A DNA stretch of 64,000 bases from Allorhodopirellula solitaria (GTDB lineage: Bacteria; Planctomycetota; Planctomycetia; Pirellulales; Pirellulaceae), in assembly GCF_007859855.1 (NCBI RefSeq), contig NZ_SJPK01000004.1:546422-610421 (forward strand), given 5' to 3'. The notes under the pieces are model-generated. The model was given only the letters and a program-made list of their open reading frames with translations, ran no database searches and had not been told where the DNA came from. The translations under genes were made by a program, and so were the position numbers. Below are positions 1 through 64,000 of the stretch, one piece after another (position 1 is the stretch's first letter; every line of letters begins with the position of its first letter).

Positions 1-323
1 GCCAGCGCTGTTACTCTGTCCATGCGGAAACTCCGTTCTCCGAGGTGACGAGGTTGTAATTCAAGTCACTTTATGAACGGTTTTCCGCTTTTTTTATAGA
101 TCAATCCTTAACTTGATGCCTATGAGGCGGCGCTGCGCTGACCTACGGCTATTCTCTCTAATCCCTAACGGGATACTTGTTGGTAACTGACAGGAGGCGA
201 CGAGTTCTCAAGCCAATCAGCCACGCAAAGCGAAAGGGCTCGTTGCCTCTTGTGGAGGTTCTTCTCGAAGGTGCCCGAAAAGGGGAAGGGTGCCCGAAAA
301 GGGGAAGGGGGTCTTTTGGGTTG
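1..323. other. Non-coding left edge with repeat sequences
   Basis: No convincing gene. Positions 128-205 hold a copy of a dispersed repeat whose other copy lies inverted at 26866-26936. Positions 270-320 carry two units of the purine-rich repeat (core AAAAGGGGAAGGG) that recurs at 1138-1199, 55530-55595, 60386-60597 and 61499-61641. A short frame open from base 1 to about 48 could be the tail of a gene outside the window but cannot be judged. Confidence 0.5.
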
Positions 324-360
324 CTCTTCGCGACTCAATTGCATTGTTTTGTTATCCGCC
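324..360 (-). other. Partial attC site after the DinB cassette
   Basis: Reading the minus strand, the DinB stop codon is followed within a few bases by GGATAACAAAAC, the same motif that opens the attC sites at 57978, 58754 and 60337. Only the left half is seen; the sequence then runs into the purine-rich repeat at 270-320. I infer an integron recombination site interrupted or replaced by the repeat. Confidence 0.5.
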
Positions 361-828
361 ATTTTGGAGTGCACTGACAAACACGAAATAGTCTGTGTAG
401 GGCACTTGCCCACCAACAGAGCCGATCATTTTAGCAATCTGACCGCGATGATATGAGCCATGTGATCCGACATGGAAAATTATGTCAATTAGGGCGGTGG
501 AGTTTGCGTTGCCTTTGGAATCGCAATAACTCACGACGCGATCAACTTGGTTCGACGCCATCGACTCCAATAATCTTCCATAGCCAACCTCATTTTCGTT
601 TAGCAATGAGATGCAATCGTCCCAAGTAAGCGTCGGCCATACTGCCAAGCGTGGATCATGACCATTGATTCTGGATAGCCAGATATGCTCTGCGGCAAGC
701 AAATGCGAAAAAATCGGGACTGCATTTTTGAGCAGTTCCGGATGCCGACCCATCGCGTCACATATGCGGTGATCCGCCCATGGTATCCATTGAACAAATG
801 TAACGATGTGGTCGCTAGGGGATGTCAT
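352..828 (-). CDS. DinB-family protein (integron cassette gene)
   Basis: 158 residues, matching the four-helix DinB/YfiT metal-binding fold. The presumed metal triad is His48 in the SHLLAAEH segment plus His123 and His127 in the HGSYH segment. Many family members are metal-dependent thiol or detoxification enzymes, but the substrate here is unknown. The longest frame starts at 939; I chose the ATG at 828 because the extra 37 residues would lie inside the attC-like site at 841-950 and do not resemble the family. An attC-like site precedes the gene and a partial one follows its stop, so it is most likely a cassette read from the minus strand. Confidence 0.75.
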   Translation of the reverse strand: MTSPSDHIVTFVQWIPWADHRICDAMGRHPELLKNAVPIFSHLLAAEHIWLSRINGHDPRLAVWPTLTWDDCISLLNENEVGYGRLLESMASNQVDRVVSYCDSKGNANSTALIDIIFHVGSHGSYHRGQIAKMIGSVGGQVPYTDYFVFVSALQNGG

Positions 829-840
829 GGTATATGAGTC

Positions 841-950
841 GGATAACGTAGAGGTCACCGGGCAACGTGGCACCGCAGCGGAGGCGGAGAACTGGCGAAG
901 CCAACCGCCGGAGTGGAGGTGACGCGTTAACCGGTGCACTGCAGTTGTTC
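841..950 (-). other. attC-like recombination site
   Basis: On the minus strand the site opens GAACAACTGCAGTGCACCGG and closes with GCCCGGTGACC, then ACGTTATCCGAC. CACCGG in the left arm pairs with CCGGTG in the right arm, and the flanking arms pair imperfectly around a GC-rich centre. Opening and closing motifs match the sites at 56791, 57978 and 59511. It lies directly upstream of the DinB start. Confidence 0.55.
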
Positions 951-1602
951 GTAGCGTACCCGCGATCGCGCGCGTAGCAACACACTACGCGACCGGCGAT
1001 AACGCAATCGTATCGAGTCGTTCACACGCACGCAAGCAAATTCGAGCGTTGCACTTCCGGGCGGCGGGGACCAGCAGCTGTGGATTAGGGTGCGATTAGC
1101 GAAGATTAGTGTTCTCAGCATACTGGTTTTTGGGAACAGTGCCCGAAAAGGGGAAGGGGTTCTTTTGGTATGCAAGGGGAAGGGGTTCTTTTGGTATGCT
1201 CAGTCGCTGCGAATAGGCTAGGAAACCGACTTGGCAAGCCGACCAGTCGTCGGGCGTGTCCCGCTCCCAGCTTACCTTCGCTCCCGTTGGTCGCTGCGGA
1301 CGTGGTCGCTCAGCGCGAGGGGCTTCCAGTAAAGTCTTCCCACGGTGGCAGCCATTCGCGTTGACGTGGATCAAGGATGAGAATCTGATCGTGAGTGATC
1401 CGATTTCCTTTTAACCTCGCGACTGACGTTTCTGGTCGGAAACCTGGAACCGCGTCGACTTCAGGTCCCGGAAATAACGTCCTTTGGGGTGGCCCACTGC
1501 GACAAAACGCTCGAGGCTGCTAAACTGGGTAGGTAGTCGATCTCTCCAGGCGATCCGTTCGTCTTCCTGCTCTGTTCCTGTTCTCCCGTCAAGTCTGCTG
1601 TC
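951..1602. other. Intergenic region with purine-rich repeat
   Basis: No gene is supported. Positions 1148-1173 and 1174-1199 are a perfect tandem duplication of a 26-base unit containing AAGGGGAAGGGG and TTCTTTTGGTATGC, related to the purine-rich family elsewhere in the window. The stretch 951-1100 may be a gene-free remnant of a further cassette. 1200-1602 holds only short frames with no recognisable content and presumably carries the promoter of the pseudouridine synthase gene. Confidence 0.4.
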
Positions 1603-2835
1603 ATGCCTCGCCAACCCGCTCCTCGCAAGCAGCAACCCCGTCGTGCGAAGTCGGGAGCACGTCCCAAATCGTCGACAAGTGCCAAGCGTCTCAACCAGGT
1701 CCTCGCCTCGGCGGGGCTCGGTAGCCGACGGCACTGCGAGGAATTGATCCGGGAAGGACGTGTCGATATCGACGGTGAAACGGTCACCCAGCTCGCGGTG
1801 AACGTGGACCCAACGACGCAGAAGGTGCGGGTCGATGGCGTGCCTCTGAAACCTCAAAAGCTCGTCTATTACGCCGTCCACAAGCCGGCCGGGGTGGTTT
1901 CCACCAATTCCGATCCTCAGGGCCGGCCTCGGGTGGTCGATCTGGTCCCGCCGACACAGCGGGTCTATCCCGTCGGCCGTCTCGACCGCAGCAGTGATGG
2001 GTTGATTCTGCTCACCAACGATGGCGATTTGGCTCAGTCGTTGGCTCACCCCCGTTTCGGTGTGCAGAAGATCTACCGGGTGACGGTGGCTGGTGAGGTC
2101 AAGCCGGAGACGATGCGGAAGATGCGGCAGGGGATCTACATCGCCGAGGGGCTCGTTCGCGTCGATGGTGCCAAGATTCTCAAGGCCAAGAAGAAGGCGA
2201 CGGACATGGAGATCCGGCTGCGTGAGGGAAAGAATCGCGAGATTCGGCGGATTCTGGCGAAGTTCGGACACAAGGTGCAAACGCTGCGGCGGATTGCCAT
2301 CGGCCCGCTGCGACTGGGGGATATGCCAGCGGGTGCCTATCGCACGCTCACCCGCGCCGAGATCGACAAACTGCACGCGATCGCTGATCAAGCCGCTGCG
2401 GCACCTCCGGAGAAGCCGAGCGCCGAACAGGCAGCCGGTCGCGGTGGTGCGGACGGGCGAGGCCCGGGTGTGGGCAAGCCTCGCGACCTACCACCGGCAG
2501 GCAAAAAGAGCGGCGGCAAGTCACCCAAACGGTCTGCGAAGAAGAGCGCCGGCGGAGGCGACCAACGCCAGGAAAACCGGCGGCCAGTGAAGGCGACGCG
2601 GCGCCCGACCAAGCTGCCCGAGCGGGACAAAAACCGGGTCGGCACGATCATTGTGGGCGACGAAGTCCTCGACGAGAAGCCGCAGGAAAAGACGAAGAGC
2701 AAAACAAAACAGCGATCCGCGAAGACGAAAACCTCTGGTCAACGGAGCGGACGCGGTTATGGACGGGCAGGAAAATCCGGCAAGACGGCTGGACGATCCG
2801 GCAAGGCAGCTGGAAAACGCAAAGGAAAACGATAG
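1603..2835 (+). CDS. rluB: RluB/RsuA-family pseudouridine synthase with long basic tail
   Basis: Isomerises specific uridines in rRNA to pseudouridine. An S4 RNA-binding domain spans about residues 28-75 (RLNQVLASAGLGSRRHCEEL). The catalytic domain follows, with the family motif GRLDRSSDGL placing the catalytic Asp at 128. Usual RluB/RsuA length is about 230-290 residues. Here roughly residues 275-410 form a Lys/Arg/Gly/Ser-rich low-complexity tail, probably disordered and nucleic-acid binding. RluB, RluE, RluF and RsuA are not separable by eye. The next gene starts 6 bases after the stop, so the two may be cotranscribed. Confidence 0.9.
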   Translation: MPRQPAPRKQQPRRAKSGARPKSSTSAKRLNQVLASAGLGSRRHCEELIREGRVDIDGETVTQLAVNVDPTTQKVRVDGVPLKPQKLVYYAVHKPAGVVSTNSDPQGRPRVVDLVPPTQRVYPVGRLDRSSDGLILLTNDGDLAQSLAHPRFGVQKIYRVTVAGEVKPETMRKMRQGIYIAEGLVRVDGAKILKAKKKATDMEIRLREGKNREIRRILAKFGHKVQTLRRIAIGPLRLGDMPAGAYRTLTRAEIDKLHAIADQAAAAPPEKPSAEQAAGRGGADGRGPGVGKPRDLPPAGKKSGGKSPKRSAKKSAGGGDQRQENRRPVKATRRPTKLPERDKNRVGTIIVGDEVLDEKPQEKTKSKTKQRSAKTKTSGQRSGRGYGRAGKSGKTAGRSGKAAGKRKGKR

Positions 2836-2841
2836 ACCACC

Positions 2842-3702
2842 ATGGCGACTCTGCACGCGAAACATTACGCCGACGCGATCTCACATCTCGACGCACCCTT
2901 GCTGCTCAATGAGCAGGTTGCTGAGAACACCTACTTGATGCGGGTGCGGGCGCCCGCGATCGCGGCAACCGCGAAGCCGGGGCAGTTCGTGATGATTCGA
3001 CTGGCGGGGCTCGACGCGCCGCTGATCGGACGCGCTTTTGCGATCTACGACGTGCATCCCGATCCGGAAAGCAATGCCGCCGATTCGGTTGATCTGATCT
3101 ATCTCCGCAAAGGAGCGTTGACGCGGCCGCTGTCCGAAGCCCCCGTCGGCACGATGGTCTCGCTCTGGGGGCCGCTCGGCAATGCGTTTCGCGATGATCC
3201 TTGTGAGCGATTGATCATGGCGGTTGGTGGAATCGGTCAAACACCCATGCTGATGGCCGGACGCGATGCCCTGCAGCGAGGATGGGCCGACCACGTCGAG
3301 ATGATCTATGGGGCCCGTCGCTCCTCACTACTCGCCGGAGTCAGTGATTTTCGCGACGCAGGTTTTGCCGTGACGACTTGCACCGACGACGGGTCCGAAG
3401 GCCGCCAAGCGCTCGTGCCGGATGTACTCGCCGAGAGAATTCAAACGCTGCAGCAGGAATCGCCGGACGCTAAGATCCGAGTTTTGACCTGTGGCCCCGA
3501 AATCATGATGGAGAAGGTCGCCGAAGTCGGCGCGGCACAGGGTGTCGATGTGCAGGTTTCGATGGAAACGCCGATGGCGTGCGGCATCGGTATTTGTTTT
3601 TCATGCGTGGCCAAGGTGATCCAGGAAGATGGCGAGTGGGATTACAAACGAACCTGTGTCGATGGCCCCATCTTTGATGCAGAGCAGCTGTGTTGGGGTT
3701 AA
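2842..3702 (+). CDS. pyrK: Dihydroorotate dehydrogenase electron-transfer subunit-like flavoprotein
   Basis: 286 residues with the PyrK/ferredoxin-NADP reductase layout: an N-terminal FAD barrel, a pyridine-nucleotide domain (GGIGQTPML near residue 131), and a C-terminal [2Fe-2S] motif with Cys247, Cys252, Cys255 and Cys272. In class 1B dihydroorotate dehydrogenase this subunit passes electrons to NAD+ in pyrimidine synthesis. No pyrD lies beside it, so its partner must be elsewhere or it may serve another flavoenzyme. It lies 6 bases after the pseudouridine synthase gene. Confidence 0.8.
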   Translation: MATLHAKHYADAISHLDAPLLLNEQVAENTYLMRVRAPAIAATAKPGQFVMIRLAGLDAPLIGRAFAIYDVHPDPESNAADSVDLIYLRKGALTRPLSEAPVGTMVSLWGPLGNAFRDDPCERLIMAVGGIGQTPMLMAGRDALQRGWADHVEMIYGARRSSLLAGVSDFRDAGFAVTTCTDDGSEGRQALVPDVLAERIQTLQQESPDAKIRVLTCGPEIMMEKVAEVGAAQGVDVQVSMETPMACGIGICFSCVAKVIQEDGEWDYKRTCVDGPIFDAEQLCWG

Positions 3703-3751
3703 GGTAGTGAGCACGCGAAGTACGCGTCCGATCCATTTTTGAAGTACCCTG

Positions 3752-4912
3752 ATGAATACTCCAACCGATCAATCGTGGGCAGCACAGGCTCCCGTTGCAC
3801 AGGATCCCGTGGTTCTGGCAAGTCATCCGGTCGAGCCGCAGAGTCAGCCCGCAACGGTGCGTAACCCCGCGCCGACTCCGGACTTGTCCATCGTGATTCC
3901 AGCCATGAACGAGGAGGAATCGCTGGGCACTCTGCACGAGCGAATTCTCGACGTCTGCCAACGCGCCGATCAGCGTGTCGAAGTAATCTTTATCGACGAC
4001 GGCTCGAGCGATGCGACCTGGGCCCGAATGAGCGATTTAGCGACCGCGCATCGCGGCACGCGGGCGATTCGGCTGCGTCGCAACTTCGGCAAAGCGGCCG
4101 CCCTTAGTGCCGGATTCTCGGTCGCTCGCGGCAAGATCGTGATCACGATGGATGCCGACCTGCAGGATGATCCGGACGAGATTCCACGGTTCCTCGAGAC
4201 GCTCGATAAGGAGTCTCTCGACGTTGTCAGCGGCTGGAAACGCGTGCGTCATGACCCCTGGCACAAGGTCCTGCCGAGCCGTGTGTTCAATGCCATGGTC
4301 AGCGGGCTGACCGGCGTGCGGCTGCATGATCACAATTGTGGTTTTAAAGCATACCGGCACGATGTGTTGGATGAAGTCGATCTGTATGGCGAGCGCCATC
4401 GCTTCATCCCCGTTCTCGCGGCCGCCCGCGGCTGGAAGGTCGGCGAGATCGAGGTACTGCATCACCCACGTGTGCACGGGCAATCCAAGTATGGTCTGTC
4501 GCGACTGGGAAAGGGATTTCTCGATTTGATGAGTATCTATTTGTTGACTGGATACGCACGCCGGCCACTGCATTTGATTGGTTCCGCTGGGTTGATGTGC
4601 TTTGCCGTTGGATCTCTCGGCATGATCTACCTCAGCGTGATGTGGGTACTGACGCGGTTGGGCAGCGGCGAGCCTCTGCATCTGCACGCAACGGCCGTGT
4701 TTTATTACTGCATCCTGGCTGTGCTGTTGGGGGCCCAGTGCGTCTTGGCGGGCCTGATTGCCGAGTTGATAGTTTCTGTTTCAGCGGCCCGCGATCGTTC
4801 CCTGCGAACGCTGCAGGGCAATGCGACCGGGGCTCAGCGCGGTGTGGCTGACGAGTCTTTGCCTCGCTCGAGTGTGCTCTATAGCGTCTCCGAGACAGTG
4901 GGCCGACGTTGA
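3752..4912 (+). CDS. Family 2 glycosyltransferase, dolichol/polyprenyl-phosphate type
   Basis: 386 residues. The GT-A domain starts near residue 47 (LSIVIPAMNEEESL), with FIDDGSSDATW and the metal-binding region MDADLQDDPDEIP. Two C-terminal membrane helices lie at about residues 270-345, giving the GtrB/DPM1-like architecture that transfers a sugar from a nucleotide donor to a polyprenyl phosphate at the cytoplasmic face. The stop overlaps the start of the downstream membrane gene by one base (TGATG), so the two are probably translationally coupled and the lipid-linked sugar may be used by that protein. Confidence 0.85.
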   Translation: MNTPTDQSWAAQAPVAQDPVVLASHPVEPQSQPATVRNPAPTPDLSIVIPAMNEEESLGTLHERILDVCQRADQRVEVIFIDDGSSDATWARMSDLATAHRGTRAIRLRRNFGKAAALSAGFSVARGKIVITMDADLQDDPDEIPRFLETLDKESLDVVSGWKRVRHDPWHKVLPSRVFNAMVSGLTGVRLHDHNCGFKAYRHDVLDEVDLYGERHRFIPVLAAARGWKVGEIEVLHHPRVHGQSKYGLSRLGKGFLDLMSIYLLTGYARRPLHLIGSAGLMCFAVGSLGMIYLSVMWVLTRLGSGEPLHLHATAVFYYCILAVLLGAQCVLAGLIAELIVSVSAARDRSLRTLQGNATGAQRGVADESLPRSSVLYSVSETVGRR

Positions 4913-6564
4913 TGCGGAAACATGACGAACCGCGAAACAAGCGGTTGCTGATGCACGGGATTCTGATCGTGATCGCGCTGGCATTGGTTGCCGGTCGAAT
5001 CGCAACGGTCATCAACCCCGAGGGCGATGCGGCATTCCTGAGTGCGAATGATCGCAGCCGATGGGTGACCGTTGCCGCGTTGGTGGAGCAACAGACATTT
5101 GAAATTGATGAGCTGATCTCGATCCAGACCGACCGCGGGCACCGGTTATGGGACACGATTGACAAGGTTCGTCATATCGGCGAGGACGGGCGGTTGCACT
5201 ACTACAGCAGCAAACCAACCCTGTTAACGACGATGGTTGCCGGGGTGTATTGGGGTGTCCGCCGAATAACCGGGCTGAACTTGAGCGAGCACCCGATTTA
5301 CGTTCCACGATTGCTGTTGCTATTGATCAATCTGCCTCTGTTGGCGTTGTTTCTGATCACGATGACGCTCAGTATTGAATTGTCGAGCGCCCAGGATCTG
5401 GCGAAGCGACTGGCTGTGATCGCGAGTTGCTTTGCGACCATGCTGACGCCGTTCGCCATCGCACTGAACAATCACCTGTTTGCTGCTGCGGCGACATCCT
5501 TGACGCTGTATCTGTACCTACGTGCGAGCGAAAAAATTCACGACTCGTTTGCGGGGATCACTTATCGGCCCACGTTCTTGGTTTGGGCGGTCGCTGGCAT
5601 GTCGGCTGCTTTTGCGGTTGCCTGCGAACTGCCTGCGCTCTCGATGTTTGCTCTTTGGGCGGTGTTATTCGCGCTGCTCATGCGGCGCAGCATGATCGGT
5701 TTCTTGGCGGGCGCAGGGCTGGTTGCCGTGGGGATCTTCGGCACTAATTATTGGGCGCACCAAACCTGGAAGACGCCGTATGCCCATCGAGGTGACGGCA
5801 GCGTGGTCACCGTTTTTTCCTCGAAGGATCTCGAAGCAGCCGATACCGATAACGAGCTCCGGGCGACGTTGGAGGGGTCACTGCAGCGACTCGATCCACT
5901 CAGCGGTGCGGACTCGATCGCCGTTCGCAAACTCAACGGTGACGCTGCGGAATTCGAGGTCGTCGCCGATTTCCACCAGGACGGCAGAATCGAGCAGCAG
6001 CAGTGGAAGGTCAGGCGAGGAGAAACGGGCGGAGAGAACGCGAAGTGGGAGCTCGTCGAGTGGGATGACTGGTACGACTACCCCGGCAGCTACTGGAGGA
6101 CGGGCCGGCGATCGGGCGTGGATCGCGGCGAACCCAGCCGCGTGGTTTACGCGCTCCAGGCGACGGTGGGGTACTATGGGCTGTTTTCTCTAACACCGAT
6201 TTGGCTATTGGTACCGTCGGGCTTGATCCATCGGATCTCGCACGGGCCGCGAGATCGGCGATATCTCGCGGCGGCAATCGTGACAGCGACCGTTGTCTGT
6301 TTTCTTTTCTACGTTGCTCGGCCGGAGATAGACCGCAACTATGGGGGGGTGAGTGTGTGTTTTCGCTGGATGCTCTGGTTCACGCCGCTGTGGGTCTACG
6401 CGATTGTGACGGAGTTCGACCGCTTGACGGATAATTGGGCCGGTGGGCTTGTCGTGTTGGGGCTGCTTGCCGCCAGTGTCTTTTCGGTCTCGGCGAGCCT
6501 CGAGTCGCCCTGGCAGAGTCCCTGGCTCTATCAGTTTGCCTCATTTTTGGGCTGGATAAGCTAG
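4912..6564 (+). CDS. Polytopic membrane protein, possible GT-C-like glycosyltransferase
   Basis: About 550 residues. Hydrophobic segments suggest roughly ten or eleven membrane helices, with a soluble loop at about residues 290-395. The N-terminal loop after the first helix carries acidic and Arg residues (NDRSRW, FEIDELIS), as in GT39/PMT-like membrane glycosyltransferases that use polyprenyl-linked sugars, but no signature is decisive. I chose ATG at 4912, coupled to the preceding stop; TTG at 4909 is possible. Coupling to a polyprenyl-phosphate glycosyltransferase supports a role in cell-surface glycosylation; this is inference. Confidence 0.7.
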   Translation: MRKHDEPRNKRLLMHGILIVIALALVAGRIATVINPEGDAAFLSANDRSRWVTVAALVEQQTFEIDELISIQTDRGHRLWDTIDKVRHIGEDGRLHYYSSKPTLLTTMVAGVYWGVRRITGLNLSEHPIYVPRLLLLLINLPLLALFLITMTLSIELSSAQDLAKRLAVIASCFATMLTPFAIALNNHLFAAAATSLTLYLYLRASEKIHDSFAGITYRPTFLVWAVAGMSAAFAVACELPALSMFALWAVLFALLMRRSMIGFLAGAGLVAVGIFGTNYWAHQTWKTPYAHRGDGSVVTVFSSKDLEAADTDNELRATLEGSLQRLDPLSGADSIAVRKLNGDAAEFEVVADFHQDGRIEQQQWKVRRGETGGENAKWELVEWDDWYDYPGSYWRTGRRSGVDRGEPSRVVYALQATVGYYGLFSLTPIWLLVPSGLIHRISHGPRDRRYLAAAIVTATVVCFLFYVARPEIDRNYGGVSVCFRWMLWFTPLWVYAIVTEFDRLTDNWAGGLVVLGLLAASVFSVSASLESPWQSPWLYQFASFLGWIS

Positions 6565-6641
6565 GAAAAAAGCCGCTAGTATCGGCTCGATGTGCACACA
6601 TTCATTGGCCGAGTTTTGCTCTCACGGATGAGACGCCTCCG

Positions 6642-9600
6642 TTGACTTCATCGGAATCCGATTCACGCCCTCACGCGGGCCGCAACCGTTTGAAGACGTT
6701 GTTGGTGGTGGTGTTGATATGCCTGGCGACGCTGGTCGTGATCCGAACGATCGGGCCGCAAACGCTCGGCGAGCAAGCGCGGCGGATCTTCGAGAGTCAA
6801 CTTGCCGAGCATTACGTGGACTGGAACGTGTCGATTGGACGCGGCGTTTTTCGCCCGGGGATAGGGCTGCAGTTTGAAAACATTCGACTCTCGCCGCGCA
6901 CCTCGTTCAGTGCTGCGACTGATTCGCAGCACAGTCGCGTTGCCATCCTCCGTGACACGATCTTGCAGAGTTGGCAGGCTGAGCCAGCTGTCGCGATCAA
7001 ACGAATCACGGTTTTCTCCGACATTGATATCCAGGAACTGCTTGACCGTCGCAATCCGTTGAAGACCCGGCGGGTGGTCATCGACGGTGTGACCGCCGAC
7101 GCGAGTTTGCAGTCCGACGGCGAGTTTTCGTTGGCGGGTTTATGGCCACCACCTAAGCTTGGCCCCACGTGTCCTCTAATCGAACTCCGCGACGTCGGGC
7201 TGAACGTCACAATCGAGGCCAAAGATGCTGCCAAGGACGACGCTTCGGCAGACCTCCAAGATGGGGGGGGGCGTCGTGACATCGCCGCGAGCACCAGCAC
7301 GGCACCGCTACAGTTTCATTGGTCAGAGATCCGAATTGAAAACACACCCGACAGATTTGGGGTAGGGGACGGCAGTCGCAGGGTCACGTTCCGGGGCAGT
7401 AGCGATCTCTATCGTCACTGTGACATGCAGTTCTCGCAGATGCTCCGAGACGAAAGCGTCGTCCAGACGCTCGTGCAGTCACGCGTCGCCGATTTGCGAC
7501 TCAGTGATGAATTGTATGCGCGGATGGAAACCTGGCTACCCATTCGCCTGCCCGCGGACGCTCAGTTCAGCGTGGCCGGTGATTTGGATGTCCAGGTGCA
7601 GTTGGGCACACTCTCCAGCGGCGATGTCCCGGCCCAGCCGCACACGCTCGACTATGATATTGACTACGTGATCCGGCAGGGTGGATACGCCGACAAGCGT
7701 CTGCCCGACAGGATTGAGCAGCTCCATGGGCGAGTGCATTTGACACCGACAAAGTTGGAGTTGTTTCCCACCGAAGCTAAGTTTGGATCCGCCACCTGCC
7801 AGGTGCAGGGTTCGAGCGATATCGAAGTCGCCGTGATCGATCCGGCATCCACAACATCGAGCTACCTGAAGCCACTGCATCAGCGGCCGGAGGTATTTTC
7901 GATAGCGATTGGCGAATTTCATTTGACCGCATCGCTGTCCAATTCCCGTTTCCAAATGGGGACGAAGAATCTGCAGCTTAACGAGGGACTCCGCCGCTCG
8001 TTACCCGCTCGCTCCGCACTCATCTTCGATCGTTTTCGACCAGCCGGCTATGTCGACATGGCTGCTCAGTGGGCACATCCAGACCCGTTCAATGGCCAGC
8101 CTTGGGGGATCCAGGCGGACGTGCAGTGCAAAGGGGTGGAAGTCCGGTTTGACAAGTTTCCCTACCCCGTTGAAAAACTCTATGGGAAGATCCAAATCGC
8201 CGATGACCGCGTGATCGCCCAGCATCTGACGGGGGTCGCAGGTGGGCGACCGATCCACTGCCGCTTTGACGTGCCACGCAAGGTAAACCCCGGCGCAGAC
8301 ACTTCGCCCGAGAAGACGATTGTGATCCAATCCGATGGAGCGATCGCAATCAACAATGCACTGCTATCGGCCTTGAGCCCACGTGTGCTACCGGCGAGCG
8401 GAGAAATGGCAGCGGATTCCGAGCCGACCGGACTCGAGAGTTTCGTTCGTTCTTTACAGCCGCGTGGGGCGATCGAGTTGGCCTCGGCGACGATCTCGAC
8501 GAATGCAGCGGGTGTGACGAGTCGACAGATCGATCTACGGGTTATTGGCGGAACGCTGCGCTACGAAAAGTTCGCCTACCCGCTGTACAATGTCGCCGGT
8601 CGTATCCAAGTCGAGGATGACCTCGTCCGTTTGATCGGATTCACCGGCAACAATGCCGGAGCGGCCAAGATTGCCTGCGACGGCTTGTATCAGATGCCTC
8701 GCGAGCAGGCACCGTCGGAATTGAATCTGCGATTCCGCGTAGCCGATTTAGCGATGGACCATTCGCTTCGCGTCTCGCTGCCAGAATCTTCTCGATCGGC
8801 TTGGGATGCGCTCTCGCCGGCGGGCACGTTGGATAAACTCGACGTGCAAATCCGACAATCAGGTACCTCTCCGATCGCACTGTCGCTCGATGCATCGCAT
8901 CAAACGGAATCACGGGCCAACCCGAACCCGTTGAGCATCCGACCCAAGGCCATTCCCTACCGTGTTGATATTGTCGGAGGCAAAGTAGGATTGCACGACG
9001 GTGTCATTCGCATTGAGGACCTTCGCGGGAGACATGACGCGTCGCGTTTGATCGCCGACGGCGTCTGTCAGGCGGAGCCGTCGGGGCAATGGCTGCTCTC
9101 CTTGGATTTGCAGAGTGGCAGTCGGCTGATTCCCGATGAAGAGTTTATTGCCGCGATGCCGGACCAGATGAGTTGGGCGATGCGTGGCTTGGACCTGCGT
9201 GGACCCTTGGGGCTGCGCGGCGTCACGAATATCCTTTTGCCTCAAGACGAAAACACATCGCCTGTCATCGAGTGGGATCTCGCTCTGCAGCTCGAGGGCA
9301 ATCGGATCGCCGACGTCGGTCCGGTTCATTCCCTCCGCGGTGAGATCATGATCCGCGGCATCAAGGACGGTGAACTAGTGCGGGCCGGCGGTGAGGTTGC
9401 GATAGATTCACTGCATGCCTATGGGCTCCAGGTCACTTCGCTGACAGGACCTTTTTCAATCGTGGGGGAGGAATTACGGCTGGGGACACTCGCTAGTGAC
9501 GTGGATCCGATTTCCGGTATGCAGCTGAACATCCCTGGTGAGATCAGGGGCGGGGCCGACGGTGAGCCGTCTCGGCCACCGATCTCGGGGACCATGTTCG

Positions 9601-10241
9601 ACGGCCAGCTCGACGTGAGCGGGATCCTCGCCATGTCGAGCGGCGATTTTGATGTCGGAGTGTCGATGGGCAACGCCCAGCTCGCCACCATCCTCGCTGA
9701 GATGGGGCAAACACGATCAGGGATTACTGGGCGTTTCGACATGAATTCGAGGCTCGATGGACGCTTGGGCGATTCGGATCTGCTCAAGGGAGCCGGGACG
9801 GCGCGCGTCAGTGGTGCCAATATGTACGAGCTGCCGATGTTGGTGCAGTTCTTCAACCTGCTCCGCATCACTCCTACCGAAGACGTTGCGTTTACTGATG
9901 CCCAAACTGAATTTGCGATCTTCGGTGAAGACGTGAATTTCAATCGTCTGTCCCTGTGGGGCGACTTGATCGCACTCGATGGCAGCGGAACGCTGACACG
10001 ATTGGAGCATCTCGATCTCACGTTCAATACCAAGGTCAGCCCCACCAACTTGTTCAGCAAGGTCATCAGCCCTCTGCGTGACAACCGCTACACGTTCTTC
10101 ACCGTGGAGGTCGATGGGCCGATCTCGGGGCCGACGATTCAGCGACGGACCCTCAGTGGTGTCAGTCAAACGTTGGAATCTTGGTTCCCAAGTATGATCC
10201 GCTCCACGACCGCGGAGACTCCCACGCCAACGCGTCGGTAG
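6642..10241 (+). CDS. AsmA-like membrane-anchored envelope protein
   Basis: Very large protein, about 1,199 residues from the proposed TTG start at 6642. One N-terminal membrane helix (LKTLLVVVLICLATLVVI) is followed by a long periplasmic part rich in beta-strand repeats, ending in an AsmA-type C-terminal region (about residues 1,030-1,170; ITGRFDMNSRLDGRLGDSD, MYELPMLVQFFNLL). AsmA-like proteins (TamB, YhdP, YicH) bridge the periplasm and are implicated in phospholipid transport. The open frame extends up to 6435, but that part overlaps the previous gene by 130 bases and lacks family character. Start uncertain; TTG at 6690 is an alternative. Confidence 0.75.
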   Translation: MTSSESDSRPHAGRNRLKTLLVVVLICLATLVVIRTIGPQTLGEQARRIFESQLAEHYVDWNVSIGRGVFRPGIGLQFENIRLSPRTSFSAATDSQHSRVAILRDTILQSWQAEPAVAIKRITVFSDIDIQELLDRRNPLKTRRVVIDGVTADASLQSDGEFSLAGLWPPPKLGPTCPLIELRDVGLNVTIEAKDAAKDDASADLQDGGGRRDIAASTSTAPLQFHWSEIRIENTPDRFGVGDGSRRVTFRGSSDLYRHCDMQFSQMLRDESVVQTLVQSRVADLRLSDELYARMETWLPIRLPADAQFSVAGDLDVQVQLGTLSSGDVPAQPHTLDYDIDYVIRQGGYADKRLPDRIEQLHGRVHLTPTKLELFPTEAKFGSATCQVQGSSDIEVAVIDPASTTSSYLKPLHQRPEVFSIAIGEFHLTASLSNSRFQMGTKNLQLNEGLRRSLPARSALIFDRFRPAGYVDMAAQWAHPDPFNGQPWGIQADVQCKGVEVRFDKFPYPVEKLYGKIQIADDRVIAQHLTGVAGGRPIHCRFDVPRKVNPGADTSPEKTIVIQSDGAIAINNALLSALSPRVLPASGEMAADSEPTGLESFVRSLQPRGAIELASATISTNAAGVTSRQIDLRVIGGTLRYEKFAYPLYNVAGRIQVEDDLVRLIGFTGNNAGAAKIACDGLYQMPREQAPSELNLRFRVADLAMDHSLRVSLPESSRSAWDALSPAGTLDKLDVQIRQSGTSPIALSLDASHQTESRANPNPLSIRPKAIPYRVDIVGGKVGLHDGVIRIEDLRGRHDASRLIADGVCQAEPSGQWLLSLDLQSGSRLIPDEEFIAAMPDQMSWAMRGLDLRGPLGLRGVTNILLPQDENTSPVIEWDLALQLEGNRIADVGPVHSLRGEIMIRGIKDGELVRAGGEVAIDSLHAYGLQVTSLTGPFSIVGEELRLGTLASDVDPISGMQLNIPGEIRGGADGEPSRPPISGTMFDGQLDVSGILAMSSGDFDVGVSMGNAQLATILAEMGQTRSGITGRFDMNSRLDGRLGDSDLLKGAGTARVSGANMYELPMLVQFFNLLRITPTEDVAFTDAQTEFAIFGEDVNFNRLSLWGDLIALDGSGTLTRLEHLDLTFNTKVSPTNLFSKVISPLRDNRYTFFTVEVDGPISGPTIQRRTLSGVSQTLESWFPSMIRSTTAETPTPTRR

Positions 10242-10245
10242 CGCT

Positions 10246-11697
10246 CTAGATCATCCGCATGTTCTTCCAGGACCCCTGCGCATACCGCAGCGTCATGGCG
10301 GCGGCGAGCAAGACGACAAAGGCAGTGATGATCCACCACCACCACATCAATACGGCGGTCACCGAAGCGGACATCGACCCCTCTTCGCTCGCGGGGGCAG
10401 TCGCATCGGCTCCCCAGAGGGCCGGTTGCCAGTCGGGCTCCCAGGCCAAGCCAATGCCTAATGTCACGATGGACACAGCGAGTCCGGCGATCATGACAAA
10501 CCACGTGTCGCCAGCCCCCCGTAGGGCGCCGGCGAGAATCAGCTGTGTTGCGTCGAGTAGCACGTAGATCGCGACGAACCCTAGCAGTCCTTGCGCGGTC
10601 TGCAGGGCCAACCTTGCATCGGCTGGAATCGTCGATGCGGCTGGGTTGACCGAGTAGAGTGAAATCATCGTCTCGGCGCCAAACCAGTAGATCAGCGCCC
10701 AGGCGGCTGAATACAACCAGGCGATCGTCAACGCCGCCCAGACGCAGCGGACGGCGCGATCGGGACCGCTGCCGACCAAATGCCGGCCCACCAAGACCGA
10801 TGCAGCGATCGACAATCCGACCAGCGGAATGAAGGCAATCATATTGAAATTGATCGCCATCGTCGTGGCCTGCAACGGGACATCACCGAGCCGGCCGATC
10901 ATCAACACGATCACCGTGAATGCGGTCGCTTCGGTAGCATACATCAGCCCCGCGGGAAATCCAAAGTAAATCAATCGCTGCAGCATCCGCCGGTCCAGAC
11001 GCATCCCCTGGAGGATACCGTAGGTGAAGCGATATTGCGGGCGGAGGAGAATCGCGGCGTAGCAGACGGCTTTGAACCAGAACGCGATCACGCTCGCTAA
11101 GGCCGCTCCGGCAATCCCCAGCTCCCACATCCGCGGCCCCGCGGCACCCCACCACGCTGGATCGACTCCAAAGATGAGCAGATAGTCCAGTAGCAGATTG
11201 ATCACACCGGAAACGACACTGACGACGGCGATCGTGCGAGTTCGATGGGTGCCGCTGAAGAAACCCGAGAGGGCGGTTTGCATCACCTCACCGGCGCCGC
11301 CCCACATCAGAATCTGAAAATAGATCGTTTCAGCAGGGATAAGTGAGGGTGCTTGATCGGTCCAACGAAAGAGCGGTTCAGCAAAGTAGGCAGCCAGCAA
11401 GAACACCGGCATCGTGGCGAGAGAGAACCAGACCGACTGCCACAGCAATCGCCCAATACGGCGCGGCTGCCCTGCCCCCACATACTGGCTGGCGATCGCA
11501 CCGGTCATCGAAGCGATCCCGACAAAGACGCAGATAGAGACCCAAAAGAGGTTCCCGGCAGCCATCGCCGCCCCCATCTGCGACGGTTCATGTTGGAATA
11601 GCAGGGTCCGATCGACAAACAGCACGAGCGAGAACATGCCCGTGCTGATCATCAGGGGCACCGCGACTCGCAGCACTTCGGCATACGCGGAACGCAT
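10246..11697 (-). CDS. MATE-family multidrug/metabolite exporter
   Basis: 483 residues with about twelve membrane helices arranged as two homologous halves. The N-terminal segment RVAVPLMISTGMFSLVLFVDRTLL resembles the MATE motif that begins helix 1. MATE transporters expel cationic drugs or metabolites using Na+ or H+ gradients. The C-terminal helices are separated by a 40-residue linker with WEPDW and EEGSMS. It is six bases downstream of nusB on the same strand, a likely two-gene unit without an obvious functional link. The substrate cannot be predicted. Confidence 0.85.
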   Translation of the reverse strand: MRSAYAEVLRVAVPLMISTGMFSLVLFVDRTLLFQHEPSQMGAAMAAGNLFWVSICVFVGIASMTGAIASQYVGAGQPRRIGRLLWQSVWFSLATMPVFLLAAYFAEPLFRWTDQAPSLIPAETIYFQILMWGGAGEVMQTALSGFFSGTHRTRTIAVVSVVSGVINLLLDYLLIFGVDPAWWGAAGPRMWELGIAGAALASVIAFWFKAVCYAAILLRPQYRFTYGILQGMRLDRRMLQRLIYFGFPAGLMYATEATAFTVIVLMIGRLGDVPLQATTMAINFNMIAFIPLVGLSIAASVLVGRHLVGSGPDRAVRCVWAALTIAWLYSAAWALIYWFGAETMISLYSVNPAASTIPADARLALQTAQGLLGFVAIYVLLDATQLILAGALRGAGDTWFVMIAGLAVSIVTLGIGLAWEPDWQPALWGADATAPASEEGSMSASVTAVLMWWWWIITAFVVLLAAAMTLRYAQGSWKNMRMI

Positions 11698-11703
11698 GGT
11701 GGG

Positions 11704-12135
11704 CTATTCCGAGGCGACGGTCGTCTTCTCGGCGACGGACTTTTTGAACAATCGATCGAGCACGCCGTTGATAAATCGAGGGCTGTGCTCGCCGCCGTAG
11801 CGCCGTGCCAATGTCAACGCTTCCGAAATCGCCACCTGGCCCGGCGTTTGGGAATACAGAATCTCATACGCCCCGAGTCGCAGCACGTTTCGGTCGGTGA
11901 CCGGCATCCGGCTAAGCGCCCAATTGGTAGACAACCGCTTCAGTTCCTGGTCGATTTCATCGCGGTGGGCGATGGTTCCGTCGAGCAGTTCTCGAGCGAA
12001 ATTCGTCAGCAGCGTTCGCCCCTGTAAGCGAGAGCGAATGAAACGGCGTGAGGCATCCGCGTCGCGCCAATCGTTCAGATCGGCTTCGTAAAGGAGTTGC
12101 AGGACAATTTCGCGGGCGCGTCGGCGTGTAGACAT
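11704..12135 (-). CDS. nusB: Transcription antitermination factor NusB
   Basis: 143 residues, the usual NusB length. The N-terminal RNA-binding segment [20 protein letters not shown] and the C-terminal [29 protein letters not shown] are typical. NusB pairs with NusE (S10) on boxA RNA to support antitermination of rRNA operons. I prefer ATG at 12135, where family similarity starts; ATG at 12147 adds four residues and cannot be excluded. It is divergent from the acylphosphatase gene. Confidence 0.92.
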
Positions 12136-12237
12136 GCCTGATAACATCCCTGAAAAGGGCGTAGGATGTCAACGGGCCGCGCATTAAAATACACCAATTC
12201 TGACCGCGCTCTTCCCCATCTTTGGAGTGATTACCCG

Positions 12238-12513
12238 ATGAAAACAGAGCGAAAAATCTTTCGATATCGAGGCGACGTTCAGGGGGTGGGGTTTCGCGCC
12301 AATGCGATCTCGCAGGCGCGAGGGCTCCGTGTCGCTGGTTTCGTCAAAAACGAACCCGACGGGGATGTGACGATGGACGTGCAAGGCCCCGTCGAGAGCG
12401 TCGAGGAACTCGCGCAGAGAGTCGCTGCTTCGATGGAGTTCAAAATCAACGAAACCCTCGTCGACACCCGAGAACCGCTTGCCGATCGGAAGGGATTCAA
12501 AATTCGCTACTGA
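12238..12513 (+). CDS. acyP: Acylphosphatase
   Basis: 91 residues, the standard length for this small enzyme, which hydrolyses carboxyl-phosphate bonds in acyl phosphates. The signature GDVQGVGFRANA gives the phosphate-binding loop with catalytic Arg20; GFVKNEPDGDV supplies the catalytic Asn38. The frame is open upstream to 12166, but those residues have no family match and the ATG at 12238 begins the conserved domain directly. A 21-base repeat arm follows at 12544-12564. Confidence 0.93.
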   Translation: MKTERKIFRYRGDVQGVGFRANAISQARGLRVAGFVKNEPDGDVTMDVQGPVESVEELAQRVAASMEFKINETLVDTREPLADRKGFKIRY

Positions 12514-12543
12514 TCGATACTTTGAAATCCCAGGCTCTGGCGT

Positions 12544-12564
12544 AGTGGACGAGGCGACGAGTCC
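12544..12564. repeat. Copy of a 21-base dispersed repeat arm
   Basis: AGTGGACGAGGCGACGAGTC plus one C. It is identical to both arms of the palindrome at 46140-46190; a near copy lies at 26852-26869. Here only one arm is present, between the convergent ends of the acylphosphatase and DUF1501 genes. Function unknown. Confidence 0.8.
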
Positions 12565-13850
12565 TACCCAAACAACTTCGCAATCGGAACGCCCCGATCG
12601 GTGATGGGAATGGGCCGGTCACCATCGTAGAGGTTTTTCTCTGGGTCGACACCGACGGCGGCGCAGACGGTGGCGAACAGATCCGGAACCGAGACCGGAT
12701 CCGTTACAACGCGTTTGGACATCTCGTCGGTCTCCCCATAGGCGCCGCAGTGTGACAGACCTCCCCCAGCAAGCACGCAGCTAAACGCGGTGCCCTGGTG
12801 ACCACGGCCTCCACCGCTATCGAAGTCCGATGGACGCCCGAATTCAGTGGTAACAAGAATCAGGGTCTTATCCAATATTTGTTTTTCGCGCAGGTCCTCG
12901 ATCATCGTCGCCAAAGCTTGATCGAGTTCAGAAATCAGTTTGTGTTGGTTGACGATGCCGTTGTTGTGAACATCCCAACCCGAACCATTGAGGAAGTTCA
13001 AATTATGGCTGACTTCGACGAACCGCACTCCCCGTTCGACCAACCGCCGGCTGAGTAAGCAGCGTTGGCCGAATTCCCCTCCGTAGCGATTTCGCAGGTC
13101 ATCAGGTTCTTCGTCGAGCTGGAATACCGATCCGAAATGCGGGCCGCTGAGCTTCCAACTCTCTTGGATCACTTCGTCATACTCTGCGATCTGTTTAATG
13201 TCGGCTGCCGACGCGGTCTTGCGCAGCTCAGTCAGGTAGGCTTGCCGGCGTTCCCGACGCGAATCGCTGATCCCGGGCGGTGGCGACAATCCTGCTGGAC
13301 CCTGGCTGGTATCGGTCAAGTAGAGGTAACCGTGTTTGGCACCGAGGAACCCAGGTCCCCGTGTGACATTGGGATAGCCGATCAGCACATAGGGTGGTGC
13401 ACCATCACCCGCGCTACCTCGCTCGTGCGAGATAATCGATCCAAGCGATGGATAGGTGACCGTGCCGCTGATCTGACGACCGGTGTGCATGCGATTGGTT
13501 GCCGCAGCGTGTTCATCAATGACGTCGTGATGGACTGATCGGACGGCCGTGACGTGATCCATCTGTTGGGCGACGCCGGACAGGTGTTCGCAAACCTGCA
13601 CGCCGGGAACGGATGTATCGATCGCGTCGTAATAGGAGCCTGCCACCTTGGCTTTCGGATCGCCACGGCGTTTCGGATCGAAGGTGTCCATCTGCCCCAT
13701 CCCGCCTCCGAGCCAGATCGAGATGACGTGTTCGGCTTTTCCTTTCAAGTGCGTGTCGGCGGTTTCACCGAAGGCTGCTGTGGGCAACGATAGAGCTCCC
13801 ACTCCCGCTGCACTGGTTTGTAAAAATCGGCGTCGTGTGGATTGTGACAT
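12564..13850 (-). CDS. DUF1501 protein with Tat signal
   Basis: 428 residues. The N-terminus [20 protein letters not shown] is a twin-arginine export signal, so the protein is probably exported folded. The body matches DUF1501, a sulfatase/alkaline-phosphatase-like family abundant in planctomycetes ([45 protein letters not shown]). DUF1501 genes normally sit beside DUF1549/DUF1553 partners, as here: the partner ends 31 bases upstream on the same strand. The activity is uncharacterised. The frame is open to 14138, but ATG at 13850 begins the signal peptide. Confidence 0.9.
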
Positions 13851-13881
13851 CTTTGACCTAGGGGGTAGTGCGGACGGGGGT

Positions 13882-16800
13882 TCAGGGTACCCAAACGAAC
13901 TCGGGCGCATTGACGAGGCTCCAAATGACATCCTCGTAGCGCAATCGCCACGTCGACTCCAGACGTGGGTCAGCGGCGGGGCCTTGTCGTACCCTCGCCT
14001 GCCATTGAAGTTGCACGCGATTGGCCTCGGGGACGAGGTGATTTGTCCATGTGGACTGCGGCAATGGCGGGGGATCTTCAACGGGCACGATCTCTTCGCG
14101 TGGTAGCACTCGATCGTCGAAATCCTCAGCGAGTGCACCGACGAACATGTCGTGTTCGGAGGGACTGGGATATCGGGCCAAGAAGCGCAGGAATAGCTCG
14201 TCGAGCAATTCGCTAGGCGTATCGCTGTCCACGGCGATTTGTGCCAATTCGCTGCGATTGCTGGCGCGTGTGAGCGACATCGTCAGATTGCCGTTGGCCA
14301 AGATCCCAGGCTGCAGCACGTTGGCGGCGGTGTTCCGTTGGGCAAGTGGTTGTTGCCGCTCGGCAATCCATCCGAATGCCTGCAAGACGTCGGTGATGGC
14401 TTGGGCACGCGGCATCGAAAGACTCGGGCGGTCGCGTTCATTATTCAACCCAGCGAGCATCCAGCCGCGACGGGGCTTGCCGAGTGTCATGCGACTTTTC
14501 GTGGTGGTGTACCCATCATGCACGAACGTTAATTCTTCGCTATCCATCTGTTTGCCGCTCGACTCGTAGAGAGAGTCGACGATCTCCTCGGCGGTCAATC
14601 GCCGGGGGTCAGGTGCGCCGAAGAACCTTTGTTCGGCGGTAGCTGTCCGGTTTTCACCCACTGCCTGACGCCCATAAAGTTGCGACGTCATGATCAATTG
14701 TTGGATGTGGCCGAGGTCATAGTCATGGGTCACCAATTCGTAGGCTAGCCAGTCGAGAAGCTCGGGGTGGCTAGCGACGCTACCCTCCCAATCGTTCAGA
14801 GGTTGGACGATCCCGGCGCCGATCAATCGGTTCCAAAGATGGTTGACGGCGACCTTCGCAAATCGCTGGTTCTGCGGCCCAGTGATCAACGCGGCGAGTC
14901 GCTCGCGACTGTCGTCGGGCTGATGCACCCACTCATCCAAGATGTCGGAGTTCTCGATCCCCGTCAAGTCCGCGAATGGCCATTTTGGTTTGACCTGGGC
15001 GCCGGGTGCCAAGGTCACTTTGATCAGCGATTCACGACCGATGCCCTCAAAAAACGCTGCTGGAACGCGACTCGTTTTGGGCGGTGAGAGCTGCTTGCGA
15101 TTCAACATCGCGGCTATCGAAAAGAGGTCTTCTTGGGTGGTGCTGTGGAAGGGGGAATCATGACACCGAGCGCACTGCAGCTCCACGCCCAAAAACGCTG
15201 ACGCGAGGATATGTGCCTTGGCTGCCATCGGTGAATCATTTTCACCCGCGATTGCAAACCCTGCACTCCCTCCGTCAGATACACTTCCTCGCATCATGAT
15301 CAATTCGGTGACCATGCGATCGAGCGGCTTGCGATCACGCAGCGAATCGTACAGGAACCAACGAAAGGGGCCTGTGCTATTGAGCGACGCATTGAGGAGC
15401 CCCGGGTTCTCGGCCAACAGATCCATCCAGAAACTGACCCAATGATCTGCGTAGCGATCATCTTGGAGCAGAGTCTGGACGAGCTCGCTTCGCTTGTCAG
15501 AAGCATCGTCGGCCAGGAATCTGCGGACGTCATCGGATGTTGGGCCGACACCCACTGTGTCGAGATAGACGCGGCGGAGGAACGCAGCATCATCCACCAA
15601 GGGAACCTCGGCAAGGGTTGCCAGCTCAGCGGTCGCTGCTGGCCACTTCGCCCCGTCAAGGACCCACTGTTCCAAGACAGCGATCTGTTCGTCGCTCAAT
15701 CCATCATCGGTCGGCGGCATGTCTCCGTCACGGACACGTAGAATCAATTCACTCGCGTCCGGATCGCCTGGCACGATGGCGGGTTCACCGGATTCACCAC
15801 CGGCGAGGGCGTGCTCGAGCGAATCCAAGCGAAGCTCTCCTTGGATCTTCTTCCCATGGCAGCGGAAGCACTGGTCTTGCAAGATGGGCAGCACCGCTTG
15901 GTGAAAATTCAGCGTCGACGCCGGTTCCGATTTTGATTGATCGGAATGCCGTATCGACCGCTTCTGGTCTAACAGCAAATCAATCATCTGACCGCCGTTG
16001 GCCCCATCTGCACTCGGGGGAAGCGACTCTGCGAAGTGCTGATCAAAACGCTGATGCGACCAATCCCGCGCCAGTGCATGACGGTTCTGCCAAAACGCGT
16101 CTTGAGAACGTGCGGCCTGCCTACGCGTCGCGTCGTCGGTAGCCTGCACCCTCCGCTCGAGAACCTGCAATTGAGGTTCGATGGATTCGTCCGTCAGGGG
16201 CAAAGGTGAAACCGAATCGGGGGTCAGTACGAAGAGCGGACCACGCCGGTTGGGTTGGATCGCTACACAGACTTCTCCGGATTCAATTCGCTGGCCACCG
16301 CCACCAACAATCAACTCCAAAACGACGCGGACTCGGCGACTGCCATGCTCGCTGCGAGAGGGCTCAGCTGAGTCTACCGAGGCTAGTGAGGTATCGGCCG
16401 AGTTCTCGGGCGTGTCACCCTTCGGCGGCGAGACGACATGATCGAACATCACCTCTTGCTGCGGGAACGGTAGCAATCGGGCACCGGGCACTACGGGATC
16501 AGGGATCGGTACGATTGGCTGGAGATTCCCGCCCCGACGTTTCACCGATCCTGTTCGCGCCGCAAGTTCACCATCGATCCACAATCGACTCAGCGAGCGG
16601 GTTCTGACCAAAAACGAATGTTCGCCGAGCGGCAAGTCGACATCGCCCGCGATTCTGACAAGCAATGGGCCTTCCCAGCGACTTCGAATCCCCCAATCGT
16701 CGTATCGAAGCGGGATGCGTGACATCAAGAATGCATCCGTGAAATAACGCGTGTTCTCCTCCGGCCAATCCTCGTTCTCGTGCAGCCAACGTGTATTGCT

Positions 16801-17694
16801 GGCGAAGCCTTCGGCAACACTCACGAGGACCTGACCGGCGGGAATGGTCCCGAGCCGCGGGGCTGTTTCAGGCTGGGGCTCGATCACGCGTGCGCCACCC
16901 AGGCGATGAAACCGCGATGCCATAGTTTCGTCGTCAAGCGCCACGCGGTGCACCGCCACGCCATCCATCCAACCTTTGAAGCTGTTTCCGAAGTTACCGC
17001 CGCTGGCCGATCCGATCCAAATCGCATCGTTATCGACCACGGGCTCGGCGCGGGTTGGGCCACCCATGTCCCACTTGCCTCCAGTCGGCTTGCCATCGAG
17101 CCATCCGCGTATCGATTCAGGCTCGCCAAAGCGATAAGCAACCGCCACGTGATGCCAACCTGTGCCGGGGGTGAAACCAGCGTCGGTGGTCCAGCGATGC
17201 CAGTGACCGTCCGCTCGAGCCGATTGAGCCGATCGCGGAGTCGCAAAAAGAAAGCTTCCTTTGATCAGTTCCGCTTGGGAAACGACACGTAGCGCCCAGT
17301 TCTGGTTGTCTCGGGCAACGGAAGCTCGACCGCTACGCCCCTTCCCGATGATATACATTGGTGACGTGCCTCCGTTGGCATCGAGGCGAACCCAAGCTTC
17401 CAGGGTGATTTCGTCGCCCTGGGTGAAGTCGAAGTCACTATTGGGTCCTGGGTCTTCGAGCGTCAGATAGCCTTTTCCGTCAAAACGTAACGCCGTGTTG
17501 TCGCTGGAGAAATCAGGGAACTCAGGTGGCCGCGGTCCTTTCTGATCGCGAGAAACATCACCGTGCAATTCCAATGGCATCCCCGCCTCGCTACCAAATT
17601 CCCACTGCGCCACCGGATCAGCGAAGCAGGGAATCGGCAATACGGTCAACAGCACCGTGATCACGGCACGTCGATAGATACAGGTTTCATTCAT
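13882..17694 (-). CDS. Exported LamG / planctomycete cytochrome (PSCyt1) / DUF1549-DUF1553 protein
   Basis: 1,270 residues. A signal peptide (about 1-25, ending IPCFADP) precedes a LamG/concanavalin-like domain (about 30-240), a PA14-like region, a haem-binding PSCyt1 motif CFRCHG near residue 611 followed by DGDMPPTDD, then DUF1549 ([15 protein letters not shown]), a second CxxCH (CARCHDS) near 843, and DUF1553 at the C-terminus. Two covalent haem sites imply an exported redox protein; carbohydrate binding is inferred from LamG. I chose ATG at 17694, the start of the signal peptide, although the frame opens at 17757. It lies between the FecR-like gene and its DUF1501 partner in one operon. 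Confidence 0.9.
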
Positions 17695-17753
17695 CCAGAG
17701 AGTTTCCTTCTCTAAAAGCCTATTCAAAATGGAGCTGACCCTTCGGAGGCGAA

Positions 17754-19526
17754 TCATTCTACCTGATTCTTAACGGCCGCACCGAAGAGCGGCAGATCCT
17801 TTTTCGAATCGATTTGGTGCACGGAAGTCGTTGACTCCACATGCCGGAGATCGGTGTCGATCGGAGGGAATCCGCCTACATACACCGGGTCCACCATCGA
17901 CCCACCATTATGCGTTTCATCGTCATCGGCATCTTGCACGAAGATGCCATCGACGACTTCGTTCTCATCGTATCCGAGATCCGAGAGGTCGATGCCGACA
18001 GCCAAGGCACGAAAGTTGAAGTGTCGATACCGTTGAGAATGACGACCGGAATAGAGGTCCGCGATCGAATCGATCTGATGTTCGAAGCGGAGCACTCCGA
18101 AACCAGCCACCTTCAACGCCTCAGGTGAATTCATGGGTATATCGAACTCGCGAACTGTGTGCGAGTGCAGGCCTCGACGGAACTCGAGCGGGCTGACATG
18201 AAACGCGTCTCCCATCTTGGGATTGCTGTAGCTCTGGAGCTCAAAGAAGACGATGTCGGGGCCGATCGAGTTCACCACCGGTCTGTCGAAACGAAACGTC
18301 ATCCCGACTGTGTTCTCGGTGGGACTCGACGTCAGAGCCTGTTTCGACGCACCCGGGTTGAAAATTCCGGTATCGAGCGAATTGTCCGATTGGAGCAACT
18401 CCGCAATCGGTCGGTTGTCGCCATAGCGGTAAGCAACCGGCTGGACCTCGTCACGCTGTGTCGAGCGAAAATAAGTCACTTCCGTGGGAATTATGTCATC
18501 AATTTCGTACTGAAACGGCGTGCCACCTCGCTGTACCGAAATCGATAGCAGTTCTTGCACGCCTCGGGCGTCAGGGCTGGGCGCCGGGGCGGCTTGATAC
18601 TGGAGAATCCGATCTGGCAGTCCATACCGATAGATGGGCGGATTCAAAGCTGACACACCTCGCGACCGCTGTAGGTCGTGCGGGTAGACCGCGGAATCAT
18701 TCGCAGTCAGGAGCTCCGGTGCAGAGATCGCCTCGCCATCCGGGCTTTTCTCGATCACTTCGGCAGCACCTTCGATTACCTGCACGTTCGTTTCGCCCGA
18801 ACTATCAACTCCGACGCCAAAACGAGTCCCAAGATCGATAACGTTTGCCAGTGGCGTTTCGACCTCGAATCCCTGCGCCCCTTCGGGCGCGTGGACCGAA
18901 CACTGCCCCGCTTCCAAAAACAATCGTTCACTGGAAACTACCGAAAAGATGGCAGGTGCATCGACGAGCGCTGTTGCACCTTTCGGAAACGCCAGTTCGA
19001 TCATGCCTTCTGTCAGGATGAACTGACGATTCATCTCAAGCACTGTACCGACCTCGGGCGCCAGCGAGCCAAAGAACTCTGCACCAGAATTTTGGGCAAA
19101 GACAACACTTGTCGCGTGTGAGAGACCGTTGTCGGTCGGCTCCGCATCAGAATTCCTTGAATTGCCTGACATCGCCACGGGGCGGCTGACGTCAACGTTC
19201 GGTTGCCAGTGCTGCAGTAGGCTTGCGGTGGCGATGACGAGCAGACTTGCGGCCACGACTGCGATCGGACCGATGAGCGTCCTTCGCAACCACCGGGGCT
19301 GCTTCGTTGCCAGAGACACACGGGCCGGCGATGGCGAGAACCGCATTCCGCCGAGGATCCGAGTCAGCGTCACGTGCACTTCAATTCGATCGAGGTAACG
19401 CTGCTGACGCTCTGGACAATCCAATAGGTAACGCTCCAGTTCCTCAGTCTGCGCACGCGTGATTCTTTGATCGATGAGCGAGTTGACCAAGAATTCAAAC
19501 CGCGCCTTTTCACTTGGTTCGTTCAC
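17754..19526 (-). CDS. FecR-like transmembrane regulator
   Basis: About 590 residues. A cytoplasmic anti-sigma-like N-terminus (about 1-80: NSLIDQRITRAQTEELERYLLDCPERQQ) is followed by a membrane helix at 84-104 and a FecR domain (LTEGMIELAFPKGATALVDAPAIF, VIDLGTRFGVGV). A long C-terminal extracytoplasmic part of about 330 residues has no family I recognise. GTG at 19526 is supported by AGGAG nine bases upstream, and the start overlaps the sigma-factor stop as GTGA. By analogy with FecR it should control the sigma factor in response to an extracytoplasmic signal. Confidence 0.85.
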   Translation of the reverse strand: MNEPSEKARFEFLVNSLIDQRITRAQTEELERYLLDCPERQQRYLDRIEVHVTLTRILGGMRFSPSPARVSLATKQPRWLRRTLIGPIAVVAASLLVIATASLLQHWQPNVDVSRPVAMSGNSRNSDAEPTDNGLSHATSVVFAQNSGAEFFGSLAPEVGTVLEMNRQFILTEGMIELAFPKGATALVDAPAIFSVVSSERLFLEAGQCSVHAPEGAQGFEVETPLANVIDLGTRFGVGVDSSGETNVQVIEGAAEVIEKSPDGEAISAPELLTANDSAVYPHDLQRSRGVSALNPPIYRYGLPDRILQYQAAPAPSPDARGVQELLSISVQRGGTPFQYEIDDIIPTEVTYFRSTQRDEVQPVAYRYGDNRPIAELLQSDNSLDTGIFNPGASKQALTSSPTENTVGMTFRFDRPVVNSIGPDIVFFELQSYSNPKMGDAFHVSPLEFRRGLHSHTVREFDIPMNSPEALKVAGFGVLRFEHQIDSIADLYSGRHSQRYRHFNFRALAVGIDLSDLGYDENEVVDGIFVQDADDDETHNGGSMVDPVYVGGFPPIDTDLRHVESTTSVHQIDSKKDLPLFGAAVKNQVE

Positions 19527-20110
19527 GAGTCCGCTCCTGAAAATTCCATGGATCGCTGCACACATTCACAGAGTTTACGGCGGAGAATTCCAGCACGATT
19601 GTATAGCGATTGAAGGGCTTTCCCAGTTGTCTTGGCGTGATCAGCCAAGCTTTGATCAGAGCAGTAAAGCTTGTCGAGTAGTTCACGATCGACATTTCGG
19701 AGCTTCTGCAGGCAGGCACGAAGTGCCTCCGACTTTGGGTTCGTCGAATCACGTGGTCCTTGGTACTGCTGAGACAATTGATCGACAAGATCCTGGCTAA
19801 AGTAGTGTCGGTCATGCTGCTCAGATCGGCGAAAATTGAGAACCTCATAGTGAGCTACCGTGCATGCCCAGCCTAGAAACGAACTTCCTTCCACATAGAG
19901 ATCGAGTTTCCGCCATAGCACGATGCAGCATTTCTGAAAGACGTCTTCGGCGTCTGCATGGTTGGGGAGAATCGAGAAGATATAGCCGTAGATACCGTCA
20001 CGCTCAGACGTGAATAGATCCAGGAAACGTTCATATCGTAGAGCCTCGTCACAGACGTTGGCCGCTGGCTCGGCGACCGCATCGCATTTGATTGCTGAGA
20101 TAGTTGACAT
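19523..20110 (-). CDS. ECF-type RNA polymerase sigma factor
   Basis: 195 residues. Region 2 is visible in RDGIYGYIFSILPNHADAED and VFQKCCIVLWRKLDLY with SFLGWACTVAHYEVLNFRR; region 4 is at about residues 130-185 (ALRACLQKLRNVDRELLDKLY, SLADHAKTTGKALQSLYNRAGILRRKL). This matches the sigma-70 subfamily common in Rhodopirellula. It heads an operon with the FecR-like regulator (GTGA overlap), the cytochrome/LamG protein and the DUF1501 protein, so those exported proteins are probably in its regulon. GGAGG lies about 12 bases before the ATG. Confidence 0.92.
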   Translation of the reverse strand: MSTISAIKCDAVAEPAANVCDEALRYERFLDLFTSERDGIYGYIFSILPNHADAEDVFQKCCIVLWRKLDLYVEGSSFLGWACTVAHYEVLNFRRSEQHDRHYFSQDLVDQLSQQYQGPRDSTNPKSEALRACLQKLRNVDRELLDKLYCSDQSLADHAKTTGKALQSLYNRAGILRRKLCECVQRSMEFSGADS

Positions 20111-20495
20111 TGGATCGAGAAACCTCCGGACGCGGCAAAAGGAAGTGCTTTGTATTGGGCCCGCTATAGAAGTACGTCAGCTCGTCATCGAACTTACCGA
20201 ATGATTCTTCGACACAGTCGTGAATACTGCGATTGATAGTCGCCACCGACCACGGGCATGCCCTCACATCAAGGAAATTAGGAAAATTCCGTTTTGGCAT
20301 AGTAAGTTCACGCTCCCGGGTGACGTCTTTCATTGGAAGGGGGCCGTCTTTTCACGAAAAACGCGTGGAGCGGTGGCTTCTTTATCCTAATTCCGTTTCA
20401 GAAAATTGGCATGTTTTGCTTAGAAGTTTCCTGCTGATTCGCTCATTGCGAGTTTTTAGGCACCTGCTTTTCCACCTTTCAAAGGAGTCGTGTTG
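20111..20495. other. Intergenic promoter region
   Basis: This 385-base region separates the minus-strand sigma operon from the plus-strand lipoprotein gene, so it must hold two divergent promoters. No confident promoter boxes or open frame with family character were seen. A clear AAAGGAG at 20481-20487 belongs to the downstream lipoprotein gene. Confidence 0.5.
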
Positions 20496-20666
20496 ATGCG
20501 TCCTCTCTATCTGCAAGTTCTTTGTTCACTGCTCACGTGCGGCTTTATTGCCGGATGTGGCAATACAACAGAAACCACAAGCTTAGGTGCCATGGACCCC
20601 AGTGAAGAAATGGGAATGGAAGAAGAGAACATCAAGCCAGTCCGTGTGCCGGCATCGGAGGTCTGA
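20496..20666 (+). CDS. Small lipoprotein
   Basis: 56 residues, too short for most gene finders. The N-terminus MRPLYLQVLCSLLTCGF is a lipoprotein signal with lipobox IAGC (Cys21 would be lipidated), followed by a short acidic, Met-rich tail (DPSEEMGMEEENIKP). AAAGGAG lies about nine bases before the ATG. It is 215 bases upstream of a DUF1559 prepilin-type gene; small lipoproteins beside DUF1559 genes are frequent in Rhodopirellula relatives. Function unknown. Confidence 0.75.
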   Translation: MRPLYLQVLCSLLTCGFIAGCGNTTETTSLGAMDPSEEMGMEEENIKPVRVPASEV

Positions 20667-20881
20667 GGACTAGTTTTTAATCGATGTTCGATGACGTTTT
20701 GCGGTTGTCGAACTCGTTCAGACGAGAAGGATCTTGGCAATCACAGTTCCCGCTTCAAGTGCCGACCCGAAAACGGGTCTGACTCTTTGGACGCGAGTCA
20801 TTTGACATGTTTTTAACGGCCTCGCCGGAGAGGGTTACCCCTTTTGCGGATAGGCTCTTAGTCATCATTTTTGAGGTTGAT

Positions 20882-22081
20882 ATGTATTCGTTTCATTCCA
20901 AAAGACAGGGTTTCACCCTGGTTGAGCTCCTCGTCGTGATCGCCATCATTGGTGTTTTGGTGGGATTGTTACTACCTGCGGTCCAAGCTGCTCGGGAGGC
21001 GGCACGGCGCATGAGTTGTAGTAATAACTTCAAGCAGCTCGGGCTTTCCCTGCACAACTACCACTCCGCCTATGACAAACTTCCGATGGGAAGTGGCGGG
21101 ACGGGTATCGATAGCAACACCAACTCTCCCGATGCGAATAATCTGCGTTTGAGTGGCTTGATCGCGATGTTGCCCTACATGGAACAGCAAGCGCTTTGGC
21201 AAGCGATTTCCAATCCGTTCCAATCCGAAGCTGGTTATATGTTCCCTGCGATGGGACCGACTCCCGGATCCAATGATCCTGTGTTCGCAGGCGCTGCCTA
21301 TGAGCCGTTCCGACAACAATCGCCGACGATTCGTTGTCCGAGTGACTCGGCACGTCACGGCGGAATGGCCCAAACGAACTACGCGTTCAATTACGGTGAC
21401 GGTGGGCGATTCGTTGGTTGCGCCTACGCTGACACGCACACTCGCTTTAACAGTTCATGGACGGGCAATACCGGTGATAAAGCATCCAAGCGTGGTGCGT
21501 TCACGCGAGAGTACCAGTTTGGTTTTCGAGACATTCGCGATGGGTTATCCAATACGATCGCGATGGCTGAAATCGGTGTTGGCGACAGTACCCCCGAGGG
21601 GCGAGAAATCATAGCGTATCAGTTCCAACTCGATAACGCGCTCTATGCTCGACAACCTATTCTCGGATGCAAGAATGAACAGGGAGGCCAAGTCACGGAC
21701 CCCGAGAACCCGCGGCGGTACGCGGCGGGGACGTTGTATCCTCGCGGTCGGCGTTGGGCGGAGGGTCACATCGGCTACACGGGGATCACGACGGTGTTGC
21801 CACCGAATTCGCCAACCTGCCGGATGCCCTCGAGCACAGCGTTGGGGGGGATGTCAGGAGTCTATTCGGCAGGCAGTTACCATGCCGGTGGAGCGCATGT
21901 CTTGCTCTGTGATGGCGCAGTTCGCTTTGTTACCGAATCGGTCGATAGCGGCGAGGATGCAGCTGCGTGGACGGTGTCGATCGGCGGAAATCACAAGGCG
22001 CCGGGCTCGAAAAGTCCTTTCGGGGTCTGGGGCGCCATGGGAACTCGCAGTGCCGACGAAACGGCAAGCTTGGATCAGTAA
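20882..22081 (+). CDS. DUF1559 prepilin-type protein
   Basis: 399 residues. A type IV prepilin/pseudopilin leader (residues 1-35) has the cleavage motif QGFTLVELLVVIAIIGVLVG, with the conserved Glu at +5 of the mature protein, followed by the DUF1559 (SBP_bac_10) domain. The C-terminal GGAHVLLCDGAVRFV is the family's H-x9-DG motif. Planctomycetes carry dozens of these exported, membrane-tethered proteins; their role is unknown. The frame opens at 20807, but GAGG just before ATG 20882 and the leader motif fix the start. Confidence 0.92.
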   Translation: MYSFHSKRQGFTLVELLVVIAIIGVLVGLLLPAVQAAREAARRMSCSNNFKQLGLSLHNYHSAYDKLPMGSGGTGIDSNTNSPDANNLRLSGLIAMLPYMEQQALWQAISNPFQSEAGYMFPAMGPTPGSNDPVFAGAAYEPFRQQSPTIRCPSDSARHGGMAQTNYAFNYGDGGRFVGCAYADTHTRFNSSWTGNTGDKASKRGAFTREYQFGFRDIRDGLSNTIAMAEIGVGDSTPEGREIIAYQFQLDNALYARQPILGCKNEQGGQVTDPENPRRYAAGTLYPRGRRWAEGHIGYTGITTVLPPNSPTCRMPSSTALGGMSGVYSAGSYHAGGAHVLLCDGAVRFVTESVDSGEDAAAWTVSIGGNHKAPGSKSPFGVWGAMGTRSADETASLDQ

Positions 22082-22431
22082 GTAACGCGTTATCAATTAG
22101 TGTGGCTGATCCGACGGAAGGGTGCGCCCGAGCTTTTTTTCAAGGCATGGCTCCCGTATCGAAGGATTTATTTGTGGGATGTGATTATCAATGTTAGACT
22201 GGCACTGCCGGGAGAAACGGAGCCGAGCTCTGCAGAGGTGCTGGCTTGGCAAGGGATATCTCGGTCGCCAGCGTTTCCCTGCAAAAGCGGTACGCCAATG
22301 GTGTTGTCGGTCCCTGGCGAGCGTTTGTTCGTCAGGGACGCATTGTTGAACGATCATTGGATACGAGAGCCATGCCTCAAAAAACCTTCCGCTGTGCTCT
22401 GCGCACGCTTCGGTCGGATGAACCCAAAATG
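22082..22431. mobile_element. Small element with long inverted ends (MITE-like)
   Basis: Positions about 22109-22180 and 22325-22430 are imperfect inverted copies of each other: GATCCGACGGAAGGGTGCGC followed by TTCAAGGCATGGCTCCCGTA on the plus strand, and the corresponding GTTCATCCGACCGAAGCGTG and GAGGCATGGCTCTCGTAT on the minus strand. The outer arm also matches 62113-62172, directly after the ISL3-type transposase fragment. The 145-base centre has no open frame of note. I infer a non-autonomous element mobilised by, or derived from, an ISL3-type insertion sequence. Confidence 0.5.
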
Positions 22432-22920
22432 CTACGTTTGTTTGCCGTCGGGATGATCTTGGTGCCAGCGGGTGGCTTTCTGTAGTAGGCGATCGAACGT
22501 GGCTGCGAAAGCTTTCTTGTCTTTTTCGTTATACGGGGCGCTGCCGCTGGTAACGACGCCTGTACCGCGAAGAGAATCCATGAAGTTGCGCATCGACAGG
22601 CGACTGGCGATATTCGCTGCTGAATACTCTTCCCCGCGTGGATCGATGACGAGCAAGCCTTTGGCGACGAGATCGGCGGCCAGCGGGAGGTCGGCGGTGA
22701 TGGCCAGTTCCATCGGTTGGCCGTGTTTGACGATATACCGATCGGCTTGGTCGGCTCCCTCGCGGACGACAACCGATCGTGCCGTCGCTGCGGCAGCCGG
22801 TGGAATCGGGATGGGTTGGTTGGCGACGAGAATCGTCTCAATGTTTCGCCGCGTGGCGGCGCGAAACACGATCGTTTTGACGTCCGTCGGGGCGGCGTCC
22901 GCATCGACCCAGATCTTCAT
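22432..22920 (-). CDS. YaiI/YqxD (DUF188) family protein
   Basis: 162 residues, the normal family length. [11 protein letters not shown] at the N-terminus and [24 protein letters not shown] near the C-terminus are family signatures; the fold is PIN-like and a nuclease role is suspected but unproven. The ATG at 22920 overlaps the nadE stop as ATGA, so translation is probably coupled. The longer frame to 22977 would lie inside nadE. Confidence 0.9.
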
Positions 22921-24956
22921 GATTTCGGCCGCTCGGATTGAAAGGCTGCCGCGGAAGCATCCGACGGCATCCGCCAATCGCCACGGGGCGAGAGCGATAC
23001 TGAACCGACCTTGGGGCCATCGGGGACGCAGTTGCGTTTGTACTGGCTGGCGAAGAATCGGCGGATGAATGTCCGCAAGGTCTGTTCAATCACATCATCG
23101 CTATGGGGCTCGGCGAATGTCGCGGTGCCGGCCAGGAAGCGGAGTTTGTCCACATCGCAGCCGCCACGAACAAAGTGATAGAGAAAGAAGTCGTGCAATT
23201 CATAAGGGCCGAGAGACGCCTCGGTGCTTTGCCGGATTTGACCATCGCTCGTCGGCGGCAAAAGTTCCGGCGAAATCGGGGTATCGGCGATGCCATGCAG
23301 GAGTGTTCTCATCTCGCCCTCGTAGCGATGGTCGGCAATATAACGGACGAGGTATCGAACGAGCGTTTTGGGGATCGAGCAGTTGACGTTGTACATCGAC
23401 ATGTGGTCGCCGTTGTAGGTGCTCCACCCCAACGCTTGCTCGCTGAGATCGCCTGTGCCGAGCACGAAGCCACGGCTCATCAGCAGCAGCGTTCGCATCC
23501 GGGCCTGCACATTCTCGAAGACCAGGTCCGAGGCGTCGTCGTCGGTCGACTCCAGTGCTTGCTGGAGGTTCGCAATGTCGGTTTGCTCGCTTACCTCGAT
23601 TCCCATCGGTGAGTGCTCTAGCCCTGTGAATGTGTCGAGCGAGAGTTGCCGGATGTCGATGGTTCGGCAGGTCACCCCGAGTCGTTCGACAAGGTCAACG
23701 GCGTTGTTGCGCGTATGTGACGTGGTTCCAAAACCCGGCATGACGAGCGCCTCGATCACGCTCCGGTCACGCTGCAGATGATCGACGGCACCGATCGCAA
23801 CCAACAGAGCGAGCGTGCTGTCGAGACCGCCGGAAACACCGATCGAGAGCGTGAGGTCTTCCGGCAGCCCCGCGAGGCGCTTGACCAATCCGCCGGTTTG
23901 AATGGCTAAAATCTCGGCACAGCGCGCCTCTCGCTCAGACGCCTCATCGGGCACGAAGGGATGCGGGTCGATGCGTCGCTGCAGCTTCACGCGAGATTTC
24001 GCAGCGGTCTGCGGCGGGGTGGATGGTTCGACATCGATCCAGCGATACCGGCGAGGCAGTGAATCTCGAAAATCGTCGAAGGATCCCATCACTCGCCGAT
24101 CATGCATGAGACGCTGCAGATCGAGATCCCGAGTCAACTGGGCTGGCTCGGGCAAGATCGGGTGCTCGCCATCGCCGATGCGGCGGGACTGTCCTAGCAG
24201 TCCGCCGTTTTCAGCAATCAGACAGTGGCCTCCGTAAACGAGGTCGCTCGTCGACTCGCCGCCGCCTGCGGAGGCATAGACGTAGCCGCAGATTAACCGC
24301 CCTGATTGGCTGACGACGAGATCGCGCCGCCACTGTGCCTTGCCCACAGTCTCATTGCTCGCCGACAGATTCGCAACGACGTTGGCGCCGGCGATCACTG
24401 CGTGCGAGCTCGGTGGGACAGGCACCCAGAGATCTTCACATATCTCCGCAGCGAGCACCGCGTCTCGATCGCGAAACAGCAGATCGGTGCCGAAAGGAAT
24501 CTCTTCGCCGCCGATCGATACGCTCTCGGGGTCACCGGAGCTGGCGGCGCGGAAATGCCGTCCCTCGTAAAATTCGCGGTAGGTCGGCAGGAACGTCTTG
24601 GGAACGATCCCCCACAACCGGCCACGCCCGACGATTGCGGCCACATTCATGACGCTCGTCCCTACCGCCAAAGGCAAACCGGCGGCTACGATCGCATGCA
24701 TCGCAGCGGTAGCTTCGACCAACTCCAGTAGGGCGTCTCGGGCGGCATCGAGCAGCGTCCCCGTGGCAAACAGATCGCCACAGGTGTAGCCGGTCAAACC
24801 GAGTTCGGGCAGCACGATCAGATCCGAGTCTTCAGACTGCTGCAGCATCACAATCGACGCCTGCACATTGAACTTTGGGTCGGCCACCCGCAGATCCGGG
24901 GAAGCAGCCGTTACGCGGTAGTAACCATGCTGACGCACGGGGTCCGGAAGAGGCAT
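22917..24956 (-). CDS. nadE: Glutamine-dependent NAD+ synthetase
   Basis: 679 residues, the length of two-domain glutamine-hydrolysing NAD+ synthetases. An N-terminal nitrilase-type domain (about 1-300) has catalytic Glu in [14 protein letters not shown], Lys in [17 protein letters not shown] and Cys in EICEDLWVP. The synthetase domain starts with the P-loop-like [17 protein letters not shown] near residue 375. It makes NAD+ from nicotinate adenine dinucleotide, glutamine and ATP. It is followed with a 4-base overlap by the DUF188 gene. Confidence 0.95.
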
Positions 24957-25243
24957 TCGCGCCGCTTTCTTTCAATTCAGGGTAAGCAAGAAAATCGAGT
25001 CGAGTCCGCCTGCCGCGAACCTTGTACTCACTGACAGACTCTGGCAGGGGTACCGCAGTTCGTCGGAGTCGATGAGATGAGAGCATAGTCTCAATCACCG
25101 ACTACGCGACGGTGGCCACGGGACGCGGGGTGCAAGTATAGCGGCTGGGCCCGCCTATTTGCAGCTCGGACTCGCCTACTTCGCGGGCTGTCCATTGATT
25201 CTTCGCCAACGAAATAGCAGTAACATTCACGACGCAATGTCCT

Positions 25244-25288
25244 TTGTAAATCAGGAACTTTTGTAAAGCAGGGATTTGTCCTTGTAAA
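25244..25288 (+). promoter_or_regulatory. Three TTGTAAA direct repeats upstream of csrA
   Basis: TTGTAAA occurs at 25244-25250, 25261-25267 and 25282-25288, spaced 17 and 21 bases apart, in an AT-rich patch about 265 bases before csrA. Spacing near two helical turns suggests a regulator binding region, but no known operator was recognised. Confidence 0.35.
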
Positions 25289-25498
25289 TCCTTCCGTTTC
25301 CGCCCGGTCTGGAATTTTCGAACGCTTAAACGAATGTTTCTAAGTGATTGTTGCGAAGAGACTTACGACCTTTCGAGGTTGCCAGGTGTCGGTTTTGGCA
25401 TCCCGGTTGCATTACCACTCTTTCGTTGCCGGCTGAGGCGAGGACTTCAGCGGCGGCCCCCGCCTTTCCCATCTTTTCGAGTTTCAATCCTGGTTTCT

Positions 25499-25527
25499 CA
25501 CTGCCGCTCATCTTTCGAGCGGCAGTG
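25499..25527 (+). promoter_or_regulatory. Perfect 11-bp hairpin in the csrA leader
   Basis: CACTGCCGCTC at 25499-25509 pairs with GAGCGGCAGTG at 25517-25527 around a 7-base loop (ATCTTTC). It lies 13 bases before the AAGGAG ribosome site of csrA. No T-run follows, so a terminator is unlikely; a role in leader folding and translational control is inferred. Confidence 0.6.
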
Positions 25528-25552
25528 GGGCCTGGGCACTAAGGAGAATGCC

Positions 25553-26086
25553 ATGTTGGTTCTGACACGAAAACTGAACGAAAAAATCAAAATCGGTGAC
25601 GACGTAACGATCACGATCATCAAGCTGCGAAACAATCAGATCCGAATCGGTATCGAGGCTCCTCGCGACGTTCGCGTACTGCGAGCGGAATTGGAGCACG
25701 CCGTCCGCAGCGACGAATCGGACGCTCAACCGGTAGCGGCTGTCGAGTCAAGCAATGCTGACCGCGCTGTCCCGAGCAATCGAGTGCGAGAGTTTCTCGC
25801 TGACCATTCCACTGAGGCTGACACGCGGCCGCGTCAACCACGAGGCAAGCATGTTGTCGATGGGCTGATGTCGGCTGACGAGATGGTCGCCGCTGGAAAA
25901 GACAGTGATGACGAACGGTTTGACGATGATTCTCAGCCTGAGCACGATGGAGATCACTCCCCCTCAGCCGCGCTGCAGGTTTTTTCGGGTAAGATTGGCT
26001 GCGACGGAGAGCTTCGTGAGCACAGCCCTGCTACTGAGGCTCGGCTGTCACGAGCTCCCCTGGCAGGCTTTTTTACCGCCCCTTGA
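25553..26086 (+). CDS. csrA: Carbon storage regulator CsrA with long acidic C-terminal tail
   Basis: 177 residues. The first 55 or so form canonical CsrA (MLVLTRKLNEKIKIGDDVTI, RIGIEAPRDVRVLRAEL), an RNA-binding protein that controls translation at GGA-containing leaders. Standard CsrA is 60-75 residues; here about 115 extra residues, low-complexity and rich in Ser, Asp, Glu and Arg, follow. ATG at 25553 is fixed by the conserved N-terminus and AAGGAG at 25541-25546. The context ACTAAGGAGA resembles a CsrA target, which would allow autoregulation; this is inferred. Confidence 0.9.
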   Translation: MLVLTRKLNEKIKIGDDVTITIIKLRNNQIRIGIEAPRDVRVLRAELEHAVRSDESDAQPVAAVESSNADRAVPSNRVREFLADHSTEADTRPRQPRGKHVVDGLMSADEMVAAGKDSDDERFDDDSQPEHDGDHSPSAALQVFSGKIGCDGELREHSPATEARLSRAPLAGFFTAP

Positions 26087-26107
26087 ACCCCGTGAATTGT
26101 TGCGTCG

Positions 26108-26752
26108 ATGCCCGAGCGAGATGCCACCATCGACCGCGTTTTGTTGATCCCTGGACTCTTGGAACCGCCGATGGCCATGTGGCCGCTGCGGCGCGTCTTG
26201 AGCAAACGCTGGGATCCTGTTGAGATCTGGCGAGACCGCCTGATCTTTCGCGACATCGACGCCACCGTCACCCGACTCTCGCGTTGGATCGAAGACGATG
26301 GTAGTGGCTCGTCGATCGCGATCGTTACTCATAGTTTTGGAGATTGGTTGGCGCGTCGTGCGATCGCACGAACACCTGGACACCGCGTCATCGCACTTGC
26401 TTCGGTCGCGCCTGTGATGCGCAGCGGCTGCATTATCAAGGCAATCCACTATGCCGGTGGTGACCTCATTCCTGAAATCGCGATCGTCTCTCATCCCGAT
26501 CGCGCGGCTGAGAATCTCGAGTGTGACCCGAATGTCGATCGAATGGTGCTCTGGGCCAAAATCGACCTGGGGGTCAGTGAAATTGATCTCAGCCGTTTAC
26601 CCCATATCGCGGTCCATCGAGTCGCTGCGACTCACCTGAGCATCATCATGCAGCCCAATGTCATGAGCAGGATCGAACGGTTTCTAAGCACATCAGGAGA
26701 AATGAATCCGCACAACTCTTGTGAGCGGGTAACAGCGGGTACCCGCGGCTAG
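26108..26752 (+). CDS. Alpha/beta-hydrolase-like protein
   Basis: 214 residues. VLLIPGLLEPPMAMWPLRRVL followed by IAIVTHSFGDWLARRAI fits a small lipase/esterase-like hydrolase with nucleophile Ser76 in THSFG instead of the more usual GHSxG; HL near residue 192 may supply the catalytic His. It starts 21 bases after csrA and may share its transcript. The last 20 residues look unstructured. Substrate unknown. Confidence 0.7.
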   Translation: MPERDATIDRVLLIPGLLEPPMAMWPLRRVLSKRWDPVEIWRDRLIFRDIDATVTRLSRWIEDDGSGSSIAIVTHSFGDWLARRAIARTPGHRVIALASVAPVMRSGCIIKAIHYAGGDLIPEIAIVSHPDRAAENLECDPNVDRMVLWAKIDLGVSEIDLSRLPHIAVHRVAATHLSIIMQPNVMSRIERFLSTSGEMNPHNSCERVTAGTRG

Positions 26753-27227
26753 CGCCGAATGGCACTTCCTTTGGATCCGTCTACCAACGCGGTGAAGCAT
26801 TTCTGCTAAGCGTTCCGTCATGTCGCGTGATCCATAAGCGGCGAATTGGAAGTGGACGGGGCGACGAGCTTTCGATTACCCACAAGTATCCTGCAAGGGA
26901 TGAAAGAAGATAGTCGTAGGTAAGCGCAGCGCCACCTACGGTTGTTCGTTGAAGATGGAGCGTCGACCCCGAAGTGGGTCGCAGACCTCGTCGAGAATGA
27001 TCTTCCACCCCATTCGGGGTTGGCACGCGTGTTTCTCAGCGTTTCCGTTGGTATTCGCTTGCGCTTGACCACCGGCTACTTTCTTCAACGCCTTTGGCGT
27101 GGGAAAACTTGCAGGGTTCAACAGCTCGTCGCCTCGACCACTACAGAGAAGCTTTCGCTAAATCCGCCACTTTTTGATCACGCGTTGCAAAGCGACAGCT
27201 TGTGGCCTCGCTGACGATAGCACAAGT
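26753..27227. repeat. Non-coding region with a copy of a dispersed repeat
   Basis: Read on the minus strand, about 26936 to 26866 (GGCGCTGCGCTTACCTACGA, then ATCCCTTGCAGGATACTTGT) aligns with plus-strand 128-205 (GGCGCTGCGCTGACCTACGG, then GGGATACTTGTTGGTAACTG). The rest has short open frames on both strands but none with plausible protein character. It looks like an old repeat or degraded insertion. Confidence 0.5.
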
Positions 27228-27638
27228 TTACCCGCCACCGATCGCTTGGCTGCGGAGATGTTCGGCGCGGCCGAGCACCTCGTCGGAAGATTCTGTCACG
27301 GCGGGGACCAGTTCCACGTCGATGATGCGTTCGTCGCGAATCTCGCCTGGCCAGAGTGTTTCGCTGACGAATTCTGCCACGGGCCATTCATACCAGGGTG
27401 GCTTGATTTTTCGGCGAATTGTTTCCGTGCGATAGCCTTCTTTTTCTACCCGAATCTCTCGTGTTCCATAGTACACAAAACTGGTGGCCGCGGGGCTGGT
27501 CCCGATCAGCTGGTTATCGATCGAGACCGTTGCACCGGGAGGGGAGGTACGTACCGTCATACGCCGCCGCACGCACCCGCTGCTGAGGCAAGACAACATG
27601 ACGACGATCGCCGCGGCAGCGTAAGCAGCCGAACGCAC
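27228..27638 (-). CDS. PEGA-domain lipoprotein
   Basis: About 136 residues from GTG 27638. MRSAAYAAAAIVVMLSCLSS then GC forms a lipoprotein signal, with lipidated Cys at about residue 22. A PEGA domain follows (TVRTSPPGATVSIDNQLIGT, REIRVEKEGYRTETIRRKI), a beta-sandwich motif found in surface proteins. The frame can be extended to a TTG at 27707, giving an unusually long leader, so I prefer the GTG. Role unknown; a cell-envelope location is likely. Confidence 0.75.
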   Translation of the reverse strand: MRSAAYAAAAIVVMLSCLSSGCVRRRMTVRTSPPGATVSIDNQLIGTSPAATSFVYYGTREIRVEKEGYRTETIRRKIKPPWYEWPVAEFVSETLWPGEIRDERIIDVELVPAVTESSDEVLGRAEHLRSQAIGGG

Positions 27639-27804
27639 GGAGCGGTGCGAACACGTCAAGGACGTGGGGTGAGTATGTTGCTGAGCGTGAAACACGATGG
27701 GGCCCAAGCGAGGTCATGATCAAAGTCGCAGAATACATCCGAACTAGCAATTGTTGGGATCGGCTGGCTAGACCAAACTTGAATGAATCCTATTCGACCG
27801 CCAC

Positions 27805-28842
27805 TTATAATCGCCGCAAGCCATCCTCGGTCATCGGTGTCGGGATTTCGGTATCGATCTCGTCGATCCGGCTGAGCGTCTCGGCATCGAGAATCAGGTC
27901 AGCGGCAGTGAGGCTTTCACGCAGCTGCTCGATCGAGGTGGCGCCGATGATCGTGGAGGCGACGAAATCGTGCTGCCTGCTCCAGGCCACCGCCAAGGCG
28001 GTCACGGAGACACCGATCGACTCGGCAATATTCATCAATCGCCGTGTTGTCTCGATCGTGCGATCGTTGACGAAGCGTTCGGCCATGCGTTTCTGGCGTT
28101 CTCCGTCGCCGACGAGATAATCGGTGAAGCGAGCCCCTGGCGGGGGGCCGCCATTGTACTTGCCCGTCAGCACGCCTCCGCCGAGTGGTGAGTACGGCAG
28201 TAAGCTGACGTTTTCTCGGCGACAAACCTGTGCCAGCTCACTCTCGCAGCGACGGTTGATCAGGCTGAAATTATTCTGCACGGTTTGATACCGCTCGACG
28301 CCGCACACGTCGGCGGCCCATAAACTCTTCATCAGCCCCCACGAGGTTTCGTTGCTGCAGCCGATCACCCGCACCTTGCCGGAGCGTTTGAGGTGCGTCA
28401 ACGCATCGAGAATTTCCTCATAGGGCAAGCCATGATCGGGCCAGTGAATCTGATAAAGATCGATATAGTCGGTCCCCAACCGGCGGAGCGAATCGTCGCA
28501 GGATCGGAGGATCTGATGACGGTCCAAGGTCGTCCGGCCATGACGCACCGGGGGAGGGAACCAACCGTGGCCGGGGCCCGTAATCTTGGTTGCCACAGTG
28601 ATCGAATCGCGGGGCTTGCCCGCGAGCCAACGGCCGAAAATTTCCTCCGTCACGCCAACTGTGTCTTTCTGTGGCGGGACCGGGTAGATCTCAGCGGCGT
28701 CGAAAAAATTGATTCCGGAATCGGCGGCCACATCGCAAATGGCGTGCGAAAGTGTTTCGTCGCATGAGCTACCGAACGTCATCGTCCCCATGCAGATATC
28801 CGAAACAGTGATTCCGCTGCTGCCTAGTCGTCGTTGTTGCAT
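27805..28842 (-). CDS. Aldo/keto reductase (Tas-like)
   Basis: 345 residues with the AKR catalytic tetrad at Asp48 and Tyr53 (FFDAAEIYP), Lys86 (VATKI) and His133 (YQIHWPD), and the C-terminal cofactor motif IIGATSIEQLRESL. Reduces carbonyl compounds with NADPH; the length and PPQKDTVGVTEEIFGRWL segment match the Tas/YajO-type subgroup. ATG 28842 matches the family start; ATG 28848 is equally possible, with AAGGA four bases before it and ten before 28842. The frame runs open to 29145 across the divergent gene. Substrate not predictable. Confidence 0.88.
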   Translation of the reverse strand: MQQRRLGSSGITVSDICMGTMTFGSSCDETLSHAICDVAADSGINFFDAAEIYPVPPQKDTVGVTEEIFGRWLAGKPRDSITVATKITGPGHGWFPPPVRHGRTTLDRHQILRSCDDSLRRLGTDYIDLYQIHWPDHGLPYEEILDALTHLKRSGKVRVIGCSNETSWGLMKSLWAADVCGVERYQTVQNNFSLINRRCESELAQVCRRENVSLLPYSPLGGGVLTGKYNGGPPPGARFTDYLVGDGERQKRMAERFVNDRTIETTRRLMNIAESIGVSVTALAVAWSRQHDFVASTIIGATSIEQLRESLTAADLILDAETLSRIDEIDTEIPTPMTEDGLRRL

Positions 28843-29107
28843 CGTCATGGGTTCCTTGGGAAGGAGTCGGTTTGCAGTTACAATGAACGGTTGTTGGGTT
28901 GTAGCGTTCTGACGCCAAGCATCAATCCCACACCCGCTCCTACACTCCCTCCTCGCACTCCCCACCGCCTGCCTCGTGTCTGACCATGCTGATTCTATCG
29001 TGCCTGCCCACTCTGCGGCCCCGAGTACTCGCCCGGTCTGCGGAGGGGGGAAGAGCAGCTGTGGACCGCGGCGCGCCGACCCGCAGCCGCCGCAGGAGCA
29101 GCTCCCG

Positions 29108-30277
29108 GTGAGCGATGTGGATGTGCCCTTCGCCGTGACGTTCACTCATCGACTGCGACACACGAGCGATGTCAGTGACGCCGACTTTGATGTCTTGACG
29201 GATCTGTTGGCGAGTGATCCCAGTACCCCAGCGAAGGTGCAGTTGTGGGTGGACTCCAACCTGGGTGCGGTAGCGGAACGAGGGTCCGATTTTACGGATC
29301 GGCTTGGCGAGCGACTCGCCGGGTGTGCCTCCGTGGAATTGGCTGGCCTCCCTTACTCCATTCCTGGCGGTGAAGCGTGTAAAAATTCGCCCGCCATTCT
29401 TCAGGGATTGCTGGAACGGATCCACGAGTTTGACATGGACCGTCGCAGCTACATCATCGTCGCTGGCGGCGGTGCCGTACTCGACGTGGCCGGCTACGCC
29501 GCGGCGATTGCCCACCGCGGCATTCGCTTGATTCGATTGCCGTCGACGACGCTCGCCCAGGCCGATTCGGGGATCGGTGTGAAGAACGCCATCAATCAAT
29601 TCGGCAAGAAGAACTGGATCGGTACCTTCGCCGTGCCTTGGGCGGTCATCAATGACGCCGAAATTCTACAGACGCTACCCGACCGCGATTTTCACTCGGG
29701 GCTGACCGAAGCGATCAAGGTGGCACTGCTCAAGGACACCTCGTTCTTCGATTGGATCGAAAAGAACGCAGCCTCCATCCGGCAGCGAGAGTCTCAGGTC
29801 AGTTCAGAGGCGATCGCGCGGTCGTGTCGATTGCACCTCGACCACATCACGCTCGGTGGCGACCCGTTTGAAGCTCTCGAAGCGAGGCCACTGGATTTCG
29901 GGCATTGGTCCGCACACCGGCTCGAACCGATGACAGGTTACCAACTGCGTCACGGCGAAGCGGTGGGGATCGGGGTTGCGTTGGACACACTGTATTCGGC
30001 TCGCGTTTTGGGTTTGGATCATGATACCGCGCTACGTGTGTGCGACTGCATCGCGGCCATCGGTTCACCGCTTTGGTGCGACGCTCTAAGCGACCGCGAA
30101 GCCGTGCTGAAAGGACTCGAAGAATTTCGGCAACACCTTGGCGGCCGTCTTACGGTGACGATGCTCCGTGACATCGGTGAGAGCGTCAACGTCCACGAAA
30201 TCGACCTGCCCGTGATGAGTGAGTGCATCGAAGAACTTCGGCAGATCGCCAGTGCGTCTGAGCGGCGGAATCATTGA
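29108..30277 (+). CDS. Sugar-phosphate cyclase / 3-dehydroquinate synthase family (EboD-like)
   Basis: 389 residues. Family motifs: PGGEACKN, the nucleotide-binding VAGGGAVLDVAGYAAAIAHRG, RLPSTTLAQADSGIGVKNAIN, EAIKVALLKD, and metal/His region LDFGHWSAHRLEP...LRHGEAVGIG. These segments resemble EboD-type cyclases more than housekeeping AroB, as far as memory allows. The enzyme should cyclise a sugar phosphate with NAD+ and Zn2+; whether the product is dehydroquinate is open. GTG 29108 has AGGAG nine bases upstream and starts the conserved domain; an upstream GTG at 28976 would add 44 low-complexity residues. Confidence 0.85.
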   Translation: MSDVDVPFAVTFTHRLRHTSDVSDADFDVLTDLLASDPSTPAKVQLWVDSNLGAVAERGSDFTDRLGERLAGCASVELAGLPYSIPGGEACKNSPAILQGLLERIHEFDMDRRSYIIVAGGGAVLDVAGYAAAIAHRGIRLIRLPSTTLAQADSGIGVKNAINQFGKKNWIGTFAVPWAVINDAEILQTLPDRDFHSGLTEAIKVALLKDTSFFDWIEKNAASIRQRESQVSSEAIARSCRLHLDHITLGGDPFEALEARPLDFGHWSAHRLEPMTGYQLRHGEAVGIGVALDTLYSARVLGLDHDTALRVCDCIAAIGSPLWCDALSDREAVLKGLEEFRQHLGGRLTVTMLRDIGESVNVHEIDLPVMSECIEELRQIASASERRNH

Positions 30278-30426
30278 ACGCTGCTAGCTGCCCTCGGTAT
30301 CGCAGGGTCCGTTTCCTGGCGAGTTAGACTCGTTCGCGGGTTAACAAACCTCGATGTTTCGGAGTCTTCCGGCGACGTGCGCGGAGGGCAACCGGTTGTC
30401 GAAAGCAACGCTCGCCCGTAATTTGA

Positions 30427-34245
<3,819 letters not shown>

Positions 34246-34299
34246 TCACGCGATGCTAGTGCACACGACGGGCAACACGCTGGCGACCGATGAGCTCGC

Positions 34300-35508
34300 T
34301 TACTCGTCAGGACGGTCGACATCGGCAAGAGATTTGGAATACAGCCGATAGGTCTTGTCGAGGGTCGAACCGGATGCATCGAGAATCGATCGCATCGCTG
34401 TGTTGGTTTCAAGGATCCAAGACATCTCGCAGTGCGTTGCGCCGCGACGGACGCTGGCTGTGCGGCACCGATCGATCATCGAGAATGCGATTGCGGCGCC
34501 GGTGCGAGTGTTTTGATACTCTTTCGCGATTCCCATCAGCGGCACACGCACTGAACGGCAGCTTTTGCGTTGGATGCGGTAAAACATCCGTAGCCACCCG
34601 AATGGAAAAAGCTTGCCATTGAGGTCGGCTGTCAGCTCGTTCAGGTTGGGGATAACGACCATAAACCCAGCGACCTTACCGTCGATTTCCGCCAATACCA
34701 CAGCGTCGGTGGAAAATAGTCGCCGAACGAGCATCGCAAGTTCATCGACCTCACCCTGCGTCATGGGTAGGTGTCCCCAGTTCTCAGCCCAGGACTCGTT
34801 GAACAGCTCCAGCAGCAAGCCGAGTTCAGCCTTCAGATTTCCCTTGTCAACGTTACGCAGGCTGATTTTGCTGTTACGGCCAGCGGCCTTCAGGATTCTT
34901 GCGATCCGTTCCTGGTACGGCAGAGTGATGTCGAGATAGTAGGCGTAGACGTCCATTTCTCGACGCATGCCCGCCTCGTCGAATAGTCGTTGATAGTAGG
35001 GGGGATTGTGCGTCATGAAGACGAAGGGTGGGCGGTGAAACCCATCGATCAACAGACCGGCCTCTTCGTGAATCGAAAGATTGAACGGCCCAACCATCCG
35101 GCTCATGGAGCGTTCCGCCAGCCATGTCTCTGCGGCGTTGAACAAGGCGTCGGAAGTTTGCGAAGAATCATCACATTCAAAAAATCCGAAATGTCCATCG
35201 CCCGTGCCATGGTGTCTCTGGGCGAGTTGGCAGATTTGGGCGGAGATTCGACCCACCACTCGACCGCCTCGTTCGGCCAGAAACAGCGCTGCGTTGGCAT
35301 GCTCGAAGTACGGATTCTTTTTCGGGTTGAGTCGTGATCGTATCTCCGCATGCAGCGGTGGGACCCACTGCGGATCATCGCCGTATATTGACCAGGGGAC
35401 GTTAAGGAAGTCCTTCAGGTCGCGGCGTGTACGGACCGGTCGCGTCGTGACTGCCGGACGAGACTGCGGTACGTCCGCGAACGCGCGTGCTGTCGCCTTG
35501 TTAGCCAC
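34300..35508 (-). CDS. GNAT-like acyltransferase of unknown substrate
   Basis: About 402 residues resembling the large GNAT-superfamily proteins often annotated as hypothetical N-acetyltransferases. Conserved-looking segments are FLNVPWSIYGDDPQWVPPL, KNPYFEHANAALFLAERGGRVVGRISA, VGPFNLSIHEEAGLLIDGF and VAGFMVVIPNLNE. The start (GTG 35508 or TTG 35511) overlaps the stop of the upstream FabF-like gene, so translation is coupled to the ACP/ketosynthase operon. An acyl-ACP-dependent acyl transfer is a reasonable inference, not shown by the sequence. Confidence 0.75.
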   Translation of the reverse strand: MANKATARAFADVPQSRPAVTTRPVRTRRDLKDFLNVPWSIYGDDPQWVPPLHAEIRSRLNPKKNPYFEHANAALFLAERGGRVVGRISAQICQLAQRHHGTGDGHFGFFECDDSSQTSDALFNAAETWLAERSMSRMVGPFNLSIHEEAGLLIDGFHRPPFVFMTHNPPYYQRLFDEAGMRREMDVYAYYLDITLPYQERIARILKAAGRNSKISLRNVDKGNLKAELGLLLELFNESWAENWGHLPMTQGEVDELAMLVRRLFSTDAVVLAEIDGKVAGFMVVIPNLNELTADLNGKLFPFGWLRMFYRIQRKSCRSVRVPLMGIAKEYQNTRTGAAIAFSMIDRCRTASVRRGATHCEMSWILETNTAMRSILDASGSTLDKTYRLYSKSLADVDRPDE

Positions 35509-36790
35509 CAAACCGGCTGAGGCAGAGCGTTACGTTCTGGCCGCCGAAACCGAAGCTGTTGTTGAGCACGTATTTCAGGTCTGCCTCCCGGGCTTCGTTG
35601 GCGACGTAGTCCAGGTCGCAATCCGGATCGGGAGTCTCGTAGTTGATTGTCGGGGGCAGGACACCGTCTCGCATCGCCATCAGGCAAACAATCATTTCGG
35701 TCACCCCTGCTGCGGCGATCAAGTGTCCCATCATGCTCTTGGTGCTGCTGACCGGCGTGGTCGCCGCGAGCTCGCCAAAGACTTCGTGGCAGGCTTTGGA
35801 TTCCACCCGGTCGTTCACTTTCGTGCTCGTGCCGTGCGCGTTGACGTAATCGATCTCTGCGGGCGACAAGCCGGCATCGGCAATGGCCATCCGCATGGCG
35901 GCGATGGCGCCGTGTCCGTCCGGCGGGATGTCTGTGATCCGATAGGCATCGGCGGTTGTCCCGTAGCCAGCGACCTCACCGTAGATCGTGGCGCCACGTT
36001 TCTTGGCCGCTTCGAGTTCCTCAAGGATCACCATGGCCGAGCCTTCTCCGAGGACAAAGCCATTGCGTCCGGCGTCGAAGGGGCGACTAGCTTGGGTGGG
36101 CTCGTCGTTGCTTTCAGAGAGGGCTGTCAGTAGATTGAATCCTGTTACGCCGAACGGGTGAATCATGCTATGGGTGCCGCCGGCAAGCATCACGTCGGCC
36201 TCGCCTCGTCGAATGATTTCGGTAGCTTCTCCCACCGCTTGGCTGCTCGCGGCGCAGGCGGTCAAGCAATTGAAGTTCGGGCCCTGAGCATTGAAGCGTG
36301 TCGCCAGGTGGGCGGCGGGCATGTTCGGTTCTTGCTCGAGTTCCTTGGCGGGGTCGAGCAGGTCGATGCCAGCGGCGACAAATCGTTTGACGTCGTACTC
36401 GCCTTTGGAGAGTGCTTCGACCATCATGCGGCTGAACGTGCCGAAATCTTGGTTCCCCTCGCCACTGCCGAGGTAGACACCCATTCGCGTTGGATCATCA
36501 ACCGTGTCGAGCACACCGCTATCGGCGACCGCTTGCGAGGCAGCTGCGATTGCGAACTGCGTATGCCGGCCCCGGCGGGTGTGTTGGTCCCCGTCATCGA
36601 CGGCCAGGGTGATATCCCAGTTCTTGATCTCAGCGCTGATGCGTGTGGGGAACCCCGTGGCATCAAACAGAGTCGTGGGCGCGACTCCGCTCTGGCTTTC
36701 TTTCAGACCTGACCAGACCGTCGTGACATCCCAACCCATGGGGTTGATCATTCCGATCCCAGTAACGACGACTCGGCGACGCGGCGACAT
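35501..36790 (-). CDS. Beta-ketoacyl-ACP synthase (FabF-like)
   Basis: 429 residues, complete thiolase-fold condensing enzyme. Catalytic Cys179 (LTACAASSQA), His319 (NAHGTSTKVND), Lys351 and His356 (STKSMMGHLIAAAGV) are all present, so it should condense malonyl-ACP with an acyl primer. Its place between a FabZ-like gene six bases upstream and a GNAT gene, with a dedicated ACP, argues for a specialised acyl or polyene pathway rather than bulk fatty-acid synthesis. Confidence 0.9.
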   Translation of the reverse strand: MSPRRRVVVTGIGMINPMGWDVTTVWSGLKESQSGVAPTTLFDATGFPTRISAEIKNWDITLAVDDGDQHTRRGRHTQFAIAAASQAVADSGVLDTVDDPTRMGVYLGSGEGNQDFGTFSRMMVEALSKGEYDVKRFVAAGIDLLDPAKELEQEPNMPAAHLATRFNAQGPNFNCLTACAASSQAVGEATEIIRRGEADVMLAGGTHSMIHPFGVTGFNLLTALSESNDEPTQASRPFDAGRNGFVLGEGSAMVILEELEAAKKRGATIYGEVAGYGTTADAYRITDIPPDGHGAIAAMRMAIADAGLSPAEIDYVNAHGTSTKVNDRVESKACHEVFGELAATTPVSSTKSMMGHLIAAAGVTEMIVCLMAMRDGVLPPTINYETPDPDCDLDYVANEAREADLKYVLNNSFGFGGQNVTLCLSRFGG

Positions 36791-36796
36791 GGACGC

Positions 36797-37303
36797 TCAA
36801 AGATTCTTGTAGTAAGGAATGGGCTTGCCATCGGCGGTAACGGCGACGTGAAAGAAGTTCATCAATCGCAGCATCGCACGGAGATCGCCCGGATGAAACA
36901 GAGAGCCATCAACCAGATGCCCCTCTTCTAAAAATGCGAACATCAGGTCCACTTCGGCCTGCAGTTCGCCATTGCAATGGCTCGTACCGCTGACCACGGC
37001 ACCGAGTTCTTGGGTGCGTCCCAGTTCGACGTGGTAGTTCAGTGTATCGCCCGGTTTGGCCGGGGCGTGGTACTTGGCCGACGCTACCTTGGCCAGCACA
37101 ACACGCTTGGTGAACTGAAAGTGCTCGTGGACGAGAATCCCGCCCACTTGCGCGAGCCCTTCAATAATCAGCGTCGGCGGCAACACCGGATACCCGATAC
37201 TGTAGCCGTCGAGCACCTCTTCATCGAGCGCGACATTCTTGATGCCACTCGCATGAGAGCCACTGACGAATTCAGTGAAACGATCGACCCAAAACCAACG
37301 CAT
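36797..37303 (-). CDS. FabZ-like hotdog protein lacking the catalytic His
   Basis: 168 residues of the hotdog fold. The active-site helix VLPPTLIIEGLAQVGGIL aligns with the FabZ motif HFPG-P-PGVLILEAMAQ, keeping the Glu (Glu48) but with Tyr34 where FabZ has His. Dehydration is therefore doubtful; thioesterase-like, MaoC-like or structural roles remain open. It is 2 bases after the ACP gene and 6 before the ketosynthase gene, clearly the same operon. Confidence 0.8.
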   Translation of the reverse strand: MRWFWVDRFTEFVSGSHASGIKNVALDEEVLDGYSIGYPVLPPTLIIEGLAQVGGILVHEHFQFTKRVVLAKVASAKYHAPAKPGDTLNYHVELGRTQELGAVVSGTSHCNGELQAEVDLMFAFLEEGHLVDGSLFHPGDLRAMLRLMNFFHVAVTADGKPIPYYKNL

Positions 37304-37305
37304 GG

Positions 37306-37695
37306 TTACGCGTTGACCTTGCTATCGACGTAGCTGCACAGGTCGCCCACGGTGAGTAGGTTGCCGAAGTCTTGAACCCGTGGGTTCTGTTCGAACTTGG
37401 AGAGGTCTGCCCATGGCATCCGCGACTTCAACTCCTTCATGCCATCGGCAGTGACAACGCCGTTTTGGACGTACTCACTGTTGGTCAAGATGTCTTCAGG
37501 GGAAAGCTCTTCGCGTGGGATCTGGATATCGAATGCTTTTTCCAATTTGAAAACGATATCGAGAAAGTCGATCGATTCGGCACCGAGATCGCCCACCAAG
37601 GTGGCGTCGCGGGTCGTTTCGTCTTCGTCGACGCCGAGGGCGTCGACCAAAGCGGCTTGGACCTTTTCAAAAATTTCGTCTTGATCAAGCGACAT
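37306..37695 (-). CDS. Acyl carrier protein, specialised
   Basis: 129 residues, longer than the usual 75-90 of AcpP. The phosphopantetheine-attachment motif GAESIDFLDIVFKLEKAF places the modified Ser at 41. The GAES-IDFLD variant rather than GADSLD is common in ACPs of dedicated pathways. The C-terminal 45 residues (MKELKSRMPWADLSKFEQ...) extend the core. It carries the growing chain for the neighbouring condensing and dehydratase-like enzymes. Confidence 0.88.
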   Translation of the reverse strand: MSLDQDEIFEKVQAALVDALGVDEDETTRDATLVGDLGAESIDFLDIVFKLEKAFDIQIPREELSPEDILTNSEYVQNGVVTADGMKELKSRMPWADLSKFEQNPRVQDFGNLLTVGDLCSYVDSKVNA

Positions 37696-37818
37696 CGTGT
37701 GTTCCTATTCTGGGATAAACTGAGAGAGTGAGTATTTCAGTGGCATTCGAAATGGCAGAGATTGCTGGGCGATGCGTGTGCGTCGATACCTGGCAGATCG
37801 TTGTTCTCTGAATGCCAA

Positions 37819-38343
37819 TTAGGGAGTCATCGTCGGTGTCGACTTTTCGCCCGGCCGCCGCAGGGCAGCCACGCATGGGCAGTCACCGTAAAGTTGAAAA
37901 AATTGCTCGCGTGCGAGTCGTTTCAGGTCGTCGTCGGTATCAAGATGTTCGGGATCGCCACTAGAGCAGCTTTCTAAAATTAGCCGGGCGGCCACCGTTG
38001 TGCGATCGCCTTTGCGAGCCACCGCTTTGATCGTCGTTAACGGGCCGTTGACTTTGAAGATTTCTGCTTCCACGGTGAGCGTTTCGCCGGGCGAAAGGAA
38101 ATCTCCAAACTTAACGTTGCGGACTTCGCGTAGCAGCACCAGGGCCTCATCGAATTCGGGCGTCATTCGAATCAGCCAAGCCGCTGCCTGATGCAGGGCT
38201 TCGAGCATCATCACGCCTGGCATGACCGGAAACCGAGGGAAATGGTCCTGCAGGTACTCTTCGTCGGCATTCAACGTGCGTTCGCCGACCAGCCTTTGGC
38301 CGGGTTCGAGCAGGGTGATGCGATCAAGCTGACTGTATTTCAT
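37819..38343 (-). CDS. 3-hydroxyacyl-ACP dehydratase (FabZ-like)
   Basis: 174 residues. The complete FabZ motif DHFPRFPVMPGVMMLEALHQ gives catalytic His34 and Glu48, so this is the probably active dehydratase of the cluster, in contrast to the downstream paralogue. ATG at 38343 begins the conserved domain; the frame opens at 38409 with no family match. 123 bases separate it from the ACP gene, leaving room for an internal promoter. Confidence 0.85.
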   Translation of the reverse strand: MKYSQLDRITLLEPGQRLVGERTLNADEEYLQDHFPRFPVMPGVMMLEALHQAAAWLIRMTPEFDEALVLLREVRNVKFGDFLSPGETLTVEAEIFKVNGPLTTIKAVARKGDRTTVAARLILESCSSGDPEHLDTDDDLKRLAREQFFQLYGDCPCVAALRRPGEKSTPTMTP

Positions 38344-38437
38344 GAGCGAATAATAGTGGCCTACCAAAAACCCCTCAAGCGGAGATACCCCCCAGAAACC
38401 GGAGAGCAAACGGTTTTCTGGCCCTTTTCAGGGTCCA

Positions 38438-39856
38438 TCAGCCTAGTTTGGACTTCATCTGCGTCAATCCCGCATCGAGCAACTCGATGGCAGCATCGAT
38501 GTGGGCGTGGGTCGTGATCGCTGGCGGAGGCAGGAAACGCAGGCGCACGGGATCCGCTCCACAAAGAAAACCGAGCAGCCCCAAGTCGAATAGCAGCCCC
38601 ATCAATAGCTTCGCCTGCTCGAACGACCCGTCACCAGGGGTGAAAACGATCATCATCCCCTCGCCGAAAGGACCGTCAATCAATCCCGTGTGCTTTTGCG
38701 AAAGTTTCTTGAGCTGCGATGCGAAATACTCGTGTCGCTGCACGTTGGCACCCGTTTGGCCGAAGCATCCGGTGGATTCGAGCAAGTCGAGGGTCTTCAA
38801 TCCTGTGCGGATCGCGGCGGTCGAGCCGGTAAACGTTTGGCTGATGATCGGCGCCGTCGGATGGAAATCTTTCCGGTACAAGGTGGCGCACACTTGGGTG
38901 ATCTTGCCCACCGTGACGATGTCCGCGAACTCGTCGAGCCCATAGTGCTGGAAAGCAAACGGGCGGCTCGTCCGCGAAAATGACTGGATTTCGTCGAAGA
39001 TAATCGGCACCCCTGCATCGCGGAGTGGTTGGCAGAGGGCGGTGAAGAACTCCGGGCTACCTGGATAGTATCCCCCTTCGCCCGCGATCAGTTCCGCCCA
39101 GAAAGCCGCGTGTTTTTTGGGGTAGCGGGCGAGCAGTTGAGTCAATTCCTCGACAGCGCGGCGGGTCGAGCCCGCTGGGTCGTGCGGGTCCAGGAATGGC
39201 AGGTAATCCACGTTGATCGCCATGGGGATCCCGTCTCGATAGGCGGGGCGATCCGTCAGCGCCGCCAGTGCAATCGATCGCCCAGCGAAGGCGTTGTCGA
39301 ACGCAATCACGCGGTCGGCCGGCTGGGCATGGTGAAACGCGAATTTAAGTGCGTTCTCGTTCGCCATCGCGCCGCTGGTCGACAGGATCGCGTGCTCGAG
39401 TGGCGCCCCCGATTGACTCGCTAGTGACGTCAACCGCCTAAGCATCTGCACGCTGGGGACGTTCTGCTGCAGGTTGCCCTGCATCACCGTGTCCTCAATT
39501 GCTGCGTCGATGCTGGCGTCGATGATTTCAGGGTGCGAATGGCCGCAGCCGTGGACACCGATCCCGCCAATGAAGTCCAACTTAACGCTGCCGTCGGCCA
39601 GTTCGACATAGGGGCCGTTGCCGATCCCCGAGGCGAAGTAGGGCCAGATCGGTGCTGCGCCTCGCTCGCGTGTGTAGTCGGCAATAATCGACTCGTAGAA
39701 CTCAGATAGGCCGCTCCGCGGTGGCGAAACGTCATCGATCTTGGCGGAATGTTCGCCAACAGCCGCCGCGATCAGCCGCTTGGCCTCGGCGATTCGCGGG
39801 TCATTCTCGAGGGCAGTGGCGTAAAGCGAGTTGGGAACGTCAGAGGGTGCGGTCAT
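38438..39856 (-). CDS. Class III PLP-dependent aminotransferase
   Basis: 472 residues. PLP-binding features: GGIGVHGCGHSHPEI, STSGAMANENALKFA (phosphate contact), Asp288 in IIFDEIQSF, and Schiff-base Lys318 in IVTVGKITQ. This is the fold of ornithine, lysine-epsilon and 4-aminobutyrate aminotransferases. It heads the minus-strand run into FabZ-ACP-FabZ-FabF-GNAT, so it may supply an amino group to the acyl product, though it may be an independent gene. ATG 39856 begins the conserved part; upstream sequence to 39994 lacks family character. Confidence 0.82.
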   Translation of the reverse strand: MTAPSDVPNSLYATALENDPRIAEAKRLIAAAVGEHSAKIDDVSPPRSGLSEFYESIIADYTRERGAAPIWPYFASGIGNGPYVELADGSVKLDFIGGIGVHGCGHSHPEIIDASIDAAIEDTVMQGNLQQNVPSVQMLRRLTSLASQSGAPLEHAILSTSGAMANENALKFAFHHAQPADRVIAFDNAFAGRSIALAALTDRPAYRDGIPMAINVDYLPFLDPHDPAGSTRRAVEELTQLLARYPKKHAAFWAELIAGEGGYYPGSPEFFTALCQPLRDAGVPIIFDEIQSFSRTSRPFAFQHYGLDEFADIVTVGKITQVCATLYRKDFHPTAPIISQTFTGSTAAIRTGLKTLDLLESTGCFGQTGANVQRHEYFASQLKKLSQKHTGLIDGPFGEGMMIVFTPGDGSFEQAKLLMGLLFDLGLLGFLCGADPVRLRFLPPPAITTHAHIDAAIELLDAGLTQMKSKLG

Positions 39857-40220
39857 GAATCTCGATGTTGGACAAGAGGTACGGGGGGGGATAGCAATAC
39901 GAGCAGCGACGCCATCGATGGGTTCGGAGGGCAATCCTCTGAGGTGGCCCAAGCCCGTGTGAGCAATTTGTTCGCTAGATGAGCCGAAGGGCATCCGCCC
40001 GGGGCCTCAGCGGGCTGTCGTTTTATTGAGCCGAGACGCGTAAGCGGGCCGGTGGGCGGCGTCACCCGAGGCCTTGCGGCCCTCGGCTCACCACTGCGGG
40101 GCCAACGCCGATTGAATCGACAAGCCGTTAGAGCGACGTCGCTCGCGTTTGGCGAGAGGAAGTCGGGCCTGTCGCTCGCCGTCTCACCGGGTTGCGCAGA
40201 ATGACTTCCCCGTTTCCTGC
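39857..40220. repeat. Intergenic region with a palindromic repeat
   Basis: No gene. TGAGCCGAG (40027-40035) pairs with CTCGGCTCA (40082-40090), enclosing GACGCGTAAGCG and GAGGCCTTGCGGCC; the latter is itself palindromic. A partial arm (GATGAGCCGAAGGGC) lies at about 39977. Similar GAGCCGAG elements are scattered in Rhodopirellula genomes. It lies between genes transcribed in the same direction. Confidence 0.55.
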
Positions 40221-40655
40221 TCAGGACGCGTCTTGGGTCAGCAGTCGAGAGACCGCCTCGAGCAGGCGGTCCATCGAGAACGGCTTGCGGATGTACTCGT
40301 TGACGCCGAGCAGTTCGGCATAGGCTTGGTGCCGGCTGCCTTCGTTGCCGGTGATCATGACCACGGGCAGGGGCAGGTCAAGTTCTCGGCGTAGTTTTTC
40401 GAGCACAAGGAAACCGCTACGTTTAGGCATCATCATGTCCAAGATCATCAATTGCGGGTTCTCCCGCTCGGCCAGAGCCAGGCCTTGATTGCCATCGCGG
40501 GCGATGACGACTTGGTAGCCCGCCGCCTCGAGCGCATAGCTCACTGTTTCGACAATCTCCATGTCGTCGTCGACCAGTAGCACCTTCGGGCCCGTCGGTT
40601 TCGGTTGATCGGACTGAGGGGCCGACTTGGGCTGTGGATCGGTCGTTGCGTTCAT
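40221..40655 (-). CDS. Single-domain response regulator (CheY-like)
   Basis: 144 residues: a Pro/Gln-rich N-terminal linker of about 23 residues, then a receiver domain with acidic pocket VDDD (29-31), phosphoacceptor Asp73 (MILDMMMPKRSG), Thr in MITGN and Lys in YIRKPF. There is no output domain, so it must act by protein contact in a phosphorelay or motility-type system. ATG 40655 chosen; the frame opens at 40793 inside the neighbouring gene. No histidine kinase is adjacent. Confidence 0.9.
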   Translation of the reverse strand: MNATTDPQPKSAPQSDQPKPTGPKVLLVDDDMEIVETVSYALEAAGYQVVIARDGNQGLALAERENPQLMILDMMMPKRSGFLVLEKLRRELDLPLPVVMITGNEGSRHQAYAELLGVNEYIRKPFSMDRLLEAVSRLLTQDAS

Positions 40656-40680
40656 GATGTGGCTTGGGAAAGAGGTGGGC

Positions 40681-41535
40681 TCAATTCGACGAAAAGCCCA
40701 CCATGGTTCGGTCGGCATCGTCCACCACCGAATCGCCAACGCGGGTTGCGTCGGGCCTCGGTGAGATGATCTTATCAAAACACCAGCGGTCAATGTCTTT
40801 CAGGGCCGTCGTATTCATCACATCATCATCTTGATACTGGCGGATTTCAACCTGAGCGCGAATCATTTGTGCCATGCTGATATCGCGAGCCAGTGTTTGC
40901 GGCTCGTCGTCGACTCCGTTGGCGGCTTGGAGCCACAGCATCGGCAGCCGTCGGGCGCGAAGCCGTTTGAAATCCAATGCGGCATCACCGGAGCTCGGGA
41001 ACTCGCCGCCTGCTCGCACGACACCCGCGAACCGATCGCTGTGCAATAATGCCACCTGGCACGCCATCGCGGCGCCACTGCCGTAGCCGGCGAGGATGAT
41101 GCGATCGGGGTGAACCGAGAAAGCCGCTTGCGCCTGCTCGATGGCAAGGCAAACATGTTCACATGCCTTGGCTGCCGCGCCTGGGTTGGTTGACCAGTCA
41201 AACCCAAAGCCGCGGACATCGGTGGCGCGTGGGGCTCGCACGCCTAAGCCAACGTAGTTTCGCGTACTGATGTACGGCATCACCTGTTCGATCTGTCGCT
41301 CGTTGTGGCCGGCGGAGTGTAGCCAGACCAGCAGCGGGTACTGATAACCGGCTTGGTAGTGCAGCGGTGAGAGCAACTGCAGGCTGCTGCGAGGGGCCAG
41401 TGAAAGGTCCGCCGCCGATGTGTCGTGCTGCAAGGCGGCATGATCGCTTAGCAACGCGGTGCCATCGGGTTCGTCAGACGTCGTGGTCTCAGCGGGTGGT
41501 CCTAGATTCCAACGGCGTGACAGCGAACCACTCAT
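40681..41535 (-). CDS. Phospholipase/carboxylesterase-like hydrolase
   Basis: About 284 residues of the alpha/beta-hydrolase fold. YPLLVWLHSAGHNERQIEQVMPYIS and ILAGYGSGAAMACQVAL (nucleophile Ser in GYGSG) match the esterase/phospholipase group (PF02230-like); a C-terminal catalytic His is not obvious by eye. ATG 41535 has AAGG seven bases upstream; ATG 41583 would add a 16-residue hydrophobic N-terminus. It is 25 bases upstream of the response regulator on the same strand. Confidence 0.75.
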   Translation of the reverse strand: MSGSLSRRWNLGPPAETTTSDEPDGTALLSDHAALQHDTSAADLSLAPRSSLQLLSPLHYQAGYQYPLLVWLHSAGHNERQIEQVMPYISTRNYVGLGVRAPRATDVRGFGFDWSTNPGAAAKACEHVCLAIEQAQAAFSVHPDRIILAGYGSGAAMACQVALLHSDRFAGVVRAGGEFPSSGDAALDFKRLRARRLPMLWLQAANGVDDEPQTLARDISMAQMIRAQVEIRQYQDDDVMNTTALKDIDRWCFDKIISPRPDATRVGDSVVDDADRTMVGFSSN

Positions 41536-42261
41536 CGAAAGGCCTTGTTGCAGAGGAAACAAAGCAGTCAAACAGCAGAGCATGAAGCCGTTGGACCGCG
41601 AAGGTGAGACGACGTGAAGGCTAGTGCCATCGCCACCCTGTTGTCAACTCCGATTCGACCAAGAGCATCAAGTTCGCGAGACTGTCTGTGAGGCCAGGAG
41701 TTGCTTGCAAAACGGGTTGCTGCTGAGCGTGCCCAGGCACAGCGGTTGTTAACTAGTTGCGTCGCAACATCTTCTCGATTTGGTCGGCTGCGGTGGTTGT
41801 TCCGGTGAGAGAAGTGACAATGCCGGAGCCGAACGAAATTGGCGTCGAAGGAATGTCTCGAAAGAGCTCCCGGACCAGCATCCAGGACGCCCGGGCGAGA
41901 GTGCCTTTGACGCCGTCGTCCGAGCTGTCTATAATGAGTGACTTGCACGGGTAACCTTCGCTGCCAATAGCGGCGGATGTCCCGCGTTCTTCGGTCCCGG
42001 AGATGTTTGCAAACGAGTGGTTCTGTCTGTGTGCAGGATGGACTCGATTTGCTCTCGATCTACCCGCTTTCGCCGAGGTTGTTTGCTCAAACTGAAATCG
42101 CTCATCCGGCGACACTGCTTTCGTTACTCGAACGAGTAGGTAAGCTGCTGCGTCGAATCAGAAGCGACTTGATGCGAACGACGCCAATTTCATTGACAAC
42201 AGATGATTTTGGTCCACCCTATCACGTCTGAAGAATCCAACCCATTAGCGGGACAATTGCC
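41536..42261. other. Long intergenic region, no confident gene
   Basis: It holds the divergent promoters for the esterase and tatA genes. The only frame with some coding look is minus-strand 41753-42115; see its own entry. No structured RNA was recognised. Confidence 0.4.
41753..42115 (-). CDS. Possible small protein, weak evidence
   Basis: The C-terminal 60 residues (SLIIDSSDDGVKGTLARASW to DQIEKMLRRN) have protein-like composition and third-position GC similar to neighbouring genes, but the N-terminal half looks non-coding and no start with a ribosome site is evident. No family recognised. It may be a short gene with a non-ATG start or chance. Confidence 0.25.
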   Translation of the reverse strand: MSPDERFQFEQTTSAKAGRSRANRVHPAHRQNHSFANISGTEERGTSAAIGSEGYPCKSLIIDSSDDGVKGTLARASWMLVRELFRDIPSTPISFGSGIVTSLTGTTTAADQIEKMLRRN

Positions 42262-42489
42262 ATGTTGACTGCCTTTACCTCACCCGCCCTTCTGCTTGCT
42301 TTCATCGGTGGCATGCCGGGTACGTCCGAACTTTTGATCATCCTGTTCATCGCTCTGCTGCTCTTCGGTGGTTCCAAATTGCCGTCGCTGATGCGAAACC
42401 TTGGCAAGAGTGCCAACGAGTTCAAGCGTGGCATGGCGGAATCGACGGATGACGTTGACGAGTCGGAAAAGCTTCACGAAAAGGTCTGA
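42262..42489 (+). CDS. tatA: Sec-independent translocase protein TatA/E-like
   Basis: 75 residues: one N-terminal membrane helix (ELLIILFIALLLF), the hinge FGGSKLPSLMRNLGKSANEFKRG and a charged tail, the standard TatA layout. TatA forms the pore for folded proteins with twin-arginine signals, such as the DUF1501 protein in this window. A second TatA/B-like gene starts 2 bases downstream; tatC is not in the window. Confidence 0.9.
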   Translation: MLTAFTSPALLLAFIGGMPGTSELLIILFIALLLFGGSKLPSLMRNLGKSANEFKRGMAESTDDVDESEKLHEKV

Positions 42490-42490
42490 G

Positions 42491-42775
42491 ATGTTTGGTC
42501 TCAGTTTTTTTGAGATGTCCGTGATCGGAATCATTGCGGTGGTTTTGTTCGGCGGCAACCTGCCGGAAGTCGCGAGGAAGTTCGGCCATTCGTACAGCCA
42601 GTTGCGGCGCAGCCTGCACGATGTGCAACAGCAGTTCCGTGAGGCGCAGCGAGATGTGGACCAGGCCATGGCGGTCGATGATCGCCCAAAGTCTGGTAGC
42701 AAGACCGCGATGTACGATGATGAGCAGGACGACGCGCCCGAACCGTCTGCTCCGAAGTTCACCCCGCCAAGCTGA
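42491..42775 (+). CDS. Second TatA/B-like translocase protein
   Basis: 94 residues: MFGLSFFEMSVIGIIAVVLF helix, hinge FGGNLPEVARKFGHSYSQLRR and a Gln/Asp-rich amphipathic tail. The hinge reads GGNLPE and lacks the Lys of the TatA FGxxKLP motif, and the amphipathic helix is longer, so a TatB-like role is possible. The ATG follows the tatA stop by one base, so the pair is cotranscribed. Confidence 0.85.
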   Translation: MFGLSFFEMSVIGIIAVVLFGGNLPEVARKFGHSYSQLRRSLHDVQQQFREAQRDVDQAMAVDDRPKSGSKTAMYDDEQDDAPEPSAPKFTPPS

Positions 42776-42999
42776 GCGGTCGTGCAGATTTCGAGTGCTA
42801 GCGAGTGAGCGATTTACTTCACCCTCGCTCTAACTTCGTCGGTGGCGGGTGAAGTCTCGCAGGCGTTCGCCAACAAAGAACTTTGAAACTGAGGGACCTC
42901 CTAACCAGGAAGTCTCGTCGGTTGCGAACATCGTCGAGACGTTCGCTTGCTCGAATCCCTAAAACGCTTGCGGCGTGTTCCCGCCACCCCGGCTGACTG

Positions 43000-43509
43000 A
43001 TGGCTCATCCTGCACCTCCCTTTCGCATCGGCCTCGGCTACGATTCTCATCGGCTCGGCCGTGGTGGTCCGTTGCGGATCGGTGGAGTGAGTATCGGTGA
43101 TGAGGCTCCTGAGTGTTTCCACGCCATCGGCCACAGTGACGCCGACGTGTTGCTGCATGCAGTAACCGATGCGTTGCTCGGAGCGATCGCGGCAGCTGAT
43201 ATCGGGCGTTTGTTTCCCGATGATGCCGAAGTCAATCGCGATCGCGACAGTGCCGAATTCATTGCCGCGGCGCTCGCGAAGGTGCACGAGGCGGGATACG
43301 CAATCGGGAATTTGGATGCTGTGATCCTGGCTCAACAGCCCAAGATGGCGCCACACATCGATGCCATGCGGCAGCGGATCGCAGGGCTGCTGCAGTGTCC
43401 AATCGACTCGATTGGCTTGAAAGCGAAAACCGGGGAAGGGGTCGATTCTGTGGGGCGAAGCGAAGCGATTGCGGCCCGAGTTGTCGTGCTCTTGCAGCGG
43501 GCGGTGTGA
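43000..43509 (+). CDS. ispF: 2-C-methyl-D-erythritol 2,4-cyclodiphosphate synthase
   Basis: 169 residues, normal IspF size. GLGYDSHRL supplies the metal-binding Asp and His, and GHSDADVLLHAVTDALLGA the second His; KTGEGVDSVGRSEAI closes the trimer interface. It cyclises the CDP-methylerythritol phosphate intermediate of the non-mevalonate isoprenoid pathway. ispD is not adjacent. ATG at 43000 directly precedes the conserved domain. Confidence 0.95.
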   Translation: MAHPAPPFRIGLGYDSHRLGRGGPLRIGGVSIGDEAPECFHAIGHSDADVLLHAVTDALLGAIAAADIGRLFPDDAEVNRDRDSAEFIAAALAKVHEAGYAIGNLDAVILAQQPKMAPHIDAMRQRIAGLLQCPIDSIGLKAKTGEGVDSVGRSEAIAARVVVLLQRAV

Positions 43510-43624
43510 CTCGCGGCGCCCACATATCTCGTGCGCCCGTGTATCCGTTGGAGTTGATTCTGATTATGCTGGCGCCGAAAAGAAATGCCAGCAAACCGTC
43601 TGCTTCCATCACTCGAGGATCGTT

Positions 43625-44620
43625 TTGAAAGATATTTGGATTGGTTTTGATCTCGGCGGCACCAAGATGCTAGCCGTTGCATTTGACAGCGACATGAAAC
43701 CGGTAGGGCGACGACGGCGGAAAACTCGTGGCAGCGACACGGGTATGTCTCGGATCGTTTCGACGATTGAACGTTTGCTCGACGATAGCAAAATCGATCC
43801 CGACCGGGTGGCGGGGATTGGCATCGGTTGTCCTGGCCCGATCGACTTAGAAGCCGGCCGATTACTCGCATCACCCAATCTTGGCTGGGACACGGTCGAC
43901 GTCCGCAAGGTGCTCAACAAGCGGTTTGATTGCCCCGTTGCGGTTGTCAACGATGTCGACGCCGGTGTCTACGGAGAGTATCGCTTTGGGGCCGCCGAAG
44001 GCAGTCGCTGCGTCGTGGGGATTTTCCCCGGGACAGGTATCGGCGGCGGTTGTGTTTACGAAGGCAATATCTTGCATGGAGCGGGCATCTCCTGCATGGA
44101 GATTGGACACACCCGAATCAGCTCGGGCGTTCGCAGCAGCGGTGGTGAGATTCCCGGAACTTTGGAAACGGAAGCGAGCCGTCTGGCGATCGCATCGGAG
44201 GCAGCCAAGCTCGCCTATCGCGGCGAGGCACCGGCGCTCTTGAAGGATGCTGGGACAGATCTATCGTCGATTCGTAGTGGGTCGTTGGCTGATTCAGTCA
44301 AGAAAGGCGACAAAGCAGTCAAGCAAGTGATCGAGGAAGCCGCGACCGTGATCGGTTACGCAGTCGTCAACGTTGTTCACATGCTCTGTCCCGACAAAAT
44401 CATTTTGGGCGGCGGGCTGGTTGAAGCTATGGAAGACTTGTTTCTTGATCGAGTTCGCAAGACGGCACACCACTGCGTGATGCCCGTGTATAAGGATCGT
44501 TTCAAAATCGTAGCTGCAAAACTAGGTGATGATGCGAGCGTGATGGGCGCCGCCGCCTTCGCAAAGTCGCGATTGGAAAAGGACGATGCCGGTACCAAAG
44601 CGAACGGATCCAAAGACTAG
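43625..44620 (+). CDS. ROK-family sugar kinase (glucokinase-like)
   Basis: 331 residues. The N-terminal ATP motif IWIGFDLGGTKMLAVAFD, sugar-binding CPVAVVNDVDAGVYGEYRFG and GIFPGTGIGGGCVYEGNI mark a ROK sugar kinase. The zinc-binding Cys cluster (CXCGXXGC) is absent; IGHTRISSGVRSSGGEIP occupies that place, so zinc coordination is probably lost. TTG 43625 is chosen because GAGGA ends five bases before it and the domain starts there; the frame extends to 43469 across ispF without family match. Confidence 0.82.
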   Translation: MKDIWIGFDLGGTKMLAVAFDSDMKPVGRRRRKTRGSDTGMSRIVSTIERLLDDSKIDPDRVAGIGIGCPGPIDLEAGRLLASPNLGWDTVDVRKVLNKRFDCPVAVVNDVDAGVYGEYRFGAAEGSRCVVGIFPGTGIGGGCVYEGNILHGAGISCMEIGHTRISSGVRSSGGEIPGTLETEASRLAIASEAAKLAYRGEAPALLKDAGTDLSSIRSGSLADSVKKGDKAVKQVIEEAATVIGYAVVNVVHMLCPDKIILGGGLVEAMEDLFLDRVRKTAHHCVMPVYKDRFKIVAAKLGDDASVMGAAAFAKSRLEKDDAGTKANGSKD

Positions 44621-44690
44621 GCATCCTCTTCGGAGGCCATGTCCATCCAAATACTCTCCTCAGTAACCCTTCACCCCGGAACGCTGCACC

Positions 44691-45152
44691 ATGAGTCACG
44701 ACGCCCGAATCGAGCAACTCAATCTCGAACTCCCGCCACCGCCTCAGGCCATGGGGTTGTACAAGCCGATCGTGCAAGTCGGCAATCTGGTTTACCTGTC
44801 CGGTCATGGCCCGCTGCAGAGCGATGGGTATCCCCTATCGGGCCGTCTCGGTGCCGACATGGATCTTGAAAGTGGTCGTGCTGCTGCTCGCTTGGCTGGG
44901 ATGGCAATGCTATCCACACTCCGCAACCACCTCGGATCGCTGGATCGCGTCACGCGTTTGGTGAAACTGCTCGGCCTCGTTCGATGCACCGATGAGTTCG
45001 ATGCCCAGCCGGCTGTGATCAATGGATGCAGCGAGTTGCTGCGTGAAGTCTTTGGTAACGAAGCAGGGATTGGTGCCCGCAGTGCGATCGGTGCGTCTGC
45101 CCTGCCAGCGGATATGGCGGTTGAAATCGAAGCCATTTTTGAGATCCAGTAG
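44691..45152 (+). CDS. RidA/YjgF-family protein
   Basis: 153 residues. NLVYLSGHGPLQSDG at the N-terminal half and the C-terminal GARSAIGASALPADMAVEIEAI match the longer YjgF/YER057c subgroup with the conserved Arg in GARSAIG. RidA proteins hydrolyse reactive enamine/imine intermediates; this subgroup (RidA-like, about 150 residues) is less studied. It lies between the ROK kinase and an exported DUF1080 protein. Confidence 0.88.
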   Translation: MSHDARIEQLNLELPPPPQAMGLYKPIVQVGNLVYLSGHGPLQSDGYPLSGRLGADMDLESGRAAARLAGMAMLSTLRNHLGSLDRVTRLVKLLGLVRCTDEFDAQPAVINGCSELLREVFGNEAGIGARSAIGASALPADMAVEIEAIFEIQ

Positions 45153-45199
45153 CTCCTCACCTTTCTTCCCCCACCTCCCACTTTCAGTGCTCACCTATC

Positions 45200-45952
45200 A
45201 TGAAAAAATATCACGCTTTCTGTCTCGCGCTTCTCGCGATTGTTTGTTCCTTCCGCCCGGGTGCTGCAGAGGAGTACCTGACGGGTATCGATTGGGCTGA
45301 GCCGGAAGTTGTTACGCCGGGCGAGACTGATAACGATCCGCCATCGGACGCCACGGTTTTGTTTGGCGAGGCGGCGGACGTTTCGAAATGGAAGGGAGCC
45401 GATCGCTGGAAGACCGACGGTGATGTGTTGATCACCGGAAGCGGGATGATTCGCAGTAAAGCCGAGTTCGGTGATTGCCAACTTCACATTGAATGGTCAG
45501 CACCCAACCCTCCCAAAGGCAGTTCGCAAGGACGTGGCAACAGTGGCGTGTTCTTGATGGGGGTGTATGAGATGCAGGTGCTCGATTCCTACGAGAACAA
45601 AACCTACTTTGACGGTCAGGCGGGCTCGATTTACAAGCAGACGCCTCCGGCCGTGAACGCCATGCGTCCGCCTGGAGAATGGAACGTGTACGACATCTTT
45701 TGGACAGCGCCGCGCTTCGATGACGACGGCAATTTAGAATCGCCTGCCTACATCACGGCGACCCACAATGGCGTGTTGGTGCTGAACCATTTCGAACTGC
45801 GCGGCGACACACCCTTCAACCGCGCCCCGCAGTACAAAGACATCGGTGGAAAAGGACCGATCGCTCTGCAGGATCATGGCAACCCAGTTCGTTTTCGCAA
45901 CATCTGGGTGCGCGACTATACCCCCCCGCAAAAGGCGTCCGAAGCCGAGTAG
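45200..45952 (+). CDS. Exported DUF1080 (3-keto-disaccharide hydrolase-like) protein
   Basis: 250 residues with a signal peptide (about 1-22, ending RPGAAEEY). The DUF1080 beta-jelly-roll follows: GDCQLHIEWSAPNPPKGSSQ, GRGNSGVFLMGVYEMQVLDS, PPGEWNVYDIFWTAPRFDDDG and the C-terminal GPIALQDHGNPVRFRNIWVRD. Characterised relatives cleave 3-keto-disaccharides, and planctomycetes carry many paralogues for polysaccharide use. Glycoside-binding or hydrolysing activity outside the cytoplasm is inferred. Confidence 0.9.
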   Translation: MKKYHAFCLALLAIVCSFRPGAAEEYLTGIDWAEPEVVTPGETDNDPPSDATVLFGEAADVSKWKGADRWKTDGDVLITGSGMIRSKAEFGDCQLHIEWSAPNPPKGSSQGRGNSGVFLMGVYEMQVLDSYENKTYFDGQAGSIYKQTPPAVNAMRPPGEWNVYDIFWTAPRFDDDGNLESPAYITATHNGVLVLNHFELRGDTPFNRAPQYKDIGGKGPIALQDHGNPVRFRNIWVRDYTPPQKASEAE

Positions 45953-46413
45953 GGTTTGATGAAGCTGTCTTCTGGGGAGGCACGGTTTGCAGTGAATCCG
46001 CAACGCTTCAGGCTGTCGATTCATTCACTGCCAGCGAATTAGCGTGAGCATCATAGCCCGATGCGTGAGCGAGAGATCACATCGAATCCGTAGCTTTGAC
46101 CGACTGCCCGGTTAGCAACGCACGATCAATTTCTGTCGTAGTGGACGAGGCGACGAGTCCAAAGCCGCAGGACTCGTCGCCTCGTCCACTGTTAAATCCG
46201 ACACTTATTCGTCGTGTGTTGCTTAGCGACGGGGCAGATTTTGCTTTTCACTGACGCGTTGGATTGCCAAGACGATGGTCCGTTTCGCGGCCAAACCTCG
46301 GGTGAGCGTGGTGCCATTCGGATACGCACTCCGGGCGGAGCATGGCTTCGCCTCAGCGGTCGAGGTTCCGCTATCATGAGAGCAGTCTCGACCTGCGAAT
46401 TTGGATTCCGCTG
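45953..46413. other. Intergenic region containing a long palindrome
   Basis: No gene supported. It includes the palindrome at 46140-46190. Sequence 46200-46413 resembles low-constraint intergenic DNA and must carry the promoter of the SpoIIM-like gene. Confidence 0.45.
46140..46190. repeat. Perfect 21-bp inverted repeat
   Basis: Arms 46140-46160 and 46170-46190 are exact reverse complements (each starting AGTGGACGAGGCGACG), with a 9-base spacer. The same arm stands alone at 12544-12564. No T-run follows, so it is not a classical intrinsic terminator. It looks like a REP-type dispersed element. Confidence 0.85.
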
Positions 46414-47424
46414 ATGAACATCGCCAAGCTACTCGACAAGCGGCGCAGCAACTGGGCCGAACTGGATCGTTTGTGCGACGCGATGGAGGTGACTGGAAAG
46501 ACACGCAAAGCGGGCCAACAGTATCAGGGAGCGGAGGGAATCGTCCGCTTTGCTGCTTTGTATCGCGGAGCGTGCGCGGACTTGGCCTTGGCGGACGCCT
46601 ACCAGTTGCCGCCTGCGACGGTCGCTTATCTGCATCGATTGGTCGCACGTGCCCACAACCAGCTCTACCGTAGCGGCAAGTTTTCTCCGGTCAGTTTCTT
46701 CGACCTGGTTTTCCGCGAAGCGCCGCAGCAGATCTTTGCAGACCCCTGTGTCCGCGTGGCGACGATCGTATTCTTTGGCATGTTTTCGCTGTCGATGTAT
46801 CTCGGTTACGAGCAGTCCTTGTTTCCTCATTTTGCCGCCAATGTGATCGGCCAGGTTGAATTGGATACGCTGGAAGGAATGTACGAAAAAAAACTAGAGG
46901 GATCGCTGGATCACTACGTGCGGATGTCTGGCTTTTACATCATGCACAATACTGGCATTGGTCTGCAGTGTTTTGCCTACGGCATCCTGTTGATACCGTG
47001 CCTTTACCTGTTGGCGTACAATGGTGTGGCGCTCGGGACGATGTTTGGCTACATGGCCCGGGAGAGTACCGTCAGCAGTGATAACTTTTTTCACTTTGTC
47101 ACGGCACATGGCCCGTTTGAGCTGACTGCGATCGCCTTATCGGCTGCCGCTGGGTTGCGTTTGGGAATTGGTTTTTTCCACACCGAGGGGCTCACGCGGA
47201 TCGATTCGATGCGTCGATCGGCTCATCGCAGTGTGCCGATCATGGCTGCAGCGGCGACGCTATTCGCTTTGGCAGCGTTCACGGAGGGGTTCCTCTCGCC
47301 CAGCCCAGCTCCCTATCTGCTCAAAGCGGGTTGGGCGATTATGTCGTCTGCCCTGATCAGTTTTTACTTCGTGGTGTTGGGGTTTCCCCGCGCCCGCCAA
47401 CGTCCTCCGTCGCAACGCGAATAG
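46414..47424 (+). CDS. Stage II sporulation protein M (SpoIIM)-like membrane protein
   Basis: 336 residues. A soluble N-terminal part (MNIAKLLDKRRSNWAELDRLC, family-typical) precedes about five membrane helices with the SpoIIM motif FGYMARESTVSSDNFFHFVTAHGPFELTAI. In firmicutes SpoIIM helps septal peptidoglycan remodelling; in non-sporulating bacteria it appears in MoxR/DUF58/DUF4129 clusters whose role is unresolved. Here it heads a trio with the DUF4129-like and DUF4350-like genes. ATG 46414 starts the conserved part. Confidence 0.88.
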   Translation: MNIAKLLDKRRSNWAELDRLCDAMEVTGKTRKAGQQYQGAEGIVRFAALYRGACADLALADAYQLPPATVAYLHRLVARAHNQLYRSGKFSPVSFFDLVFREAPQQIFADPCVRVATIVFFGMFSLSMYLGYEQSLFPHFAANVIGQVELDTLEGMYEKKLEGSLDHYVRMSGFYIMHNTGIGLQCFAYGILLIPCLYLLAYNGVALGTMFGYMARESTVSSDNFFHFVTAHGPFELTAIALSAAAGLRLGIGFFHTEGLTRIDSMRRSAHRSVPIMAAAATLFALAAFTEGFLSPSPAPYLLKAGWAIMSSALISFYFVVLGFPRARQRPPSQRE

Positions 47425-47430
47425 TCATCC

Positions 47431-49233
47431 GTGCAACTTGACCGAACCCATGTCGCGATTCGCGTGAGAACGCTTTCGGAGATTGGCGATTTGTCACTTG
47501 TGATGATTCGCCGTTACCCGAGGGCATTCTTTTCTGCGTTCTTCGCCGGCGCAGCTTTCTGGATCGTGGCTGACCTGTTGCTGCTGGGATGGTTGCCCTG
47601 GAGAGCGACGGAGGAGGCCTTCCGGGAAGGCGATGCGAGTGCGGAGCGATTCCGGTATCTCTTCTGGATGATGACGCTGGTGTTTTTGCAGACGCCGCTC
47701 GCCGGGGCCGTGTCGACCTATCTGCTCGGTCAATCGATCTTTGAGCAGCAGATTTCGGTCTCCCGCGCAATCCGCGAAATTCGACCTGTTTTTTGGCAGC
47801 TGATTTGGGTGCTGGGCATCCGGCGGATGGCGATCCCGGCGATGGTGGTCGTGGCGATGCGTTGGCACGCAGAATCCAACGCGTTCTATGACGTTTTTCT
47901 GCCAGCTACCTTCGTGATGGTTGTTGCCTTGGTGCGCAGCAGTCGTCCCTTTGTCGCTGAGATGATCCTGCTCGAGCGATGTCCGCTGCGAAGCAAGAAC
48001 CCGGGAGACATCACGCTTGGGCGACGATCCAAGGCCCTGCACTCGCCGATGGCGAGTGAACTCGGCGGTCGGTTTTTGACGGTGACCACGACAATCGCGG
48101 TATTATTGGCGTGTATTTTCTTCGCGTTGTTATGGTCGCGCGGCATCGCACTGGGGAACTGGTCGGTCGACTCGTTCGCTATGCTGGTTTTCTTTCCGCT
48201 GGCTTTATGGCTGGTCGCGTCATTAAGCGTGATTGTCAAACTGTTAGGCTACCTTGATGCGCGTATTCGATTGGAAGGATGGGAGGTAGAACTCGCCATT
48301 CGGGCGGAAGCGATCCGCCAGTTCGGCGAGGATTCGATGTCGACCTTCCCGAGTCAGCCCACTGCGATACGCGAAACCAGTGTGTCATCGACTGGAGCTG
48401 ATGCCCGGTCCAAAACGCTGTCGCTGTTGATCGCCGGACTCGTCGCGACAGTCTCGTCGATCGGTCCGCTCCAGGCCGAGAGTCAGGTGGCGATGGTTTC
48501 GGTTTCAGCGGCGGCTGCCGAAACCGCGTCCGCCCCGGTGGTCGCTGACTCGGCCTGGTTCGACTCCAACCAGGGAGAATTGCGGTCCATTGAACTGCGG
48601 GATGAAAGGGTGGACACAGAGAACCGCGAGAGTCGGTGGCAGGCGACTCCCGCGACAGCCAAGCCGAAACAGCCCAAGGCGGCGTCTTCATCGACGTCTA
48701 CGGCCACGATGGGACTGAACGAGATCGTGGGTTGGACGCTGCTGATCGTGTTGGTGTGCGCCTTGGCGGCGTTGTTGTTGTATGTATTTCAGAACAGCAC
48801 GTTTGACTTTGGGAATGAGTTGCCCAGCGACGCGGTGGCGAAGGGCAGCGTTCTCGATGAACAGACAAAGCAACGGATTTCCGAGCTGCCGTCGGAGTTG
48901 CGGACTACCGACGTCAGTCCGCGAGCGGAGCTGGAGCGACTGATGGAACTCGGAGACTTTGATCAGGCGATCATCTATCTGTACGGGCATCAGTTGTTGA
49001 TGCTCGACCGGATCGGTTGGATTCGACTTTCACGGTGGAAGACCAACCGTCAGTATCTTCGCGAGGCGCAGCAATCGAGTGAATCGGCGAGTACTCCGCT
49101 GCGGCATACGGTGGCTGCTTTCGAGCAATCGTATTTCGGCAAACACCGTCTCAGTGGCGAGCAGTTTCAGCGGCTCTGGGATGAGAATCTAGCGATGGAA
49201 TCGTTCCTTGCCGCGAGCGGAGGTGCGAAGTGA
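47431..49233 (+). CDS. Multi-helix membrane protein with C-terminal DUF4129-like domain
   Basis: 600 residues. Four to six membrane helices occupy residues 25-270, a Ser/Ala-rich extracytoplasmic stretch lies at 320-420, another helix follows at about 425-450, and the soluble C-terminal domain (RAELERLMELGDFDQAIIYLYGHQLLMLDRIGWIRL, TPLRHTVAAFEQSYFGKH) matches DUF4129. The N-terminal half is not recognised. The GTG start is 7 bases after the SpoIIM-like gene. Part of a SpoIIM-DUF4129-DUF4350 unit. Confidence 0.8.
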   Translation: MQLDRTHVAIRVRTLSEIGDLSLVMIRRYPRAFFSAFFAGAAFWIVADLLLLGWLPWRATEEAFREGDASAERFRYLFWMMTLVFLQTPLAGAVSTYLLGQSIFEQQISVSRAIREIRPVFWQLIWVLGIRRMAIPAMVVVAMRWHAESNAFYDVFLPATFVMVVALVRSSRPFVAEMILLERCPLRSKNPGDITLGRRSKALHSPMASELGGRFLTVTTTIAVLLACIFFALLWSRGIALGNWSVDSFAMLVFFPLALWLVASLSVIVKLLGYLDARIRLEGWEVELAIRAEAIRQFGEDSMSTFPSQPTAIRETSVSSTGADARSKTLSLLIAGLVATVSSIGPLQAESQVAMVSVSAAAAETASAPVVADSAWFDSNQGELRSIELRDERVDTENRESRWQATPATAKPKQPKAASSSTSTATMGLNEIVGWTLLIVLVCALAALLLYVFQNSTFDFGNELPSDAVAKGSVLDEQTKQRISELPSELRTTDVSPRAELERLMELGDFDQAIIYLYGHQLLMLDRIGWIRLSRWKTNRQYLREAQQSSESASTPLRHTVAAFEQSYFGKHRLSGEQFQRLWDENLAMESFLAASGGAK

Positions 49234-50513
49234 TGGTACTGCGTTGCCGGATGGTTGCGGATTGTCCAGGGGCGAGGTGTCTGTGCTGGATACTGCTATT
49301 TGTCTCGGTGCAATTGGCGGGCTGCGCGCGTTTCCAGACCGAATATGGAGCCAGCGAGGGTGTATCAGGCAGTGAGAGTCTCAATGGGTTCGGTGCCTTG
49401 CGAGCCGCGTTGGAGGGATCGTCTGCGAACGTGCTGCCGGAGATTCAAACTCACGAGGTGGCGAGATTGTCTCAACGTGAAGTAGACAACGAAGCTCTTG
49501 TCTGGATACCGACCGCGTGGCCGCCCATCAATCGGCAGGAAGTCCAGCAATGGCTCGATCGCTGGCTCGCCCAGGATGGCCGCACGCTGATTTTTATCGT
49601 CCCTGACGCGGGGAGTGACGAGGCTTATTTTCGCGAGGCTGCTGATACGGCTCCGCCGGACCAGCGTTTGGCTTATCGCCGCCGCCTGGCTCAGGAGATC
49701 AACGAGCGCATACTCGCCGACGCCAATCGCAGCGACGTCACGCTTGGCGGATGGTTCACGGCGCAGTCGCTACCTTTCCGGGTGTCGCTCTCGGACCGAC
49801 GGTTCGTCGATTTCTCCCTGGTGGCGAATCCGACAGTCACGGCCGGCAATGCTGCGCCGCCGCCTCCACCGGCCACCGAACAGACACATGCATTGGAGGT
49901 GCTCGAGCAAGAGAGCGTTGACGCACCGTCTGGATCGAGCAAGTTGACGACGCTGGCAAGACTAACGAGTCGACGCTGGAAAGGCTCTCAAGTCCTATTG
50001 GTTCCGAGCGGTTCTCTGTTGACCAATTTTGCGATGACCGATGTCTCGGCTCGGGCGATGGCAGGCCGATTGGCCAATGAGATTCGTCGAGCGAGTGACT
50101 TGCCGGTGGAAGCATCGATCGACGTTGGGTTTCTCTCGTCGAGTTATTCTCCCGTGCCGATTTCGCAGGCTAAGGCTGGATTCCCAAAGACGAAGGGATG
50201 GGAATTGATGACTGAGATGCCACTGAGTCTGATTAATATGCATGTGGCCTTTCTCGGAATCGTTCTATGCCTCATGCTTCTGCCTGCTTTCGGTCGCCCA
50301 CGTCGAATCCGCTACAACCGACCGACCCATTTTGGAAACCATCTCTCGGCGATGGCTGCGCTGATGCGCCGAGGTGGCGGGACGGCGTATGCGAAATCGA
50401 AGATTAGCCAGTACCTCCGTCAGGTCCGTGGTGAGACGTCGGGTCCCTGGGTGCAACCTCCCACGGACGCAGCGGATCCTGCGACCACCAGCGAAACGAA
50501 ACAACTAGAATGA
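49233..50513 (+). CDS. DUF4350-like lipoprotein/membrane protein
   Basis: 426 residues. The N-terminus LLFVSVQLAGC forms a probable lipobox, followed by a DUF4350-like domain (FGALRAALEGSSANVLP, WIPTAWPPINRQEVQQWLDRWLAQDGRTLIFIVPD) and a C-terminal membrane helix at about residue 340-360. ATG 49233 has GGAGG nine bases upstream and overlaps the preceding stop; GTG 49230 is an alternative. DUF4350 genes usually accompany DUF4129 and MoxR ATPase genes; no MoxR is present here. Confidence 0.75.
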   Translation: MVLRCRMVADCPGARCLCWILLFVSVQLAGCARFQTEYGASEGVSGSESLNGFGALRAALEGSSANVLPEIQTHEVARLSQREVDNEALVWIPTAWPPINRQEVQQWLDRWLAQDGRTLIFIVPDAGSDEAYFREAADTAPPDQRLAYRRRLAQEINERILADANRSDVTLGGWFTAQSLPFRVSLSDRRFVDFSLVANPTVTAGNAAPPPPPATEQTHALEVLEQESVDAPSGSSKLTTLARLTSRRWKGSQVLLVPSGSLLTNFAMTDVSARAMAGRLANEIRRASDLPVEASIDVGFLSSSYSPVPISQAKAGFPKTKGWELMTEMPLSLINMHVAFLGIVLCLMLLPAFGRPRRIRYNRPTHFGNHLSAMAALMRRGGGTAYAKSKISQYLRQVRGETSGPWVQPPTDAADPATTSETKQLE

Positions 50514-51607
50514 ATCAATCCTCTCCTTCTGCTGCCGGCACCGATCCTAGCACGCAGGCTGGCACCGCTCGCCGTACAGGGCCGAGCTACGTGATGCTGA
50601 GCTGCGCCCATGGAGCAGAAGGGCTTGTCAAATCCACGATCGCCGATGAGGGTTGGCGACTTTCGTTTTCACGACCTGGATTTGTCACGGCCAAGCACGA
50701 TCAAGCACACTCACCACCGAGTGGGATCTTCATTCGCACCGCATCTCAATCGCTCGGCAGTGGCAAGTCGGGCGATGCTGATGAATTGATAGATCGTTTG
50801 CTCGAGGCGACCGATTCGCTTGAATTACCCGTCGATCACCTTCATGTCTGGCCGCGTGATCGAGCGCCGATCGGGCGGTTTGATTTCGAACCCGGCCCCG
50901 ATGAAGTTTCGCTGGCCGTGGCGGATCGGATTCATGCCAGGCTCGGTCCCGAGCGGCTTCGCTGCGCCACGCCCAACGAGATCGCACAACCGTCCCAGCG
51001 TGTGCTCGATGTAGTGTTGGTCGATCCCTCGCAGTGGTTTTTCGGCATCCATACCGCGACGACGCTCCCGAGTCGCTGGCCCGGCGGCGTGCAGCCGGTG
51101 TCTCCCGCTTATGAACCGATTTCACGTGCATACTTCAAAGCCGCCGAATCGATCGCTTGGAGTGGGTTTGACCTACGCCCCGATGACTTGGCCGTCGAGG
51201 TGGGCAGTGCCCCGGGCGGGGCGTGCGGCCGGTTGCTCGAAATGGGGCTGCATGTCATCGGTGTCGATCCCGCGGACATGGATCCAAGGATCGCTGACCA
51301 TCCGCGGTTCATTCACTATGCCGCTCGGGCGGGAGATCTGCCGCGGCGCGTTTTTCGCGGCGCGAAGTGGTTGCTGGTCGACTCAACAGTCAAACCCGAC
51401 GCGACGCTCAGCACGGTCCGCAACTTGATCGATAGCCGCGATACGAGCTTTCGGGGCTGTCTGATCACGATGAAGCTGGGCGACTATGAGCGGGCGGAAC
51501 AGATTCCACGCTGGCAGCGAGAGGTTCAACGTTGGCGGCCGAAGAAACTCGAAGTCCGCCATCTCGCGAGGAATCGTTGCGAGGTTTGTTTTGCGGTCAC
51601 CCTTTGA
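50510..51607 (+). CDS. RlmM/FtsJ-like SAM-dependent RNA methyltransferase
   Basis: 365 residues. The SAM-binding motif AVEVGSAPGGACGRLLEMG and VIGVDPADMDPRI belong to the RrmJ/FtsJ fold, and the arrangement VDSTVKPDATL plus GCLITMKLGD matches RlmM, which 2'-O-methylates C2498 of 23S rRNA. The N-terminal THUMP-like region (residues 28-190) also fits. It overlaps the DUF4350 gene by 4 bases (ATGA). Confidence 0.82.
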   Translation: MNQSSPSAAGTDPSTQAGTARRTGPSYVMLSCAHGAEGLVKSTIADEGWRLSFSRPGFVTAKHDQAHSPPSGIFIRTASQSLGSGKSGDADELIDRLLEATDSLELPVDHLHVWPRDRAPIGRFDFEPGPDEVSLAVADRIHARLGPERLRCATPNEIAQPSQRVLDVVLVDPSQWFFGIHTATTLPSRWPGGVQPVSPAYEPISRAYFKAAESIAWSGFDLRPDDLAVEVGSAPGGACGRLLEMGLHVIGVDPADMDPRIADHPRFIHYAARAGDLPRRVFRGAKWLLVDSTVKPDATLSTVRNLIDSRDTSFRGCLITMKLGDYERAEQIPRWQREVQRWRPKKLEVRHLARNRCEVCFAVTL

Positions 51608-51650
51608 GTCCGAAGAAGCTCGCCAAACAGCGTGTTTTTTTGTAAACTGA

Positions 51651-52508
51651 TTGGAGTGGGTATTGGTGGCATGGCCGCGAGGCATGGCGTTGCCTTGCAC
51701 GACCGTGCCCCGCTCTCTTCCCCGTATTGGAAATTTTTGCTTGTCCGTCACGCTGCATCCGCTTGAGGAATCCTCCAACGGACCGATTCATTTAATCATC
51801 GGTGGCTACCGATCTCGCCCGTCATTGGAGTTTATCAAGGCGGCTGGCTTGGTCGGCTCTATCTATGCGGTGCACTGGGCATCTGGCCGTTGGAGTGAGG
51901 CAGGTGCATCGGTGGGTGTCGCTGCCCGCGGAATCCGCTTTGGCGTCCCCGCTCTCCGCGCCGGACGAACGCTGCTTGGCGTCGGGACGCTCGCCGGAGG
52001 TGCGGGCGGAGCCCTGATGATGGGTGCCGGGCAGTTTCGCCATCGCTATTTCTGCGCCCGACGCGACGGTGCGTTGTTGCCGGGTCTATTGCGAGAAATC
52101 CCAGGGATTGGGGATCGCCCCCTGTTTCTCTATGGGCACTCGTTGGGCACTGTCGTCGCTCGATCGGCGCTGGAGTCACTCGACGAGCATCGTTACCGGA
52201 TCGAGGATGTGATTTTGATGGGGGGGATGGCCTCGCGACGCGGATGGGAACCGTTGGCGGAGCGGTTCGCCGGCCGCTTGATCAATCTCTATTCGCCGCG
52301 CGATAGCATCCTGTCGATCGCGCCGGTTTGGGATCGTGTCGTGGGTACCGGCGAAGTTCAGCGGTTGTGTGACAAACGCTTGACGACTGAGCGGCTGATC
52401 AACCGAAATATCAGCAGCGTGCTGCCTCATCCTGTGAAAGCGCTCGCTCACCACAGTGGCTATTGGCGTCACTTCAGTCGCTACATTGGTTGTCCCCCGT
52501 CGCCATGA
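51651..52508 (+). CDS. Alpha/beta-hydrolase-like protein, possibly membrane associated
   Basis: 285 residues. HLIIGGYRSRPSLEFIKAAG leads into a glycine-rich hydrophobic stretch, then LFLYGHSLGTVVARSALESL gives nucleophile Ser in GHSLG, as in the DUF726/TMCO4-type hydrolases. SPRDSILSIAPVWDRVVGTG and the terminal HHSGYW provide Asp and His candidates. The start is uncertain: ATG 51651 or TTG 51741, where similarity begins. The stop overlaps the downstream ABC transporter start (ATGA). Confidence 0.7.
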   Translation: MEWVLVAWPRGMALPCTTVPRSLPRIGNFCLSVTLHPLEESSNGPIHLIIGGYRSRPSLEFIKAAGLVGSIYAVHWASGRWSEAGASVGVAARGIRFGVPALRAGRTLLGVGTLAGGAGGALMMGAGQFRHRYFCARRDGALLPGLLREIPGIGDRPLFLYGHSLGTVVARSALESLDEHRYRIEDVILMGGMASRRGWEPLAERFAGRLINLYSPRDSILSIAPVWDRVVGTGEVQRLCDKRLTTERLINRNISSVLPHPVKALAHHSGYWRHFSRYIGCPPSP

Positions 52509-54151
52509 GTGAATCGGCAGCGAAAGCACTGGCGATCTCTCACCTCGATGTGAGGGTGGCGGGAAACGATCTGCTCAGCGATGTGTCGTTGAGCATTCCC
52601 GGTGGCAAGATCACGGTCTTGGTGGGCGGCAGCGGTGCTGGCAAGTCGGTTCTCTTGCGGTTGCTCGCTGGGATTCTGCCGCCCGAGCAATTGCCGGTGT
52701 ATTGGAAGGGCGACGTCTCGGTTGGAGAGGCGATGTCCGATTCGCGGTCGCCTGGGCGAACGGGGATTGTTTTCCAGCAGTTTGCACTCTTCGATGAGCT
52801 GACGCCGACCGCCAATGTGCAGTTCGCGATCGACCATCGAGCCGACCGTACCCAGCCGCCACGGTACAGCGCGCCGGAGTGGTTGGAGTTGCTCGGTGTG
52901 CCAGCCTGGCCACCGGTGGCCGCCCTCAGCGGTGGCCAGAAACAACGGCTTGCGATCGCACGGACGTTGGCCGCCGATCCAGAGCTGATTCTCTATGACG
53001 AGCCCACCTCGGGACTCGATGCCGTCACCGGCCAACGCGTTGCTGAGCTGATCCAGGAGACCCAGCGTCGCTTTGAGCGGACCAGCCTCGTGGTCACGCA
53101 CGACTATTCGACGTTATTGCCGATCGCCGATGAAGTGCTGCTGCTCGATTCGCAGAACGCGACCATTGTGCCCGTTCCTCGCGAGCAATGGCCGGAGATT
53201 GCCGAACGCATGCGCGCCAACTCAGCGAATGTATCGGCGAAGACGCACCACGGAGTCACCGAAACGAAGCGTTCCCTTGGCAGCCGCGCTCGGGCCGCAT
53301 GTGTTGACGCGATGAGTCGCTTTTTCGGTGCGACCGGTGCCGCGGTGTTGGCGATGGGACGACTGCCGATCGATGCGTTTCCCATCGTCCCACGGGCGCG
53401 TTGGGCAGGACGCTTTTTACTTCACTACCTCGGTCTGATCGGTGGGCCGACAGCCTGCGTGTATCTCGTGATCGCGGGGATCATCGCGGGCTTCACGACA
53501 ACTTATTTCACGCTGCGTTTCTTGCCGTTTCGCTTGTACACGCAGCCCCTCCTGATCGACGAGCTGCTCGCTGCCATCGGCTTTGCTCTCTACCGCATCC
53601 TCGTCCCGATTCTGGCCACGGTGTTGATCGCCGCTCGCTGTGGCGCTGCCGTCGCGGCCGACGTGGGCGTGAAGCAGTATGGTGGGCAGATCGATGCCTT
53701 GAAGACATTCGGGATTCGCGCCCCCGCCTACCTCTTGGTGCCCATCCTGGGGGCATTCTTGATCGCCACGCCGATCCTGGAGTGGCTCGCATTCACCGCG
53801 TCGCACTGGGTCAGCCGGCTTACCTTTGTGCTGTGTTATCCCGAAATCGGGATCCACTTTTGGCGTCAGCATTTCTTCCGCGCCGTCACGCTGCCACCCG
53901 ATTCGCTCGGACAATCCGTGTGGGGATCCAATCTGCCTGTGCTGGGCGTGTTCTTGCTAGGCAAGGGCTGGGGATGGGTCCTGCTGAAAAACCTACTCTG
54001 TGGGGTGGGGACGGCCGCGATTGCTTACCACAGTGCCATCACGGCCAAGCAGTCTGCGAGCGACGTCAGCCATAGCATCACCTCAACGGTCCTGTGGGGG
54101 ACGCTGTCTGTCTTGATTGTGCATTTTGTGATAGCCTTGTTCGAGTTTTAA
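52505..54151 (+). CDS. Fused ABC ATPase-MlaE permease (phospholipid transport)
   Basis: 548 residues. The N-terminal ATPase (about 1-235) has Walker A GGSGAGKSVLLRL, signature LSGGQKQRLAIART, Walker B LILYDEPTSGLD and H-loop VTHD. The C-terminal half (about 280-548) is an MlaE-type permease with AARCGAAVAADVGVKQYGGQIDALKTFGI and five or six helices. In most bacteria MlaF and MlaE are separate proteins that move phospholipids between membranes together with MlaD; here they are one chain and no mlaD is adjacent. ATG 52505 overlaps the preceding stop by four bases. Confidence 0.88.
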   Translation: MSESAAKALAISHLDVRVAGNDLLSDVSLSIPGGKITVLVGGSGAGKSVLLRLLAGILPPEQLPVYWKGDVSVGEAMSDSRSPGRTGIVFQQFALFDELTPTANVQFAIDHRADRTQPPRYSAPEWLELLGVPAWPPVAALSGGQKQRLAIARTLAADPELILYDEPTSGLDAVTGQRVAELIQETQRRFERTSLVVTHDYSTLLPIADEVLLLDSQNATIVPVPREQWPEIAERMRANSANVSAKTHHGVTETKRSLGSRARAACVDAMSRFFGATGAAVLAMGRLPIDAFPIVPRARWAGRFLLHYLGLIGGPTACVYLVIAGIIAGFTTTYFTLRFLPFRLYTQPLLIDELLAAIGFALYRILVPILATVLIAARCGAAVAADVGVKQYGGQIDALKTFGIRAPAYLLVPILGAFLIATPILEWLAFTASHWVSRLTFVLCYPEIGIHFWRQHFFRAVTLPPDSLGQSVWGSNLPVLGVFLLGKGWGWVLLKNLLCGVGTAAIAYHSAITAKQSASDVSHSITSTVLWGTLSVLIVHFVIALFEF

Positions 54152-54182
54152 TAACCACCCCCCATTCATTATCGCAGCCGGT

Positions 54183-54350
54183 ATGGACAAGAAAGCCAAG
54201 AAGCGACTCGACGTGATCAATAAGAAGCTGCAGACACTCCGCCCCCGTCTGGCTGGGTCGAAAGAGCAAGCCGATGATCCATCGGAACTGGCAGAGCTCG
54301 AGAACGAGATCAGCAAGCTCGAGGCCGAAGCGGCTGAGCTGCGAAAGTAA
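54183..54350 (+). CDS. Small conserved-looking coiled-coil protein
   Basis: 55 residues, highly charged: MDKKAKKRLDVINKKLQTL, then a C-terminal heptad-like helix ELAELENEISKLEAEAAELR. Similar small Lys/Glu-rich proteins occur in planctomycete genomes, to my recollection. It starts 32 bases after the ABC transporter and is probably in the same operon; the ribosome site is weak. It forms a plausible coiled coil of unknown function. Confidence 0.6.
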   Translation: MDKKAKKRLDVINKKLQTLRPRLAGSKEQADDPSELAELENEISKLEAEAAELRK

Positions 54351-54413
54351 TTCGGAGATCACCCGGAATCGGCCTGAGCGCAGGGGGCGGGTGAAGTCTT
54401 GCAAACAACCATT

Positions 54414-54818
54414 TCAGAAACGGCATGCCCCCGTCGTACGCCGAGTGCTGTGAGAACGCGTCAATCGTGACGCAATCGTGACTGAGCCCCCCCGAGGGGT
54501 AGCTAGACTACCTTTATGCACCGACATAGACCCCGTAGAACCAAGTGTTTTACGGGCTTTTTTCGTTTTCGGGTTTTCTCTGTAGTGGCCCATATCAGCA
54601 GGAATGGGACCGCCAGAATCGGCGGTGCTCATTGGCTCGCCCGTTTCGGTGCTCAATCCAGACGCGAAGTGCTCATCCGTCACTCGGACGTAATACTTGG
54701 CCGCGGTCGCTGAACGATGGCCTAGCCACGCATTTACAACGTGATCCTGGAATATCTCTTGCAATTCGGTTCGCCGGGTTGCCCGCAGATTCTGAAAAGT
54801 CTTTTCCCAGATCGGCAA
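54414..54818 (-). pseudogene. C-terminal fragment of a tyrosine recombinase
   Basis: The segment KTFQNLRATRRTELQEIF followed by VVNAWLGHRSATAAKYYVRV carries the C-terminal catalytic signature of planctomycete tyrosine integrases: Arg in LRATR, His in WLGH and the Tyr nucleophile in KYYVRVTDEH. The N-terminal SAM-like and first catalytic parts are missing: an in-frame stop lies about a dozen bases upstream. The remaining tail after DEHF is low-complexity. It is a truncated remnant of an integrated element. Confidence 0.75.
54532..54563 (+). terminator. Possible intrinsic terminator
   Basis: CCCGTA (54532-54537) pairs with TACGGG (54551-54556), followed by C and six T. The short six-pair stem makes it weak. 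It lies 180 bases downstream of the coiled-coil gene, inside the recombinase remnant on the other strand. Confidence 0.35.
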
Positions 54819-54843
54819 ACTCCGCGATTAGCACCTCGATTAG

Positions 54844-55203
54844 CTACTGGTCCACAACCTCGATCGGACCATCCACTACGTAGCAGGATCGCCGATGCGG
54901 TCGATTCTCTACGCCGTCGATGCCACGTAGGTCATCGCTTTTGCGTGCGTAGGTTCCACCGATTTTGAAAACTCGGGACGCATTAAATAGGTTTTGATCT
55001 ACGTCGATTTCATCGCTGTTGAATCGATCTCCAAGAACTGCAAGAACTGATGAAACCAGCTTGGTTGCTTCGTCATTATTCGGCAGATTGACTCGATAGA
55101 ACAATGCCGAACCATTGCCGGCCATCGCGCGAATTGGCGTAGGCCAACCACGGGCTTCAAGCCATGTACGTATCTGCCGACTCGCCTCGATCGCAGCGTG
55201 CAT
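54844..55203 (-). pseudogene. Fragment of an element-encoded DNA primase
   Basis: MAGNGSALFYRVNLPNNDEA, LAVLGDRFNSDEIDVDQNLF then NASRVFKIGGTYARKSDD resembles the archaeo-eukaryotic-type primase or bifunctional primase/polymerase domain of integrative elements, with the D-x-D-like DVDQ and the Arg-containing RVFKIGGTYARK. Only about 119 residues remain, and the reading frame closes just 25 bases before the recombinase remnant, so an internal deletion joined two genes of one element. Confidence 0.6.
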
Positions 55204-55515
55204 CTCGTCATTCGTGGATGACGTCCCCGCATTGGCGCCAGTCCGTTTTCTCCGGCATCTACAAATGTATCGGAGTCGTCCCTGAAATGCAAAATTACTC
55301 AGCGCAGGAGCCCATGCCTGGAAAATCCACCACGCAGGATCCGAGAATCGATCGGTTCGACAGCGATTTCCATGCCACTAAATTCCCCGAAGAACCTTTG
55401 CTTTCAAGCAGGTAGTATGTTCGCTCGTAGGGCCGGTTCCCACCGGCCATCCCCCAGGCGTGTCCGCTGAAGTCGGAGGCAGCTCCCTGGTGCATGCGGC
55501 CGGTGGGAACCGGCC
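55204..55515. repeat. Remnant sequence with a 22-bp inverted repeat
   Basis: No gene. Arms 55427-55448 (GTAGGGCCGGTTCCCACCGG...) and 55498-55519 are perfect reverse complements separated by 49 bases. It ends where the purine-rich hairpin begins at about 55530. The remainder looks like decayed element DNA. Confidence 0.6.
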
Positions 55516-55782
55516 CTACCGTGCTGGAACGGGAGAAGGGGAAGGGGGGCGTTCTGACTGCAGTCGCTTAATCGACCCCCTTCCCCTTTTCTTCGGCAGT
55601 CCGTTTTCTCCGGCCATGCGGGAAAATTGCAGGGTCGTTTCGCGATTGACAGCCAATTCGTTTACCAGGCCCTGGGGGAACGTCATCGCATACCGCCGCA
55701 GCCACTTCGGGAACCAAACCCGGTCGCTCTCCCCCACGCCATCGGCAGACGCCACCGCGATCTCAAGCTTCCAAAGTGTCAT
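55516..55782 (-). pseudogene. Possible integron-integrase N-terminal remnant, cut by repeat
   Basis: The first 55 residues (FPKWLRRYAMTFPQGLVNEL, AVNRETTLQFSRM) resemble the N-terminal SAM-like domain of integron-type tyrosine recombinases. After this the frame runs into the purine-rich hairpin (minus-strand ERPPSPSPVP), so the catalytic part is missing. Its direction, pointing away from plus-strand cassettes that start 190 bases beyond its ATG, is exactly that of intI in an integron. The identification rests on recall of similar integrases, not a search. Confidence 0.45.
55530..55595. repeat. Purine-rich hairpin repeat, copy within the recombinase remnant
   Basis: AAGGGGAAGGGGG (starting at about 55536) pairs with CCCCCTTCCCCTT (starting at 55576) around a centre containing CTGCAGTCGCTTAATCGA. 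The same centre and arms recur at 60497-60560 and 61503-61560. Confidence 0.8.
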
Positions 55783-55975
55783 CAGAATGATCCTTCGAGT
55801 TAGCGAGGTTGCTTTTGCGGCCCGAGAAGACTACCATCAACTACCACCAAAATGATCTGCGGGGTATGGGGCAAACACCCCCACTCACCCAGGTCGTATT
55901 GGCAAGATTCCCGAATACGACCCTACTGACAAGGGTTGAAGCTATTGTTCGTCGGACAGGCATCTTCGTACACAC
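55783..55975. other. Putative attI/leader region of the integron
   Basis: 193 bases between the integrase-like remnant (minus) and the first cassette gene (plus). In integrons this interval holds attI and the cassette promoter. I see no unambiguous attI core; the assignment is positional. Confidence 0.3.
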
Positions 55976-56404
55976 ATGAGCGAATCACACGACATCCCCG
56001 AACACGAAAGTCCGGTTCGTCGCATGATGGCGGACGCTCATGGGACACCGTTTCATCCACTTCGGACTCTCGATGAAGCTCGGCAACATGATGATGGTGT
56101 CGCCATCCTGCAAGGAGATTGGGCCGGACAGATTTATGCCGTGATCCCAGTCCAAATGATTCGCTGTTCGCTCGAAACGTTGCAAAGGCTTTTGCTGGAC
56201 CTCGACACCGAAGCTTGGTCGTGCAACGAAAACGAAGGGGCGTCCATATACTACGAACGCAAACCCGCTGGAACTGGCGTTGCTGGCGGTATGGGTGGCG
56301 GTACATCTACCGGCCAATTGTGGATACATCCTGAATTCGACGAGATCGCGGAACAAATCCGCCGCGTAATCGTCAGCGAACAAGAAACGCTCGATGTACC
56401 ATGA
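55976..56404 (+). CDS. Hypothetical cassette-encoded protein
   Basis: 142 residues, no family recognised. The composition is protein-like with an N-terminal acidic/His segment (SESHDIPEHESPVRRM), a central GDWAGQIYAVIPVQMIRCSL and LQRLLLDLDTEAWSCNENEG, and a Gly-rich loop GTGVAGGMGGGTSTGQLW. No signal or membrane helix. It is the first gene after the integrase remnant, followed 63 bases later by an attC-like site, which marks it as the attI-proximal cassette. Confidence 0.65.
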   Translation: MSESHDIPEHESPVRRMMADAHGTPFHPLRTLDEARQHDDGVAILQGDWAGQIYAVIPVQMIRCSLETLQRLLLDLDTEAWSCNENEGASIYYERKPAGTGVAGGMGGGTSTGQLWIHPEFDEIAEQIRRVIVSEQETLDVP

Positions 56405-56467
56405 CGACACGATTCTGGCAACCTGCAAATACCAATGGAGACTCTTCCGCCGCCGCACAAATCCGAC

Positions 56468-56555
56468 GAACAATCCGATGCACGGGAGCGGCGAAGTCGG
56501 GCGGATTTACAATTGACAATCACTTGTCGCCGCCCCGTGATCGGTGACGTTCCGC
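56468..56555 (+). other. attC site 1
   Basis: Opens GAACAATCCGATG and closes GGTGACGTTCCGC. Left arm CACGGG-A-GCGGCGA (56481-56494) pairs with right arm TCGCCGCCCCGTG (56527-56539) with one unpaired A, the extrahelical base typical of attC. Confidence 0.8.
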
Positions 56556-56883
56556 AGTTGATCAAAACCTCACGCTCCGTCGTCCGCGGTGATCGGTGCG
56601 CTCGAATGATGCCCATGATCCCGATGCTCGATCCATGCTCGGATCAGCTTGTTCGACCGCCAACTCGAACACGGGGTTCAACGCCGTTGACCATCATCGA
56701 TCCCATGCTCGGCACATGCTCCGATCCATGCTGCTACAATCCAGGCTCCGAGACAGACGATTCCTTGTGCTGGCCGCCGGTTCGGATGCGGAACAATTCG
56801 GTGCACCGGCGTAAGGGCGTCCATCTCTTTCCCGTTTCCAATATTTGCCGAACGCCCTTACCCGGTGACCTTGGCGTTATGTG
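56556..56883 (+). repeat. Duplicated cassette, copy A, with 72-residue open frame
   Basis: About 330 bases nearly identical to 58843-59195. A frame from GTG 56596 to TAA 56814 encodes 72 residues (MRSNDAHDPDARSMLGSACS...), about 79% identical to the frame in copy B, and in both copies its stop lies just inside the attC left arm. Internal short repeats of GATCCATGCTC leave room for a non-coding role. No family recognised. Confidence 0.6.
56791..56882 (+). other. attC site 2
   Basis: Opens GAACAATTCGGTG and closes CTTGGCGTTATGT. Left arm CACCGG-C-GTAAGGGCG (56804-56819) pairs perfectly with CGCCCTTACCCGGTG (56853-56867) except for one unpaired C. Confidence 0.85.
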
Positions 56884-56900
56884 ACTAACTGAGATATTGA

Positions 56901-57980
56901 ATGGCAAAGAAAACTGCGAAGAAATCACAAGCACCGAAGAAGGCCGCCAAGAAGAAATCGAAGCCTGCGCCATCAAGCGCGCCTACTTACCCCCGCCACA
57001 GTTCAGAGGCAGCACTACGAATCCCGAAAGCCATCCTCGACCAAAATGCTGGCAAACCCAGCAGCGACGCACAGGCTGCCGAATTCCTTAACCTCAAGTC
57101 CGCCAAGGGACCATTCGCTGTTGAGATTAGCTCCGGCATCAAATATGGGTTCCTGAATCGTCCCTCTACGGGAACGCTAGAGGTCACGGAACTTGCCAAG
57201 CAAATCTTGAGGCCCAAGTCATCGAACGACATCGCCAACGGATACCAGCAAGCGGTGCTGAACGCACCCACAATTTCAGATGTGTACATGCATTACCGTG
57301 GGGAGAACCTCCCCGACCGACAGTTCTTCGACAACGCGCTCGAAGACACTTTTAAAATCCCCCGGGACAAGCTTTCAGAGTTTAAGGATGTTTTTACGCA
57401 ATGTTTAACGGTTGCAAAACTTTCGGAGCAACACGATGGCCGTGTGCGCATATTGCACTCTGCAGCCTCCGATGAAGAGGTGTCATTGGATGGTGATGAA
57501 AGGATTGAAAAAATCGGTAAGGGTGCAGGTGTCAAATCAACCGACACCTGTTTTGTAATGATGCCTTTCGGCGCTCCGATCGGAAAATACTACGACTCCG
57601 TATATAAGCCCGCGATTGAAAAAGCAGGCTTAACACCGATGCGTGCCGACGATGAGATTTTCGGCGCTGGCAAAATAATGGATCAAATTTGGCTTGGTAT
57701 AAACAATGCCAAGATATTGGTTGCGGAACTGACCGGTAAGAATCCCAATGTGTTTTATGAATTAGGCCTTGCTCACGCACTGCAAAAACCTGTCGTCTTG
57801 GTCTCATCCAACGAAGATGACGTCCCGTTCGATCTTCGACACATCAGAGTAATCTACTACGATTGCAGTGATCCATTTTGGGGCCAGAAGCTCATGGCAA
57901 AGGTTGCAGAGAACATCCTTTCGGCATTGAAAAATCCGGAAGAGGCAATGTTCGAACCACTGTCCCAAGACGTCACATAA
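56901..57980 (+). CDS. Winged-helix plus TIR/deoxyribosyltransferase-like protein (cassette; possible defence effector)
   Basis: 359 residues. A Lys/Ala-rich N-terminal tail (about 1-30) is followed by a helical winged-helix-like region (about 32-150: AAEFLNLKSAKGPFAVEISS, TGTLEVTELAKQIL). The C-terminal domain (about 210-345) begins DTCFVMMPFGAPIGKYYDSV and contains LVAELTGKNPNVFYELGLAHAL, with the conserved NPNVFYELG(L)AHA of TIR-like/nucleoside deoxyribosyltransferase-like folds that act on nucleotides or NAD+. Such proteins occur in anti-phage systems; that role is inferred. The gene lies between attC sites 2 and 3, and its TAA is the first triplet of attC 3. Confidence 0.75.
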   Translation: MAKKTAKKSQAPKKAAKKKSKPAPSSAPTYPRHSSEAALRIPKAILDQNAGKPSSDAQAAEFLNLKSAKGPFAVEISSGIKYGFLNRPSTGTLEVTELAKQILRPKSSNDIANGYQQAVLNAPTISDVYMHYRGENLPDRQFFDNALEDTFKIPRDKLSEFKDVFTQCLTVAKLSEQHDGRVRILHSAASDEEVSLDGDERIEKIGKGAGVKSTDTCFVMMPFGAPIGKYYDSVYKPAIEKAGLTPMRADDEIFGAGKIMDQIWLGINNAKILVAELTGKNPNVFYELGLAHALQKPVVLVSSNEDDVPFDLRHIRVIYYDCSDPFWGQKLMAKVAENILSALKNPEEAMFEPLSQDVT

Positions 57981-58064
57981 CAAAACATTGAACCGGAGTG
58001 GCGAACATGCCGGTTTTTGAAATCAACGTCAACCGTCGCCACCCGGTTAATGTCGACGTTATCC
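57978..58064 (+). other. attC site 3
   Basis: Opens TAACAAAACATTG (the TAA is the stop of the preceding gene) and closes GTCGACGTTATCC. Left arm AACCGG-A-GTGGCGA (57991-58004) pairs with TCGCCACCCGGTT (58036-58048) with one unpaired A. The textbook form of the family in this window. Confidence 0.88.
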
Positions 58065-58095
58065 GAAAGAACGTTGACGAACATCCGCAAGGAAA

Positions 58096-58728
58096 GTGAC
58101 ACAATTGGCTGACCTACCTTCTGCTCCCGACGAAGCTTTTGTTCGTGACTGCATTGCACGAGGGGAAGACCTACACACGGAGTTCAAATCGAACGTTCCT
58201 AGCTTCTTTGCACTTGGGCAGATCATCTCTGCATTCGCGAACGCCGATGGTGGCGTCGTGCTCCTCGGCATTCGGGAACCGGATCAAATCGTGGGCGTTG
58301 ATTGGGCGACTCTGTCTCGTGTATTCGATCGGGCAATGTCCTCTCTCAGCGGCGGACCGAATATCTACCTCCATCGCGTATCAACTTCGGATGGTGACGT
58401 AGGCGTCGTTGTAGTTCGCCCATCCACGCAAGCCGTCGTTTCCGCGGGTGGTGCATTCATCAGAGAGGCTGATCGAATGCGTCCTTTGACAGCAGACGAA
58501 TTGCGTACGAAACTAGGCGACATCCAAGGCACTGCTGAAGCTGACATCGGCAATTCGATTGCGGAACTGACGCAGGTGGTTCAAGACATGTCGGATCAAC
58601 TTGCACAATCAAGGAGTTTTCGGGCGCAGCTCCCCGGCTACATGATCGGCTTTTTACTCGGCATCATTGCATCGGTCATCGCAAGCGTGATTTTTGCATC
58701 CAATCTAATCTTTCGTATCTTTGAGTGA
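58096..58728 (+). CDS. Schlafen/AlbA_2-domain membrane protein (cassette)
   Basis: 210 residues. The AlbA_2 domain spans about 10-130: GEDLHTEFKSNVPSFFALGQ, SAFANADGGVVLLGIREPDQIVGV and IREADRMRPLTADEL are diagnostic of the Schlafen-type putative ATP/nucleic-acid-binding fold. A coiled stretch (150-175) leads to a C-terminal membrane helix (MIGFLLGIIASVIASVIF). The combination suggests a membrane-tethered sensor or effector; AlbA_2 proteins are common in defence islands. The GTG start has AAGGA just upstream. Bounded by attC 3 and 4. Confidence 0.75.
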   Translation: MTQLADLPSAPDEAFVRDCIARGEDLHTEFKSNVPSFFALGQIISAFANADGGVVLLGIREPDQIVGVDWATLSRVFDRAMSSLSGGPNIYLHRVSTSDGDVGVVVVRPSTQAVVSAGGAFIREADRMRPLTADELRTKLGDIQGTAEADIGNSIAELTQVVQDMSDQLAQSRSFRAQLPGYMIGFLLGIIASVIASVIFASNLIFRIFE

Positions 58729-58753
58729 TGTCATATTTCTGGTTAAAACTATC

Positions 58754-58842
58754 GGATAACAAAACGCTGCACGCCGAGCCGCCGATCGCATTTTCTGAAG
58801 CCAAAGTCACTCGCGGCGGCCGGGTGAACGCCGCCGTTCCGC
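58754..58842 (+). other. attC site 4
   Basis: Opens GGATAACAAAACGCTGCACG and closes GCCGTTCCGC. GCCGCCG in the left arm (58778-58784 region) pairs with CGGCGGC (58814-58820), and CAC with GTG further out; unpaired bases separate them. Pairing is poorer than at sites 1-3. Confidence 0.65.
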
Positions 58843-59195
58843 AGGTGACTGAAACCTCACGCTCCGTCGTCCGCGGTGATCGGTGCGCTCGATCCAGGCT
58901 TGTGATCGGTGCGCTCGGCTGATGCTCGTGATCCCGATGCTCGATCCATGCTCGGATCAGCTTGTTCGACCGCCAACTTGAACACGGAGTTCAACGCCGT
59001 TGACCATCATCGATTCCAGGCTCCGCACATGCTCCGATCCATGCTGCTACAATTCAGGCTCCGAGACAGACGATTCCTTGCGCTGACCGCCGCTTCGGAT
59101 GCGGAACATTTCGGTGCACCGGAGTAAGGTCGTCAATCTCTTTCCCGATTCCAATGTTTGCCGAACGCCCTTACCCGGTGACCTTGGCGTTATTT
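58843..59195 (+). repeat. Duplicated cassette, copy B, with 72-residue open frame
   Basis: Second copy of the 56556-56883 cassette, slightly longer owing to a small internal duplication near 58880-58920 (GATCGGTGCGCTCG repeated). A frame from GTG 58909 to TAA 59127 encodes 72 residues (MRSADARDPDARSMLGSACS...). Differences from copy A include many amino-acid changes, so strong protein-level selection is not evident. Confidence 0.6.
59104..59195 (+). other. attC site 5
   Basis: Opens GAACATTTCGGTG and closes CTTGGCGTTATTT. Left arm CACCGG-A-GTAAGG (59117-59129) pairs with CCTTACCCGGTG near 59169-59180 with one unpaired A. Near-copy of site 2. Confidence 0.82.
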
Positions 59196-59510
59196 GTGAT
59201 AGCGAGCTCGTCCAACGCCTGTCGAATTTGCGCTCCTGGTAGTGCTTCGATTCAATGACGTTGAGACGACGATGAACAAGCGGCGTGACGCTGCGGAAGC
59301 CAGCGCCGATCAACTCCGACGCCTGTCAAATCCAGTGCCTGACAATTCCAGTGCCTGACAATTCCAGTGCCTGACAATTCCGACGCCTGACAACTCCGAC
59401 GCCCGAAGTTGTGTCGTGAATCCCACACCGATACAATGCACGAAGCACCGTTTGCCGCTGAACGTTTCACGGCGTTTCGCTGAAGACAAAACAGACCAAC
59501 GCCCTTGCAA
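59196..59510 (+). repeat. Gene-free cassette with 16-base tandem repeats
   Basis: No plausible gene. Positions about 59310-59405 contain six imperfect tandem copies of a 16-base unit, CCTGACAATTCCAGTG and variants ending CCGACG. The segment lies between attC 5 and attC 6, so it reads as a gene-less or decayed cassette. Confidence 0.6.
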
Positions 59511-59597
59511 ATAACAATGCCATGCAATGGAGGACGGTGTTCACGTCTTGGCAGGTGAACGTCGCTCTACCGTCCCCACTGATGGCCAACGTTATCC
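59511..59597 (+). other. attC site 6
   Basis: Opens ATAACAATGCCATGCAATGG and closes GGCCAACGTTATCC. Left arm TGG-A-GGACGGT (59528-59538 region) pairs with ACCGTCCCCA (59569-59578) with one unpaired A; the outer GCCAT pairs with ATGGC. Confidence 0.8.
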
Positions 59598-59616
59598 GAC
59601 TGAAAATACATTGATC

Positions 59617-60342
59617 ATGACCAGCATCCCAAACTCACCGATTGATGAACTTGCCGAAAAGATTTTCGGCGAGTCCATATCAAATTTTGCCAGAGGCAAC
59701 TCCGTTGCTAAAAAACAAGCGACCCGCGATGTTCACCCTACGATTGCTGCATTGCAGTTTCCAGAGGAATATGCGGTGTTGGTTCTCGGAACGCGAATGG
59801 ATGCGGAACTAGAAACAATCATCAAAAATGGATTGCACAAACAAGGAAACGCAAAGCGTTTGCTTTCTCGTCTTTTTTCCAATTTCGCGACCAAAATTGG
59901 TGTCGCTTACGCATGCGGATTTATTACGAAGCAAATGTACGACGCGCTAGAATTGGTTCGTAAAATCAGAAATCTATACGCACACTCCGAAGACCCTTTC
60001 GCAGTTCGAGCATCAGAGGAATACAAGCAACATTCGGCGTCGCTTTTAAATCTAAATAAAGATTTGACGGAGAAGTCTGCGGTTGAGTTGCATTCACATA
60101 GCTTGCAAGCCGATTCAGATAGCGCAGCGAAGGTGGAAGATTTCAAGCTGGTCGGCATACTCGTAACCATATGTGATCGACTCGGTTCCGCTGCGTTCTT
60201 CTCGGTCAATGGATTAGAAATGCCACAGATCTCAGTGATTCCTGCATTCTTCGCATTGACTGATACTCCTGAGATGGTCAATGTTGCCGGGCATCGTGGA
60301 TTTTTTCCGAATACCTCCGGCTGGCCCCAAAACGGCGGATAA
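59617..60342 (+). CDS. MltR/DUF4145-like protein (cassette)
   Basis: 241 residues. Residues about 50-130 (LVLGTRMDAELETIIKNGLH, KIGVAYACGFITKQMYDALE and LVRKIRNLYAHS) match the helical MltR/DUF4145 fold, in which a conserved R-x-RN-x-x-AH segment recalls HEPN-type proteins. MltR represses the mannitol operon in enterics, but cassette-borne relatives have no known target. ATG 59617 follows attC 6 by 19 bases; the stop TAA lies inside the GGATAAC of the next attC. Confidence 0.7.
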   Translation: MTSIPNSPIDELAEKIFGESISNFARGNSVAKKQATRDVHPTIAALQFPEEYAVLVLGTRMDAELETIIKNGLHKQGNAKRLLSRLFSNFATKIGVAYACGFITKQMYDALELVRKIRNLYAHSEDPFAVRASEEYKQHSASLLNLNKDLTEKSAVELHSHSLQADSDSAAKVEDFKLVGILVTICDRLGSAAFFSVNGLEMPQISVIPAFFALTDTPEMVNVAGHRGFFPNTSGWPQNGG

Positions 60343-60385
60343 CAAAGCGGTTGAACGGGAGCGGGCATTCACGTCAACCTGTTTG
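60337..60385 (+). other. attC site 7, left half only
   Basis: GGATAACAAAGCGGTTGAAC and GGGAGCGGGC follow the MltR-like stop exactly as at intact sites, but no matching right arm is seen; the sequence passes into the purine-rich tandem array at 60386. Confidence 0.6.
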
Positions 60386-60597
60386 GACGGGAAAAGGGGA
60401 AGGTGGACGGGAAAAGGGGAAGGACGGGAAAAGGGGAAGGACGGGAAAAGGGGAAGGACGGGAAAAGGGGAAGGACGGGAAAAGGGGAAGGACGGGAAAA
60501 GGGGAAGGGGGGCGTTTTGGCTGCAGTCGCTTAATCGACCCCCTTCCCCTTTTCTTTGGCTTCCCCTTTTCTTTGGCCTTCCCCTTTTCTTTGGCCA
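60386..60597. repeat. Purine-rich tandem array and hairpin
   Basis: Seven copies of the 17-base unit GACGGGAAAAGGGGAAG start at 60386, 60406, 60423, 60440, 60457, 60474 and 60491 (the last six in perfect tandem). A centre with CTGCAGTCGCTTAATCGA follows, then the complementary arm CCCCCTTCCCCTTTTC and three units of TTCCCCTTTTCTTTGGC. The whole is a strand-asymmetric purine/pyrimidine hairpin. Confidence 0.92.
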
Positions 60598-60723
60598 GAA
60601 CAATCGAATGCACGGGAGTATGCTGCTCACGCGGCAATTCGACCTTTCTTGATTCATTAAATTCCGTCGCAGTTCCGCCTCTTGCGATTTGGTCCGCATA
60701 CCTCGTGATTCTTAGCGTTACCC
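60598..60723 (+). other. attC site 8
   Basis: Opens GAACAATCGAATGCACGGGA directly after the purine-rich array and closes CTTAGCGTTACCC. Left CACGGG-A-GTATGC pairs with GCATACCTCGTG (60697-60708) with one unpaired A and a G-T pair. Spacer longer than at the other sites. Confidence 0.7.
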
Positions 60724-60748
60724 CGTGAACAACAGGAAGCTCTCACGC

Positions 60749-61483
60749 ATGCGATCTTTCCAAAAAAACATTTCGTCGCTTGCGTTTCTGGCGATAATGA
60801 CTTGTGGTTGTGGAAGATCTTCGGGGCCGCTTGAGACAAGCCAGATTCCGCATAATCAGCGACTGTCACAGGACCCGGAGCAATCCGGAGCACAGTTGAC
60901 GGTTAAACGCAATATGGACGTCGAGACGATCCTTTCGGACCTAGGATTGGACGCATGGGCTTTTGAAGTGACTGGCGTGCCTTGGACGTGGGAAGTAACG
61001 ATTTCCCATCGGCCAAAAGGAAAAAATCGGAGGAGTCGAATTGTCTATCAACGAAGCTACTTAGAATCCTCGCAGTCATTTTACGCAAAGAACCGTTCGG
61101 CGGACTCGAGCAACGGAGCGTTCGGCTCCGTTGTCCTTCTTTTGCCTGATCCCGTGTCCCCGGAGCAGCAGTTTGAGGAGGATCTAATCATCACGACGAA
61201 ACTCGGGTATGATCCGACAAGTGGCAGAGGGATAGGTCGTAGAGCTGTCAGGGAAACAATACGAAAGCCGATCAAGGAGATCTATCCTGCTAGCGTTGGC
61301 TCCTACACATCAAGAAGCGAAAACCCGCGTGGATCCCGAAGGTTTGCCAAGATTTCCGAGGGCGAAACCGTAGCACTCGTCGACGAGGCTCACGATTTTG
61401 AACATTGGGACGACCGATTGCCATCCGACCAGCGCGAGACCATTCGCATTCAGTTAAACATTTCCACACTCGAGCTGGAATGA
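60749..61483 (+). CDS. Hypothetical lipoprotein (cassette)
   Basis: 244 residues from ATG 60749. The signal MRSFQKNISSLAFLAIMTCG then C forms a likely lipobox with Cys21. The mature part shows no family I know: WAFEVTGVPWTWEVTISHRP, FGSVVLLLPDPVSPEQQFEE, GETVALVDEAHDFEHW. GTG 60725 would add eight residues. It follows attC 8, and its end runs into GACAAGCGACGGG and the next purine-rich repeat where an attC would be expected. Confidence 0.6.
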   Translation: MRSFQKNISSLAFLAIMTCGCGRSSGPLETSQIPHNQRLSQDPEQSGAQLTVKRNMDVETILSDLGLDAWAFEVTGVPWTWEVTISHRPKGKNRRSRIVYQRSYLESSQSFYAKNRSADSSNGAFGSVVLLLPDPVSPEQQFEEDLIITTKLGYDPTSGRGIGRRAVRETIRKPIKEIYPASVGSYTSRSENPRGSRRFAKISEGETVALVDEAHDFEHWDDRLPSDQRETIRIQLNISTLELE

Positions 61484-61498
61484 CTACCGCTGACAAGC

Positions 61499-61641
61499 GA
61501 CGGGAAAAGGGGAAGGGGGGCGTTTTGACTGCAGTCGCTTAATCGACCCCCTTCCCCTTTTCCCGCTCCTTCCCCTTTTCCCGCTCCTTCCCCTTTTTCC
61601 GCTCCTTCCCCTTTTCCCGTTCCTTCCCCTTTTCCCGTTCC
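61499..61641. repeat. Purine-rich hairpin with pyrimidine tandem units
   Basis: GACGGGAAAAGGGGAAGG and a GC-rich step lead to the shared centre CTGCAGTCGCTTAATCGA, followed by the complementary arm and about five units of TTCCCCTTTTCCCGCTC or its GTTC variant. It is the mirror layout of 60386-60597: here the tandem units are on the right arm. It ends exactly where the ISL3 transposase fragment begins. Confidence 0.9.
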
Positions 61642-61642
61642 A

Positions 61643-62324
61643 ATTTCACGTCAGCAAGTATCTCGGCGTAGCGGTCGACAAGGTGCGCCGTCGAGAAGAG
61701 CGAGAACTCAAAGCCGAGGGCGACGAGCGCCTAACAGGGCTTCGCCAGATGCTTCTTTACAATGAAGAGAACCTGAGTGAGGACCAGCAAATCGAGCTTC
61801 CTATCTTGCAGAAGAGCGACCTGCGCACGAGACGAGCCTGGGCTCTGAAGGAGAACTTTCGACACTTCTGGGACTGTGGCAACGCGGCTGCTGGGCAGCG
61901 TTTCTTTGATGGCTGGTACGGTTGGGCAGTTCGCAGTCGCTTGGAATCGATCAAGAAGGTCGCCAGGATGCTCAAGGGGCATTGTCCGGGCCTGATAAGC
62001 TACTTCAATCACGGCGTCACAAATGCTCTTTCAGAAGGATTCAACAGCAAAATTCAGTCGATCAAATCCGCCGTCCGGCGGTTTCGTTCGTTCAAGAACT
62101 ACCACCTGAGAATCTTATTTTGGGTTCATCCGGCGGAAGCGTGCGCAGAGCACAGCGGAAGTTTTTTTGAGTACTGTCATATCCAGAACGAAAATTTGCA
62201 GTGCGCGCGTACGCTCAGCGGCACCACCAATAGGGTAGCTTTTTCGACACTCAAAGTCCACTGTTTGTCGGCCAGCCAGCACGGCTCGGTTAGCTTTGGT
62301 GGTTCAGTCTCGCCACCCTGGTAG
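61643..62324 (+). pseudogene. 5'-truncated ISL3-type transposase
   Basis: The frame begins without a start at the end of the purine-rich repeat: FHVSKYLGVAVDKVRRREER matches the centre of ISL3 transposases. ENLSEDQQIELPILQ, WALKENFRHFWDCGNAA and FNSKIQSIKSAVRRFRSFKN then LRILFW form the C-terminal DDE domain. The N-terminal zinc-finger and first catalytic Asp are missing. Positions 62113-62172 match the end of the inverted-repeat element at 22372-22430. The tail after LRILFW is likely not original coding sequence. Confidence 0.8.
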
Positions 62325-62858
62325 ATATCCGAAGCTCTGAGAGCCCCACACTGTCTCATCCGGCGTTTGAACCGCTAACAGAGCATCTCACTCAAGCACG
62401 GGCTTGCTCAGCAGAGCTACGCTCCACCGATACCCTCGGCATGCGACGACGTTGTTAGTGTGCTTGGCAGCACGACAATTCAGCCTAAGGCTTCAGAGCT
62501 TCGGACGGTTTCGATTCTACAGTGTTTTCCTGGTTCACTCCAAGACGAATTAGTAAGCCGATCAGCAAGTCGCCGATCGATTGAGGGCCTCGACGCTTCT
62601 TGACAGCGAGAAGCTGCCTCAGCGATTCTCGAAAACTGCTCGACAATCGTTTTAACGCGTTTTTCTCGTCTCAGGTCGCCTAATTCAAGCCAAGCGAACT
62701 CCGATTCAATCCATTCCATCGCCGCAGCCCTCCCTGAGCACACTGAGATCCTTTATGTGCCTGTGTATCTACCCGAAAAGATGTGTAGGATAAAGAGGCT
62801 TCTGGCCTGGGGCAATCGAATAGATGAATAAAACGGGGCGGGAAGCCTGGACGAGGAT
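62325..62858 (-). pseudogene. IS4-like transposase N-terminal fragment and decayed DNA
   Basis: Minus-strand 62719 downward encodes MEWIESEFAWLELGDLRREK then RVKTIVEQFSR, matching the N-terminal DNA-binding part of IS4-family transposases. The similarity stops after about 35 residues; a second frame just downstream (VKKRRGPQSIGDLLIGLLIR) may be the protein's C-terminal end brought close by an internal deletion. The rest of the interval, 62325-62465 and 62745-62858, shows no gene. Confidence 0.6.
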
Positions 62859-64000
62859 CTAGCAGCACGGACCTTCGTCACGACAGTCGTCCGCCGATTC
62901 GGTGGTCGCGTGATATTCCAGCCCTTTCGTTTCGCGCGGATGACGCCGCGTGCTGCGTCGGCAATCAAACGCCTTCGCGTCTTCCGATGGTACAACCTCG
63001 CGAGGCTCAATCGCGTCAAACATGTTCGTGTACGGTTCTTGCTGAAGCAGCTTGAACGTCTTGTCGCAAACTGCCATCCGCTCGCCACGAAAATACGTGT
63101 GACCGTCGTCATCCTGGACCCTCTTGAATGGGCCACGATATGACACTGCTTGCCCGCGTTCCAGGCATGGACCTTGCTTTCCTTTGTGTGCGACAACGGT
63201 CACACTGCGAAATTCGATTCCCTCGACAGTCCGCCACGGCTCAGCTTGTCGTTTGACAACCTCGATTCCGTGAAACCCAGCGTCCTCGAATGCGCTGAGA
63301 AACTCATCTTCGCGAAATGCTCCTGTGATGCAGCCCGACCAAAGCTCCGGGTCTTGTTGCAGTCGCTCAGGAACGCTCTCGTCGCTCACGATATCACTAA
63401 TCGCCGCACGGCCACCGCGACGCAAGACACGAAAGATCTCAGCGAACAAGATCCGGCGATCCTGCTGACGGACCAGATTCAGCACGCAGTTGGACAATAC
63501 ACAGTCGACGGATTCGTCAGCGACCAGTGGTTGCTCGCGGCGCAACCGTTCCTCGGTATGGCGAAGAGCCAGGTACGCTGCGGGATCGTTTACCGGGTGT
63601 GCTGACAACTCGCCAGCGAGTTGGTCCAGATCGAGAGCCAAATCCTGGATCAGACCATACCGAAAGTCCACGTTCGCATAGCCGAGTTTTTCCGCCACTG
63701 CTGGCGCGTGCTTTCGAGCGAGCCCCAGCATTTCACGGTTGCAGTCGACACCGATCACGCGGCCTTGAGCACCAACGACCTGAGCGGCGATGTAACACAA
63801 CTTGCCGCCGCCGCTGCCTAGATCCAGCACGGTTTCTCCGGGGCGAACGTAAGGCGTGGGATCGCCGCAGCCATAGTCACGCTCGATGATTTCGTCCGGG
63901 ATCGCCTTGAGCAAATCGGTTGAGTACTCGACTGGGCAACACAGCGCAGGTTCGACTGCTTGTGCGGCGGCGGCGTATCGCTGGTAGACCGAGGACTCAG
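62859..64000 (-). CDS. ArsM-like SAM methyltransferase, 5' end outside the window
   Basis: Open to the window edge: upstream of residue 63914 the frame continues with YQRYAAAAQAVEPALCCPVE, which contains a CC motif, so the start lies beyond 64000. The SAM site VLDLGSGGGKLCYIAAQVVG and GVDCNREMLGLARK are clear, followed by DCVLSNCVLNLV. The N-terminal CC, Cys in SNCVLN and C-terminal DEGPCC could bind arsenite, as in arsenite methyltransferases of the arsenosugar type. A C-terminal extension (about 115 residues, SYRGPFKRVQDDDGHTYFRG) is unassigned. No arsR is visible in the window. Confidence 0.75.
   Translation of the reverse strand, partial: ESSVYQRYAAAAQAVEPALCCPVEYSTDLLKAIPDEIIERDYGCGDPTPYVRPGETVLDLGSGGGKLCYIAAQVVGAQGRVIGVDCNREMLGLARKHAPAVAEKLGYANVDFRYGLIQDLALDLDQLAGELSAHPVNDPAAYLALRHTEERLRREQPLVADESVDCVLSNCVLNLVRQQDRRILFAEIFRVLRRGGRAAISDIVSDESVPERLQQDPELWSGCITGAFREDEFLSAFEDAGFHGIEVVKRQAEPWRTVEGIEFRSVTVVAHKGKQGPCLERGQAVSYRGPFKRVQDDDGHTYFRGERMAVCDKTFKLLQQEPYTNMFDAIEPREVVPSEDAKAFDCRRSTRRHPRETKGLEYHATTESADDCRDEGPCC

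Follow-up and report, generated by a model that had tools for sequence, protein, structure and literature searches.

A 64,000-nucleotide stretch of the Allorhodopirellula solitaria genome (hereafter the window, meaning the whole stretch that was analysed) carries polypurine hairpin repeats, several of which lie in or against attC sites of integron cassettes. What kind of element are these repeats, and why are they found there? A preliminary description had placed them at 270-320, 1138-1199, 55530-55595, 60386-60597 and 61499-61641, and all five loci were confirmed at these positions. Within the window, AAAGGGGAAGG matches 22 times with at most one mismatch, compared with 0.75 matches expected from shuffled sequences. 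Across the 6.8-Mb genome, the 12-mer AAAAGGGGAAGG occurs in 33 copies, which form 13 clusters, compared with no copy of the reversed control. The hairpin centre CTGCAGTCGCTTAATCGA, reported as shared by three loci, has exactly three copies in the genome, every one of them inside the window, while contig C25 holds a fourth, slightly divergent hairpin copy. The motif said to be common to the loci was likewise recovered, with the correction that the left arm at 55530 is a variant (GAGAAGGGG) and the exact motif lies in the right arm there. The three window hairpins are predicted to fold well below shuffled sequences (z -4.2 to -7.7). An Rfam search of the window gave no match.

Two of the loci are left-type TIRs on the plus strand, one at 270-320 with 2.1 tandem units of 19 nt (GGTGCCCGAAAAGGGGAAG) followed by GGGGGTCTTTTGGG, the other at 1138-1199 with two tandem units of 26 nt. 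The remaining three, also on the plus strand, show the feature that characterises REPINs, namely two inverted ends that form a hairpin. At 55528-55596, the two TIR ends form a REPIN-like hairpin. REPIN1 (60385-60597) is composed of seven left-end units of 17 nt, a hairpin core at 60491-60554 and three right-end units, and REPIN3 (61499-61641) of a hairpin core at 61499-61562 and five right-end units of 18 nt. The cores of REPIN1 and REPIN3 are direct repeats, 98% identical and 1008 bp apart. Read outward, the consensus TIR end is ACCCCCTTCCCCTTTT. Among 118 distinct outer ends selected by the 11-mer CTTCCCCTTTT, four internal bases are C in 99-110 of the 118, the DNA further in is AT-rich and base preferences outside are weak. 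Tandem periods of 17, 18, 19 and 26 nt were found in the end arrays, in which a unit consists of the core and some outer nucleotides, mostly 5 to 8, and mostly measures 17-19 nt. This linker is identical to the sequence after the last copy in 18 of 22 end arrays, a trailing C being set aside. In the source genome, the core is preceded by ACGGG in four hairpin copies and by GTGCCCG in three others, hence the outer piece either travels with the element or represents a target motif. CCTCGC, CTTTGGC and others also occur as outer linkers.

The origin of the repeats becomes apparent outside the window. In several genomes, among the subset of repeat-bearing genomes examined, the repeat bounds a transposase gene. 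In the source genome, it lies in inverted orientation on both sides of an intact gene for a 234-aa Y1 (HuH) transposase (G000:C5:333212-333916). At this locus (L090, C5:333 kb), the left TIR is located at 9122 and the right TIR at 9920 and 9938, and the stop codon of the gene extends into the right TIR. The protein matches Y1_Tnp (PF01797, Pfam E 1.4e-13, IS200-like), with NHWH as HuH motif and YVERNA as Y motif, and reaches E 2.4e-16 and 59.9 bits, under the curated cut-off of 80, with the NCBIfam model REP_Tyr_transpos (NF047646). A PDB sequence search with the transposase gave no meaningful relative. Fragments included, 14 matches to it were found in the source genome. In G160, the ORF of a 227-aa relative lies between exact left and right ends; in the sister genome G008, the right end of a related gene is exact and the left end one base off (AAAAGGGGTAGG); and in G009, a fragment of the transposase gene adjoins one end. 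Other transposase subfamilies in the source genome have their own end-repeats in the same layout, e.g. around GGTGACGG, GGTGTCCGG and AAATGGGTCAGG, which indicates that the polypurine character is a feature of one family and not the principle.

Given a repeat that bounds a transposase gene, forms hairpin dimers and tandem end units and has counterparts of the same layout in other subfamilies, it is very probable in our view that the repeats are the TIRs of a Y1/HuH single-strand transposase of the TIRYT/RAYT kind, accompanied by non-autonomous REPIN-like dimers and tandem ends. They are no new class of element; the situation in the window is mostly an ordinary one, in which two mobile systems collide. 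The odd repeat thereby gains a named cause and a transposase gene amenable to expression and testing.

How widely is this family distributed? The 14-mer AAAAGGGGAAGGGG gave 216 matches in 39 of 241 genomes of the bacterial family, with three or more matches in 14 genomes and 51 matches in G160, compared with 24 matches in 20 genomes for the reversed 14-mer, among them one genome with three. One or two matches per genome are close to what the reversed 14-mer gives, so that the figure of 39 genomes is to be read as a maximum. The polypurine repeat is certain in about a dozen genomes, and the single matches in the remaining ones may be chance. When the 19-mer GGGGAAGGGGGGCGTTTTG was searched across phyla, in a scan that may omit the source genome, seven stretches matched, of which only that of Planctomycetes bacterium CA13 contains a real repeat, hairpin included. 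A spread to other phyla was rejected, as six of the seven stretches are devoid of the AAAAGGGGAAGG core. Four genomes (G206, G209, G211 and G212; loci L189, L195, L203 and L206) have an identical flank beside a single polypurine end, on opposite strands, which reflects either an old insertion retained in several species or an insertion that was carried along.

The second mobile system is a real integron cassette array at 56465-59600. Employing an attC model (R1) built from 18 sites of the genus, we found six attC sites in one orientation on the plus strand, at 56465-56558, 56790-56885, 57975-58067, 58754-58845, 59103-59198 and 59509-59600. Among the cassette ORFs, 58096-58725 codes for an AlbA_2/Schlafen domain protein and 56901-57977 for a protein with a nucleoside deoxyribosyltransferase-like end, below the Pfam cut-off; both are possibly defence-related. 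At least 150 attC sites were counted in G160. A truncated Y1 transposase copy is located within an attC array at G000:C3:571 kb (L256 3001-3377); its end-repeats belong to another family, and the copy stops 26 bp short of an attC site.

Beyond the array, an orphan attC left arm on the plus strand (60337-60367) has the second-best left-arm score of the window (17.9, compared with 12.4 for the best of the shuffled window), which falls to only 6.8 bits under a later arm model. REPIN1 sits between this arm and a two-armed attC-like site of the long kind on the plus strand, which it abuts (60593-60720; 18.9 bits at a weak E of 0.22, and not listed by the model with filters off). In the sister genome G006, copies of this site with 92% and 91% identity score 22.6 and 12.0 bits and are located among other attC sites. 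The site is followed by a cassette ORF of 252 aa without Pfam family (60725-61483, plus strand). The cassette, 60716-61494, is 92% identical to one in the sister genome G004, where an attC site of 36.6 bits precedes the copy. The match stops at 61494, where the cassette's own attC should begin, and REPIN3 comes next in the window. The attC half that had been presumed at 61484-61499 is thus backed indirectly, by the end of this match. On its other side, REPIN3 adjoins the C-terminal part of an ISL3 transposase gene (61642-62324, plus strand), cut at the repeat edge and represented by an intact 419-aa relative in G007. As REPIN3 joins the end of a cassette to the middle of this gene, its flanks are not former neighbours, which points to a deletion or rearrangement. 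In G004, the place that corresponds to the start of REPIN3 is taken by the remains of a group II intron, interrupted by an IS3-like element (L253 4075-5610, G004:C95), so that different elements occupy the same attC position. The intron pieces in G004 share 83-86% identity with group II introns in an attC-bearing stretch of G009 (L096, G009:C2), where three copies were found at 3681-4182, 6970-7471 and 8987-9488 (RF00029, RF01998, RF02001).

A comparable arrangement is present at the opposite end of the window. There, an orphan attC left arm on the minus strand (329-357) lies at the 3' terminus of a cassette ORF of the DinB family (355-828, minus strand; PF05163, Pfam E 1.3e-8). The arm reaches 8.8-9.0 bits under the later arm model and scored too low to be listed by the first one. 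Counted from the first base of this arm, the inner part of the TIR at 270-320 starts after 40 nt. An attC-like site of the long kind at 839-957 (minus strand) was not listed by R1; its right arm alone was scored (10.3 bits), and the site as a whole was assessed visually, by comparison with a similar one in L258 (3883-3997, 21.1 bits). The order attC site, ORF, attC left arm, flanked on either side by repeats, occurs twice in the window, at 270-1199 and, with the last attC arm inferred, at 60386-61641, each time with different genes. The succession of attC left arm and repeat seen at 270-357 recurs at C5:258.9 kb (L257 3396) with a repeat from another family. The observation that a repeat adjoins an attC half was therefore sustained for 60386, for 270-320 and, indirectly, for 61499, and not for the other two loci. 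One of these, at 55530, had been thought to cut an integrase-like frame; the ORFs concerned (54417-54818 and 55519-55782) gave no Pfam match at E 0.01.

Is this vicinity of repeats and attC sites a general one? After clusters less than 30 bp from a locus end and identical copies had been dropped, attC arms of at least 6 bits were found within 90 bp of 5 of 98 flanks in the source genome (4 of 49 clusters, four end-repeat families) and of 0 of 176 flanks in other genomes (88 clusters, a sample in which many-copy genomes are represented by part of their repeat places; some of the clusters may be chance matches). Random 90-mers from the same loci gave 59 of 4000 in the source genome, where the control pieces stem from loci chosen for holding repeats or attC, and 24 of 4000 in the other genomes. 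On this control, the excess in the source genome has p = 0.018 (p = 0.17 when pooled over genomes). Compared to a rough genome-wide expectation from intact attC sites, it has p = 7e-7, in a data set that includes a window picked for this very feature; without the window, 2 of 90 flanks remain, with p = 0.38 on the same-locus control and p = 0.0097 at the rough genome-wide rate. An association of repeat and attC is thus not general: no arm lies beside 45 of 49 clusters in the source genome, nor beside any of the 88 sampled polypurine clusters elsewhere, an outcome that the preliminary description had itself named as refuting.

When the distance is widened to 1 kb, an attC site is present near 5 of the 24 repeat loci that three end-repeat families provide, compared with 0.31 expected (p = 1.3e-5), and 3 of 22 when the two window loci are left out (p = 0.003). 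Within 300 bp, the count is 2 of 24 compared with 0.17 expected, with no polypurine locus among them. The quoted 1-kb distance, with wide clustering, is one of four distances tried with two ways of clustering each, and the underlying attC count is at least 78 (150 of 3924 candidates scored), and attC sites from 15 further genomes did not enter the comparison. Since the pattern for two of the three families gave 43 matches compared with 13 for its reversed control, some of the proximity loci may be chance. Taken together, the attC statistics indicate an enrichment of the repeats in cassette arrays and an occasional position at truncated attC sites, without dependence on attC. The enrichment perhaps exists only because such DNA tolerates insertions.

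But why, then, should end-repeats be found directly behind attC left arms at all? Group IIC-attC introns and IS1111-attC elements are mobile elements that reside in attC sites and are considered to target attC; most polypurine copies, in contrast, lie outside attC. As the transposase and the integron both act on single-stranded hairpins, the repeats could preferentially insert into folded attC hairpins, a possibility already raised in the preliminary description. Three orphan left arms (60337, 357 on the minus strand, L257 3396) lie directly before end-repeats of two families, and the repeats start 38-55 nt from the beginning of sites that measure about 94 nt, which corresponds to the apical part. 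Furthermore, among non-edge arms of at least 8 bits, 2 of 5 orphan left arms have a TIR within 110 bp, compared with 2 of 164 paired arms (Fisher 0.004). This has to be weighed against the empty count for the flanks in other genomes and against the source-genome excess, which is weak relative to same-locus pieces and gone without the window on that control. Moreover, the joined outer flanks of 14 two-ended clusters are not hairpin-rich and fold like random 100-mers (-12.7 versus -13.0 kcal/mol). We regard the preference as unlikely. General attC targeting is not supported by the flank statistics, and insertion into hairpin-rich DNA generally was rejected on the folding of the joined flanks. 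A more specific scenario, in which Y1 end-repeats enter the apical part of the folded attC, keep the left arm and lose the right one, would turn cassettes into repeat-bounded units in which two single-strand hairpin systems interact. Such units could be mobilised or lost in one piece; we judge this scenario to be quite improbable.

Plain accumulation, according to which arrays are neutral DNA that collects every mobile element, is an explanation towards which we lean, and it is compatible with the TIRYT explanation. Under accumulation, adjacency to attC would arise because attC sites make up much of the non-coding DNA in arrays. The group II introns in the array of G009, the split intron remnant right behind the shared cassette in G004, the ISL3 fragment at 61642 and the small excess over same-locus control pieces all argue for it. 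Accumulation alone leaves unexplained why left and not right arms remain (a TIR accompanies none of the 10 non-edge orphan right arms), albeit in small numbers. A different proposal, that the repeat grew from an attC arm, draws on a short resemblance (GACGGGA compared to CACGGGA) and on the ACGGG before the core at the four hairpin copies. The core, however, is a transposase end-repeat in several genomes, which represent more than one genus, the outer linkers are variable, GACGGG being one of several, and the attC model had no match at E 1 with filters off inside the repeats at 55530, 60386-60592 and 61499-61641. We rejected this origin on these grounds and give it next to no credence. Finally, the purine strand might be a regulatory element that forms triplexes or quadruplexes. 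The suggested quadruplex check returned a G3-tract pattern in REPIN1 and in the minus strand of REPIN3, and none at 55530, 270 and 1138 or in one array each of two sister end-repeat families. The pattern is thus not a conserved property; a quadruplex as common property was rejected, as it is missing from three of the five window loci, and a regulatory element of this kind appears highly unlikely.

Returning to the repeats as the probable end-repeats of a Y1/HuH transposase, we suggest the following course of events. By analogy with TnpA-REP (PMC8266576), the transposase would nick and join single-stranded repeat ends and thereby spread REPIN-like dimers, and tandem ends could result from repeated joining or from slippage. 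Cassette arrays presumably tolerate insertions, and some repeat copies may occasionally have landed in attC sites. A strict pair of filled and empty states was not found for any one site. Recombination between near-identical copies, e.g. REPIN1 and REPIN3, or insertion with deletion, might then have removed attC right arms and neighbouring DNA. This deletion step is the least certain part of the mechanism and is deduced from flanks that do not belong together. In this bacterial family, integron cassettes may thus be frozen or rearranged by end-repeats located at truncated attC sites; if attC proved to be the target of the landings, there would be a link between single-strand transposition and cassette recombination.

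The repeats had been introduced as unlike any described element, which does not hold at the level of the kind: according to Di Nocera et al. 2013 (PMC3733652), tyrosine transposases flanked by TIRs, with repeats also in dimers and clusters, were described and the genes named TIRYT, and many tyrosine transposase genes with flanking repeats were reported from R. baltica. While the kind, TIRYT/RAYT with TIR repeats, is already known, no earlier report of the sequence of the polypurine family or of its attC truncations was found in our literature search. As in the TIRYT/TIRtron system outlined by Di Nocera et al., a RAYT-like Y1 gene lies between TIRs and the repeats also form dimers and clusters. 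Unlike some TIRYTs described there, the polypurine TIR has no GGGGWSAS, a motif of some members only and not a defining one, and its core is GGGGAAGG; further differences from that system are a tandem unit that includes outer linker nucleotides and the location of some copies in integron cassette arrays. In Quentin et al. 2018 (PMC6006769), 20 of 26 TIRYT examples fall into subclass 2.1, which has a C-terminal helix-turn-helix extension. With REP/REPIN sequences and their RAYTs, as presented in two studies (PMC3116915, PMC2817692), the polypurine family has in common that short repeats bound a tyrosine transposase, form inverted-doublet hairpins and occur in tandem clusters; in contrast to them, a single end is not palindromic and there is no conserved GTAG/GTGG head. 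In the aligned ends, a GT(A/G)G head beside a palindrome is not conserved, and single GTAG words lie upstream of the transposase genes. TnpA-REP of E. coli and relatives is reported to cleave at CT beside GTAG-tagged hairpins (PMC8266576), and the polypurine family would resemble it in that a HuH/Tyr transposase is expected to act on single-stranded repeat DNA.
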